Shown: piece by piece, positions 1 to 40,440 of the stretch
Layout of the letters: each line of letters opens with the position of its first letter
Numbering within the stretch: the stretch's first letter is position 1
NCBI GenBank assembly: GCA_903919065.1
Contig: CAIXHD010000397.1
Coordinates: 1-40,440 of the forward strand
Direction: 5' to 3'
DNA from: an uncultured Bacteroidota bacterium
GTDB taxonomy: Bacteria; Bacteroidota; Bacteroidia; Bacteroidales; UBA12481
Length of the DNA: 40,440 bases
The notes under the pieces: generated by a model
Told to the model about the DNA's origin: nothing
Database searches by the model: none
What the model saw: the letters and a program-made list of their open reading frames with translations, nothing else
Translations under genes and position numbers: made by a program

Positions 1-1
1 A

Positions 2-934
2 ACCGGTGCCGCTGCCAGAATTCCTCAGGAAGCTGCGTTGCTCGAACAGCTTTATTATTCCGGAGAGATGAATAATATCGCGTTCATTTCCGGAGTAAGT
101 TCCGGTGCACTGAATGCGGTAATGCTGAATGCAATCCTCGATCGGAAATATACCTGGAAAAGATACAAGGATCTCCTTTTTTCGCTGACAAACCAGAGCA
201 TTTTTTACACCACAAATAAACCACTACCGGTAAATACCGAACCTTTACGACAACTTTTAACTGCAGTTCTGCATGACACGCTTCACTATCACAAACTTAA
301 GGACCTCCCTTATCCTACTTCACTATCAACAGTAAGTCTAAGCATAAAATCGTGGGCCGACCTGACCTACCGCCTGTCCAATCGAAAAATAAATGCAGAA
401 AGCGACCCTGAGCTGGACCTGGTGGAAGTCCTCATGGCCTCTACCGCCTTCCCTATCGCTTTCCCGCCTGTCGAAATCAGTAAAAGCACCACACTTCCAC
501 ACGGCAAGTTTATCGATGGCGGAACTACCTCTGATTATATTCCATACCGGGCTGTTCTTGAATTTGAGAAGTTCTCCGGCCACAACCTCTCCCGTATGAT
601 CATCGTTAGCCGCAAACTGGATACTGAGGAAGGACTGAGAGCCGAATTGTCAAACATGGGGATCAACAGGCTGGAATTGCTCGATAAATTAAATCTGGCC
701 ATTGAGGACCTGGCGCAGCGTGCATTTTTCACGGGATTGGAATCCCTGATGAAAGAAGCTCCGATGCTTTCTGAAAAAACATTAATTTATCTTCCTGCCA
801 TTCCTGGCGAATATCCACTTTTCGATTTCAATAACATGAAGGATCAATATATTGCTTCCCGCGCATGGGCTCAAACCCATAAGCCCATCCCGTTGGCAAC
901 ATTTCTTAAAGAGGGAATTTCCATTTACGATTAA
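2..934 (+). CDS. Patatin-like phospholipase, 5' truncated by window edge
   Basis: The frame is open from base 2, so the N-terminus lies outside the window. The first visible residues (TGAARIPQEA) look like the end of the glycine-rich oxyanion-hole block of patatins. The nucleophile elbow GVSSG (Gly-x-Ser-x-Gly) is seen near nt 89-103 and the catalytic Asp lies in FIDGG near nt 514-528, so the Ser-Asp dyad is complete. The family hydrolyses acyl esters of lipids. A TTG at nt 38 could be read as a start but would remove the oxyanion hole, so it is unlikely. The next gene starts 6 nt downstream, which suggests an operon. Family assignment is firm; substrate and location are unknown. Confidence 0.85.
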   Translation, partial: TGAAARIPQEAALLEQLYYSGEMNNIAFISGVSSGALNAVMLNAILDRKYTWKRYKDLLFSLTNQSIFYTTNKPLPVNTEPLRQLLTAVLHDTLHYHKLKDLPYPTSLSTVSLSIKSWADLTYRLSNRKINAESDPELDLVEVLMASTAFPIAFPPVEISKSTTLPHGKFIDGGTTSDYIPYRAVLEFEKFSGHNLSRMIIVSRKLDTEEGLRAELSNMGINRLELLDKLNLAIEDLAQRAFFTGLESLMKEAPMLSEKTLIYLPAIPGEYPLFDFNNMKDQYIASRAWAQTHKPIPLATFLKEGISIYD

Positions 935-940
935 AAACAA

Positions 941-1411
941 ATGAATCCCCTTAAAACGAACAAGTTCGCTGATCAAATCAAGGAGGTAATCATTGGGGAA
1001 TACTCCAGTGTGATGAAATTACCGGGAAATACAATTGGTAAATTTATCCTGATTGCTGTTGGCATTGAATTCCTGGGCGCCTGTCTTGATAAGCAACACA
1101 TAAAATCGACTGCCCGAGGCGAGAAACGTTTTAATTCAGCCATAACCAAGCTCTTCCCGGGCAAGTATCATCATTTCGTCAAAGCTGGTTCAGTACCGAA
1201 CTTTTATACTGATTTCAGATGTCCTGTCATTCACCAGTTCAACTCTGAAAAAACTATTTTCCTATGTTCCAGAGATGAGGCAGGATCGGCCAAACATCTG
1301 TCATATAATCCAGAAGGCTCCTTAATTCTGGTAGCCGAGGATTTTTATGAAGAACTGGCAATTGCAGGAACCCGATTAATCAAAGTATTGGAAAATAAAC
1401 AGAGAACTTAA
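941..1411 (+). CDS. Unrecognised 156-residue protein
   Basis: I do not recognise this protein. It starts 6 nt after the patatin-like gene and its stop codon directly touches the next ATG, so it is almost certainly cotranscribed and translated with both. It has no clear signal peptide; a moderately hydrophobic stretch at about residues 33-48 could be a buried helix. The C-terminal half is rich in Lys and Phe with a few Cys, without a metal-binding pattern. Linkage to a lipase makes a membrane-lipid context possible, but this is inference only. Confidence 0.7.
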   Translation: MNPLKTNKFADQIKEVIIGEYSSVMKLPGNTIGKFILIAVGIEFLGACLDKQHIKSTARGEKRFNSAITKLFPGKYHHFVKAGSVPNFYTDFRCPVIHQFNSEKTIFLCSRDEAGSAKHLSYNPEGSLILVAEDFYEELAIAGTRLIKVLENKQRT

Positions 1412-1774
1412 ATGAGCCGGATCAGATCATTTGGTTTGAGTATTTGGATTTTACTGGTCTCAGTATTTATTTCAGGCCAGCTGCTTTCGCCCTTCTTCAC
1501 TTCCATTCATACACCGGAAGATTTTAGCATTGAAAAAGGAATCCACTTCAACCAGACTGATCATTCGTCCGATTTCTTCATCCAATCAAATAGAAGTGAA
1601 CTATCTATTTCGATTCATGTCATCCAAAACCCGTTTTTTAAATGGAAATCCATTCTGCCGGATGATTCCCCCGATTCATTTACCCCAATATCGTTTTATT
1701 CCGAATTTATTCAAGATTCATGGCGCTGCTCCTCAGTAGCCTTTATAATATTCCCGCATCATGAGTTTACGTAA
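1412..1774 (+). CDS. Unrecognised small exported or membrane-anchored protein
   Basis: This 120-residue protein begins at the base after the preceding stop codon. Residues about 8-27 form one hydrophobic segment after a short basic N-terminus (MSRIRSF), giving either a signal peptide or a membrane anchor. The remainder is polar, rich in Ser, Phe and Ile, with no recognised motif. It is the third gene of the operon that begins with the patatin-like lipase. The composition is plausible for a real protein, but with no recognised homology the call rests on position and the hydrophobic start. Confidence 0.5.
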   Translation: MSRIRSFGLSIWILLVSVFISGQLLSPFFTSIHTPEDFSIEKGIHFNQTDHSSDFFIQSNRSELSISIHVIQNPFFKWKSILPDDSPDSFTPISFYSEFIQDSWRCSSVAFIIFPHHEFT

Positions 1775-1835
1775 GCAGCTTCCTTTCCAAAGCGATCTTA
1801 CATAACTTATTGATTAACTTAATTATACTATAACC

Positions 1836-1934
1836 ATGGATTCAGGAACTTTGATAGTTGCTGTCATTATGCTGGCTTTAATTATTGTGCCAGTCGTTTT
1901 GATCAGTCGCGCAGGCAAGAAAAAACAGGAATAA
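1836..1934 (+). CDS. 32-residue single-pass membrane peptide
   Basis: A short reading frame, ATG at 1836 and TAA at 1932-1934, encodes MDSGTLIVAVIMLALI followed by a basic tail ending in GKKKQE. One transmembrane helix (about residues 5-24) with a positively charged C-terminus fits an N-out, C-in bitopic micropeptide. It lies 61 nt after the 1412 gene and just before two terminator hairpins, as expected for the last gene of the operon. It is too short for family assignment. The clean hydrophobic-then-basic pattern argues against chance, but translation is unproven. Confidence 0.5.
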   Translation: MDSGTLIVAVIMLALIIVPVVLISRAGKKKQE

Positions 1935-1956
1935 AAAAAGGGCGCAATATGCACCC
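1933..1956 (-). terminator. Rho-independent terminator, minus strand
   Basis: Bases 1940-1945 (GGGCGC) pair with 1951-1956 (GCACCC) with one mismatch around a 5-nt loop. The run of A at 1933-1939 gives seven U on the minus strand, the classic form. It would end transcription of the aminotransferase gene whose stop is at 2006. Confidence 0.65.
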
Positions 1957-1974
1957 TTAATATTAGCTAATTCG

Positions 1975-2005
1975 GAAGAGACGCATGTTTGCGTCTCTTC
2001 TTGTT
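1975..2005 (+). terminator. Terminator hairpin between convergent genes
   Basis: A perfect 11-bp stem (1975-1985 with 1990-2000) and a 4-nt loop is followed on the plus strand by the T-rich run TTGTTTTA. It closes the patatin-to-micropeptide operon and may also act on the convergent aminotransferase transcript. Confidence 0.75.
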
Positions 2006-3310
2006 TTATATCGCTATCTCCCTGATAATCCTGAGGCAACGATCAATCTCCGCCACACTGTTATAGATATGGGTTGAATGCCTTAAACCGTGGATATCAC
2101 TTGAGGCACGTGGCCTGAGTTTATCCCGGTTCCACATCAAATCCTGCAGTTTTGCCCCAGTCCAGCCATCAACATTATACACCGTGATCCCTCCGCACAT
2201 ATTTTCATCGGATGGCGAGAACATCTTCACTTTCGGCAATTTCCGGAGCTCATCACGGAGATAATTACCCAGAAATTTTACGCGGGCCAGTATCCTGTCC
2301 TGACCGATCTCATTCGTGAAATCCAGTGCTGCTTCTAATCCGTGCAACAGGGTAAGGCTACCGGTACCTCTTTGTGTAAAACGGAACCCCTCATCGATAT
2401 GATTGTCCCATTGCGAGCTTGCAATGATTGTAGAAATCTCCTGTACCCGGTCTTTCCTGATATAAAGAAAACCGTTACCACTTGGAGCCAGCACCCATTT
2501 ATGAAAACAACCCACATAAGCATCACAGCCAATATCGTGAATATCCACCGGGATATTTCCCAGTGCCTGAGCGCCATCGATCACCGTAAAAATTCCTCTG
2601 GAACGAGCTTCAGCACAGATTTCCTTCACCGGCATAATAGCTCCGCTGCCTGAAATCACATGCGAAAGCATAAGAACTTTAGTCTTTTTGGTGAAGGAGT
2701 TCACCACGATATCCAGCACCTCCTTTGGCGAATGTGCAGGTTTTGGAATTGCGATTTCGCGATAAATAATTCCATCACGTTTCTGTCGTGCTTTCCATGA
2801 GCTGCATCCACCGGGGTGCTCCTGGTCGCTTGTGATCACTTCATCACCCTTGGCTAAATCCAGGCCCATGCAAACGAAGCTCATTGCCATGGTCACGTTT
2901 TCAGTGAGTGCGAGCTCATCCATCTTAACATTCATGAGCTTTGCCGCCTTGGTCCGGATGCCTTCATACGGAAAATAGCCTGACATCATATCACCATCCG
3001 CAACATAATCCCACTCGGCAAGGTTTGATGCTGCCACATGCAGGTGCTCGGTCATCCGGGCAACGACCACCCGTGGCATGGCACCCATAGTGCCGGTATT
3101 GAAGAAAACTTCATCTTTCCGTAACATAAACTGGTCGCGGATCTTAGCCCAGAATTCAGGGTCATCAGCGGATGGAATGGACGGAATATCAAACTCATTA
3201 CGGAGTTCATTCATTCCACTCAGCTGAGCCGCCCAACCTGTCTGGGATAGCATTGGCAGTGCAAAGGCTGATAAAGCCATGGTTTTCATCAGATCGCGCC
3301 TGGTTGTCAT
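2006..3310 (-). CDS. Tat-exported class V aminotransferase (isopenicillin N epimerase-like)
   Basis: A 434-residue PLP enzyme of fold type I. The N-terminus carries a twin-arginine signal (TTRRDLMK, then a hydrophobic segment to about residue 28), so the folded enzyme is probably moved to the periplasm. Seen active-site blocks are the PLP-ring Asp in VIDGAQ (Asp245) and the Schiff-base lysine in CFHKW (Lys271). The family includes cysteine desulfurases and isopenicillin N epimerase, and related exported proteins are often annotated under those names without proven substrate. The gene faces the upstream operon and ends at a double terminator. Reaction and substrate cannot be read from sequence. 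Confidence 0.85.
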   Translation of the reverse strand: MTTRRDLMKTMALSAFALPMLSQTGWAAQLSGMNELRNEFDIPSIPSADDPEFWAKIRDQFMLRKDEVFFNTGTMGAMPRVVVARMTEHLHVAASNLAEWDYVADGDMMSGYFPYEGIRTKAAKLMNVKMDELALTENVTMAMSFVCMGLDLAKGDEVITSDQEHPGGCSSWKARQKRDGIIYREIAIPKPAHSPKEVLDIVVNSFTKKTKVLMLSHVISGSGAIMPVKEICAEARSRGIFTVIDGAQALGNIPVDIHDIGCDAYVGCFHKWVLAPSGNGFLYIRKDRVQEISTIIASSQWDNHIDEGFRFTQRGTGSLTLLHGLEAALDFTNEIGQDRILARVKFLGNYLRDELRKLPKVKMFSPSDENMCGGITVYNVDGWTGAKLQDLMWNRDKLRPRASSDIHGLRHSTHIYNSVAEIDRCLRIIREIAI

Positions 3311-3362
3311 GTTGGATATTTTGAATTGTTAATCAGGCCAAAAATTACTAAAAATATAGTGA

Positions 3363-3393
3363 TTTGAAAGGGGTGCCGGAATTACTACATTTG
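3363..3393 (+). promoter_or_regulatory. Bacteroidota-type promoter (TTTG-N19-TACATTTG)
   Basis: TTTG at 3363-3366 and TACATTTG at 3386-3393 are 19 bases apart, a full match to the Bacteroidota -33/-7 consensus TTTG and TAnnTTTG. Transcription would start near 3400, leaving a leader of about 10 nt before the ATG at 3411. Confidence 0.75.
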
Positions 3394-3410
3394 AGCAAAA
3401 CCAGTTATAT

Positions 3411-4094
3411 ATGAAGGACAGGTCAAAACAGATATTCAGCATCATTATATCAATTGCACTTATTCTGGGAGGTTTTTATGGATTATCGCTGATCGCCCCT
3501 CCACATGGTGAAAATCACAGAAATCCAATATTTGGAGCTTTAGTTGGCCTGATTCTCATCGGCATCTATCAGAATTATGTTCATTCAGATTGGATTTACA
3601 ACGCCCGTCTGCTGCTAAATGCAGTTGCTTTTGCACTTGGAATGATGCTTTGGGCCATCCCGGAAGTGATAAATTCAGGTGTGGGTGCGCACCTTTTTAG
3701 AATTCTGATGCTTAACACTTTGGTGGGTTTTCTTTTCGGCCTCTTCATCGGGATATATCAATTTTTCACGAACCTGTATCGAAAAAAGAGAACTCCATTT
3801 CAAGGAAATCAGGAACCACTCGTTAGCAGCAGCGCCCATGTAATTTATTCGGGTGGCACTGTTTCGGATAAAGGAAGAGCCATCCTATTGTCGGACCGGT
3901 TAATTTTCCTGTCACCCGATTCCAAGACTCAGACTGTATTTTTCAGGGAAATAAAGGAAATTGAAATAGCAAGAACCGCTGGATTCCCGAATAAGCTGAT
4001 CCTTATACTTGAGGGTGCTGAATCAATGGCGCTTTCCATCTCAATGCCAAACTACTGGAAAAACAGAATCAAGTCGTTATCGCTCTCCATTTAA
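3411..4094 (+). CDS. Membrane protein with C-terminal PH/GRAM-like domain, paralogue 1
   Basis: This 227-residue protein has about four transmembrane helices in residues 8-120, then a basic linker (YRKKRTPF), then a soluble C-terminal domain at about residues 140-227. That domain contains GRAILLSDRLIFLSP and predicted beta strands ending in a helix (MPNYWKNRIKSL), which resembles the PH/GRAM fold, a common lipid- or membrane-proximal module; this fold call is inference. The following gene is a tandem paralogue with the same layout. A strong promoter lies just upstream. Function is unknown. Confidence 0.7.
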   Translation: MKDRSKQIFSIIISIALILGGFYGLSLIAPPHGENHRNPIFGALVGLILIGIYQNYVHSDWIYNARLLLNAVAFALGMMLWAIPEVINSGVGAHLFRILMLNTLVGFLFGLFIGIYQFFTNLYRKKRTPFQGNQEPLVSSSAHVIYSGGTVSDKGRAILLSDRLIFLSPDSKTQTVFFREIKEIEIARTAGFPNKLILILEGAESMALSISMPNYWKNRIKSLSLSI

Positions 4095-4104
4095 TAATAG
4101 AAAA

Positions 4105-4785
4105 ATGCTAGACAAACCACAGCAGATACCCAGATCAATAATATTTAATTTCATCGTTGTTGTTGTCCTCATCCTGCTCAGCCGCTACACCAGCCTGAAA
4201 AGCGAGGAAATGCTGAATATCGTGGCCGGAATGCTCATCGGTGGAATGTTCAACATGTTTTTTGAAGGAATCCTGGTTTTTGATTGGGCTGTTAAGATCA
4301 GGTACTTTGTCAAGGCCATTGAAGTTGGATTCATCTTCCTATTTATAAGTCTCTCTTTTCTGATCATCGGAACAAGAGAGATCAGTACTGGCAAGTCTAT
4401 CCTTATGGGCGTCTACGGGGCTTGTCTCGGTCTGATCTGGGGTTTGCTTGACTACCTGATTACAGAAAACCGTGAAAGAAAACAACCTTATACCGGTAGT
4501 GAAATGCCTCTGTTAAAGTTCAAGGCAAACCTCTACTTTTTCGGGCAGATTCATGGCCGGGGAATTATTTTACTGCTATCGGACAGGCTGCTGTTTATTG
4601 GTGATGATTCAGAAAATCAGGAAATCATGCTGAATGAAATTGAAATCATTAATGTTCACAGCACCATACTATTCCCCACCAAACTGTCTTTGATTCTTGA
4701 GGATGCCAGATTTGTTTCGATTAATGTTTCCATGCCTTATCTTTGGAAGGAGAAAATTAAGGCACAAGGCGCAAGGCTCAAGTAA
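4105..4785 (+). CDS. Membrane protein with C-terminal PH/GRAM-like domain, paralogue 2
   Basis: This 226-residue protein starts 10 nt after its paralogue. An upstream in-frame ATG at 4009 would overlap the first gene by 86 nt and is rejected. Layout is the same: about four membrane helices, a charged linker (ENRERKQPY) and a C-terminal domain with GRGIILLLSDRLLFIG and MPYLWKEKIK, aligning with ILLSDRLIFL and MPNYWKNRIK of the first protein. Membrane parts have diverged more than the soluble domain. The last eight codons (KAQGARLK) lie inside the first copy of a 33-bp tandem repeat, so the original C-terminus has probably been replaced or extended by the repeat. Function is unknown; a heteromeric pair is possible. 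Confidence 0.7.
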   Translation: MLDKPQQIPRSIIFNFIVVVVLILLSRYTSLKSEEMLNIVAGMLIGGMFNMFFEGILVFDWAVKIRYFVKAIEVGFIFLFISLSFLIIGTREISTGKSILMGVYGACLGLIWGLLDYLITENRERKQPYTGSEMPLLKFKANLYFFGQIHGRGIILLLSDRLLFIGDDSENQEIMLNEIEIINVHSTILFPTKLSLILEDARFVSINVSMPYLWKEKIKAQGARLK

Positions 4786-4924
4786 AGTAATAAGGCTCAA
4801 GGCGCAAGGATCAAGTAAAGTAATAAGGCTCAAGGCGCAAGGATCAAGTAAAGTAATAAGGCTCAAGGCGCAAGGCTCAAGTAAGGTAATAAGGCTCAAG
4901 GCGCAAGGGGCAAGTAAGGTATAA
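4761..4924. repeat. 33-bp tandem repeat, five copies, overlapping a gene end
   Basis: Five near-identical units at 4761-4793, 4794-4826, 4827-4859, 4860-4892 and 4893-4924 (last one 32 bp). Each unit is built from heptamers: AAGGCTC, AAGGCGC, AAGGATC or AAGGCTC, then AAGTAAAGTAAT. The first copy contains the stop codon of the 4105 gene. A related heptamer array lies at 14653-14683. There are no unique spacers, so this is not a CRISPR array. Confidence 0.9.
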
Positions 4925-4976
4925 GATATAAGAATGATATGATAAAGGATAAAGGTTCATGGTGTTCTCTGGTTAA

Positions 4977-4996
4977 CCCCAGACTTCAGTCTGGGG
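4977..4996. repeat. REP-like palindrome
   Basis: CCCCAGAC (4977-4984) and GTCTGGGG (4989-4996) form a perfect 8-bp stem with loop TTCA. It has no following T-run on either strand, so it looks more like a REP-type dispersed palindrome than a terminator. It sits between the 33-bp repeat and a heptamer array. Confidence 0.55.
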
Positions 4997-5001
4997 GGTC
5001 G

Positions 5002-5075
5002 GACACCCGATACCCGACACCTGATACCCGACACCCGACACCCGATACCCGATACCTGATCCCCGACACCCGATA
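5002..5075. repeat. Heptamer array GA[CT]ACC[CT], about 10.5 units
   Basis: Ten successive 7-base units of the form GACACCC, GATACCC, GACACCT or GATACCT (one GATCCCC) plus a partial unit run up to two bases before the ATG at 5078. The array occupies the place of a 5' leader, so changes in unit number would alter the distance between any upstream promoter and the start codon. Confidence 0.9.
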
Positions 5076-5077
5076 AA

Positions 5078-5377
5078 ATGAAACACTTAGTCTACCTGAC
5101 AATAATTCTGGCCATGCTAACCGGCTGCCGAAAGGACCACGGTTACCAGAACTCCGGAACCATCATTGGGGCCGATTACCGGAAATGCATGTGCTGCGGA
5201 GGTTGGTTTATCAAAATTGAAAATGACACTTTGCGGTTTCAGAATTTACCTGAAGGAAGCAATATCAATTTAACTGATGTAAAATACCCCATCGATGTGT
5301 ACCTGGATTGGAATTATCCTGATCCACAATGCATGCCGGATCAGATTACAGTAACCCGAATGGAATTGAAAAAATGA
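5078..5377 (+). CDS. Small Cys-rich lipoprotein
   Basis: A 99-residue protein with a lipoprotein signal: hydrophobic residues 4-13, lipobox MLTGC with Cys17. The mature part has a CMCCGGWF cluster (Cys37, Cys39, Cys40) and one more Cys in DPQCMP, enough for a metal site or disulfides, though no known family is recognised. The stop codon overlaps the start of the GH38-like gene in the form ATGA, so translation of the two is probably coupled. The heptamer array directly upstream replaces a normal leader. Confidence 0.7.
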   Translation: MKHLVYLTIILAMLTGCRKDHGYQNSGTIIGADYRKCMCCGGWFIKIENDTLRFQNLPEGSNINLTDVKYPIDVYLDWNYPDPQCMPDQITVTRMELKK

Positions 5378-8046
5378 AAAGAATATTTACGTTTATCCTG
5401 ATATTCAGCATTATATCAGGAATCAGTTTTGCTCAGGAAAGAAAACCAAATCCTAAGCTTGAGCAGATCATCTTTGTTTTTAAAACTCATTTTGATATCG
5501 GATATACCGATCTGGCTGAGCGTATCGTGCAGAAATACAGCACTTCGATGATCAATGAAACGCTCAAGACGCTGGATGAATCGAAAAGTATGCCGGCCAA
5601 TGAGCAGTTTCGCTGGACGATTCCCGGCTGGCCAATGAAAGAGATATTGGAAAACCGTTCCGGGGAATCCAAAAAAGTAATTGATGATGCAATCCGCGAC
5701 GGGCGGTTTGTGGTCCATGCACTGCCATTCACCTTCGAAACTGAAGCTGGCACTCCGGAGGCACTGACCCGAAGCATGCAGTTTTCGTCGAAAATAGCGC
5801 GCGACCATGGTCTGGAGTTACCTCGTGACGCCAAGCTTACCGACGTTCCCAGCCACTCCTGGTTCCTGCCTACGCTACTGAAAAATGCCGGAGTCGATTT
5901 TCTTCAGATCGGTTGTAACTCAGCATCCAGTTCGCCTGATATTCCAGTACTTTTTTGGTGGGAAGGACCCGATAAGTCGAGGCTTATGACCCTTTACTGG
6001 GAAGCCTATTACGGAACCGATATCATCCCTGCCGATAACTGGCCGTATAAAACGTGGATCGCAATAATCCATACCAATGACAATGTGGGAGCACCTCCGA
6101 TCGACGAGGTGGTTAAAACACTGGATGCTGCAAGGAAACTGGCTCCTAATGCAAAACTGACTATTGGCAGAATGTCTGATTTTTATGATGCCATCATGAA
6201 AGAGAAGCCTGAGCTGCCGGTTATTAAAGGCGATATGCCCGACACCTGGATTCACGGGTATATGTCTATGCCTGAAGATGTTAAGGCTGCTGGCAAGGTA
6301 AAAGCCGATGCCGTGGGACTTGAGATCCTCAGCACCGAGCTTGAGCAATGGGGTGGAACGCCCAATGATGTTACCGGCAAATTGAAAAATATTTACGAGC
6401 AGTGCCTGTTGTTTGATGAACACACATTCGGACTGGCCATGTCGCACGGCTCCTCCGGGTATTGGTGTTATGGCGATGAGTTTAAAAGGTTGAGATCAGC
6501 CGGAACCTACGATAAAATCGAACTTTCGTGGAAAGAAAAAGGAAGGCATGTTCTGGAGGCTGAGATCCTTGATCAGGGAACTTATTCCAGGAAAATGGAA
6601 GAGTTAGCTACTGCGGTGGGAGTGGAAGGCACGCGTGTGGTTGTATACAATCCCCTGCCGTGGAAACGGACCGGATGGATCACCCTGAATCAGCATTCCG
6701 GATGGTTTTCGGCAAAAGCTTTGAAGGACACTGAAACCGGCAAGATTATCCCAATCTCAAACGAAGGGAATGTGATCACTTTTCTGGCGGAAGATGTTCC
6801 TTCTCTGGGCTATAAGACTTTTGTCGCGGCAATGCCAGCAACTACAGAGGCTCCAAAGGAAAACATAACAATCACCGAAGATAAGGACCTGATTCTGGAG
6901 AATGAGTATATAAAGTTGACAATCGATAAAAAATCAGGGAATTTAAATTCTCTGATCAATAAAAAAACGGGCCGTGAATTCGTAAAAACCGGCACCGGAT
7001 ATGGCATGGGAGAATATCTCTATGAACGGTTCGGAAAAGAGAACACTGACAAATATGCCAAGGATTATATCAAGGGGGGCTGGGACTGGGCTCCGGCAGA
7101 ACTGGGCAGGATTAACCTGAGCGATGATCCTTATCGTTCGGCAACCGGTTCCTTGCCAAAAATAAGTATCGAAAAGGCAGGCAAATCTATCTCCGTATTG
7201 CTTATGTATGCCAGAAACGACAAAATGCCTCATGATTACAGCATCCGTTACCGATTGGTAGCCGACAGGCCTTATCTGGAAGTCAACTGGGCTATCGATG
7301 GTAAACCGGCTGACCCATGGCCCGAAGGCGGATGGTTGTGCTTTCCGCTGAATATTGAAAATCCAAAATTCCGGTTGGGCCGCACGGGTGGAATTTCAGA
7401 CCCGGCTTCAGATTTCGTAAAGGGCTCAAATTTTGATTATTGCTTTGTTCAGGAGGGATTAGCCATCCTCGACAGGAACAATCAGGGAATAGGCCTTTAT
7501 TCACCTGACTTACCGGCGATAAGCCTGGAACGTCCGGGACTTTGGAAGTACAGCAAAAATTTCGTGCCCTCAAAAAGCAATGTATTTTTCAATCTGTACA
7601 ACAATCAGTGGAGTACAAATTTCACAGAGTGGATCGAGGGTTCGTGGAATGCAAAGGTATACCTGTGGTTCATAGACAACTTCGACAGTGAATCGTCATT
7701 AATCACACCAGCCCTGGAACAGCGGCATCCGATGATTGCAACGGTTGGTGGCGGAAAGGGAGGTAAGCTTCCAATAGTTCAGACTGGCATTGGCTTATCG
7801 GCAAAAGGGTTGTTGGTAACCGCTTTTGGCCCGAATCCGGATGGAAAAGGAACCATTCTTAGAATCTGGGAAAAAGCAGGTAAGTCGGGCAAGCTTACTG
7901 TATCACTTCCTGCAGGAACTCACTTTACCAGCGCAAGTCTGTGTAACCTCAGGGGAATTGCCACCGGTAAGGAGATCAGTGTTAAAGGCAATAAAATTGA
8001 ATTAAATTATCAACCCTATCAACCCCTGTCCTTAATCCTCAATTAA
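5374..8046 (+). CDS. GH38-like (alpha-mannosidase-fold) secreted enzyme, DUF5054-type
   Basis: An 890-residue protein with a cleavable signal peptide ending in ISFAQ (residues 1-21). The start at 5374 fits the signal peptide and gives an ATGA overlap with the lipoprotein gene; the upstream in-frame ATG at 5329 is inside that gene. The N-terminal domain carries the GH38 metal-type pair in KTHFDIGYTD (His39, Asp41) and a second polar block LTDVPSHSW (Asp157, His161), then HGSSGYW near residue 370. Known GH38 enzymes are zinc-dependent retaining alpha-mannosidases. This branch, often filed as DUF5054, lacks a clear biochemical assignment as far as I know. The C-terminal half (from about 480) looks like beta-sandwich domains. 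It is cotranscribed with a DUF1080 lipoprotein. Confidence 0.8.
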   Translation: MKRIFTFILIFSIISGISFAQERKPNPKLEQIIFVFKTHFDIGYTDLAERIVQKYSTSMINETLKTLDESKSMPANEQFRWTIPGWPMKEILENRSGESKKVIDDAIRDGRFVVHALPFTFETEAGTPEALTRSMQFSSKIARDHGLELPRDAKLTDVPSHSWFLPTLLKNAGVDFLQIGCNSASSSPDIPVLFWWEGPDKSRLMTLYWEAYYGTDIIPADNWPYKTWIAIIHTNDNVGAPPIDEVVKTLDAARKLAPNAKLTIGRMSDFYDAIMKEKPELPVIKGDMPDTWIHGYMSMPEDVKAAGKVKADAVGLEILSTELEQWGGTPNDVTGKLKNIYEQCLLFDEHTFGLAMSHGSSGYWCYGDEFKRLRSAGTYDKIELSWKEKGRHVLEAEILDQGTYSRKMEELATAVGVEGTRVVVYNPLPWKRTGWITLNQHSGWFSAKALKDTETGKIIPISNEGNVITFLAEDVPSLGYKTFVAAMPATTEAPKENITITEDKDLILENEYIKLTIDKKSGNLNSLINKKTGREFVKTGTGYGMGEYLYERFGKENTDKYAKDYIKGGWDWAPAELGRINLSDDPYRSATGSLPKISIEKAGKSISVLLMYARNDKMPHDYSIRYRLVADRPYLEVNWAIDGKPADPWPEGGWLCFPLNIENPKFRLGRTGGISDPASDFVKGSNFDYCFVQEGLAILDRNNQGIGLYSPDLPAISLERPGLWKYSKNFVPSKSNVFFNLYNNQWSTNFTEWIEGSWNAKVYLWFIDNFDSESSLITPALEQRHPMIATVGGGKGGKLPIVQTGIGLSAKGLLVTAFGPNPDGKGTILRIWEKAGKSGKLTVSLPAGTHFTSASLCNLRGIATGKEISVKGNKIELNYQPYQPLSLILN

Positions 8047-8054
8047 AGTTAACC

Positions 8055-8909
8055 ATGAAAAATCTCTGTTTTGTTTTTGGCTTTTTGGTGATGACTGCCT
8101 GTAACTCAGTAAAAAATGATCCTGGCAAGGAAGAATGGACACAACTATTCAATGGCAAGGATCTTTCGGGCTGGGATATTAAGATCGCAGGATCGGCTCT
8201 AAATGAGAATTACAATAACACCTTCCGGGTTACTGACGGGAAATTGACTGCTAATTATGATCAGTATCAAAAATTCGACGGGCAATACGGACATATCTTC
8301 TTTAAGGACAAGTTTTCATTCTATAAGATCCGTGTTCAGTACCGGTTTGTAGGCAAACAAACTCCCGGTGGCGCCGGCTGGGCATTCAGGAATTCAGGCC
8401 TTATGCTTCACTGCCAATCGGCAGCAAGCATGACAAAGGATCAATCCTTCCCAACTTCAATAGAGTATCAGCTGCTTGGCGGTTCAGACGAAGGGGATAG
8501 ACCAACAGGAAACTTATGCACACCGGGTACGAATGTGGTAATGAAGGATTCACTATTTACCCCTCATTGTATAAATTCTAAATCAAAAACCTTTAATGGA
8601 GACCAATGGGTTGAAGCTGAAGCTGTTGTTCTCGGGGATTCTTTGATTACGCATATAATAAACGGTGACACTGTCCTTTCCTATACGAACCCTCAACTTG
8701 ATGAACGTGAGGCTACTTACCCTGAAATGTATGCTCATTTTGGCAGCAAGATGTTAAAGGAGGGTTACATTTCACTCCAGGGGGAGAGCCATCCGGTTGA
8801 ATTCAGAAAAGTTGAACTTCTGAATTTAAAGGGCTGCATGGACCCTAAGGCCATGAATTTCAAATCATACTACATCGAACCTGACAACAGTCAATGCCGT
8901 TACAAATAA
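8055..8909 (+). CDS. DUF1080 (3-keto-disaccharide hydrolase-like) lipoprotein
   Basis: A 284-residue lipoprotein with lipobox VMTAC (Cys16). The mature protein starts with the DUF1080 signature WTQLFNGKDLSGW and continues as a concanavalin/laminin-G-like jelly roll with FRNSGLMLH and the late YISLQGESHPVEFRKV strand pair typical of the family. Some DUF1080 members act on 3-keto-glycosides. Residues about 258-284 form a separate tail, GCMDPKAMNF...DNSQCRY, which matches the Cys-bounded GCxDPxAxNY repeat found on secreted Bacteroidota proteins. The gene follows the GH38-like gene by 8 nt, so the two probably work on the same glycan at the cell surface. Confidence 0.85.
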   Translation: MKNLCFVFGFLVMTACNSVKNDPGKEEWTQLFNGKDLSGWDIKIAGSALNENYNNTFRVTDGKLTANYDQYQKFDGQYGHIFFKDKFSFYKIRVQYRFVGKQTPGGAGWAFRNSGLMLHCQSAASMTKDQSFPTSIEYQLLGGSDEGDRPTGNLCTPGTNVVMKDSLFTPHCINSKSKTFNGDQWVEAEAVVLGDSLITHIINGDTVLSYTNPQLDEREATYPEMYAHFGSKMLKEGYISLQGESHPVEFRKVELLNLKGCMDPKAMNFKSYYIEPDNSQCRYK

Positions 8910-8949
8910 ATTAATTAGGGTTACTCATAAAACATTTTTTTTTTGCCGT

Positions 8950-8978
8950 TTTGTAATTCGCACATTTTTCTACTTTTG
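8950..8978 (+). promoter_or_regulatory. Bacteroidota-type promoter (TTTG-N17-TACTTTTG)
   Basis: TTTG at 8950-8953 and TACTTTTG at 8971-8978 match the -33 and -7 consensus with a slightly short 17-base spacer. The predicted start point is near 8984, so the leader before the acidic gene would be only about 6-12 nt. Confidence 0.65.
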
Positions 8979-8989
8979 GAGAAAATCTA

Positions 8990-9238
8990 ATGGCCATGAA
9001 AATCTTTGATGACGAAGAAACTATTTTCTCAACCGACGCTGATGATCAGACAGATGATCTCGACACCGACTTTGAAGATGAAGAGGAGGATGACGATTAC
9101 GGTTTAGAAGATGATGAAATCGATGAAATCTCACTCGAGGATCTGGACGACGAAGACTTCGATTTAGAAGACGTTGACGATCTGGGTTTCGATGATGAAG
9201 ACGATGATGATTTAGGTATCGGCGAAGAAGATTTATAG
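8990..9238 (+). CDS. Extremely acidic small protein
   Basis: An 82-residue protein in which more than half of the residues are Asp or Glu (46 by my count), in blocks such as EDEEEDDDYG and DDEDDDDLG, separated by single Leu, Ile and Phe. Only one Lys and no Arg are present. A second ATG at 8996 (MKIFDDEE) is an equally good start. There is no signal peptide or Cys. A good promoter and a downstream hairpin make it a monocistronic gene. Similar acidic stretches occur in DNA-mimic, histone-chaperone-like and calcium-binding proteins, but no specific family is recognised, and composition alone does not fix a role. Confidence 0.7.
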   Translation: MAMKIFDDEETIFSTDADDQTDDLDTDFEDEEEDDDYGLEDDEIDEISLEDLDDEDFDLEDVDDLGFDDEDDDDLGIGEEDL

Positions 9239-9263
9239 ATCATCCTCATTATTACATTACCGG

Positions 9264-9302
9264 CTTAATGATGATTTCGCAACATTGCGGATCATCATTA
9301 AG
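9264..9302. terminator. Bidirectional terminator-like hairpin
   Basis: A perfect 12-bp inverted repeat (9264-9275 with 9291-9302) with a nested CGCAA/TTGCG stem lies between convergent genes and includes the stop codon of the methyltransferase gene (9298-9300). It lacks a strong T-run, so termination is likely but not certain. Confidence 0.55.
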
Positions 9303-10485
9303 TTGCTATAGCCATCAGACCTTTTAGATATTTCCCCTCCGGAAAGCCGGTAATCAGCGGATGATCCGGTGCCTGCGACAACCATCTGAGGATTTTCATT
9401 TCTCTTTCTGCATCAAGAGCGGCATCTGCAACTATTTTCTGAAAAAGCAGATCTTCCATGTGTCCGGAGCAGGAGAAAGTAAAAAGCAGCCCCCCGGGAT
9501 TAAGTAACTGCATGGCGATCATGTTGATATCCTTATACGCCCTTGCACCTTTATCAATCTGGTTTCTGGATTCCACAAACTTTGGAGGATCCAGTATGAT
9601 CAGGTCGAAACGCTGGTTCTCCACCCTGAATTTTCTAAGTGCCTGAAAAACATCTGCTTCCAGAAGAGAATAGTTTTCCGCCGGAATTCCGTTTAACCCG
9701 ATATTGAGTTCAGCCTGTGCAAGTGCCGGCCCTGACGAATCGAGCATAGTTACCTTCCTGGCGCCTCCGGTTAATGCGGCTACACCAAAGCCTCCGGTAT
9801 AGCTAAAACAATCCAGCACTTCGCGGTCCTTTGAACAGGTGCCAACCAGCGACCGATTGTCCCGTTGATCAAGATAGAATCCTGTTTTATGGCCTCCACG
9901 GATATTTACACCATATTTCCTTCCATCTTCAAATATCTCAACCACTTCCGGAGGTTCCTCTCCCCATAGCATTCCAACAGACTCCCCGAGCCCCTCTTTT
10001 TTCAAAACAGACAGGTCGGATCTCTCAAAGATTCCTTTGCATGGGATGATGGTCTGAAGCGTTGTCGCAATCGTTTTCTTCCAGTATGCTGCACCCGCAG
10101 TTGAAAATTGGCAAACGAGCCAATCCCCGTAACGGTCAACGGTTACTCCAGGTAAACCATCTGATTCTGAGTGGATCAGCCTGACACCCGTAGTAGCAGA
10201 AGAAATAACGGGAGGTTTCCTGAGCGATAAGGCTTCCAATATTTTTTTACTGAAGAATTCAGCGTCTATCAGCTCGTCAGCAAAGGACCACATCCTTACC
10301 GACATCTGTGATTGAGGCGACCAGGCGCCCCTGCCCAGAAATTGTCCGCCCGCAGTCAATAAATCGACTGTCTCACCCCTTTCGGGTGAGCCCGTAACTT
10401 TTTGAATGGCACCGGTAAAAATCCAGGGATGCTTTCTGATGACCGATCTCTCTCGGCCCTGCTTAAGAATGACTTGTTTTGCCAA
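9298..10485 (-). CDS. rlmI: RlmI/RlmK-type 23S rRNA m5C methyltransferase
   Basis: A 395-residue SAM-dependent methyltransferase. Residues 1-75 form the PUA domain (HPWIFTGAI, GRGAW). The Rossmann domain shows TGFYLDQRDNR (201-211), SAM motif I LDCFSYTGGFG (224-234), motif IV DPPKF (299-303) and the catalytic-Cys block TFSCSGHM (Cys339). Length and motifs fit the E. coli RlmI family, which makes m5C1962 in 23S rRNA; the exact target here is inferred. The start is a TTG placed directly after, and in frame with, the TAA of the upstream lipoprotein, so no other start upstream is possible and translation may be coupled. Confidence 0.9.
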   Translation of the reverse strand: MAKQVILKQGRERSVIRKHPWIFTGAIQKVTGSPERGETVDLLTAGGQFLGRGAWSPQSQMSVRMWSFADELIDAEFFSKKILEALSLRKPPVISSATTGVRLIHSESDGLPGVTVDRYGDWLVCQFSTAGAAYWKKTIATTLQTIIPCKGIFERSDLSVLKKEGLGESVGMLWGEEPPEVVEIFEDGRKYGVNIRGGHKTGFYLDQRDNRSLVGTCSKDREVLDCFSYTGGFGVAALTGGARKVTMLDSSGPALAQAELNIGLNGIPAENYSLLEADVFQALRKFRVENQRFDLIILDPPKFVESRNQIDKGARAYKDINMIAMQLLNPGGLLFTFSCSGHMEDLLFQKIVADAALDAEREMKILRWLSQAPDHPLITGFPEGKYLKGLMAIAT

Positions 10486-10902
10486 TTAATTCATCAGAAT
10501 TTCAGGCGGTCCATCAGCAGTCTTGACAAACTGAACCTTCCGGCAGTCGCGATTCAGGCGAAGAGACGCCTCTTCCCATTTTATGGTTCCATCGGGTGAT
10601 TCACCACGGATAGTAATTTTCATTCCACCATCTTCAGTATCATAATACACGCAACCTTTGGCGCCACAATCCGGAGCAGCATCGTATTTCTGGCTTAAAA
10701 CACCAACCTGCACTCCGTTTACGAAAACATTTACGTTAGTCTCAGAATTAGTCCACACGGTGACACCAAATTTACGGGCACCGTTGCCGTAACCTGTATA
10801 GTTGCTTGCACTTCCGTACCCCCCCGAACTATATTTACTGCAACCTAAAAAAAGCAAAGGCAACAATAACAGGGGCAATGATTTCATTATTTTTGTCTTC
10901 AT
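10486..10902 (-). CDS. Small lipoprotein of unknown function
   Basis: A 138-residue lipoprotein: basic MKTKIMK start, hydrophobic core and lipobox LFLGC (Cys21). An alternative start at 10887 (MKSLPLL) also keeps the signal. After a Gly/Ser/Tyr-rich linker (residues 22-42) the mature part looks like an all-beta domain with two Cys pairs (DCGAKGC and a later Cys). No family is recognised. Its TAA is followed at once by the TTG start of rlmI. It is divergent from the gene at 10918 with only 15 nt between starts, so promoters must overlap the coding ends. Confidence 0.75.
   Translation of the reverse strand: MKTKIMKSLPLLLLPLLFLGCSKYSSGGYGSASNYTGYGNGARKFGVTVWTNSETNVNVFVNGVQVGVLSQKYDAAPDCGAKGCVYYDTEDGGMKITIRGESPDGTIKWEEASLRLNRDCRKVQFVKTADGPPEILMN
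10888..10895 (+). promoter_or_regulatory. Possible -7 element (TATTTTTG) for the GT-C-like gene
   Basis: TATTTTTG fits TAnnTTTG and would start transcription near 10902, about 16 nt before the TTG at 10918. No good -33 element is seen. It lies over the 5' end of the divergent lipoprotein gene. Confidence 0.3.
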
Positions 10903-10917
10903 TGGTGGGTTTATTTA

Positions 10918-12666
10918 TTGTCCCTAAATTACAAAAAAAAAGAATTGCTGCAAAAAGGGATAAAAAATTCAGGATCAGTCTGGCTGCAATTCCTGCTGCT
11001 CCTCCTCCTTGTCTTGCTCACAGGAATTTTGCGTGCGCGCATGAACTTTTCATCAGAAATGATTCCGGGCATTAATGGAGGTTACTATCCCCTGCTGGTA
11101 CGCAACTTACTTGATTATGGTTCAATAAGATATCCCGACACCCCTTTTGTTTACTGGATACAAGCTTTAATCAGTCTGTTAATCAGGCTATTCTCCAACC
11201 TGGACACTGATCAGTCCGTGCTGCTGGCATCCCGGCTCTTCGATTCCGTCTTCCCTCCCCTTACCTGCATTCCGGTATTCTTGTTTGCGCGCCATCACCT
11301 TAAAGATCAGACAGGCTCAAGGTTATATATTTTTCTGATTTCGAGTTTCAGTGTTCTTTACCTGGCTTTTCTGTTAATCCTTACCTCCGAAATGCAAAAG
11401 AATGCGGCAGGCATGGTCTGGCTGGCCTGTTTTATCTATTCAGCAACCAGAATCTCCTCCAATCATAGTCGCAAATACCTCCTGATCAGCTTATTATTCC
11501 TTATTTTAACAGCACTTACCCATATTGGATGCTTCGCTGTTGCCTTCCTGTTTATCCTGATTTACTCTGTAATATATTTAATTCGTTCCCCTAAAAAAAT
11601 CCGGATCAAAACGGTTTTCGCCATTCTGTCAATTCTGGCGGGAATAGTGCTGCTGAGCCTGATCATCCTCCTGCGCGATCCCGACCGGATGCAACGTGTC
11701 TTATCCTTTTACCTTAATCCTTTCCGACTTTTCGAGTCGCCTTACCTTTTTATCCTGGGAAGCGGTCAGCAGCCATACTTCGGGTTTCTGTTTCACAATT
11801 TCTTACTGATCAATATATTATCAATTTTCGGCTCTGTACTTTTACTTTTAAACCGTTCCAGCCTTACTGCTTCAGACTTTACTTGTGCCCTGAGCCTTTT
11901 CACCCTGAGCCTTCTCCTCTCCTCCCCATTACTCGGTATGGAATGGGCTTTAAGGTATTACCTGATGGCCTTTCTTCCAATCGCGTTTGCCTCTGTTTTC
12001 GTTTTCAAATCACTTAAGGTCAGATTTCATAGGATAATTCTCTCATCAGTATTTTTTGTTATTACCGGTTTTTCGCTGGTCGTGGGTTTTACAGGCTCAC
12101 GCAGCCCAGCTATCAGTTCTGATTCATTTGCTGATTTAAAAACAATAAAAACCGGAATTAATATCGGCCCGAACGATTTGGTTATAGCCCGGCACGGTCT
12201 TGAATGGTGGACCGGATGGGTTTTACGGTGCCGCACCGGCAAGGAGTATTGTCTGAGACCGGCTGACTGGGATAAATATCCAAACATTTATCTGCTGCGA
12301 CAGCTAGCAGGCAATAACTTCCCTGGCCTGCAGGGAGCCGGACAATTTGCCGAATTTCCGGTTCCTGAAACCGCTGAAGTGGTTTGCACCAATTCATCAT
12401 TTGTCCTGTACAGACTTTATAAACCTTCTGAAAGCGAATATTACCCCGGAGTGCTTCCACTCCTTCAGGGAGAGATCATGTTAGTGGCAGATAATGAGTT
12501 GGTGATTAGGTCGGAAGGATACAAGCAAACGATCAAGCTCGATGTATCTACGGTGTATGTTGGCTGCATTTCCGGCGGACTGAAACCAGGTATGCGTGCT
12601 GATATCTGGGGAAATCGAATTCCTTTCAGCCTGAAAATCTGGGCCGAACGCATAAAAGCATATTAG
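10918..12666 (+). CDS. Polytopic membrane protein, GT-C glycosyltransferase-like
   Basis: A 582-residue protein with about 10-12 membrane helices in residues 20-410 and a soluble C-terminal part (about 411-582). The first extracytoplasmic loop (GINGGYYPLLVRNLLDYG, then YPDTPFVYW) resembles GT-C glycosyltransferases, in which this loop holds the catalytic acid, but there is no clean DD or DE motif, so the call is tentative. GT-C enzymes transfer sugars from polyprenyl-phosphate donors on the outer face of the inner membrane. The start is a TTG (10918); another TTG at 10945 is possible and no ATG precedes the first helix. The stop forms part of a palindrome shared with the convergent redoxin gene. 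Confidence 0.6.
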   Translation: MSLNYKKKELLQKGIKNSGSVWLQFLLLLLLVLLTGILRARMNFSSEMIPGINGGYYPLLVRNLLDYGSIRYPDTPFVYWIQALISLLIRLFSNLDTDQSVLLASRLFDSVFPPLTCIPVFLFARHHLKDQTGSRLYIFLISSFSVLYLAFLLILTSEMQKNAAGMVWLACFIYSATRISSNHSRKYLLISLLFLILTALTHIGCFAVAFLFILIYSVIYLIRSPKKIRIKTVFAILSILAGIVLLSLIILLRDPDRMQRVLSFYLNPFRLFESPYLFILGSGQQPYFGFLFHNFLLINILSIFGSVLLLLNRSSLTASDFTCALSLFTLSLLLSSPLLGMEWALRYYLMAFLPIAFASVFVFKSLKVRFHRIILSSVFFVITGFSLVVGFTGSRSPAISSDSFADLKTIKTGINIGPNDLVIARHGLEWWTGWVLRCRTGKEYCLRPADWDKYPNIYLLRQLAGNNFPGLQGAGQFAEFPVPETAEVVCTNSSFVLYRLYKPSESEYYPGVLPLLQGEIMLVADNELVIRSEGYKQTIKLDVSTVYVGCISGGLKPGMRADIWGNRIPFSLKIWAERIKAY

Positions 12667-12673
12667 CCGGCTA
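12664..12673. other. Palindrome TAGCCGGCTA holding both convergent stop codons
   Basis: A perfect 10-bp palindrome contains the TAG stop of the plus-strand gene (12664-12666) and the TAG stop of the minus-strand redoxin (12671-12673). Only 4 bp separate the two genes and no separate terminator is visible. Confidence 0.6.
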
Positions 12674-13225
12674 TTTCCATTTAATTCCGCAACCTATTCC
12701 CGGTTTTTGAATCCCCTCCACGGGTTTTCCATCCAGGGTGAGATCAAGGGCGCCAGCAAGATCGATTCCGGTTACCGGTGTATGGGATGATGGTCGGGAA
12801 TCATCCATCTGACCATGGTAAGTCAGGGCAAGATTTCCATCAAACACATAAAATTCCGGCGTGCAGGCAGCATCATAAGCTTTTGCAACTTCCTGATTTT
12901 CATCGTACAGATAAGGAAAAGAATAATTATTCGCTTTAGCGGTCAGCTTCATTTGTGCAGGTGAATCATCTGGATACCTGGACACATCATTACTGCTGAT
13001 TGCAATAAATGAGACACCCAGTTTAATATACTGCGCGGCCAAAGCAACCAGGCCAATATTTATGTGCTTAACATATGGACAGTGATTGCAGATGAACATG
13101 ATCACGGTAGCCTTTTCCGATTTCAATTCTTTCAGAGAGAGAGTCTGACCGGAAACAGAGTCAGGCAAAATGAAATCCGGGGCAATGGAGCCAATCGGGA
13201 AAGGGTTTGATTCAGTTAAAGCCAT
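12671..13225 (-). CDS. Thioredoxin-fold redoxin (AhpC/TSA-like)
   Basis: A 184-residue cytoplasmic protein. It opens with IGSIAPDFILPDSVSG, the usual AhpC/TSA entry, and has the redox site MFICNHCPYVKH with a CNHC (CxxC) motif, followed by VSFIAISSND and the cis-Pro region CTPEFYVFD. The start at 13225 (MALTESNPF) is chosen because an upstream in-frame ATG at 13261 would reach almost to the divergent transporter gene. Members of this family with CNHCPYV are thioredoxin-like oxidoreductases widespread in Bacteroidota; a thiol-peroxide or disulfide role is inferred. Confidence 0.85.
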   Translation of the reverse strand: MALTESNPFPIGSIAPDFILPDSVSGQTLSLKELKSEKATVIMFICNHCPYVKHINIGLVALAAQYIKLGVSFIAISSNDVSRYPDDSPAQMKLTAKANNYSFPYLYDENQEVAKAYDAACTPEFYVFDGNLALTYHGQMDDSRPSSHTPVTGIDLAGALDLTLDGKPVEGIQKPGIGCGIKWK

Positions 13226-13300
13226 CAAATTTGATTTTTGTTTAAATATAACAATTCCCAATCCTGTATGTTTTGTATAACTTCAACCCAAATTCAGGAT

Positions 13301-14653
13301 ATGAAAAACAATAAGGTTCTTGCGCTGCTTTTTTTTGGTGTGCTGATGGGGGCACTTGATATTTCCATTGTAGGACCTGCCATACCTTCCATTAGTGAGG
13401 CCCTGAAAGTTGCACAAAAGGAACTTTCCTGGATTTTCAGCATATACGTATTATTCAACCTTGTAGGTATCAGCCTGTTTGCCAAACTTTCTGATTTATA
13501 TGGACGTCGCAGCATTTACATGATCACTCTGGCTATTTTCGGAATCGGGTCCCTCGTGGTGTCAGTAGCCGGTTCTCTCGATATACTATTATTGGGACGG
13601 GCTATTCAGGGCTTCGGCGCCAGCGGAATTTTTCCGGTAGCCTCTGCAGTGGTTGGGGATCAGTTCCCTCCCGAAAAACGGGGCCGTGTTCTAGGTATGA
13701 TCGGTGCCGTTTGGGGTATCGCTTTTATTATTGGCCCGATACTGGCAGGAACACTCCTGAATTTCTTTGAATGGCATGTACTTTTCCTGATCAACATCCC
13801 TATTGTCATAGTTCTCATATACTTTAGTTCAAGATTACTCAGTTCGGATCGGGTGGAAACTGCAAACCAGATCGACTGGAAGGGCATTATCCTGCTGGGA
13901 CTATTTTTAGGGTCGCTTACTTTCGGCGTTAACAGTTTCGACCGGTCTTCCGGATTCAGCGGTATTTTTGATTTAAAAGTCTGGCCATTCCTTTTCGGCT
14001 CATTGGTATTTCTGGTTCTCCTCTTCTTCCTGGAGAAAAACATAACCTACCCGGTCATCAACCCCAGATTATTCAAATCCAGGCAAATCCGGATTGTTGG
14101 ATTCATTGCCATGATAACGGGTTTGTTTCAATCAGCCTTTGTTTTCATCCCGAATCTGGCCGTACTTTCCTTCGGTGTAAACCCATCAACCGCCAGTTTC
14201 ATGCTTTTGCCTTTTGTTCTTGCCACTGCCATCGGATCACCCATTTTCGGTCGGCTGCTCGACAAAACAGGCTCCAGGCTGGTGATACTGATTGGCCTCA
14301 CCTTATCAGCCGGTGGTCTTTTACTGATTGGATTATCAGGTGATTCCAAAATAATATTTTATGGTTCGGGAGTTCTCATCGGCTTGGGCTTGTCTGTCTT
14401 AGCAGGATCGGCGCTCAGGTACATCATGCTCAACGAAGTTGACGTACACGAGCGGGCGATAACCCAGGGAGTGCTAACTATATTTGTCAGCATCGGACAA
14501 ATCGTCGGAAGTGCCGCCATAACCATGGTCGCCGCCCAGGAACTGAACCCGGCAGCAGGATATCGAAAAGCATTGTACTTGATCTCCATCCTCATGGCGT
14601 TAACCTTCGTGCTCGCTTTACGACTAAAAAGCAGGAATGATGAGATAAATTGA
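13301..14653 (+). CDS. MFS drug-exporter-like transporter (DHA2/EmrB-QacA type)
   Basis: A 450-residue transporter. The start at 13301 (MKNNKVLALLFFG) is preferred because an earlier ATG at 13238 adds a polar stretch before the first helix. Motif D1-type LDISIVGPAIPSI in helix 1, motif A (AKLSDLYGRRS) in the 2-3 loop and motif C (GIAFIIGPILAGTL) in helix 5 mark a proton-driven exporter. Length and helix count (about 14) fit DHA2. It is likely monocistronic: a heptamer array begins right at its stop codon. Substrate cannot be told. Confidence 0.85.
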   Translation: MKNNKVLALLFFGVLMGALDISIVGPAIPSISEALKVAQKELSWIFSIYVLFNLVGISLFAKLSDLYGRRSIYMITLAIFGIGSLVVSVAGSLDILLLGRAIQGFGASGIFPVASAVVGDQFPPEKRGRVLGMIGAVWGIAFIIGPILAGTLLNFFEWHVLFLINIPIVIVLIYFSSRLLSSDRVETANQIDWKGIILLGLFLGSLTFGVNSFDRSSGFSGIFDLKVWPFLFGSLVFLVLLFFLEKNITYPVINPRLFKSRQIRIVGFIAMITGLFQSAFVFIPNLAVLSFGVNPSTASFMLLPFVLATAIGSPIFGRLLDKTGSRLVILIGLTLSAGGLLLIGLSGDSKIIFYGSGVLIGLGLSVLAGSALRYIMLNEVDVHERAITQGVLTIFVSIGQIVGSAAITMVAAQELNPAAGYRKALYLISILMALTFVLALRLKSRNDEIN

Positions 14654-14683
14654 AGGCTCAAGGCTCAAGGCTCAAGGCTCAAG
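14653..14683. repeat. AAGGCTC heptamer array, four copies plus AAG
   Basis: Four exact AAGGCTC units followed by AAGTAAAGG start on the last base of the MFS stop codon. The unit and its AAGTAAAG tail are the same as in the 33-bp repeat at 4761-4924, so both belong to one repeat family that sits at the 3' end of membrane-protein genes. Confidence 0.9.
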
Positions 14684-14705
14684 TAAAGGAGGAAAGAGAA
14701 GAAAA

Positions 14706-15332
14706 ATGGAAAAGAAAAAAGTTTGTGTTTCGCTAAAATTAATTCTGATTTTGATCCTGGTCCTGCCGGGGTGCGTTAAAGAGAATGACTGCAGTCAGCT
14801 GTCTGAAGAATATTTTCCTAATCAGGTTGGCAACTGGTGGGTTTATAACCGATACGACAGCCTTGGCATGGAGAAAACTACCCTGAGGGTTGACATTGTT
14901 CGCGATTCGATTCAGAAAGACGGAAAATCCTATCGCATGTGGGTATTCAGTAAATCGAACATCTACGATACGCTGTTTGTCAGAACAACTGCTGATTCAG
15001 TTTTATTTTACCGATATCTCGAGGGCTTCCCTGTAGAAGTCATGCTTTTCCCGCTGGCCAAAGATGTTTGGTGGACGCATCCATTCATGGTCAGGGATTC
15101 CACTTTTGTACTTTCAAAAGACACCCTGCTAATTAATTACAGGCAATATAACGATGCCTACCGGGTGCAGCGACGGCTATTTGCATTCAATGATTACCAA
15201 ACCGATACCAGATGGTTTATTCCACATCTGGGTATCGCAAAATTGCAGAACTGGCATTATCTCTTTGGCTGGATATCGAAAGAGAACTGGGATCTGGAAA
15301 ATTTTTCTGTCAGCAGCAAAGTATCGCAGTAA
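14706..15332 (+). CDS. Lipoprotein of unknown function
   Basis: A 208-residue lipoprotein with basic start MEKKK, hydrophobic residues 10-20 and lipobox VLPGC (Cys23). The mature part begins with FPNQVGNWWVYNRYDS, a pattern common in Bacteroidota surface lipoproteins of unknown role, and is rich in aromatic residues and predicted beta strands. No catalytic motif is seen. It is 45 nt upstream of the secreted protease gene and in the same direction, so cotranscription is likely. An AGGAGG at 14687-14692 is present but 14 nt from the ATG and may be chance. Confidence 0.7.
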   Translation: MEKKKVCVSLKLILILILVLPGCVKENDCSQLSEEYFPNQVGNWWVYNRYDSLGMEKTTLRVDIVRDSIQKDGKSYRMWVFSKSNIYDTLFVRTTADSVLFYRYLEGFPVEVMLFPLAKDVWWTHPFMVRDSTFVLSKDTLLINYRQYNDAYRVQRRLFAFNDYQTDTRWFIPHLGIAKLQNWHYLFGWISKENWDLENFSVSSKVSQ

Positions 15333-15377
15333 GTTGAATTATTGTTAACTTGGTGATGCAAATTAAAAACATCGACC

Positions 15378-18300
15378 ATGCTGAGAGCCCTGTTTTTCAT
15401 GGTCCTTTGCCTTTCCATTTTCTGGTTTTCCCCCGCAAATAGCCAGTCGCGTCCTCACAGGGCTGCTGAATTGTTCCTGTCGAAGAAGCTGAGCGATGAA
15501 AATCGCAGCTCAAAATTTCTTTTCGATGAACCCATAAGGAAAGGTAATATCTGGATTTTTGAAACAAGAAAACCGGATGGATTTGTTCTGGTTAAAGAAA
15601 CCGACAGCTGCAGGATTGTGGGATATTCGACCCGCAACCGGTTTACCAGGGACAATAAAATTCCTGGTCCGGCCCAGGCATTCGTTGAGACACTAGACCG
15701 AATGACTGACCTGGAAATCATTTCCAATAAACTAAAAACCAGTCCAAATCCTGTGGGACCCATGATCAGAACTCGATGGAGCCAGGAAGGTTATTTTAAT
15801 TATTACTGTCCGGAAGATATCAATGGACCCGATAATCATGTTTATGCAGGCTGCGCCGCCGTGGCAATGGGCCAGATTCTCCGCTATTACGGAAAGTCAA
15901 ATGATTTCCAGGTAACGGCTTCAACCACAGATTATGAATATGGCACACTAACAGCAACCATTGGCAACTATGACTGGAATGCGATGGAAAACCAGCCCAT
16001 CACCATTGATACCGAAGTCTCACAATTATTGTACGGATTAGGTGTACTTACACGAATGGACTATGGTCCCTCGGGTTCAACTACCTCAAATTATAATGTA
16101 TACGACAGTTTCAAAAAGCTGAAATATTTTGATGCGATCCGGATGATACGAAGCACAACTGTTTTGGATGTCTGGATTCGGAATTTTACCCGGAATATTG
16201 AAGATTATCAACCGATATATGTATCAGGCTCAGGGCATTCTTTTATTTGCGACGGTATTGATGCTGATGGAATGTTTCATTTTAATCTGGGCTGGTATGG
16301 TTATGCCGATGGCTATTATCCTCTTAATCTAGTCCTTACAATAAATATAAGTGAAGCTATTTTCAATCTGCGGCCTTATTCAAACAATTTGCCGCCTGCC
16401 AATCTCTGGATGGATACCATTAACGGACAGAGACTTCTAAAATGGGAGAAAAACCGTTTGACCACGATTGACCCAATATTCTACAGAATCCATATTAACG
16501 ACACTACTTATTACGATAATAGCAGTACCACTTTCAATACCCTCTATCTTGCACCGGGTGATCATGAACTGATGGTATCAGCAGTTTATCCTCAGGGAGA
16601 ATCAACCAGCATCGGACCCATTCAGTTTTCGGTTGAGGGTGACCAGGTTAATATACCGGACAACGCTTTAAAACAGGCAATCCAGGAAGAACTGCTTCGT
16701 GAAGATGTGACCCAAATTTATGAATCACCGACAATCAACCAACTTTTAAAAATCAAAAAGCTGGAGATCCGGCAGCACCCTGGTTCACTTTCAGGGTTAG
16801 AACATTGCCATAACATTCAGTTACTTTCAATTCACGCTGACGAACCGGTTAGCCTGGATATTGGCCCGATATCATTACTTAAGAGGTTAAAATGGCTTGA
16901 GTTAAAAAACATACAGATTACCAACCCTGATCTTCTGGGTCATAATGTCCGGCTGATCCACCTCGATCTGACCAACAGTCCCGCAGGAAGCCTGAGCTTT
17001 CTGAGTGAACTCCCCGGACTGCTCAACCTAAAGGTTCAGGACACAGAAGTAACTGATACACAGATATTCGGTATCCTAAACACTTTAACAGACCTGACTA
17101 TCAGCGGATGCAGCATACAAACAGCGACCTTTGCTCAAAGTTTAACCGGTTTAAAATACCTTGATGTTTCTCGTAACCGGCTTACGAGGTTCCGGTTGAA
17201 TGACAAACTTCCTGAACTACATCACCTTGACATCAGCCATAATCAGGTCAATGACCTCTTCTTTATGGAATACGTACCCGAAATCGAGTATATGAATGTC
17301 GGCAACAATCTGATAACCAGATTTATTACTGGCCTGAATTTTAAAAAGATCAGAGAACTCAATCTGGAAAACAACCAGATCGACAGTTTGTCAATATCAG
17401 TTCCAATGACTGTTCTCCAAAAGCTCAGAATCAATGGAAACAATATCCGGACTATCAAATATTTAAAGGATTATGCCCCTGCACTAACCGAGCTGAACAT
17501 TGCCGGTAACAGTATTCAGGATTTCTGGCTCGGCAGCCTCCAGTTTCTTGAATATCTGAATTGTTCAAACAACCGGATAAATCTCATAAATGATCTTACA
17601 GCCAATCCTTCGTTGAAGCATATCGATCTGTCGTATAACCAGCTAACTGATTTGTATCCGCTTTTCGACCATACGAACTGCTATGGTATGGAGTATCTTG
17701 ATCTTACCGGAAATCCACTGTCAACTGAGTCGACGCAAGATTTTGCTCCCTATTTACACACTACAATCGACACCTTGCTGACAGATCTGCCGCAGGTGAA
17801 TGCTCCCGGAAATCCACAGCCGGCAAGGAATACCACCATCCCGGGTGAAACTGCCAACCTGTCCTGGTCCGCCGGCGAGATTCCTGCAACGGGCTACTAT
17901 GAAGTATTTACCGGAACATCGAGGAGTTCCCTTTCACTCACCGGGACTGTTACCTCATCCACTTATCAGCTTAATGTTTCACCCGGCAAGCAATTTTTCT
18001 GGCGAGTCCGGACCGTTTTACCGGATACTTCTTATTTCAGCGGGTTATTCAAATTTATCACCTATCAACCGATGGCTTTGCCCTATAAAGAAAACTTTGA
18101 AAGCTATGCATCTTATACCAGCTTTTCCGAACAATCCACCTGTTGGATCAGGTCTGTCTCCGGGCCTTTGGGACTCACCGACGGAAGGATTGATCCGGCG
18201 AGGAAATCAGAAGGCAAACAATCACTTAAACTGATGAATGCTTCAGATGTCAAATTGCCTTTGAACCATTTGTATCAGTCAGTATTATACATAAGCATGC

Positions 18301-18929
18301 AATTGCTTGTAGAGGATGGATGTATCGGTTCAGTAAGGCTTAATGATATCAACGGAACAAATCTGGAACTCTATTTCAAGTCAAACGGAAGGTGCGACAT
18401 TATATTCAACAATAAACTGCAGGCTGAGATTCCATTTAAAAATGGAGAATGGCTTCCTTTGCAGGTGAACATGTACACCAAGGGAAAGCAGATCTGGGTT
18501 AATCTGGATTCAAACAGCTTACCCATCGACTGGATTTTTACCGGTGAGATGGTTCATGTAGGTGAACTGGAGCTGGCTTCGGCAGCAGGAACGCTCTGGC
18601 CAACTGATGGCAACCCTGTTTTTCGGGTCGATGAAATTCAGATAAAGGCGTCTGGGTCTATGGGCACAGAAAATATTCCGGCAAGTCAGGATATTCTGAT
18701 TTATCCAAATCCGGCAAGTCAGTGGATCACTATTGAGATCCCTGATTCGGCTGTGAAACCGGAAATTCGCCTATATGATCTTTCCGGAAGGATGGTTGAT
18801 ACCTATCTTACCCAGGAATGCCAAGGCAGGTGGAGAATAAATGTCATCAGGATGAATCCGGGGATTTACCTGGTCAGGATAAAATCGGCAGGGATTTCGA
18901 AAACAGTGAAAGTCTGCATTAACCAATAA
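15378..18929 (+). CDS. T9SS-secreted C10 (streptopain-type) cysteine protease with leucine-rich repeats
   Basis: A 1183-residue secreted protein. Signal peptide at 1-22 (ends ANSQ); propeptide of the Spi type at about 25-115; C10 protease domain at about 125-345 with catalytic Cys159 in YAGCAAVAMGQ and His287 in GSGHSFICDG, then HFNLGWYGYADGYY. Residues about 430-800 hold SDS22-like leucine-rich repeats (for example LKYLDVSRNRLTRF, LEYLNCSNNRIN). A fibronectin-type segment (about 805-895) and a jelly-roll domain (about 900-1090) follow. The last 75 residues are a type A T9SS sorting domain (ILIYPNPASQWITIEI ... GIYLVRI). The LRR probably bind protein targets; this is inference. Both catalytic residues are intact. 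Confidence 0.9.
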   Translation: MLRALFFMVLCLSIFWFSPANSQSRPHRAAELFLSKKLSDENRSSKFLFDEPIRKGNIWIFETRKPDGFVLVKETDSCRIVGYSTRNRFTRDNKIPGPAQAFVETLDRMTDLEIISNKLKTSPNPVGPMIRTRWSQEGYFNYYCPEDINGPDNHVYAGCAAVAMGQILRYYGKSNDFQVTASTTDYEYGTLTATIGNYDWNAMENQPITIDTEVSQLLYGLGVLTRMDYGPSGSTTSNYNVYDSFKKLKYFDAIRMIRSTTVLDVWIRNFTRNIEDYQPIYVSGSGHSFICDGIDADGMFHFNLGWYGYADGYYPLNLVLTINISEAIFNLRPYSNNLPPANLWMDTINGQRLLKWEKNRLTTIDPIFYRIHINDTTYYDNSSTTFNTLYLAPGDHELMVSAVYPQGESTSIGPIQFSVEGDQVNIPDNALKQAIQEELLREDVTQIYESPTINQLLKIKKLEIRQHPGSLSGLEHCHNIQLLSIHADEPVSLDIGPISLLKRLKWLELKNIQITNPDLLGHNVRLIHLDLTNSPAGSLSFLSELPGLLNLKVQDTEVTDTQIFGILNTLTDLTISGCSIQTATFAQSLTGLKYLDVSRNRLTRFRLNDKLPELHHLDISHNQVNDLFFMEYVPEIEYMNVGNNLITRFITGLNFKKIRELNLENNQIDSLSISVPMTVLQKLRINGNNIRTIKYLKDYAPALTELNIAGNSIQDFWLGSLQFLEYLNCSNNRINLINDLTANPSLKHIDLSYNQLTDLYPLFDHTNCYGMEYLDLTGNPLSTESTQDFAPYLHTTIDTLLTDLPQVNAPGNPQPARNTTIPGETANLSWSAGEIPATGYYEVFTGTSRSSLSLTGTVTSSTYQLNVSPGKQFFWRVRTVLPDTSYFSGLFKFITYQPMALPYKENFESYASYTSFSEQSTCWIRSVSGPLGLTDGRIDPARKSEGKQSLKLMNASDVKLPLNHLYQSVLYISMQLLVEDGCIGSVRLNDINGTNLELYFKSNGRCDIIFNNKLQAEIPFKNGEWLPLQVNMYTKGKQIWVNLDSNSLPIDWIFTGEMVHVGELELASAAGTLWPTDGNPVFRVDEIQIKASGSMGTENIPASQDILIYPNPASQWITIEIPDSAVKPEIRLYDLSGRMVDTYLTQECQGRWRINVIRMNPGIYLVRIKSAGISKTVKVCINQ

Positions 18930-18958
18930 ACAGATTACCTGGCAGGTTGTATGGCCGC

Positions 18959-20113
18959 TTAATACTTATGCAACATAAATCCCATTCCCCGGTTGGCATT
19001 CCAGCCGAAATCAAAGAAAGTGCAGTTTTCCCATGACGAGCCAGTACCCCAAAGATCCTTGGCGGATGAACTAATCCAGGCAGGCTCCCATACCATGATC
19101 CCCATGCCGCCGCCGTCCATTATGGCCTTAGTGAGGTCGGTCATAAAGTTCAGCTGCCCTTCTTCTGATAATGGATACCCTGGCTCAACATCACCAGCAT
19201 TATAAATATTATTGTAGCTGTCAGCATTCTGGCTTGTCCATGGATAGGCGGTTTCCACAATCATGACCTCTTTATTAAAAACACCCTTAAAATCAGCGAC
19301 ATACTTACTAATCTCAGTTATTGGGACATCGCTCCATTTCGAATAATAGGAAAACCCGATAATTTCAAAATCCGTGACTGCACCTTCTGCAGAGATTTTA
19401 TTGAACCAGAATTCAACGTTTTCCGGCTGGGCAATATGAAGAATGATTTGGGTTTTGATCGTTGACAGTGCCGATACGTCCCGTACTGCCTTTATACCTG
19501 AATTTATCAGCCTGCCCTGATTCTTCCATCCATTTGCTGAGTAACAGCTACCGAGAGGCAAAAGCATTCCCGGATTGATCTCATTCCCTATTTGAACCAT
19601 TTCCGGCATTAGTCCCTCATCGTTCAATGCCTTTAAGGTTTGATAAGTATATTGATAAACCGAGTCAATCAATACTTCCAGACCAGCCGATGCCCAGGCT
19701 GCCGGAATATTTTGTTTCCCGGGACCGGCCCAGGTATCGGAAAAATGAAAATCAAGATTTACAGCCAGTCCGGCATCTTTACAGCGCCGAATCGCGACTT
19801 TAATATCCGCCAGATCATTATACATTTTGGTACCGTTGCTACCGTAGACGTCTTTTGTCCAGACTGGATTATGCCAAATCCGCAAGCGCACCAGGTTAGC
19901 CCCGTGATCCTTGAATATCTGGTAAGGATCCTTTATCTGACCATTATCACGATAAACCCCTCCATGTTCGAGAATCTGGTTAACATAGGACAGGTCGGCA
20001 CCGAAGACAAATTTCGTTTTACCCAGGATTTCTTCCTTTTTGCAGGAAGATGGCAGCGATAATAAAGTAAAGATCCCCAAAGGAATGAGTAGGTGGGAGA
20101 CAAGCTTTTTCAT
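18959..20113 (-). CDS. GH53 endo-beta-1,4-galactanase lipoprotein
   Basis: A 384-residue lipoprotein (lipobox region LPSSC, Cys24) made of one GH53 (beta/alpha)8 domain. Family blocks are GADLSYVNQILEHGG, RLRIWHNP, DFHFSDTWAGPGKQ, the acid/base Glu178 in QIGNEINPG and the nucleophile Glu287 in MIVETAYPWT, followed near the end by GIMVWEPAWI and LWGTGSSWEN. GH53 enzymes cut beta-1,4-galactan side chains of pectin (type I arabinogalactan). Surface anchoring fits initial attack on polymer. It lies near GH127 and GH35 genes, though these are not in one operon. Confidence 0.93.
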   Translation of the reverse strand: MKKLVSHLLIPLGIFTLLSLPSSCKKEEILGKTKFVFGADLSYVNQILEHGGVYRDNGQIKDPYQIFKDHGANLVRLRIWHNPVWTKDVYGSNGTKMYNDLADIKVAIRRCKDAGLAVNLDFHFSDTWAGPGKQNIPAAWASAGLEVLIDSVYQYTYQTLKALNDEGLMPEMVQIGNEINPGMLLPLGSCYSANGWKNQGRLINSGIKAVRDVSALSTIKTQIILHIAQPENVEFWFNKISAEGAVTDFEIIGFSYYSKWSDVPITEISKYVADFKGVFNKEVMIVETAYPWTSQNADSYNNIYNAGDVEPGYPLSEEGQLNFMTDLTKAIMDGGGMGIMVWEPAWISSSAKDLWGTGSSWENCTFFDFGWNANRGMGFMLHKY

Positions 20114-20185
20114 TCAATAAAATTAAGCAATAATAATTCTGGTGTTCACTTATCCTGTAAACATCCGTCCAATAAGGAATTTATA

Positions 20186-20812
20186 TTATCTGTCGACCCA
20201 CCGGACACCGATAGGATTGGTGTACCAGGGAAAGCCTCGCAAATCAATGGATTCTGCACCGATGGAGATATCAGAGTTTTCCCAGGGCACAATTCTGCCA
20301 TAATATTCAAGGTTACCGGCCGAATTATAGGTGGTCACTGATGCGGTGGCATTTCCAAAAGGAGAAATCTTCATATCGATTCGAAAGCCTATCCCCAATT
20401 CGGTCATCACATTAAGCTTAACCAGATGGTAGCCGCTGTTTGGATTTGTTTTAACGCTCTTTGAAGTCACTTTCCCCATAACTGTCTTATCAGTCATCCA
20501 GTTGTTTGACTTAGTCCGGTCAACCGGACTGCTGGTCTGGAATATCAGTGAATTTCCCGAAACCCGAATAAAATTCATTACCGGATTTACATCATTGCCA
20601 GATACCTGGTTTGGTACCAATACAAAATCCAAATTGGCGATCAGATCATTTATACGGCTGATACTTTCCGCTTCTGACTTTTGCCTGAGCGCTTTTTTTT
20701 CTGCGCCCGAAAGTTTGCCTTTTGTTGATATCACCTGAGCGACATCAACCGGGGTGAGAGCCCAGCCCCCAATGATCATGGCGAATAGCAACACAATCTT
20801 TTTCATTGTCAT
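20186..20812 (-). CDS. DUF4251 family exported protein
   Basis: A 208-residue protein with a signal peptide (MTMKKIVLLFAMIIGGWA). The ATG at 20806 is an equal alternative; the GTG at 20890 would put 26 extra residues before the signal and is rejected. The mature part, with ISRINDLIANLDFVLVPNQV and MNFIRVSGNSLIFQ, fits the Bacteroidota DUF4251 family, which has no known function. It is cotranscribed or adjacent to the GH53 gene (72 nt gap), with no further link visible. Confidence 0.75.
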   Translation of the reverse strand: MTMKKIVLLFAMIIGGWALTPVDVAQVISTKGKLSGAEKKALRQKSEAESISRINDLIANLDFVLVPNQVSGNDVNPVMNFIRVSGNSLIFQTSSPVDRTKSNNWMTDKTVMGKVTSKSVKTNPNSGYHLVKLNVMTELGIGFRIDMKISPFGNATASVTTYNSAGNLEYYGRIVPWENSDISIGAESIDLRGFPWYTNPIGVRWVDR

Positions 20813-20935
20813 AACCGCTAAATTTAACAAATACTGCCTGGGGACACCGAAAATTATAACAAAAACCGCACCAAACCAACCTTTTAGCACTTTAATAAAC
20901 CGGCAGATTTGTATATTTTCTTATTAGCAGATTTT

Positions 20936-20967
20936 CACATTGCCACATTGGCACATTGGCACATTTG
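20936..20967. repeat. CACATTGG octamer array, four copies
   Basis: Units CACATTGC, CACATTGG, CACATTGG and CACATTTG lie between the divergent DUF4251 and GH127-type genes, about 43 nt before the likely ATG at 21010. An ATG inside the array (20956) opens a longer reading frame but is not a sensible start. Confidence 0.8.
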
Positions 20968-21009
20968 CCTAACTTTACCCAATTCGACAGAATCTTTAAC
21001 CAGCTTAAT

Positions 21010-23049
21010 ATGTTACGTACCTCAGCTCTTTTTATGACCGGATTAATTGCTTTGTGCTTATCGTGCAGCAAGCAGGAATCAAACTATCCCGCAAACCGGG
21101 AACCATTGAAAGCCAACACCTTCATCCAGCTGCCGCTTGGAACAGTGAAACCGGCAGGTTGGCTGAAAGACCAACTGGTATTACAGGCCAATGGCTTACC
21201 AGGCCATCTCGATGAATACTGGCCTTCGCTGACCACATCCGCATGGCAGGGAGGTGACGGGGAAGCATGGGAACGCGGCCCCTACTATCTTGATGGAATG
21301 GTCCCACTCGCCTATCTTCTGGATGATCCGAGATTGATAAATAAAGTCAAAACATGGATGGAACCGATATTGGCTTCGGGTCAGCAAAACGGATGGTTCG
21401 GACCCGCAAAAAACACAGATCGCTGGCCATTGGCGGTTGGTTTGAAAGTTCTTAAGAGCTATTACGAAGGCAGCAAAGATCCGCGTGCACTTGATATGAT
21501 TAAGAAGTACTTTGTATATCTAGCAGATAACAGTCCCGACTGGCCTGATAAGGAATGGCGGGGAGTTCGTGCCATGGAAAATGCAGTAACGGGATACTGG
21601 CTTTTTCGTCAGACTGGCGACACTACTATTTTAAAAGCGATTCGATCCATACAAAACAGTTCATTTTCGTGGTCGAACTATTTTACAAAATTCCCATGGG
21701 ATTCCCTCGCCGCCAAAGAAGGCAGAATACCAAAAATCTGGGATGCTGTTGGACTGACTGCCCATGTGGTAAATAATGCCATGGCTACTAAATATCCGGG
21801 GATCTGGTCGCAGCAATCCGGAAACGCTGTTGATATGCAAGCATCAATGACGGCACTGGCGAACCTCGACAGTCATCATGGTCAGGTAGGCGGACGCTTC
21901 TCCGGAGATGAGCATCTGAGTGGTAAAAACCCAACTCAGGGAACTGAGATGTGTGCTGTTGTTGAGTATATGTTTTCATTAGAAAACCTGATAGAAATAA
22001 CAGGCGATGTAAAACTCGCCGACCGGTTGGATATCCTTGCTTTCAACAGTCTGCCAGGAACCTGCACTGCAGATTACTGGGCTCACCAGTATGACCAGCA
22101 GGCAAATCAGGTACTAGTCAGTGATGGTCAGCGTCCCTGGTCGAGTAACAGGCCTGATGCCAATATTTTCGGAACTGAGCCGGATTTTGGATGCTGCACT
22201 GCCAATGGTCATCAGGGATGGCCGAAATATACACAGTCGCTCTGGATGGCATCTCCTGACGGGGGATTAGCGGCAATAAGTTATGCTCCCTGCACGGTTC
22301 AGGCTCTTGCAGGTTCGAAAGTACCGGTAAAAATTGAAGTTCAATCAAACTACCCTTTCGACGAAAAAATCGTGATTCTGGTTGATCCAACAACAGAAGC
22401 TTCATTTCCTCTATACATGAGAATTCCTGAATGGGCAGCAAAACCAACTGTAGCTATTAATGGAGAACCGTTTGCAAGCAAGACCGGTGAATTTCTGATT
22501 GTCAATAGGAAATGGAAAAAAGGTGATCGCATTGAGCTCATCCTGGCATCGCCGGTTCGAATTGAAACCCGTTACAATCAGGCAGCTGCGGTTGCCAAGG
22601 GCCCACTTTTCTTCAGCATAAGAATTGACAAAAAATTCACTCCGATTACCTTACAGAAATCATACACTTATATGGGGTCGACCGACTGGCAGATCGAGCC
22701 GGCAAGTCCATGGAATTATGGATTGATTCTTAGTGATAAGGATATATCGAAGAATTTTGAAATAATCACCAATCCGATTGGAAAATATCCGTTTGGCGAG
22801 CGCGGAGATCTTGTTTTTAATTCCGCGACCGGGGGATTCGATACTTTGAATCAGAATCCACCATTGATTCTCAAGGCTAAAGGGAAATTAATTCCCACCT
22901 GGGGAATGGATGGGTTTAATGCTGCCTTGACGCCGCATTCACCCGTTACACTAACCGGGGAAGCTGCATCTGCTTCGCCGGTTGATGTTGAATTAATCCC
23001 GTATGCTTCGGCGAAGTTGAGAGTATCGGAGATTCCGGTTATCAAATAA
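21010..23049 (+). CDS. GH127-superfamily (DUF1680) glycosidase lipoprotein
   Basis: A 679-residue lipoprotein; the start at 21010 gives a normal signal with lipobox LSC (Cys19), whereas the frame-open ATG at 20956 lies in a repeat. The (alpha/alpha)6 barrel family is shown by GTVKPAGWLKDQL, GEAWERGPYYLDG and, most clearly, by the metal and nucleophile residues: Glu313 and Cys315 in GTEMC, and Cys395-Cys396 in FGCCTANGHQGW. In the beta-L-arabinofuranosidase HypBA1 the equivalent Glu, Cys and Cys-Cys bind zinc and one Cys is the nucleophile. An arabinofuranosidase or related role fits the nearby galactanase. It starts an operon with the next two genes. Confidence 0.87.
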   Translation: MLRTSALFMTGLIALCLSCSKQESNYPANREPLKANTFIQLPLGTVKPAGWLKDQLVLQANGLPGHLDEYWPSLTTSAWQGGDGEAWERGPYYLDGMVPLAYLLDDPRLINKVKTWMEPILASGQQNGWFGPAKNTDRWPLAVGLKVLKSYYEGSKDPRALDMIKKYFVYLADNSPDWPDKEWRGVRAMENAVTGYWLFRQTGDTTILKAIRSIQNSSFSWSNYFTKFPWDSLAAKEGRIPKIWDAVGLTAHVVNNAMATKYPGIWSQQSGNAVDMQASMTALANLDSHHGQVGGRFSGDEHLSGKNPTQGTEMCAVVEYMFSLENLIEITGDVKLADRLDILAFNSLPGTCTADYWAHQYDQQANQVLVSDGQRPWSSNRPDANIFGTEPDFGCCTANGHQGWPKYTQSLWMASPDGGLAAISYAPCTVQALAGSKVPVKIEVQSNYPFDEKIVILVDPTTEASFPLYMRIPEWAAKPTVAINGEPFASKTGEFLIVNRKWKKGDRIELILASPVRIETRYNQAAAVAKGPLFFSIRIDKKFTPITLQKSYTYMGSTDWQIEPASPWNYGLILSDKDISKNFEIITNPIGKYPFGERGDLVFNSATGGFDTLNQNPPLILKAKGKLIPTWGMDGFNAALTPHSPVTLTGEAASASPVDVELIPYASAKLRVSEIPVIK

Positions 23050-23156
23050 AGAGAGAATGGGAGATAGTCGAGATTCGAAGACCAATTTTGAATTTTGAAA
23101 TTACATAGTCAAGTATAGTTACGCAAATGACTTACAGGAAACTAATTACGAAGAGT

Positions 23157-23195
23157 TGTCATTCCCGCGAAGGCGGGAACCCCGTCGCTGCGAGT
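23157..23195. repeat. REP-like palindrome upstream of the 23196 gene
   Basis: TTCCCGC (23162-23168) and GCGGGAA (23173-23179) form a perfect 7-bp stem with loop GAAG, inside the widespread dispersed motif CATTCCCGCGAAGGCGGGAA. It is read in frame as CHSREGGNPV, a well-known false N-terminal extension, so it marks noncoding DNA just before the real ATG at 23196. Confidence 0.75.
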
Positions 23196-25613
23196 ATGAA
23201 CCCTGGCATAAAGCAGTCATTCTTTATCCTGTTCCTCGGAATCCTTTTGGCCTCTTGTGCGCCAAAAGGGAATGAATGGAAAACCAGCCAGTTTTTAATC
23301 CGGGTTTCGGATCAAGGAATGATCACTGAGTTTTCTGATCCTTCAAATGGCAAAAATTATCTGGCTAAAGATAAACCAGCTCCACTGATGCAAATCAGAA
23401 CCAGTGGAAAATACCTGGTGCCACTATCCTGCACCAGAGACGAGAAAAGTGGAACAGTAACCCTCACATTCGAGGGTAACCGCCAGGCTAAAATCCTGAT
23501 TCAGGCAAAACCTTCCCATGTATTGTTTAAGCTCGAAGAAATTACAGGAAATGATCCGCTTGACTTGATAGTATGGGGACCCTACCCGACCACGATCTCT
23601 CAGATTATTGGAGAAACAGTAGGGGTAGTAAGGGATTCTGCCTTTGCAATTGGCATTCAGGTGTTGAACTTGAAAACGCTGGGCGGCTTTCCGACAGAAG
23701 AGAATGATATGGATCCGGGGTTTGATATTTTCGAGACCAACAGTTTGGTGGATGTTGCCGACTCGATCAAGGTATTTTACCGTGGCCAGACGGCACGAAA
23801 GGAATCCTTTGGAAGTGTTATTCAGGCATATTGCAGGAACCGCGATAAGGAACGCATCATCTCCAACTGGGCTCATGATTATTATGTAGCTCCGGCATTT
23901 AATGATGGTGGTGTCACCGGCTCCTCAATAGCTCTTTTCGGATGCAATTCTGTTGATGCGCTTAAGACTATCGGTGAGATCGAAATTGCTGAAGGCCTTC
24001 CACATCCAATGATCGATGGCGAATGGGGGAAAACCGCCCGCGGAGCATCTGCTGCCTACCTGATAATGAATTTTGGAGTTAAGGAATTAGAGGATGCACT
24101 GGCACTGACTAAAAAGGCCGGCTTAAAATATCTGTATCACGAAGGCCCATTTGAAACCTGGGGGCATTTCAAGTTAAACGCCAGCCAGTTTCCTGAAAAC
24201 TGGGAAACCATTAAACTCATGGTCAATCGGGCAGCGGAAGAGAATATTCGTATCGGTGTTCATACACTGTCGAATTTCATTACCACGAACGATCCTTATG
24301 TTACTCCGGTACCTGATCCGCGATTGGCAAGAGTGGGTTCATCAACATTGGCCAAGGCAGCAGGCAAAGACGATAAAACCATTACTATATCTGATCCTAA
24401 GTTTTTCAATCAAATGAAAAACAACACCTTGCGCTGCGTAGTTATCGGAAATGAATTAATCAGGTACAAGGAAGTTTCCACCTCAGTGCCCTGGGAATTG
24501 AAAGATTGTGAGCGGGGAGCCTACGGAACCATTGCTGTTGCACATGAAGCAGGTGCTGATATCGGCAAGTTAATGGACCATGGGTACCAAACCTTTCTTA
24601 CGAACAATGACTTGTCCATGGAAATGTCGACCTGCATTGCTGATTTCTTCAATTTCACGGGTTGCCGGCAAATCTCATTCGACGGTCTCGAGGGTAACTT
24701 GTCGACAGGCATGGGTCAATACGGGCAACAGCGGTTTACGCAAAACTGGTATGACCACCTCAATCCGGAGCTGAAAGGTCAGGTTATCACTGATGCAAGT
24801 ACTCCGGGTCATTACTTCTGGCACATGTATACCCGAATGAATTGGGGAGAGCCGTGGTATGCGGGCTTCAGGGAAAGTCAAACCCAGTACCGCCTTCTTA
24901 ACCAGCTGTATTTCCAGCGCAACCTGATGCCATCGATGCTTGGATGGTTCAGGATGACATCAGAAACCAGCCTCGAGGACATCGAATGGCTCCTTGCCCG
25001 TTCAGCAGGTTTCGATGCAGGATATGCTCTTGTAACCTCCCTGGCGGCAGTGGAAAAAAACGGTTTCAGCGAAAAGATTCTCACCTCATTAAGGGAATGG
25101 GAGCGGGCGAGAATGGCAGGGGTTTTTCCTGTGGAAGTCAGAAAAAAAATGCAGAATATCAAGAATGAATTCCATCTTGAACCAGAAGGTCCCAACAACT
25201 GGAACCTTTATCCATATACCACCTGGCGCTCAGAATACAAGCCAGGCACTGCTCCGGCTACCATTGAGATCAACAATGAGAATCCCGATCAACCAATTCA
25301 ATTCATTCTCTCTTCCGGTCCAGAAAATTCAGTGATGGGAATAACCATGAGTATTGATGGTGGCCGAAAAGTTAGAATCCCGATTGAACTACCTGCAAAT
25401 CATTATCTTAAATATACAGGGGGAAGTTATATTTATCTATATGATGCTACCTGGCAACAAGTAAGCACAGGACAGCTTATACAGAGTGATGTTACGCTGA
25501 CTCAAGGAAAACATAAAATCGATTTTGAGGCAGTATTCACCCAGGCAGGACCAAAGCAGGGAATAAAAATTGAAATGAAAACAGCCGGGCTGCCATTCAC
25601 TCTATCGTTATGA
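23196..25613 (+). CDS. Large lipoprotein, probable novel glycoside hydrolase-like enzyme
   Basis: An 805-residue lipoprotein (lipobox LLASC, Cys21) that I cannot place in a named family. The order resembles TIM-barrel glycosidases with an N-terminal super-sandwich: a beta-rich part at about 25-260, then alternating beta/alpha segments at about 300-640 (GLKYLYHEGPFETWGHF, IRIGVHTLSNFI, RQISFDGLEGN) and a C-terminal beta domain. Acidic residues in YHEGPFE and SFDGLEG are candidates for catalysis by analogy with GH31/36/97-like barrels; this is inference. The start at 23196 is chosen because an earlier ATG (23127) runs through a REP element. Its TGA overlaps the next ATG (ATGA), so it is coupled to the UroD-like gene. 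Confidence 0.6.
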   Translation: MNPGIKQSFFILFLGILLASCAPKGNEWKTSQFLIRVSDQGMITEFSDPSNGKNYLAKDKPAPLMQIRTSGKYLVPLSCTRDEKSGTVTLTFEGNRQAKILIQAKPSHVLFKLEEITGNDPLDLIVWGPYPTTISQIIGETVGVVRDSAFAIGIQVLNLKTLGGFPTEENDMDPGFDIFETNSLVDVADSIKVFYRGQTARKESFGSVIQAYCRNRDKERIISNWAHDYYVAPAFNDGGVTGSSIALFGCNSVDALKTIGEIEIAEGLPHPMIDGEWGKTARGASAAYLIMNFGVKELEDALALTKKAGLKYLYHEGPFETWGHFKLNASQFPENWETIKLMVNRAAEENIRIGVHTLSNFITTNDPYVTPVPDPRLARVGSSTLAKAAGKDDKTITISDPKFFNQMKNNTLRCVVIGNELIRYKEVSTSVPWELKDCERGAYGTIAVAHEAGADIGKLMDHGYQTFLTNNDLSMEMSTCIADFFNFTGCRQISFDGLEGNLSTGMGQYGQQRFTQNWYDHLNPELKGQVITDASTPGHYFWHMYTRMNWGEPWYAGFRESQTQYRLLNQLYFQRNLMPSMLGWFRMTSETSLEDIEWLLARSAGFDAGYALVTSLAAVEKNGFSEKILTSLREWERARMAGVFPVEVRKKMQNIKNEFHLEPEGPNNWNLYPYTTWRSEYKPGTAPATIEINNENPDQPIQFILSSGPENSVMGITMSIDGGRKVRIPIELPANHYLKYTGGSYIYLYDATWQQVSTGQLIQSDVTLTQGKHKIDFEAVFTQAGPKQGIKIEMKTAGLPFTLSL

Positions 25614-26641
25614 CTCAACAAAACTGGGACAACCTGCTGAGCCTGATCCGCGGAGACTTGTTAACTGTACGTCCGACAAGCTTTATTATAGATTGTCCCT
25701 GGCTTCCAAACTGGGCTGGGGTGACAATGATTGATTTTTTCACCAACGACGAAACCTGGTTTCAATGTCATTGGCGTGCAGCAGAAACCTTTCCGGAGGT
25801 CATGTTTTTGCCGGGCTTCTGGTCGGAGTTTGGAATGTGCACCGAGCCATCAGCCTTCGGAGCCAGATGCAGCTTTCCCGAAAATGAATTTCCTCATGCT
25901 CACCGCGTAATATATTCAAATGAAGAAATTGACCGCCTGATAAAACCAAATCCAAAAACTGATGGACTCCTGCCGTTTATGCTGCAGCGTTTGGTGAAAT
26001 TCAGGTCGAGGATTGAAAAGACCAACCGGCAAATTCGATTTTCCGTTTCCCGCGGTCCGCTGAACATTGCCTCTTACCTGATGGGAACCACGGAATTTCT
26101 CATGCTGATCATGATGGAACCAGAGAGAGCGCACCGCCTGATAAGACTGATAACCGACTTTCTCATTGAATGGCATGACTTACAGAAGAAGACCATTGAC
26201 AGTATTGACGGGATCTTTATGCTGGATGACCTGATCGGGTTTTTAAGCCGTGAACAGTTTGAAGAATTCGGGTTACCCTATTTTAAGGAATTGTACGACA
26301 GGCCGCTTTCGGTAAAATTTCTTCATAACGATGCTCCTTGCCGGGAATCTGCACCCCTGTTGGAAGGCATGGGCATTAACCTTTTTAATATGGGTACCGA
26401 TGTTTCTCTCAATGAACTCCGAACCCTTGCCGGCAATAATATCACCCTGATGGGAAACCTTCCCCCGCGTGATGTACTGGCTGCCGGAACTCCGGATGAA
26501 GTTAAGGATGCAGCAGCAATCATGATCACTAATCTTCAGAACAGTCGACGGATTTTACCGTCATGTGGCGGAGGCTTGCCCCCCGGAGTAAGCTCGGAGA
26601 ATATCAGGGCTTTCCTTGATGGGATTTCCAGTGTAAAGTAA
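25610..26641 (+). CDS. UroD-like (uroporphyrinogen decarboxylase superfamily) protein
   Basis: A 343-residue cytoplasmic protein with the UroD fold. The end of the chain shows the family block SCGGGLPPGVSSENIRAF, preceded by NITLMGNLPP and FLHNDA, as in corrinoid-dependent methyltransferases of the MtaA/CmuA branch, where His and Cys bind zinc. True haem-pathway UroD has an N-terminal arginine-rich signature that I do not see. An ATGA overlap with the preceding lipoprotein gene links it to glycan use and not to haem synthesis. Methyl transfer from a methylated sugar or cofactor is one idea (inference); no corrinoid protein is in the window. Confidence 0.8.
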   Translation: MTQQNWDNLLSLIRGDLLTVRPTSFIIDCPWLPNWAGVTMIDFFTNDETWFQCHWRAAETFPEVMFLPGFWSEFGMCTEPSAFGARCSFPENEFPHAHRVIYSNEEIDRLIKPNPKTDGLLPFMLQRLVKFRSRIEKTNRQIRFSVSRGPLNIASYLMGTTEFLMLIMMEPERAHRLIRLITDFLIEWHDLQKKTIDSIDGIFMLDDLIGFLSREQFEEFGLPYFKELYDRPLSVKFLHNDAPCRESAPLLEGMGINLFNMGTDVSLNELRTLAGNNITLMGNLPPRDVLAAGTPDEVKDAAAIMITNLQNSRRILPSCGGGLPPGVSSENIRAFLDGISSVK

Positions 26642-26642
26642 T

Positions 26643-27047
26643 TTATATTGCCAGCTCCCAGGCTTGCTTCAGCCAACCGAGGAGTTGTTCATCAATTTCT
26701 TCTACGCTTTCAATTTTTATTGAATTGCTAAAACGGTTGCCTGAATGCTGATAATTTTGATAAACCGGAAATTCATCGATTGGCTCTTCACTTATAAATA
26801 TCACGGTAAGATGATTTTTTTTAATCAAAACCGTGAGAAAGGTCGATAACCGCCGACCCGTGATGCCCCATTTTCCTGCACGGATCTGTACCTCACCAAA
26901 CTCTAGTACGCGTTCAATCAGAGTATTAAAAAGCTTCCGGACATCATCGCTTTTACCGAAGAAAAAATCCTCGATGTTATAATCAATGCAAGAATGGCTC
27001 TGATTATTTCGCGTAAATTTCCGACCGCATTCCGGACAGATCCACAT
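26643..27047 (-). CDS. Zinc-ribbon plus DUF5655 protein
   Basis: A 134-residue protein. Residues 1-20 form a zinc ribbon (MWICPECGRKF ... HSC). The remainder matches DUF5655, a small domain common in Bacteroidota and other bacteria in proteins of unknown role, with KWGITGRRLSTFLTVLIKK and the helical end GWLKQAWELA. Only one base lies between its stop and that of the convergent UroD-like gene. Family assignment is fairly sure; function is unknown. Confidence 0.75.
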   Translation of the reverse strand: MWICPECGRKFTRNNQSHSCIDYNIEDFFFGKSDDVRKLFNTLIERVLEFGEVQIRAGKWGITGRRLSTFLTVLIKKNHLTVIFISEEPIDEFPVYQNYQHSGNRFSNSIKIESVEEIDEQLLGWLKQAWELAI

Positions 27048-27064
27048 TTAAACCGATATGAAGC

Positions 27065-28045
27065 TTAATAAGTATTTGTGACGCGGCTTTGTACAACAAC
27101 CACATAGTCTCCTTTTCCTTTTCCTTCATCTTCGAGTTTCTTAAGCTCGTCCTGAGTGACAGTGGTTATGACCATGATTTTTGCGTTTGGCTGGAGTCTT
27201 TTCAGGTACCAGACAATTCCTTCGTGATTGTCTGAATGATAGGATCCGTTATAGTGGATGAATTGTTTACCCGGACTATAATACTTATTCATGAACCAGG
27301 CCATGGTAGCATCTTTTATCGCCTGAGCCTTAATGACGTTATCACCATTATGGGCAGCCATTGCCGGTGGCATGCCGGGAGCGCCGGGCATTGCTGCGGG
27401 CATGGCAGCTGGCATTGCTGCTGGTTTTGCAGCAGGCATTGCAGAAGGTTTTGCCGGTGCCGGAGTTGGAGTTCCGTTCATAGCGCTGAGCATATTCTTG
27501 TAACAGGGAACTTCAGGGTCGAAAGCTATTGGCAATGGAGGCAAGAAAGCTTTTGCTTCTGCAGATAAGGAATCGAGTGCCAGAAGTCCTTTAGATGCCA
27601 CCAGGGAGGCGTACCTGCGCGGGACATTAGTTGCCACGAAAGGAATATTCTTCTCTTTGGCAAACATCAGAAGAGGCTTATAATCTGTTGGATAATTCTT
27701 CCATAATCGGCAATCCTCGGAGAACTTTTTCTCTGTAAGCCAGCCCTTAAACATTTCATCTATAAGGATTTGATTATCAGTCTCGAACATTTCTGCTCCT
27801 AAAACCAGATCCTGGCCTTTACCTTCATATAAGTCGCGTGTAATTTCCAGTTCCAGCCAATGAGCGATGGCATTATTGTGAAGCTCACCGTAAAAAACGA
27901 AATCAGCCTTTTCGAGGTCCTTCATCATTTTACTGTATTTCACATCATTCCCGTCCCCGGTAAATATCTGGTATGCAGGCTTATCCTGCGACCAAGCAGA
28001 TATGGAAACAAAAAGAACTGTCAGAGTGATCAGGAGATTTTTCAT
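27065..28045 (-). CDS. ChaN-like haem/iron-associated protein with Met-Pro-Ala-rich insert
   Basis: A 326-residue exported protein (signal peptide ending SAWSQ). The ChaN family is shown by VFYGELHNNAIAHWLE, the GAEMFETDNQ block, FVATNVPRRYASLVA and the late HYNGSYHSDNHEGIVWYL; ChaN-type proteins bind haem and are linked to iron uptake. Between about residues 193 and 230 a low-complexity segment of repeated PAAMPAAM and PAAKPAAM replaces part of a loop. Metals, haem or copper may interact with its methionines (inference). It lies downstream of a strong terminator of the subtilase gene, so it needs its own promoter. Confidence 0.8.
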   Translation of the reverse strand: MKNLLITLTVLFVSISAWSQDKPAYQIFTGDGNDVKYSKMMKDLEKADFVFYGELHNNAIAHWLELEITRDLYEGKGQDLVLGAEMFETDNQILIDEMFKGWLTEKKFSEDCRLWKNYPTDYKPLLMFAKEKNIPFVATNVPRRYASLVASKGLLALDSLSAEAKAFLPPLPIAFDPEVPCYKNMLSAMNGTPTPAPAKPSAMPAAKPAAMPAAMPAAMPGAPGMPPAMAAHNGDNVIKAQAIKDATMAWFMNKYYSPGKQFIHYNGSYHSDNHEGIVWYLKRLQPNAKIMVITTVTQDELKKLEDEGKGKGDYVVVVQSRVTNTY

Positions 28046-28104
28046 TCGTATTTAATTTATTGTTTCAAGGCAAATCTGTTTTGCTTTGGTGCGAATGTAA
28101 TATA

Positions 28105-28138
28105 AAAAGGCTGTGACAGAAAATCTGCACAGCCTTTT
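28105..28138 (-). terminator. Rho-independent terminator of the subtilase gene
   Basis: A perfect 11-bp inverted repeat (28105-28115 with 28128-28138) with a nested CAGA/TCTG stem is followed on the minus strand by a T-rich tract. It lies 20 nt after the stop of the subtilase gene. Confidence 0.8.
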
Positions 28139-28157
28139 GAATATTTTTTCAGGATGG

Positions 28158-29366
28158 TTACTTGTGAGCAATCGGATCAGCCTTTCCGTCAGGATCGCCG
28201 ATAACATACTTATCCGTGGTAATTGCACCCAAAAGCAGCAAGCCGGCAACGTGAGGTGCAGCCATTGAAGTTCCGCTCATTGTTGCATAACCGCCACCTT
28301 TGTAACAAGAATAGATACTTACACCCGGGGCACAGTAATCAATCGGTGGATTGCCAAAGTTTGAGAACGAAGCCCAGGTATCGCCGGTACCCATTGCAGA
28401 TACCGTATAGATATTGGCACCATTTACCCGTGCAGGGGAATGGTTATTAGCATCGTCGGACTCATTTCCGGCAGCCAGAGCCACTTTAACATTTGCAGAC
28501 ATAGCCAGAACAGCAGCATCAAGCGTGGTATTCACTCCACCACCCAGACTCATATTTACAACATCCCCAGACGAAGCGCTACGGGTTACATAATCAATAC
28601 CTGCAAGAACAGCAGATATGGTACCGTTACCCAATTTATCAAGAACCTTAACCGCAACAACGGAGGCACCGGCGGCAACTCCAACAACGCCAATAGTGTT
28701 GTCTTTAGCGGCAATAATACCTGCCACATGGCTTCCGTGACCGTTATCATCATTAGCTGTTTTTATACGCAGAACAAATGATTTGGAAAGGAGGGTATTA
28801 ACATTCAGATCAGGGTGTGTAAAATCAACGCCGGTATCAATAATCCATACCTTTGCTGTACCTGAATAGGTTACTCCGCCACCAACACGGGTTATGCCCC
28901 AGGGCATAACTTCTGCTGGCTGGGTTACTACACTGACAGGAGGTTTTCCAAGCTCAATCAAACCGTCGGGCTCAATGCTTTTCACCATCGGATCTTGGCG
29001 CAGTTTTTCTAACTGATTAGCCGATAAGCGTGCAGCAAATCCCATAAAAACAGTGGTATATGTGTGATCAACCTGATCGTTACCAACACCTTTACCATTA
29101 AGGAAACGGTTGAGGTATCCGTTCATGACAACTTTGCGCTGATCGTAATCTTGTTTTCCTGCAAGTTCACCAGCCGCTTCAAATCCCTCATTAAGTATGA
29201 CAATATACGATGCAGCTCCGTTATTACCTGATTTCAAGCTATTAACCGGCTGGAAATCTCCAGGTGCATTAACATCAGAAACAGGTTCCTTGCTGCAGGA
29301 AATCATCACGAAGGCAGATGCCGCCAACAATAAAAGTACGGTACCGAAAAGGTTTCTTGTTTTCAT
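28158..29366 (-). CDS. Subtilisin-family (S8) serine protease lipoprotein
   Basis: A 402-residue lipoprotein with lipobox MISC (Cys24). An I9-type inhibitor propeptide (about 52-135, with YTTVFMGFAARLSANQLEKL) is followed by the S8 domain: Asp177 in WIIDTGVD, His210 in NGHGSHVAG, oxyanion Asn301 in LAAGNE and nucleophile Ser367 in MSGTSMAAPHVAG. All four key residues are present. Two Cys (YCAPG and YSCYK) may form a disulfide. It has no T9SS tail, so it should stay membrane-anchored. A terminator follows and a possible -7 element precedes it. Confidence 0.93.
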   Translation of the reverse strand: MKTRNLFGTVLLLLAASAFVMISCSKEPVSDVNAPGDFQPVNSLKSGNNGAASYIVILNEGFEAAGELAGKQDYDQRKVVMNGYLNRFLNGKGVGNDQVDHTYTTVFMGFAARLSANQLEKLRQDPMVKSIEPDGLIELGKPPVSVVTQPAEVMPWGITRVGGGVTYSGTAKVWIIDTGVDFTHPDLNVNTLLSKSFVLRIKTANDDNGHGSHVAGIIAAKDNTIGVVGVAAGASVVAVKVLDKLGNGTISAVLAGIDYVTRSASSGDVVNMSLGGGVNTTLDAAVLAMSANVKVALAAGNESDDANNHSPARVNGANIYTVSAMGTGDTWASFSNFGNPPIDYCAPGVSIYSCYKGGGYATMSGTSMAAPHVAGLLLLGAITTDKYVIGDPDGKADPIAHK

Positions 29367-29391
29367 TGTTTTATTTTCTCTGAATTATTTT

Positions 29392-29399
29392 CAAATTTA
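29392..29399 (-). promoter_or_regulatory. Possible -7 element (TAAATTTG) for the subtilase gene
   Basis: On the minus strand TAAATTTG matches TAnnTTTG 26 nt before the start codon. A TTTG lies upstream but at a short spacing, so only the -7 box is well supported. Confidence 0.4.
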
Positions 29400-29558
29400 T
29401 GGGCAGGTGAAACAAAGTACGCTCAAATTGAATGAATAAACCAAAAAAAGAGGCATATATTCACACCCGTTTGATCAAATGTAATATGATACTGTTTAAC
29501 GAAAATAAAGAAAGCATTTAACTTTTTGACGAATATCAAAGTAAATAAAATTATTTGT

Positions 29559-30584
29559 ATGAAAAAAATTCACAAGTTCCTGATAATATCATTACTAACA
29601 GGCCTGGTAGCAACATCAGCAAAGAGTCAGGAAGCAATAGATCTGATTTTAAGACCTTTTCAGGTTACCCTTTTTCCACCGGTAGGCACAAATGGCTTCG
29701 ACAGTAAAGATTGTGTAAATAAGATTTCACTGAATGTTTTTTGGGGTGTACATGCCGGTCTTGAAGGAGTGGAGTTCGGAGGATTCGCAAATATTGAGCG
29801 TGAATTCGTTATTGGCGCGCAATTCGCCGGCTTTGGCAATTTTAACCGTGGCAACCTTAAAGGTCTGTCGTTTTCTGGTTTCATGAATACAGCAAGCTCA
29901 GTTCATGGTGCTCAGGTCACACACTTTATTAATATTGCTGACGAGGTTCAGGGAGCACAGGTCAGCAATTTCATGAATGTAGCAGGCACGGTAAGAGGAG
30001 TGCAGGTCGGATTTCTTAATATCGCCGACAATTATGAATCAGGTGTTCCTCTCGGCATTATTAATATTGTAAAGAAAGGATACAAGGAGTGGGAGGTTTC
30101 GGGAAGTGAATTATGGAATCTTAACGTCGGTTACCGGATGGGAGTTGATAAATTATATACGCAATTCATGGCCGGAAGCAACTGGAAGGAAGAGAACAGT
30201 TTTCTTGGCCTTGGTTTCGGAGTTGGTTCGAGGTTTGGAATTACGAGATATTTCAAAGCATCCGTTGATTTAATATCCTACCGCATTCTCAGCCAGAGCA
30301 TGAATCATGATATGAATCAAGGTATGCGTCCGGGGATGAACCAGGGTATGCATGAAAGGCAGAGGGCGACCATGCTGGAACAGGCGCGTCTGACCTTTGA
30401 CGGAAGGATCTTAGGGCATTTCAGGTGGTTTGCAGGTCCAACATTTAATCTTCTTATTGCACCTTATTCCTATCCGGAAGAGCTTATAACAGACCATATT
30501 AAACCGAAAATGATTTATTCAAACACCTCAGGGTTCAGCTCAGTAAGAATGTGGCTGGGGTGCAGCGGAGGAATAAGGTTTTGA
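29559..30584 (+). CDS. LA_2272-type surface repeat protein
   Basis: A 341-residue exported protein (signal MKKIHKFLIISLLTG ... SAKSQ); the start at 29559 is preferred over 29526 because it directly begins the signal peptide. Residues about 70-165 hold repeated hydrophobic-Gly strands such as GGFANI, GFGNFN, GFMNTA and FINIADEVQGAQVS, the pattern of LA_2272-type surface repeats. The rest reads like a beta-barrel or beta-sheet outer-membrane protein. A Met-rich stretch at about 247-271 (MNHDMNQGMRPGMNQGM) is inserted before the last strands. Role is unknown. Confidence 0.65.
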   Translation: MKKIHKFLIISLLTGLVATSAKSQEAIDLILRPFQVTLFPPVGTNGFDSKDCVNKISLNVFWGVHAGLEGVEFGGFANIEREFVIGAQFAGFGNFNRGNLKGLSFSGFMNTASSVHGAQVTHFINIADEVQGAQVSNFMNVAGTVRGVQVGFLNIADNYESGVPLGIINIVKKGYKEWEVSGSELWNLNVGYRMGVDKLYTQFMAGSNWKEENSFLGLGFGVGSRFGITRYFKASVDLISYRILSQSMNHDMNQGMRPGMNQGMHERQRATMLEQARLTFDGRILGHFRWFAGPTFNLLIAPYSYPEELITDHIKPKMIYSNTSGFSSVRMWLGCSGGIRF

Positions 30585-30720
30585 TGGGATTATGGAGTGA
30601 TTTATTGATGTTGTAATGTGATAATTGAGGAAACCTGGGTTTCATTGCCAGAATCTTTATTATTTTCATAGTTTGTTTGATGGATTCCATTGATTAAAAC
30701 CAAAATTAAATTCGATTTCT

Positions 30721-31326
30721 ATGTCGTTGCCCGATCCACGAATTGATTCCTACATCAACAAGTCCGCACCTTTTGCTCAACCAATCCTGAGGCATATACG
30801 CAGGTTAGTCCACAAGGCTTGTCCTGAAGTAGAGGAGACCCTGAAATGGGGATTTCCTCACTTTGATTATAAAGGAGTAATGATAAGCATGGCCGCCTTT
30901 AAGTCGCATTGCACATTGAATATCTGGAAAGCAATCCTGATACAGGGTATTGCGCCGGTTGATGAAGGAGACAGTGCCATGGGACAGTTCGGACGAATAA
31001 CAAACATCACCGATCTGCCTGATGATGATACCCTTTTAGTCTATTTTCGTGAAGCAAAGCGCCTTAATGATGAGAACATCAAAGTTCCGCAAAAGCCAAA
31101 AGATTCAGCAGTTAAAGAACTGAGCGTTCCGGAATGCCTTGTTGAGGCCCTGAAGGAAAATCCTCTTGCAGCGGAAACCTGGGACAAATTTGCTTACAGC
31201 CACCGGAAAGAATACATAAATTGGATCAATGAAGCCAAAACAGAGGCTACCCGCGATAAACGCCTGAATACCACTATCGAATGGCTTGCCGAAGGAAAAA
31301 CGCAGATGTGGAAATATGCCAAATAA
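30721..31326 (+). CDS. YdeI/OmpD-associated, DUF1801-type protein
   Basis: A 201-residue cytoplasmic protein. The N-terminal DUF1801 (frataxin-like fold) domain shows RLVHKACPEVEETLKWGFPHF and the C-terminal YdeI-like part shows the helical ending AYSHRKEYINWINEAKT. Such proteins are common in Bacteroidota; bacterial homologues have been linked to iron or stress responses, without firm function. The gap before it (30585-30720) holds nothing definite. Confidence 0.8.
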   Translation: MSLPDPRIDSYINKSAPFAQPILRHIRRLVHKACPEVEETLKWGFPHFDYKGVMISMAAFKSHCTLNIWKAILIQGIAPVDEGDSAMGQFGRITNITDLPDDDTLLVYFREAKRLNDENIKVPQKPKDSAVKELSVPECLVEALKENPLAAETWDKFAYSHRKEYINWINEAKTEATRDKRLNTTIEWLAEGKTQMWKYAK

Positions 31327-31340
31327 CAATATTCATTACT

Positions 31341-31703
31341 ATGGAAACCAAGCCAATTGTCAAAAAGCTAAAAACAGTTCTCTGGATTTTAGCAGCCATA
31401 CTCCTTTTGACCCTTTTGGTCGGATTTTTCGTGGATTACCCAAAATGGCTTGAACAACTACTAATTAACATACTGATTTTCAGCAGTGGTCTTGCCTTTC
31501 TTTATAATGCTTATCAGATACGCCGCTCCGACCGCACCTTTGCTTTCTCTTACCTGATCATCGGATTTGTTCTTCTGATTGTTCCATTTATGAGTCTGGC
31601 ATTCGTAAAAATCATCGCAGTTGTGGCAATCGGATTCTTTCTGCTGACCAACCAACAAGTTAAAAAAATCATCAATAAACGGGACGATAATTCAAATTCA
31701 TGA
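31341..31703 (+). CDS. Small polytopic membrane protein
   Basis: A 120-residue protein with about four transmembrane helices (residues 11-30, 37-57, 68-86 and 90-106) and a charged C-terminus (IINKRDDN). The ATG at 31341 is preferred; an earlier ATG at 31281 overlaps the YdeI-like gene. Its TGA overlaps the ATG of the GH35 gene (ATGA), so it is the first gene of a coupled operon. No family is recognised. Confidence 0.65.
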   Translation: METKPIVKKLKTVLWILAAILLLTLLVGFFVDYPKWLEQLLINILIFSSGLAFLYNAYQIRRSDRTFAFSYLIIGFVLLIVPFMSLAFVKIIAVVAIGFFLLTNQQVKKIINKRDDNSNS

Positions 31704-33532
31704 AAACAATTTCAAGACTTGCTTTTACGGCATTTTTATTCTGTTCGATATCAGTCTACGCACAGCAGGGTAAGCATACATTTAGTTTAGGCCAGAAAGA
31801 TTTCCTGCTCGACGGGAAGCCATTTCAAATGATTTCAGGGGAGATGCATCCGGCGCGCATACCTGCGGAGTACTGGCGTCACAGAATTCAGATGGCCAAA
31901 GCCATGGGTTGCAATACTATTGCTGCTTATATATTCTGGAATTATCAGGAACCGGTTCAAGGGGTTTTTGATTTTAAATCAGGCAATCATGATGTTGCCC
32001 GTTTTGTTAAAATATGCCAGGAAGAAGGCATGTGGGTATTGTTTCGTCCGGGTCCCTATGTTTGCGCTGAATGGGAACTCGGTGGCCTGCCACCTTATCT
32101 TCTCCGCATACCTGACATCAAATTACGCTGCCGCGATCCAAGATACATGACTGCTGTTGAACGATATGTTATTGAAATGTCAGCACAGATCAAGCCTTTG
32201 CTGGTAACGAACGGCGGCCCAATTGTAATGGTGCAGATTGAAAATGAATATGGGAGCTTCGGAAACGACAAATCCTATCTGGAAGATCTAAGAACGATGT
32301 GGGTACAGAATGGCATCAATGTACCGTTCTATACGGCCGATGGTGCAACTCCTTATATGCTGGAAGCGGGAAATATCCCGGGAGCAGCTATCGGATTGGA
32401 TTCAGGATCAAATGAAGGTGACTTTGCTGAAGCTGCGAAAATCAATCCGAATGTTCCAGCCTTTTCCAGTGAAACTTACCCCGGATGGCTTACACATTGG
32501 GGAGAGAAATGGGCACGGCCTGACACAACAGGACTCTTGAAGGAGGTTAAATTTTTACTCGATTCCAAGCGTTCATTTAACCTTTACGTGATTCACGGCG
32601 GGACCAACTTCGGTTTTACTGCTGGTGCCAACTCCGGCGGAAAAGGATATGAGCCAGATCTGACAAGTTATGATTACGATGCCCCGATTTCGGAACAGGG
32701 ACAACCAACACCTAAATACTGGGCATTGAGGAACCTCATCATGAAATCGACCGGTAAAAAAACGGAACTGCCAAAGGCCATTCCAACAGTCGGGATCCCG
32801 GAAATAACGATGCATGCTTTTACCACTGTATGGGATAATCTGCCGGCACCGGTTTGGTCGGTCCAGCCGAAGCCTTTTGAAGCATACAACCAGGATTATG
32901 GTTTCATCGTTTATAAAACAAAACTCATTGGTCATAAAAAAGGCAAGCTCACCATTACTGAGCTTCATGATTATGCAACCATTTTCCTGAACGGAGAATA
33001 TATTGGCAAGCTCGATCGTCGTGAAGGCAACAAAACAATTGATATTCCGGCCAGTGAGGCAAAAGATCCGGTACTGGAGATACTGGTTGAAGGTATGGGC
33101 CGCATAAATTTTGCACAATATCTTATCGACCGTAAAGGAATCACTGACCGGGTTACACTAAATGGGATGACACTTATGAACTGGGATGTATATAATCTCC
33201 CTTTCGATGAAACCTTTATAAAAAATCTGAAACCCGAAACCCAAACCGAGCCGAAGGCGAGCTCAGCGAAGCTAAACCTGAAACCCGGAACCTTTTTTAA
33301 AGGTACCTTTAATTTGACTGATCCTGCCGACACCTTTATTGACCTTTCAAATTACGAGAAAGGAATAATTTGGGTGAATGGCCATAACCTTGGAAGATAC
33401 TGGAATATCGGTCCTCAGTTCAGGCTGTACTGCCCTGCACCATGGCTTAAAAAAGGAGCCAACGAAGTGGTGGTTTTCGACCTGCACCAGACTGAAGCCA
33501 AACCATTGAGTGGAAAAGAAAAAATGGAATAA
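31700..33532 (+). CDS. GH35 beta-galactosidase, secreted
   Basis: A 610-residue enzyme with a signal peptide (ends SVYAQ). The TIM barrel has GEMHPARIPAEYW, RPGPYVCAEWELGGLP, acid/base Glu183 in IENEYGSFG and nucleophile Glu258 in SSETYPGW, then GGTNFGFTAGA. GH35 enzymes release terminal beta-galactose, for example from galactan oligomers made by GH53. C-terminal beta domains include the GIIWVNGHNLGRYWNIGPQ block. Residues about 510-527 come from a 51-bp in-frame insertion with a direct repeat, located between two C-terminal domains. The gene overlaps both neighbours by 4 and 1 nt. Confidence 0.93.
   Translation: MKTISRLAFTAFLFCSISVYAQQGKHTFSLGQKDFLLDGKPFQMISGEMHPARIPAEYWRHRIQMAKAMGCNTIAAYIFWNYQEPVQGVFDFKSGNHDVARFVKICQEEGMWVLFRPGPYVCAEWELGGLPPYLLRIPDIKLRCRDPRYMTAVERYVIEMSAQIKPLLVTNGGPIVMVQIENEYGSFGNDKSYLEDLRTMWVQNGINVPFYTADGATPYMLEAGNIPGAAIGLDSGSNEGDFAEAAKINPNVPAFSSETYPGWLTHWGEKWARPDTTGLLKEVKFLLDSKRSFNLYVIHGGTNFGFTAGANSGGKGYEPDLTSYDYDAPISEQGQPTPKYWALRNLIMKSTGKKTELPKAIPTVGIPEITMHAFTTVWDNLPAPVWSVQPKPFEAYNQDYGFIVYKTKLIGHKKGKLTITELHDYATIFLNGEYIGKLDRREGNKTIDIPASEAKDPVLEILVEGMGRINFAQYLIDRKGITDRVTLNGMTLMNWDVYNLPFDETFIKNLKPETQTEPKASSAKLNLKPGTFFKGTFNLTDPADTFIDLSNYEKGIIWVNGHNLGRYWNIGPQFRLYCPAPWLKKGANEVVVFDLHQTEAKPLSGKEKME
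33227..33287 (+). repeat. 51-bp in-frame insertion flanked by direct repeats, inside GH35
   Basis: CTGAAACCCG occurs at 33227-33236 and again, exactly, at 33278-33287, a period of 51 bp (17 codons). Removing one copy would restore a continuous NLKPGTFFKG, so the segment reading ETQTEPKASSAKL looks like an insertion that kept the frame. Confidence 0.75.
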
Positions 33533-34179
33533 TGGATGCAAAAGCACCTTGGCAACTGACCGGCAGGGGATTTATTCTCATGTACCGGCTTCAGAATTCA
33601 TTCATTCGTGAATCCTGCTTTTTGCCGGAAGAATGGATGAAGAAAAAGTGGTCAGGAATGGGTTATGTGATGTTCGTGGATTACCAGAAAAGTCCTGTTG
33701 GCCCGTACAAGGAACTGTTGGTGATTCCAGGCAAATCCCGCTTTGACGGATCGAGAAGGGGAACTATTTCGAAAATTTATGTTGACTCTGCCGACAGCAT
33801 GAATAACGGCCGTCGGAACTGGGGCATTCCCAAGGAACTTGCGGAGTTTAGCTGGACCCAGGAGGGAAGACAGCACGAAATACGTATTGGTGGAGATAAT
33901 GCCTGGATGGAAATCGTGCTTGAACCCGGAAGTTTTCCTTTTCCGGTGGATACCCGCCTCTTGCCCATCCGCCTTCATCAGGAACTCGACAATAAGATAT
34001 TCAGGGTATCACCTCATGGCAAAGGAACCGGCCATTTTACCCTGATAAAAGGCCTGGATGTTAACCCTGAGTTTTTTCCCGATTTAGATCTTGTTGAACC
34101 ACTGGTAGCAATATATGTCGATCCGTTCCGGTTGACATTCCCGGTGCCAGAAATAGAGCCAATCCTTGGAAATCAATAA
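33532..34179 (+). CDS. Acetoacetate decarboxylase-like (ADC superfamily) protein
   Basis: A 215-residue protein. The candidate Schiff-base lysine is Lys101 in NWGIPKELAEFSW, corresponding to the GYPKK block of acetoacetate decarboxylase, and KELLVIPGKSRF and the late FRLTFPVPEI strands also fit. The superfamily includes true decarboxylases and enzymes with other lysine chemistry. The ATG overlaps the TAA of the GH35 gene by one base (TAATG), so it is translationally coupled. Position after a beta-galactosidase argues against classical solventogenesis; substrate unknown. Confidence 0.75.
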   Translation: MDAKAPWQLTGRGFILMYRLQNSFIRESCFLPEEWMKKKWSGMGYVMFVDYQKSPVGPYKELLVIPGKSRFDGSRRGTISKIYVDSADSMNNGRRNWGIPKELAEFSWTQEGRQHEIRIGGDNAWMEIVLEPGSFPFPVDTRLLPIRLHQELDNKIFRVSPHGKGTGHFTLIKGLDVNPEFFPDLDLVEPLVAIYVDPFRLTFPVPEIEPILGNQ

Positions 34180-34939
34180 AACAGGAATCATCCTCACCGG
34201 TGCCGCATCAGGCATCGGATCAGCAATTCTTAATGAATTATTGAAATTTGACTGCAAGATTATTGCTGCAGACAGAAATGCTGAAGCGCTTGAAAAAATC
34301 ACATTATCCGGAATTGATAAGGTAATACCTTTTGTTGGTGACCTGTCGAATCCTGATCAGATAAACCTTCTTTTTGACTTTGCAGGGCAGTCATTGCCAT
34401 CTATTGACCTCTTCATAGCCAATGCAGGATTCGCCTATTATGAACAGCTTAAAGGCGCCGATTGGTCGCATCTGGAAACCATATTTAAGACCAACACATT
34501 ATCGCCGATCTATTCATTGATGAAGATGGCTGAACTAACTCATGCAACGCCATGGAAAACAGTTATGGTGAGCTCAGCTATGGCAGAATGGGAAGTTCCG
34601 GGGTACTCCGTTTACGGTTCAACCAAAGCGGCTATTCACCGTTTTGCAGAAGGCTATAGGTTTGACGATCCGGGAAAACACCTGATGGTTGTATACCCCA
34701 TTGCGACCCGCACTAAATTTTTCGAAACGGCCGGAAAAAGGATTCCTGTTGCTTTTCCAGTGCAATCAGCTGAATCGGTTGCCAGAAAGGTTATCCGGGG
34801 AATCAGGGATGACAAGAGGAAAGTTTATCCATCGGTCCTGTTCAGATCGATCCTTGTTATTAACCGGTTACTACCTTTTATTAAACCGGTTTATCAGGCC
34901 ATTGAACTGCGAAAATTCAAAAGCTGGCTCAAAGGCTGA
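34166..34939 (+). CDS. Short-chain dehydrogenase/reductase
   Basis: A 257-residue SDR. The NAD(P)-binding TGAASGIGSA (11-20), IANAG (84-88) and the catalytic Ser136/Ser137, Tyr150 and Lys154 (YGSTK) are all present. The likely start is TTG at 34166, 14 nt inside the ADC-like gene; a C-terminal basic helix (ELRKFKSWLKG) ends at the repeat cluster. As the last gene of the operon it probably acts on the product of its neighbours. Substrate cannot be told. Confidence 0.88.
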   Translation: MEINKTGIILTGAASGIGSAILNELLKFDCKIIAADRNAEALEKITLSGIDKVIPFVGDLSNPDQINLLFDFAGQSLPSIDLFIANAGFAYYEQLKGADWSHLETIFKTNTLSPIYSLMKMAELTHATPWKTVMVSSAMAEWEVPGYSVYGSTKAAIHRFAEGYRFDDPGKHLMVVYPIATRTKFFETAGKRIPVAFPVQSAESVARKVIRGIRDDKRKVYPSVLFRSILVINRLLPFIKPVYQAIELRKFKSWLKG

Positions 34940-34940
34940 C

Positions 34941-35032
34941 GGGAGGAGCCACGGGTACGAAAAGGGAGGACCCACGGGTGCAAAAAGGGAGGACCCACGG
35001 GTGCAAAAAGGGAGGACCCACGGGTACCTCCC
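34941..35032. repeat. 23-bp tandem repeat, four copies, between convergent genes
   Basis: Units GGGAGGAC(C)CACGGGT(G)CAAAAA at 34941-34963, 34964-34986, 34987-35009 and 35010-35032; the last ends GTACCTCCC in place of GTGCAAAAA. Middle copies are identical. The array exactly fills the gap between the SDR stop and the sugar porter stop. Confidence 0.9.
35005..35032 (-). terminator. Terminator made from the 23-bp repeat
   Basis: In the last repeat copy GGGAGG-ACCC pairs with GGGT-(A)-CCTCCC, a 10-bp stem with one bulge, and on the minus strand it is followed by five T (35009-35005). It would end the sugar porter transcript one base after the stop codon. Confidence 0.65.
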
Positions 35033-36544
35033 CTACGAAATCAAATCTTTTTCGAGCTCTTCGAGAGATCTCCCTTTGGTTTCCACCAGCATCTTTTTAA
35101 CGAAGAAAAATCCAAGGATGCAGATGCCTCCATACAACCAGAATGTTCCTGAAGCTTTCAGCGTACTGTTAAGCATTGGGAAGGTCATGGTTAAAACAGT
35201 GCACCCCACCCAAAGCGAAAAAGTTGCGATCGACATTGCTGTAGCCCGAATTCGGTTGGGAAAAATTTCAGAAAGCAGCACCCAGGTAACTGGTGCAAGT
35301 GTGGTGCCGTAAACGGCTATTGCCATAAGTACGAGTATCAGGGTTGGAAGGCTCAATAATTTCAGTGACTCAGGGTCCTTATTGATAAACAGGAACGCTG
35401 CTCCCATCAATGCATAGATTACCGTTAGGCCTGCAGTTCCAATCAGCATAAGTGTTTTTCGTCCGATTTTGTCCACCAGTGACATACCTACGAAAGTGAA
35501 AATTAGGTTAACCACACCGGTGAGAAGAATAGTAAACAGCACATTGGTTTTATCGATTCCCGCAGCTGAAAAAATATCCGTAGCATAATTATAAATCACA
35601 TTGATACCGCACCATTGCTGAAGTACAGCAAGCACAATTCCTATCAGAAGTATCCTGGGCATACCTTTTTCGAGAAGGTGTTTAAGATTTACTTTCCTGG
35701 TTTCATTAACCAGGGAGGCTTGAATTTCGGCCAGTTCAGTCTTTGCAAATGAATCAGATCCGATTTTATGTAAAATTCGGCCAGCTTTTTCGGATTTCCC
35801 CGATTTCGCTAACCATCTGGGGCTTTCAGGAAGAAAAAATGACATCAGCAGGAAAAGTCCGGCAGGAAATGCACCTGCCAGAAACATCCATCTCCATCCA
35901 TTTGCGGCCATGTTGCCTGCCCATTCCAGGCGTGCAGATTCGATGAGTGATGGATCGGCCGGAGAATGAAACCTACCTATCCAGTAATTGGTCATCTGGG
36001 CGGCAAGAATCCCTATTACAATAGTCAATTGGTTCAGGCTCACCAATCGTCCGCGATAAGCTGAAGGGGAAACCTCAGCAATAAAAAGAGGAGAGAGCAT
36101 TGAAGCCAGGCCGATTCCAATCCCGCCGATAATCCTGGCGGTCATGAATCCTCCGAAACCATTAAAGACAGGACTATCGCCACCAAACCACCATGTCTGG
36201 TCGATAGAGCCAACCCAGATTGCTGACAGGGTAAAGAGAAATGCAGAAACGACGAGAGGCTTTTTGCGACCAAACCGGTCAGCTATCCATCCTGAGACCA
36301 TGGCTCCTAAAAGGGTTCCCCACAAAGCGCTACTCATTGCAAAACCCTGCAACCACTCATACCGGACAGATGCGGTGCCGGCTTTTGCGGCAGCCCACAG
36401 CTGGGAATGGTCAATGAAATAGGATTCGTAATGAGGTTGTGCACCACCAATAACCACCCAGTCATATCCAAAAAGGAGTCCTCCAAGGGCAGATACCAGG
36501 GAAATAAACAAAACATAGGAAAAGTTGATTCGGTTGGTTTTCAT
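35033..36544 (-). CDS. MFS sugar porter (sugar:H+ symporter family)
   Basis: A 503-residue transporter with 12 helices. It has the sugar porter signatures GGLLFGYDWVVIGGA in helix 1, DRFGRKKPL (motif A), PESPRWLAKSG in the central loop, and QQWCGINVIYNYATDIF in helix 7. It should import a monosaccharide such as xylose, arabinose, galactose or glucose. Location beside a GH35 operon and close to GH53/GH127 genes fits uptake of their products (inference). It is convergent with that operon. Confidence 0.92.
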   Translation of the reverse strand: MKTNRINFSYVLFISLVSALGGLLFGYDWVVIGGAQPHYESYFIDHSQLWAAAKAGTASVRYEWLQGFAMSSALWGTLLGAMVSGWIADRFGRKKPLVVSAFLFTLSAIWVGSIDQTWWFGGDSPVFNGFGGFMTARIIGGIGIGLASMLSPLFIAEVSPSAYRGRLVSLNQLTIVIGILAAQMTNYWIGRFHSPADPSLIESARLEWAGNMAANGWRWMFLAGAFPAGLFLLMSFFLPESPRWLAKSGKSEKAGRILHKIGSDSFAKTELAEIQASLVNETRKVNLKHLLEKGMPRILLIGIVLAVLQQWCGINVIYNYATDIFSAAGIDKTNVLFTILLTGVVNLIFTFVGMSLVDKIGRKTLMLIGTAGLTVIYALMGAAFLFINKDPESLKLLSLPTLILVLMAIAVYGTTLAPVTWVLLSEIFPNRIRATAMSIATFSLWVGCTVLTMTFPMLNSTLKASGTFWLYGGICILGFFFVKKMLVETKGRSLEELEKDLIS

Positions 36545-36606
36545 ATCAGCTCAAATTGAGCCGGAAGATACAAATTAACCGAAGATCAGATGCGCTGAAC
36601 AGCCAA

Positions 36607-38283
36607 TTATACGGTCTGATAGAGGAATCGCTTGATCTTTTTGGTGGCGGTTTTTTCGAATGGAGTGTCCTGAATGATAATGGCCTGAAGTTTTGAATAG
36701 CGGTTAACCTGCGAGTTAACAAATTGCTGCAGTTCAGCTTTCATCTCTTCAATCTTGTTCTCCATTTGCTGGCGGGCTTCATCTTTAAAATGAGCGAATT
36801 GCTTTTCCAGTTCCTCAAAATTAAGATGAACAAGAGCTACCAATCGACCTTTTTGTTCAACGACAACAGATTCAAGAACGTATTGAAATCTATTGATAAC
36901 CGATTCAATTTCCTCCGGATAAATATTCTCACCTGAGGCACCGAGGATTACATTTTTCAGCCTGCCTTTGATAAACAGATATCCATCGTCATCAAAGAGC
37001 CCTAGGTCACCGGTTCGGAACCAACCGTCGGGCATGAGAACCTGAGCAGTAATTTCAGGTTCATTATAATAACCCTGCATAACATTATCGCCTTTAGCCC
37101 ATATTTCACCAATACCGGTTTCAGCATCGGGATCGTTGATTTTCAGTTCGCAGCCAATCACTGCCTTTCCGGCTGATTGAATCTTTGTTCCGGAAGGCCT
37201 GGTTCCGCTTAACAGAGGAGCAGTCTCGGTAAGACCGTAGCCGATTGAATAAGGGAATCCGCCTTCTTTAAGAAAACGGTCAGTGGCTTCATCCAGTTTA
37301 GCACCGCCAATGCCGAAAAATCTCAGTCGGCCGCCGAAGGTAGCCATGAGTTTTTTCGACGCCATCCGATGGAAGAATTTCCGAAATGCCGGCAGGCGAT
37401 ACAAAGATCTAAGGATAGCAGATTGTTCAACTTTTCCCCTGATCTGTGTCCGGAATATTTTCTCAATAACCAGAGGTACGCTGACCATATGCGTGGGCCT
37501 CACTTTTTGCAATGCAGGCAACAATACCGAAGCGGTAGGCAGTTTATCAAGATAATGGACACATGCTCCATAGTTTAGTGGAAGCATCATACCGACAGTA
37601 TTTTCGTAAGTATGCGACAATGGCAATATCGAGAGGAAAACATCCGAGGAGACAATTGGCTCTACGCCATAACACTGCCTTATGTTGGTAACCAGGTTTC
37701 TGTTATTTAGCATGACGCCCTTACTGAATCCAGTAGTTCCGGAAGTATAAATGAGAGTTGCCAGGTCATCAGGATCGACGCTAACTGTAAACGGATTTAA
37801 CGAGCCTTTTGGAGAATACGGGATAAAGGAATCGTCGATGTCAATCTGGTTACGGTTACTTAACAAGGAAAAGTCTTCCAGAACCATGATATGCCCCACT
37901 GCGGCAATAGTTTTATCCGATAGCCTGGTGAGCTGTTTCCTGCTTACAATGATCATCTTAACTGAAGCATGCTCAAGGATATGATCGATCTCTCCCGCAT
38001 GAAAATCCGGAAGGATCGGTACAGCAATTATCCCGAGGGAAAGAACTGTAAAATAAGAAATGATCCAATTTGGTGAATTGGGTCCAAGGATGGCAACTTT
38101 ATCTCCTTTAGTCAGGCCCATCTGAGTCATCACAAATGCCAGATGCTCTACCTGATCTCTTATTTCATTGTAAGTAAACAACTTATCACCCAACATTCCG
38201 ACTGCGGGGAGGTTTGAATGTTTCTTGAAGCTATCCCACAAAATATCCCTGACCGTCATCCCCAAAACCGAATCGTTCGTCAT
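36607..38283 (-). CDS. AMP-dependent acyl-CoA ligase (FadD-like)
   Basis: A 558-residue adenylate-forming enzyme with the ATP loop YTSGTTGFSKG (179-189), YGLTETAPLLSG, WFRTGDLGLFDDDGYLFIKGR and the C-terminal lysine block FEKTATKKIKRF. This is the long-chain acyl-CoA synthetase type, which activates fatty acids through acyl-AMP. Residues about 480-530 form a charged helical insert. Exact chain length preference is not visible. A -7-like element TATTTTTG lies 29 nt upstream. Confidence 0.9.
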   Translation of the reverse strand: MTNDSVLGMTVRDILWDSFKKHSNLPAVGMLGDKLFTYNEIRDQVEHLAFVMTQMGLTKGDKVAILGPNSPNWIISYFTVLSLGIIAVPILPDFHAGEIDHILEHASVKMIIVSRKQLTRLSDKTIAAVGHIMVLEDFSLLSNRNQIDIDDSFIPYSPKGSLNPFTVSVDPDDLATLIYTSGTTGFSKGVMLNNRNLVTNIRQCYGVEPIVSSDVFLSILPLSHTYENTVGMMLPLNYGACVHYLDKLPTASVLLPALQKVRPTHMVSVPLVIEKIFRTQIRGKVEQSAILRSLYRLPAFRKFFHRMASKKLMATFGGRLRFFGIGGAKLDEATDRFLKEGGFPYSIGYGLTETAPLLSGTRPSGTKIQSAGKAVIGCELKINDPDAETGIGEIWAKGDNVMQGYYNEPEITAQVLMPDGWFRTGDLGLFDDDGYLFIKGRLKNVILGASGENIYPEEIESVINRFQYVLESVVVEQKGRLVALVHLNFEELEKQFAHFKDEARQQMENKIEEMKAELQQFVNSQVNRYSKLQAIIIQDTPFEKTATKKIKRFLYQTV

Positions 38284-38311
38284 GTTTTGAATTTTTCAAC
38301 CGGTAAATTTA

Positions 38312-38319
38312 CAAAAATA
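38312..38319 (-). promoter_or_regulatory. Possible -7 element (TATTTTTG) for the acyl-CoA ligase gene
   Basis: On the minus strand TATTTTTG matches TAnnTTTG and would start transcription near 38305, with a leader of about 22 nt. No convincing -33 element is seen. Confidence 0.4.
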
Positions 38320-38468
38320 GATGGATGGTGGTTGTATAATCTTTAAATCACAGGCCAAATCAGCGCATATTATGCTAAAATCTCCGGCATTTATGAATTA
38401 ATATTTCTCACTTACATATTTAAACCACCATATTAAGAAGTCCATCCACTCTACAACCAACTGACCTA

Positions 38469-38499
38469 TTGACTTTTACCTTTTTGTCTATTATTTTTA
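38469..38499 (+). promoter_or_regulatory. Possible promoter of the candidate RNA (TTG-N20-TATTTTTA)
   Basis: TTG at 38469-38471 and TATTTTTA at 38492-38499 are 20 bases apart and match the Bacteroidota consensus with one mismatch in the -7 box. The start point would be near 38506. Confidence 0.4.
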
Positions 38500-38505
38500 A
38501 TTCGG

Positions 38506-38676
38506 AAAGACAAGGGTAATCGGTTGACCTGTCTGGAGTTGTTTGAAAACATGGAAATGAGGTTTGGCTGACCTTAAACAAGTGAAAGGAACAAAACGGT
38601 TGGGGGACACCCGTTCGAAAACAATCACAACTTTTCTAAATAAAAGGCAGCTCTTCGGCAGGTCAACCTTTTTTTG
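38506..38676 (+). ncRNA. Candidate structured noncoding RNA, about 170 nt
   Basis: No believable gene covers the stretch 38284-38747. Inside it GGTTGACCTG (38522-38531) is an exact reverse complement of CAGGTCAACC (38659-38668), and the second half is followed at once by seven T (38669-38675). A second long-range stem nests inside: GGAGTTGT (38535-38542) with ACAACTTT (38627-38634). Further inside are two local hairpins, AGGT/ACCT (38560-38574) and AACGG/CCGTT (38595-38615). A promoter-like element precedes it. Length is near that of 6S RNA, but the branched fold and my memory of known families do not give a match to 6S, SRP, tmRNA or RNase P RNA. The minus-strand frame at 38497-38709 has no family features. 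Confidence 0.5.
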
Positions 38677-38713
38677 CAAGTAATTTTTTCTTCCATATTC
38701 TCCTCCCAAATAT

Positions 38714-38748
38714 CAAAGGGGCTCCTCTTAACAGAAGGGCCCTTTTTT
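38714..38748. terminator. Bidirectional terminator after hisIE
   Basis: AAAGGG and CCCTTT arms with an inner CCTTCT/AGAGG stem form a hairpin. On the plus strand seven T follow; on the minus strand the hisIE transcript would end with a weaker TTTGATATTT tail. Confidence 0.55.
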
Positions 38749-39356
38749 TATTTATCTCCGTGATGGCGGCTGGCAAGAACTTTGGCTACATCCTGCAATG
38801 ACCAGCCCCGATCGACCAGCAAAACAATAAGGTGATACATAAGATCAGCGCTTTCATTCAGGAATGCATCATCATCGGATTTCATGGCTTCGATAACGAG
38901 CTCAACAGCTTCCTCGCCCACCTTTTGGGCAATCTTGGCAGTACCCTTATTAAAAAGCTTTGCCGTATATGATCCTTCGGGCAGTGTATGTTTGCGTTCC
39001 TTGATTATTTCCTGAAGAAAATCCAGGTACATAAGGTCGCCATTATTTATTTCATTAAAGCAGGTGTCGGGTCCGTCGTGGCATACCGGGCCATCGGGTT
39101 TAGCCATGATCAGGAGGGTATCGCGATCACAATCGGCAACAATTTTCTTTACTCTGAGCGAGTTTCCGCTGGTTTCGCCTTTTGTCCAAAGGGTATCGCG
39201 GGAGCGGCTAAAGAAAGTCACCAGACCAGTTTCCCTGGTTATTCTAAGTGATTCCTCATTCATGTATCCAAGCATCAATACTTTGCGGGTTACATCATCC
39301 TGAATTATGGCCGGAATCAGGCCATTGCCTTTTGAAAAATCGAGTTTTTCGTCCAT
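38748..39356 (-). CDS. hisIE: HisIE: phosphoribosyl-AMP cyclohydrolase / phosphoribosyl-ATP pyrophosphatase
   Basis: A 202-residue bifunctional enzyme of histidine synthesis (steps 2 and 3). The HisI part (1-110) has LMLGYMNEESL, FFSRSRDTLWTKGETSGN and the zinc-site block CHDGPDTCF. The HisE part (about 115-202) has the acidic helices KVGEEAVELVIEAM and NESADLMYHLIVLL of the MazG-like pyrophosphatase fold. It follows hisF by 13 nt and is the last gene of the operon, which is the usual order in Bacteroidota. Confidence 0.95.
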   Translation of the reverse strand: MDEKLDFSKGNGLIPAIIQDDVTRKVLMLGYMNEESLRITRETGLVTFFSRSRDTLWTKGETSGNSLRVKKIVADCDRDTLLIMAKPDGPVCHDGPDTCFNEINNGDLMYLDFLQEIIKERKHTLPEGSYTAKLFNKGTAKIAQKVGEEAVELVIEAMKSDDDAFLNESADLMYHLIVLLVDRGWSLQDVAKVLASRHHGDK

Positions 39357-39369
39357 TTTATTTTTTTTG

Positions 39370-40440
39370 TCATTTTATTCTCACCGGTATTCCCTCACGG
39401 TAAAGATACTGCTTAAGATCCGGTATCGGTATTTCGCCAAAATGAAAAACGCTTGCCGCAAGTGCAGCATCCGCTTTTCCTATGGTGAAAGCATCCCGAA
39501 AGTGCTCAAGCTTTCCAGCCCCGCCTGATGCAATCACTGGTATGGTAAGCTGGTCCGACATCCGGGCCAATGCCTCATTGGCAAATCCTGCCTTAGTGCC
39601 GTCGTGGTTCATGCTTGTAAAAAGTATTTCTCCGCAACCCCTGTCCTGCCCTTCCCTGGCCCAGGCGAATAAATCCAACCCTGTTGCCAGGCGTCCTCCA
39701 TGCACATACACTTCCCAACCATTAACTTCTTTAGCATCGATAGCTAAAACAACAAACTGGTTGCCAAAACTTCGGGCCAGGCGATCGATGATTTCGGGAC
39801 TCTTGACGGCAGCGGAATTGAGGCTGATTTTATCGGCACCGGCTTCGAGAAGTATCACAGCATCCTCAAATGTACTGATGCCGCCGCCCACAGTAAACGG
39901 AATATTGAGCACTTTAGCAATCTTTTTCACCAGGAGCGGAAATGTTTTCCGTTCCTCGATTGTTGCAGTTATATCCAAAAAAACCAGTTCATCTGCACCT
40001 TCGGCAGCATATCTCACTGCCAGTTCCACAGGGTCGCCTGCATCTATAATATCGACAAAATTCACCCCTTTCACGGTACGCCCATCTCTGATGTCGAGAC
40101 AGGGGATAATTCGTTTGGCGAGACCTCCCCCTGCCCCAAAAGTACCTCCCCCTGCCCCCTCCTTAGGAAGGAGGGGGTAAGAGGCTTTGAGTTTGCCTTC
40201 GTAGATTGCTTTACCGACGATAACTCCTTTAATACCTGCGGTTTCCAACTGCCTGATATCTTCAGGACCTGATACGCCGCCACTTGCCAGCAGATCGAGA
40301 CCGGGGAATTGCAGGAGCATTCGCTGGTACAATTCAACCGCCGGTCCGTTAAGTTCACCGTCGCGGGCCACATCGGTGCAGAATATGCGATCGATTCCTT
40401 TGCCAAGCCAAAATCCTATAAATTCCTGCCAGCCTATATT
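39370..40440 (-). CDS. hisA-hisF: HisA-HisF in-frame fusion, 5' end outside window
   Basis: One open frame runs from the right edge to the TGA at 39370-39372. The HisA part (to about 40186) shows [18 protein letters not shown], the catalytic block [21 protein letters not shown] and [11 protein letters not shown], the normal HisA end. After a 21-residue linker ([20 protein letters not shown], then G; nt 40185-40123) HisF begins at [14 protein letters not shown], with its catalytic Asp in PCLDI and in VVLAIDAKE. HisF normally starts with Met just before LAKR; here that codon is GGT, and no ATG, GTG or TTG exists in the linker. HisA isomerises ProFAR and HisF is the cyclase subunit of IGP synthase, so consecutive steps would sit on one chain. 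HisH is not in the window. Confidence 0.8.
40123..40177. repeat. Palindromic repeat element forming the HisA-HisF linker
   Basis: ACCTCCCCCTGCCCC occurs twice (40123-40137 and 40144-40158) and the second copy runs into a perfect 10-bp stem, CCCCCTCCTT (40155-40164) with AAGGAGGGGG (40168-40177), loop AGG. Such G/C-rich palindromic repeats are normally intergenic in Bacteroidota (general knowledge); here the element is in frame between two enzyme domains. Confidence 0.85.

Follow-up and report, generated by a model that had tools for sequence, protein, structure and literature searches.

To our knowledge, few small RNAs (sRNAs) of Bacteroidota have been described outside the human-gut Bacteroides. 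No obvious homolog of Hfq or ProQ is known in Bacteroides, and a single study of Bacteroides thetaiotaomicron listed 124 intergenic sRNA candidates, 49 of them with high confidence (PMC7366714); given the 124 candidates, the existence of a new intergenic sRNA is unsurprising. The nearest functional precedent for the locus described here is GibS (BTnc035) of B. thetaiotaomicron, an intergenic RNA of 145 nt with a conserved promoter and a terminator, whose conserved single-stranded 5' seed pairs with the start regions of two metabolic mRNAs (PMC7366714). Other lineage-restricted structured RNA candidates, including Bacteroidales-1, Bacteroides-1, Flavo-1, and Bacteroid-trp, have come from comparative genomics (PMC2864571). 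The 6S RNAs (RF00013 and the 6S-Flavo family, RF01685) are rod-like molecules closed by a terminal helix, in which a large, open-promoter-like central bubble interrupts a fully paired rod.

The stretch of DNA analyzed here (the window; 40,440 nt) contains a gene-free gap at positions 38284-38747, bounded by an acyl-CoA synthetase gene on one side and hisIE on the other, both on the minus strand. The original prediction, made from the letters alone, had placed a structured RNA of about 170 nt in this 464-bp stretch and had found no credible gene there. Both statements hold: a conserved structured RNA at 38504-38675 (Table 1) is well supported by homologs, compensatory base changes, and a conserved promoter, and the 70-amino-acid open reading frame (ORF) on the minus strand of the gap has no Pfam match and is not kept in frame among the homologs, so that coding conservation is not seen. 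The predicted position was correct to within two bases, with the extent being 38504-38675 instead of 38506-38676. Reading the raw sequence of one genome can reveal a real unannotated RNA.

Table 1. Coordinates of the RNA gene, its structural and regulatory elements, and its neighbors in the window
Feature	Position	Strand	Remarks
Small RNA gene	38504..38675	+	Putative transcript of ~172 nt; cmsearch 185.6 bits; homologs in 9/12 family genomes
-33 element TTGA	38469..38472	+	Aligned in nine homologs; 19 nt before the -7 element where measured
-7 element TATTTTTA	38492..38499	+	Bacteroidetes TAnnTTTG type; ends 4 nt before the putative start
Invariant 5' tail GGAAAGACAAGGGTAA, presumed seed	38504..38519	+	16/16 columns invariant in nine sequences
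P1 closing helix, 5' arm	38522..38533	+	108/108 cells paired; both-side changes at 5/12 pairs
P2, 5' arm	38535..38544	+	Partner 38645-38654
P3, 5' arm	38552..38557	+	Partner 38633-38638; closes the three-way junction; same place, sequence varies between genera
Hairpin P4	38558..38576	+	Carries the conserved GGTTTGGCTGA block, 38561-38571
P5 enclosing hairpin P6	38582..38628	+	P5 38582-38585/38625-38628; P6 38595-38599/38611-38615
Conserved P6 loop GGGGGACA	38602..38609	+	GGGGGAC invariant in nine sequences
P2, 3' arm	38645..38654	+	Partner 38535-38544
P1 closing helix, 3' arm	38657..38668	+	Partner 38522-38533
T7 tract after P1, presumed 3' end or terminator	38669..38675	+	Shorter T runs in other genera
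Second, classical terminator hairpin and T tract	38715..38749	+	Same reading direction; overlaps the hisIE stop codon
Acyl-CoA synthetase (AMP-binding) gene	36607..38283	-	Divergent from the RNA; Pfam PF00501, E 6e-79
hisIE	38748..39356	-	Convergent to the RNA; PF01502 and PF01503

As judged from its published features, GibS resembles the candidate in size, host order, intergenic location, possession of its own conserved promoter, and a highly conserved unpaired 5' end, and the terminator of GibS may have a 3' counterpart in the candidate (PMC7366714). However, apart from local metastable hairpins, GibS has little structure, and it is transcribed from a PM2 promoter (PMC7366714), whereas the candidate is predicted to form a closed rod containing a three-way junction and is preceded by a promoter of the sigma-ABfr type. 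Its elaborate, well-conserved structure is somewhat unusual. In the window sequence, the plus strand of the RNA folds at -53.8 kcal/mol, compared to -37.3 +/- 3.8 kcal/mol for dinucleotide shuffles (z = -4.35; none of the 200 shuffles equaled it), and the fold of the minus strand is unremarkable (z = -1.30). The perfect 10-bp terminal helix followed by seven T that had drawn attention to the region is present, with arms at 38522-38531 (GGTTGACCTG) and 38659-38668 (CAGGTCAACC) spaced by 127 nt and T residues at 38669-38675; two further pairs extend this closing helix, P1, to 12 bp. Across both strands of the 40-kb window, this is the only perfect 10-nt inverted repeat (within 250 nt) that runs into T7. 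The second, nested helix and the two inner hairpins, likewise part of the original prediction, appear in the minimum-energy fold, where the 5' tail is unpaired and an internal loop of ~7/6 nt leads to the three-way junction.

Homologs of this RNA were found at one locus in 9 of the 12 genomes of the GTDB family, representing four genera. In a DNA search of 60 related genomes, same-genus matches showed 78-95% identity, and three further genera of the family gave weaker ones. The nine sequences were used to build a covariance model, which scores 136-191 bits in the nine genomes. The three genomes that have no match (G001, G003, and G007) also have no complete hisIE or intact acyl-CoA synthetase ortholog (G003 carries one fragment of each, G001 and G007 only a distant paralog), so the RNA may be absent there just because the assembly lacks the region. 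The RNA is 69-97% identical to the window copy, compared to 55-80% for the 60 nt upstream, and is better conserved than these 60 nt both within and across genera (e.g., 0.71 vs 0.55 for L001-L006). Samples of 295 genomes from the order and 395 from the class yielded no credible homolog beyond the family, in searches whose strict filters a very divergent relative could escape. In other families, no homolog lies near hisIE or the acyl-CoA synthetase gene, and no match was found in phages, plasmids, or viral contigs. Weak model hits in other families (L034-L040) look on inspection like coding sequences matched by chance. When 84,980 species genomes were scanned for the 5' motif, eight family contigs and one unrelated match came up; the sole pattern match outside Bacteroidota, in a betaproteobacterium (L051), lacks the rest of the RNA. 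The public contigs bearing the RNA were assembled from metagenomes and belong to uncultured Bacteroidales or Bacteroidetes. These Bacteroidales are known from metagenome assemblies only, and a well-delimited family that has a covariance model, a presumed seed without variation, and a fixed locus offers a concrete entry point.

In a MAFFT alignment of the nine sequences, RNAalifold predicts P1 and P2. Covariation in homologs, which the original prediction had put forward as the check, came out in favor of the structure: both sides have changed at 8 of 24 pairs (16 cells vs 4.8 in shuffles; none of the 500 shuffles reached this number), and shifting the partners by one to three columns abolishes the signal. 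Despite such changes, P1 pairs in every one of the nine sequences, with variants including ACCUGUC/GGCAGGU, GUCCGAC/GUCGGGC, GCCCAAC/GUUGGGC, and GCCUGUU/AACAGGU; we read these as about five separate compensations if shared ancestry is allowed for. Because MAFFT misaligns the middle of the RNA, a single architecture (P1, P2, P3, P4, and P5 around P6) was imposed on each sequence. In eight sequences, this architecture either has the minimum energy or lies at most 1.8 kcal/mol above it, a result that shows compatibility and not independent prediction, as the helices were hand-picked from individual folds. In L009, the constraint used the first of two possible 3' arms of P3, and the free minimum-energy fold has the same architecture. 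All nine sequences are thus predicted to share the rod, the three-way junction, and the two hairpins. P5 reads GUGA/UCAC, CGUGA/UCACG, GAUC/GAUC, or UCGU/ACGA, depending on the genome; since the sequences of P5 and P3 differ between genomes, it is the shape that is kept while the sequence changes.

A TTG and a TAnnTTTA-like element are found at matching positions just before GGAAAG in all nine copies. The promoter-like element seen in the original prediction lies at 38469-38499; in a sigma-70 scan, it does not by itself exceed chance (2 found vs 1.2 expected), but its TTGA-19-TAnnTTTA version is kept among the homologs, with a spacing of 19 nt in the copies measured. The conserved elements fit the sigma-ABfr promoter consensus, TTTG/TAnnTTTG (PMC7366714). 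With both neighbors on the other strand, the RNA looks like a free-standing gene with its own promoter, apparently transcribed independently into a predicted product of ~172 nt starting with GGAAAGAC. Its 3' end is less certain, the T tract being strong in this genus only; P1, a long-range helix that closes over 123 nt, may serve as the terminator stem. A strong terminator hairpin with a U tract 40 nt downstream recurs with altered arms in all five same-genus genomes, so a longer form of the RNA, of ~245 nt, is possible. This hairpin may mark such a second 3' end or may shield hisIE against antisense read-through.

The longest invariant stretches of the RNA are mainly unpaired: the tail GGAAAGACAAGGGUAA, which is free in eight of the nine minimum-energy folds (in L004, part of it pairs with the 3' U tract), and GGGGGAC in the P6 loop. 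A further invariant block, GGUUNGGCUGA at hairpin P4, spans stem and loop. An invariant unpaired tail and loops would be expected if the molecule base-pairs with a partner or is bound by one. Across the 12 family genomes, the 16-mer complementary to the tail (up to 2 mismatches) is not enriched, with ~47 sites besides the gene itself vs ~58 for the reversed control. Ordinary base-pairing seeds are 7-10 nt long, shorter than the whole 16-nt tail, and the search speaks against long near-perfect targets, not against seeds of 7-10 nt.

The best explanation, to which we assign a probability of roughly 0.52, is that the locus encodes a free-standing, lineage-restricted, trans-acting base-pairing sRNA similar to GibS. 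A sigma-ABfr-type promoter would direct transcription from ~38504, and termination would occur near 38675, where the P1 helix meets the U tract; the second terminator lies 40 nt beyond. The long P1-P2-P3 rod would close and protect the molecule and present the three-way junction with its two hairpins. The tail and the loops UUGGCUG and GGGGGACA could then pair with the translation start regions of several mRNAs and alter their translation or stability, as with the 5' seed of GibS. It is the precedent of GibS that favors trans-acting base pairing, with a protein-binding RNA ranked next.

The rod, being more structured than GibS, could point to a protein partner instead. In such a regulatory or scaffold RNA, a protein would recognize the two conserved loops and the tail, and the RNA would titrate or guide that protein. 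The rigid rod with its three-way junction, the invariant loops, for which the RNA itself offers no evident partner, and the tail, for which no long target is enriched, all favor this explanation; however, the repeated binding motif of CsrB-type sponges is missing, and the only gene that stays with the locus encodes an ordinary acyl-CoA synthetase, so that we consider a protein-binding function unlikely, if still worth weighing. It is more doubtful still that the RNA represents a new structured class with a protein partner, in which the two invariant loops and the invariant tail form one recognition surface; if true, this would make it a global regulator specific to the lineage and set it apart from ordinary base-pairing sRNAs.

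The genomic neighborhood bears on another alternative, namely that the element acts in cis, its transcription or its transcript controlling the divergent acyl-CoA synthetase gene. This gene adjoins the RNA in G000, G002, G004, G005, G006, G008, G009, and G011; in G010, the RNA and the gene lie at the ends of different contigs, as expected if they adjoin, and hisIE ends directly next to the 3' end of the RNA. In G011, another gene replaces hisIE downstream of the RNA, and the acyl-CoA synthetase gene is retained upstream. Since the latter is found beside the RNA wherever this can be checked and hisIE is lost in G011, the lasting neighbor is the divergent acyl-CoA synthetase gene, a point in favor of control in cis. 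However, the RNA and the acyl-CoA synthetase mRNA would not overlap if each starts at its own promoter, complementarity of the tail and loops to the acyl-CoA synthetase leader is at chance level, and covariation and conserved loops point to a function of the molecule itself, making a cis-acting element improbable.

In keeping with the original prediction, which could match it to no known class, the RNA fits none. It has no match in Rfam 15 at the gathering score, and the four matches obtained at E values up to 10 all score below 17 bits against cut-offs of 30-79 and are not credible; none of Bacteroidales-1, Bacteroides-1, Flavo-1, and Bacteroid-trp is matched even at an E value of 10, and no tRNA or tmRNA was detected. 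By every test applied to the sequences, this RNA family is new, although its kind, the intergenic sRNA restricted to one lineage, is familiar.

Were the candidate a second, divergent 6S RNA able to bind RNA polymerase, its size range and closed rod would fit, and Bacteroidales 6S RNAs do score far under the Rfam cut-offs. This identity was rejected: a separate 6S-Flavo-like RNA is already present in the same genome (L078 593-733, G000:C593), as well as at the zapA-rny junction in relatives that carry the candidate, where RF01685 finds low-scoring copies. The copy in the window's own genome is 93% identical to that in G004 and is assigned by the zapA-rny synteny in relatives, its score of 29.7 bits (cut-off, 85) being weak alone. 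The candidate, in contrast, gives no RF00013 or RF01685 match up to an E value of 10, has no large central bubble, and carries an 18-nt unpaired 5' tail, all of which leaves a 6S role very improbable. The least tenable explanation, chance hairpins or a degenerate coding region, could appeal to the small sample of nine sequences but is already contradicted by the compensatory changes and also faces invariant blocks across four genera, a conserved promoter, and reading frames that are broken and unrelated, and we give it almost no weight.

Several observations concern the surroundings of the RNA and the other RNAs encountered. Bacteroidales 6S-Flavo-like RNAs (L078 and L057-L073; at zapA-rny where checked) reach only ~30-45 bits, whereas the Rfam gathering score is 85; annotation at that cut-off therefore misses them in this order. 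In G011, the downstream side of the locus is rearranged, with the RNA and the acyl-CoA synthetase gene still together; the gene downstream of the RNA (L048 3728-7126) encodes a 1132-aa protein that looks HEAT-repeat-like by eye. In G050 (L148), a member of another family, a 570-nt gap upstream of the closest relative of the acyl-CoA synthetase gene holds no sequence related to the RNA; like the gap in the window, this one is long, and it carries repetitive stretches resembling CCCTATGC. In the window, two overlapping perfect inverted repeats, 38325-38333/38423-38431 (ATGGTGGTT/AACCACCAT) and 38329-38336/38452-38459 (TGGTTGTA/TACAACCA), lie in the stretch that separates the RNA promoter from the start of the acyl-CoA synthetase gene. 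With their overlapping left arms, they could form alternative hairpins of the acyl-CoA synthetase leader. In the same stretch, CTCTACAACC is retained in several same-genus copies.
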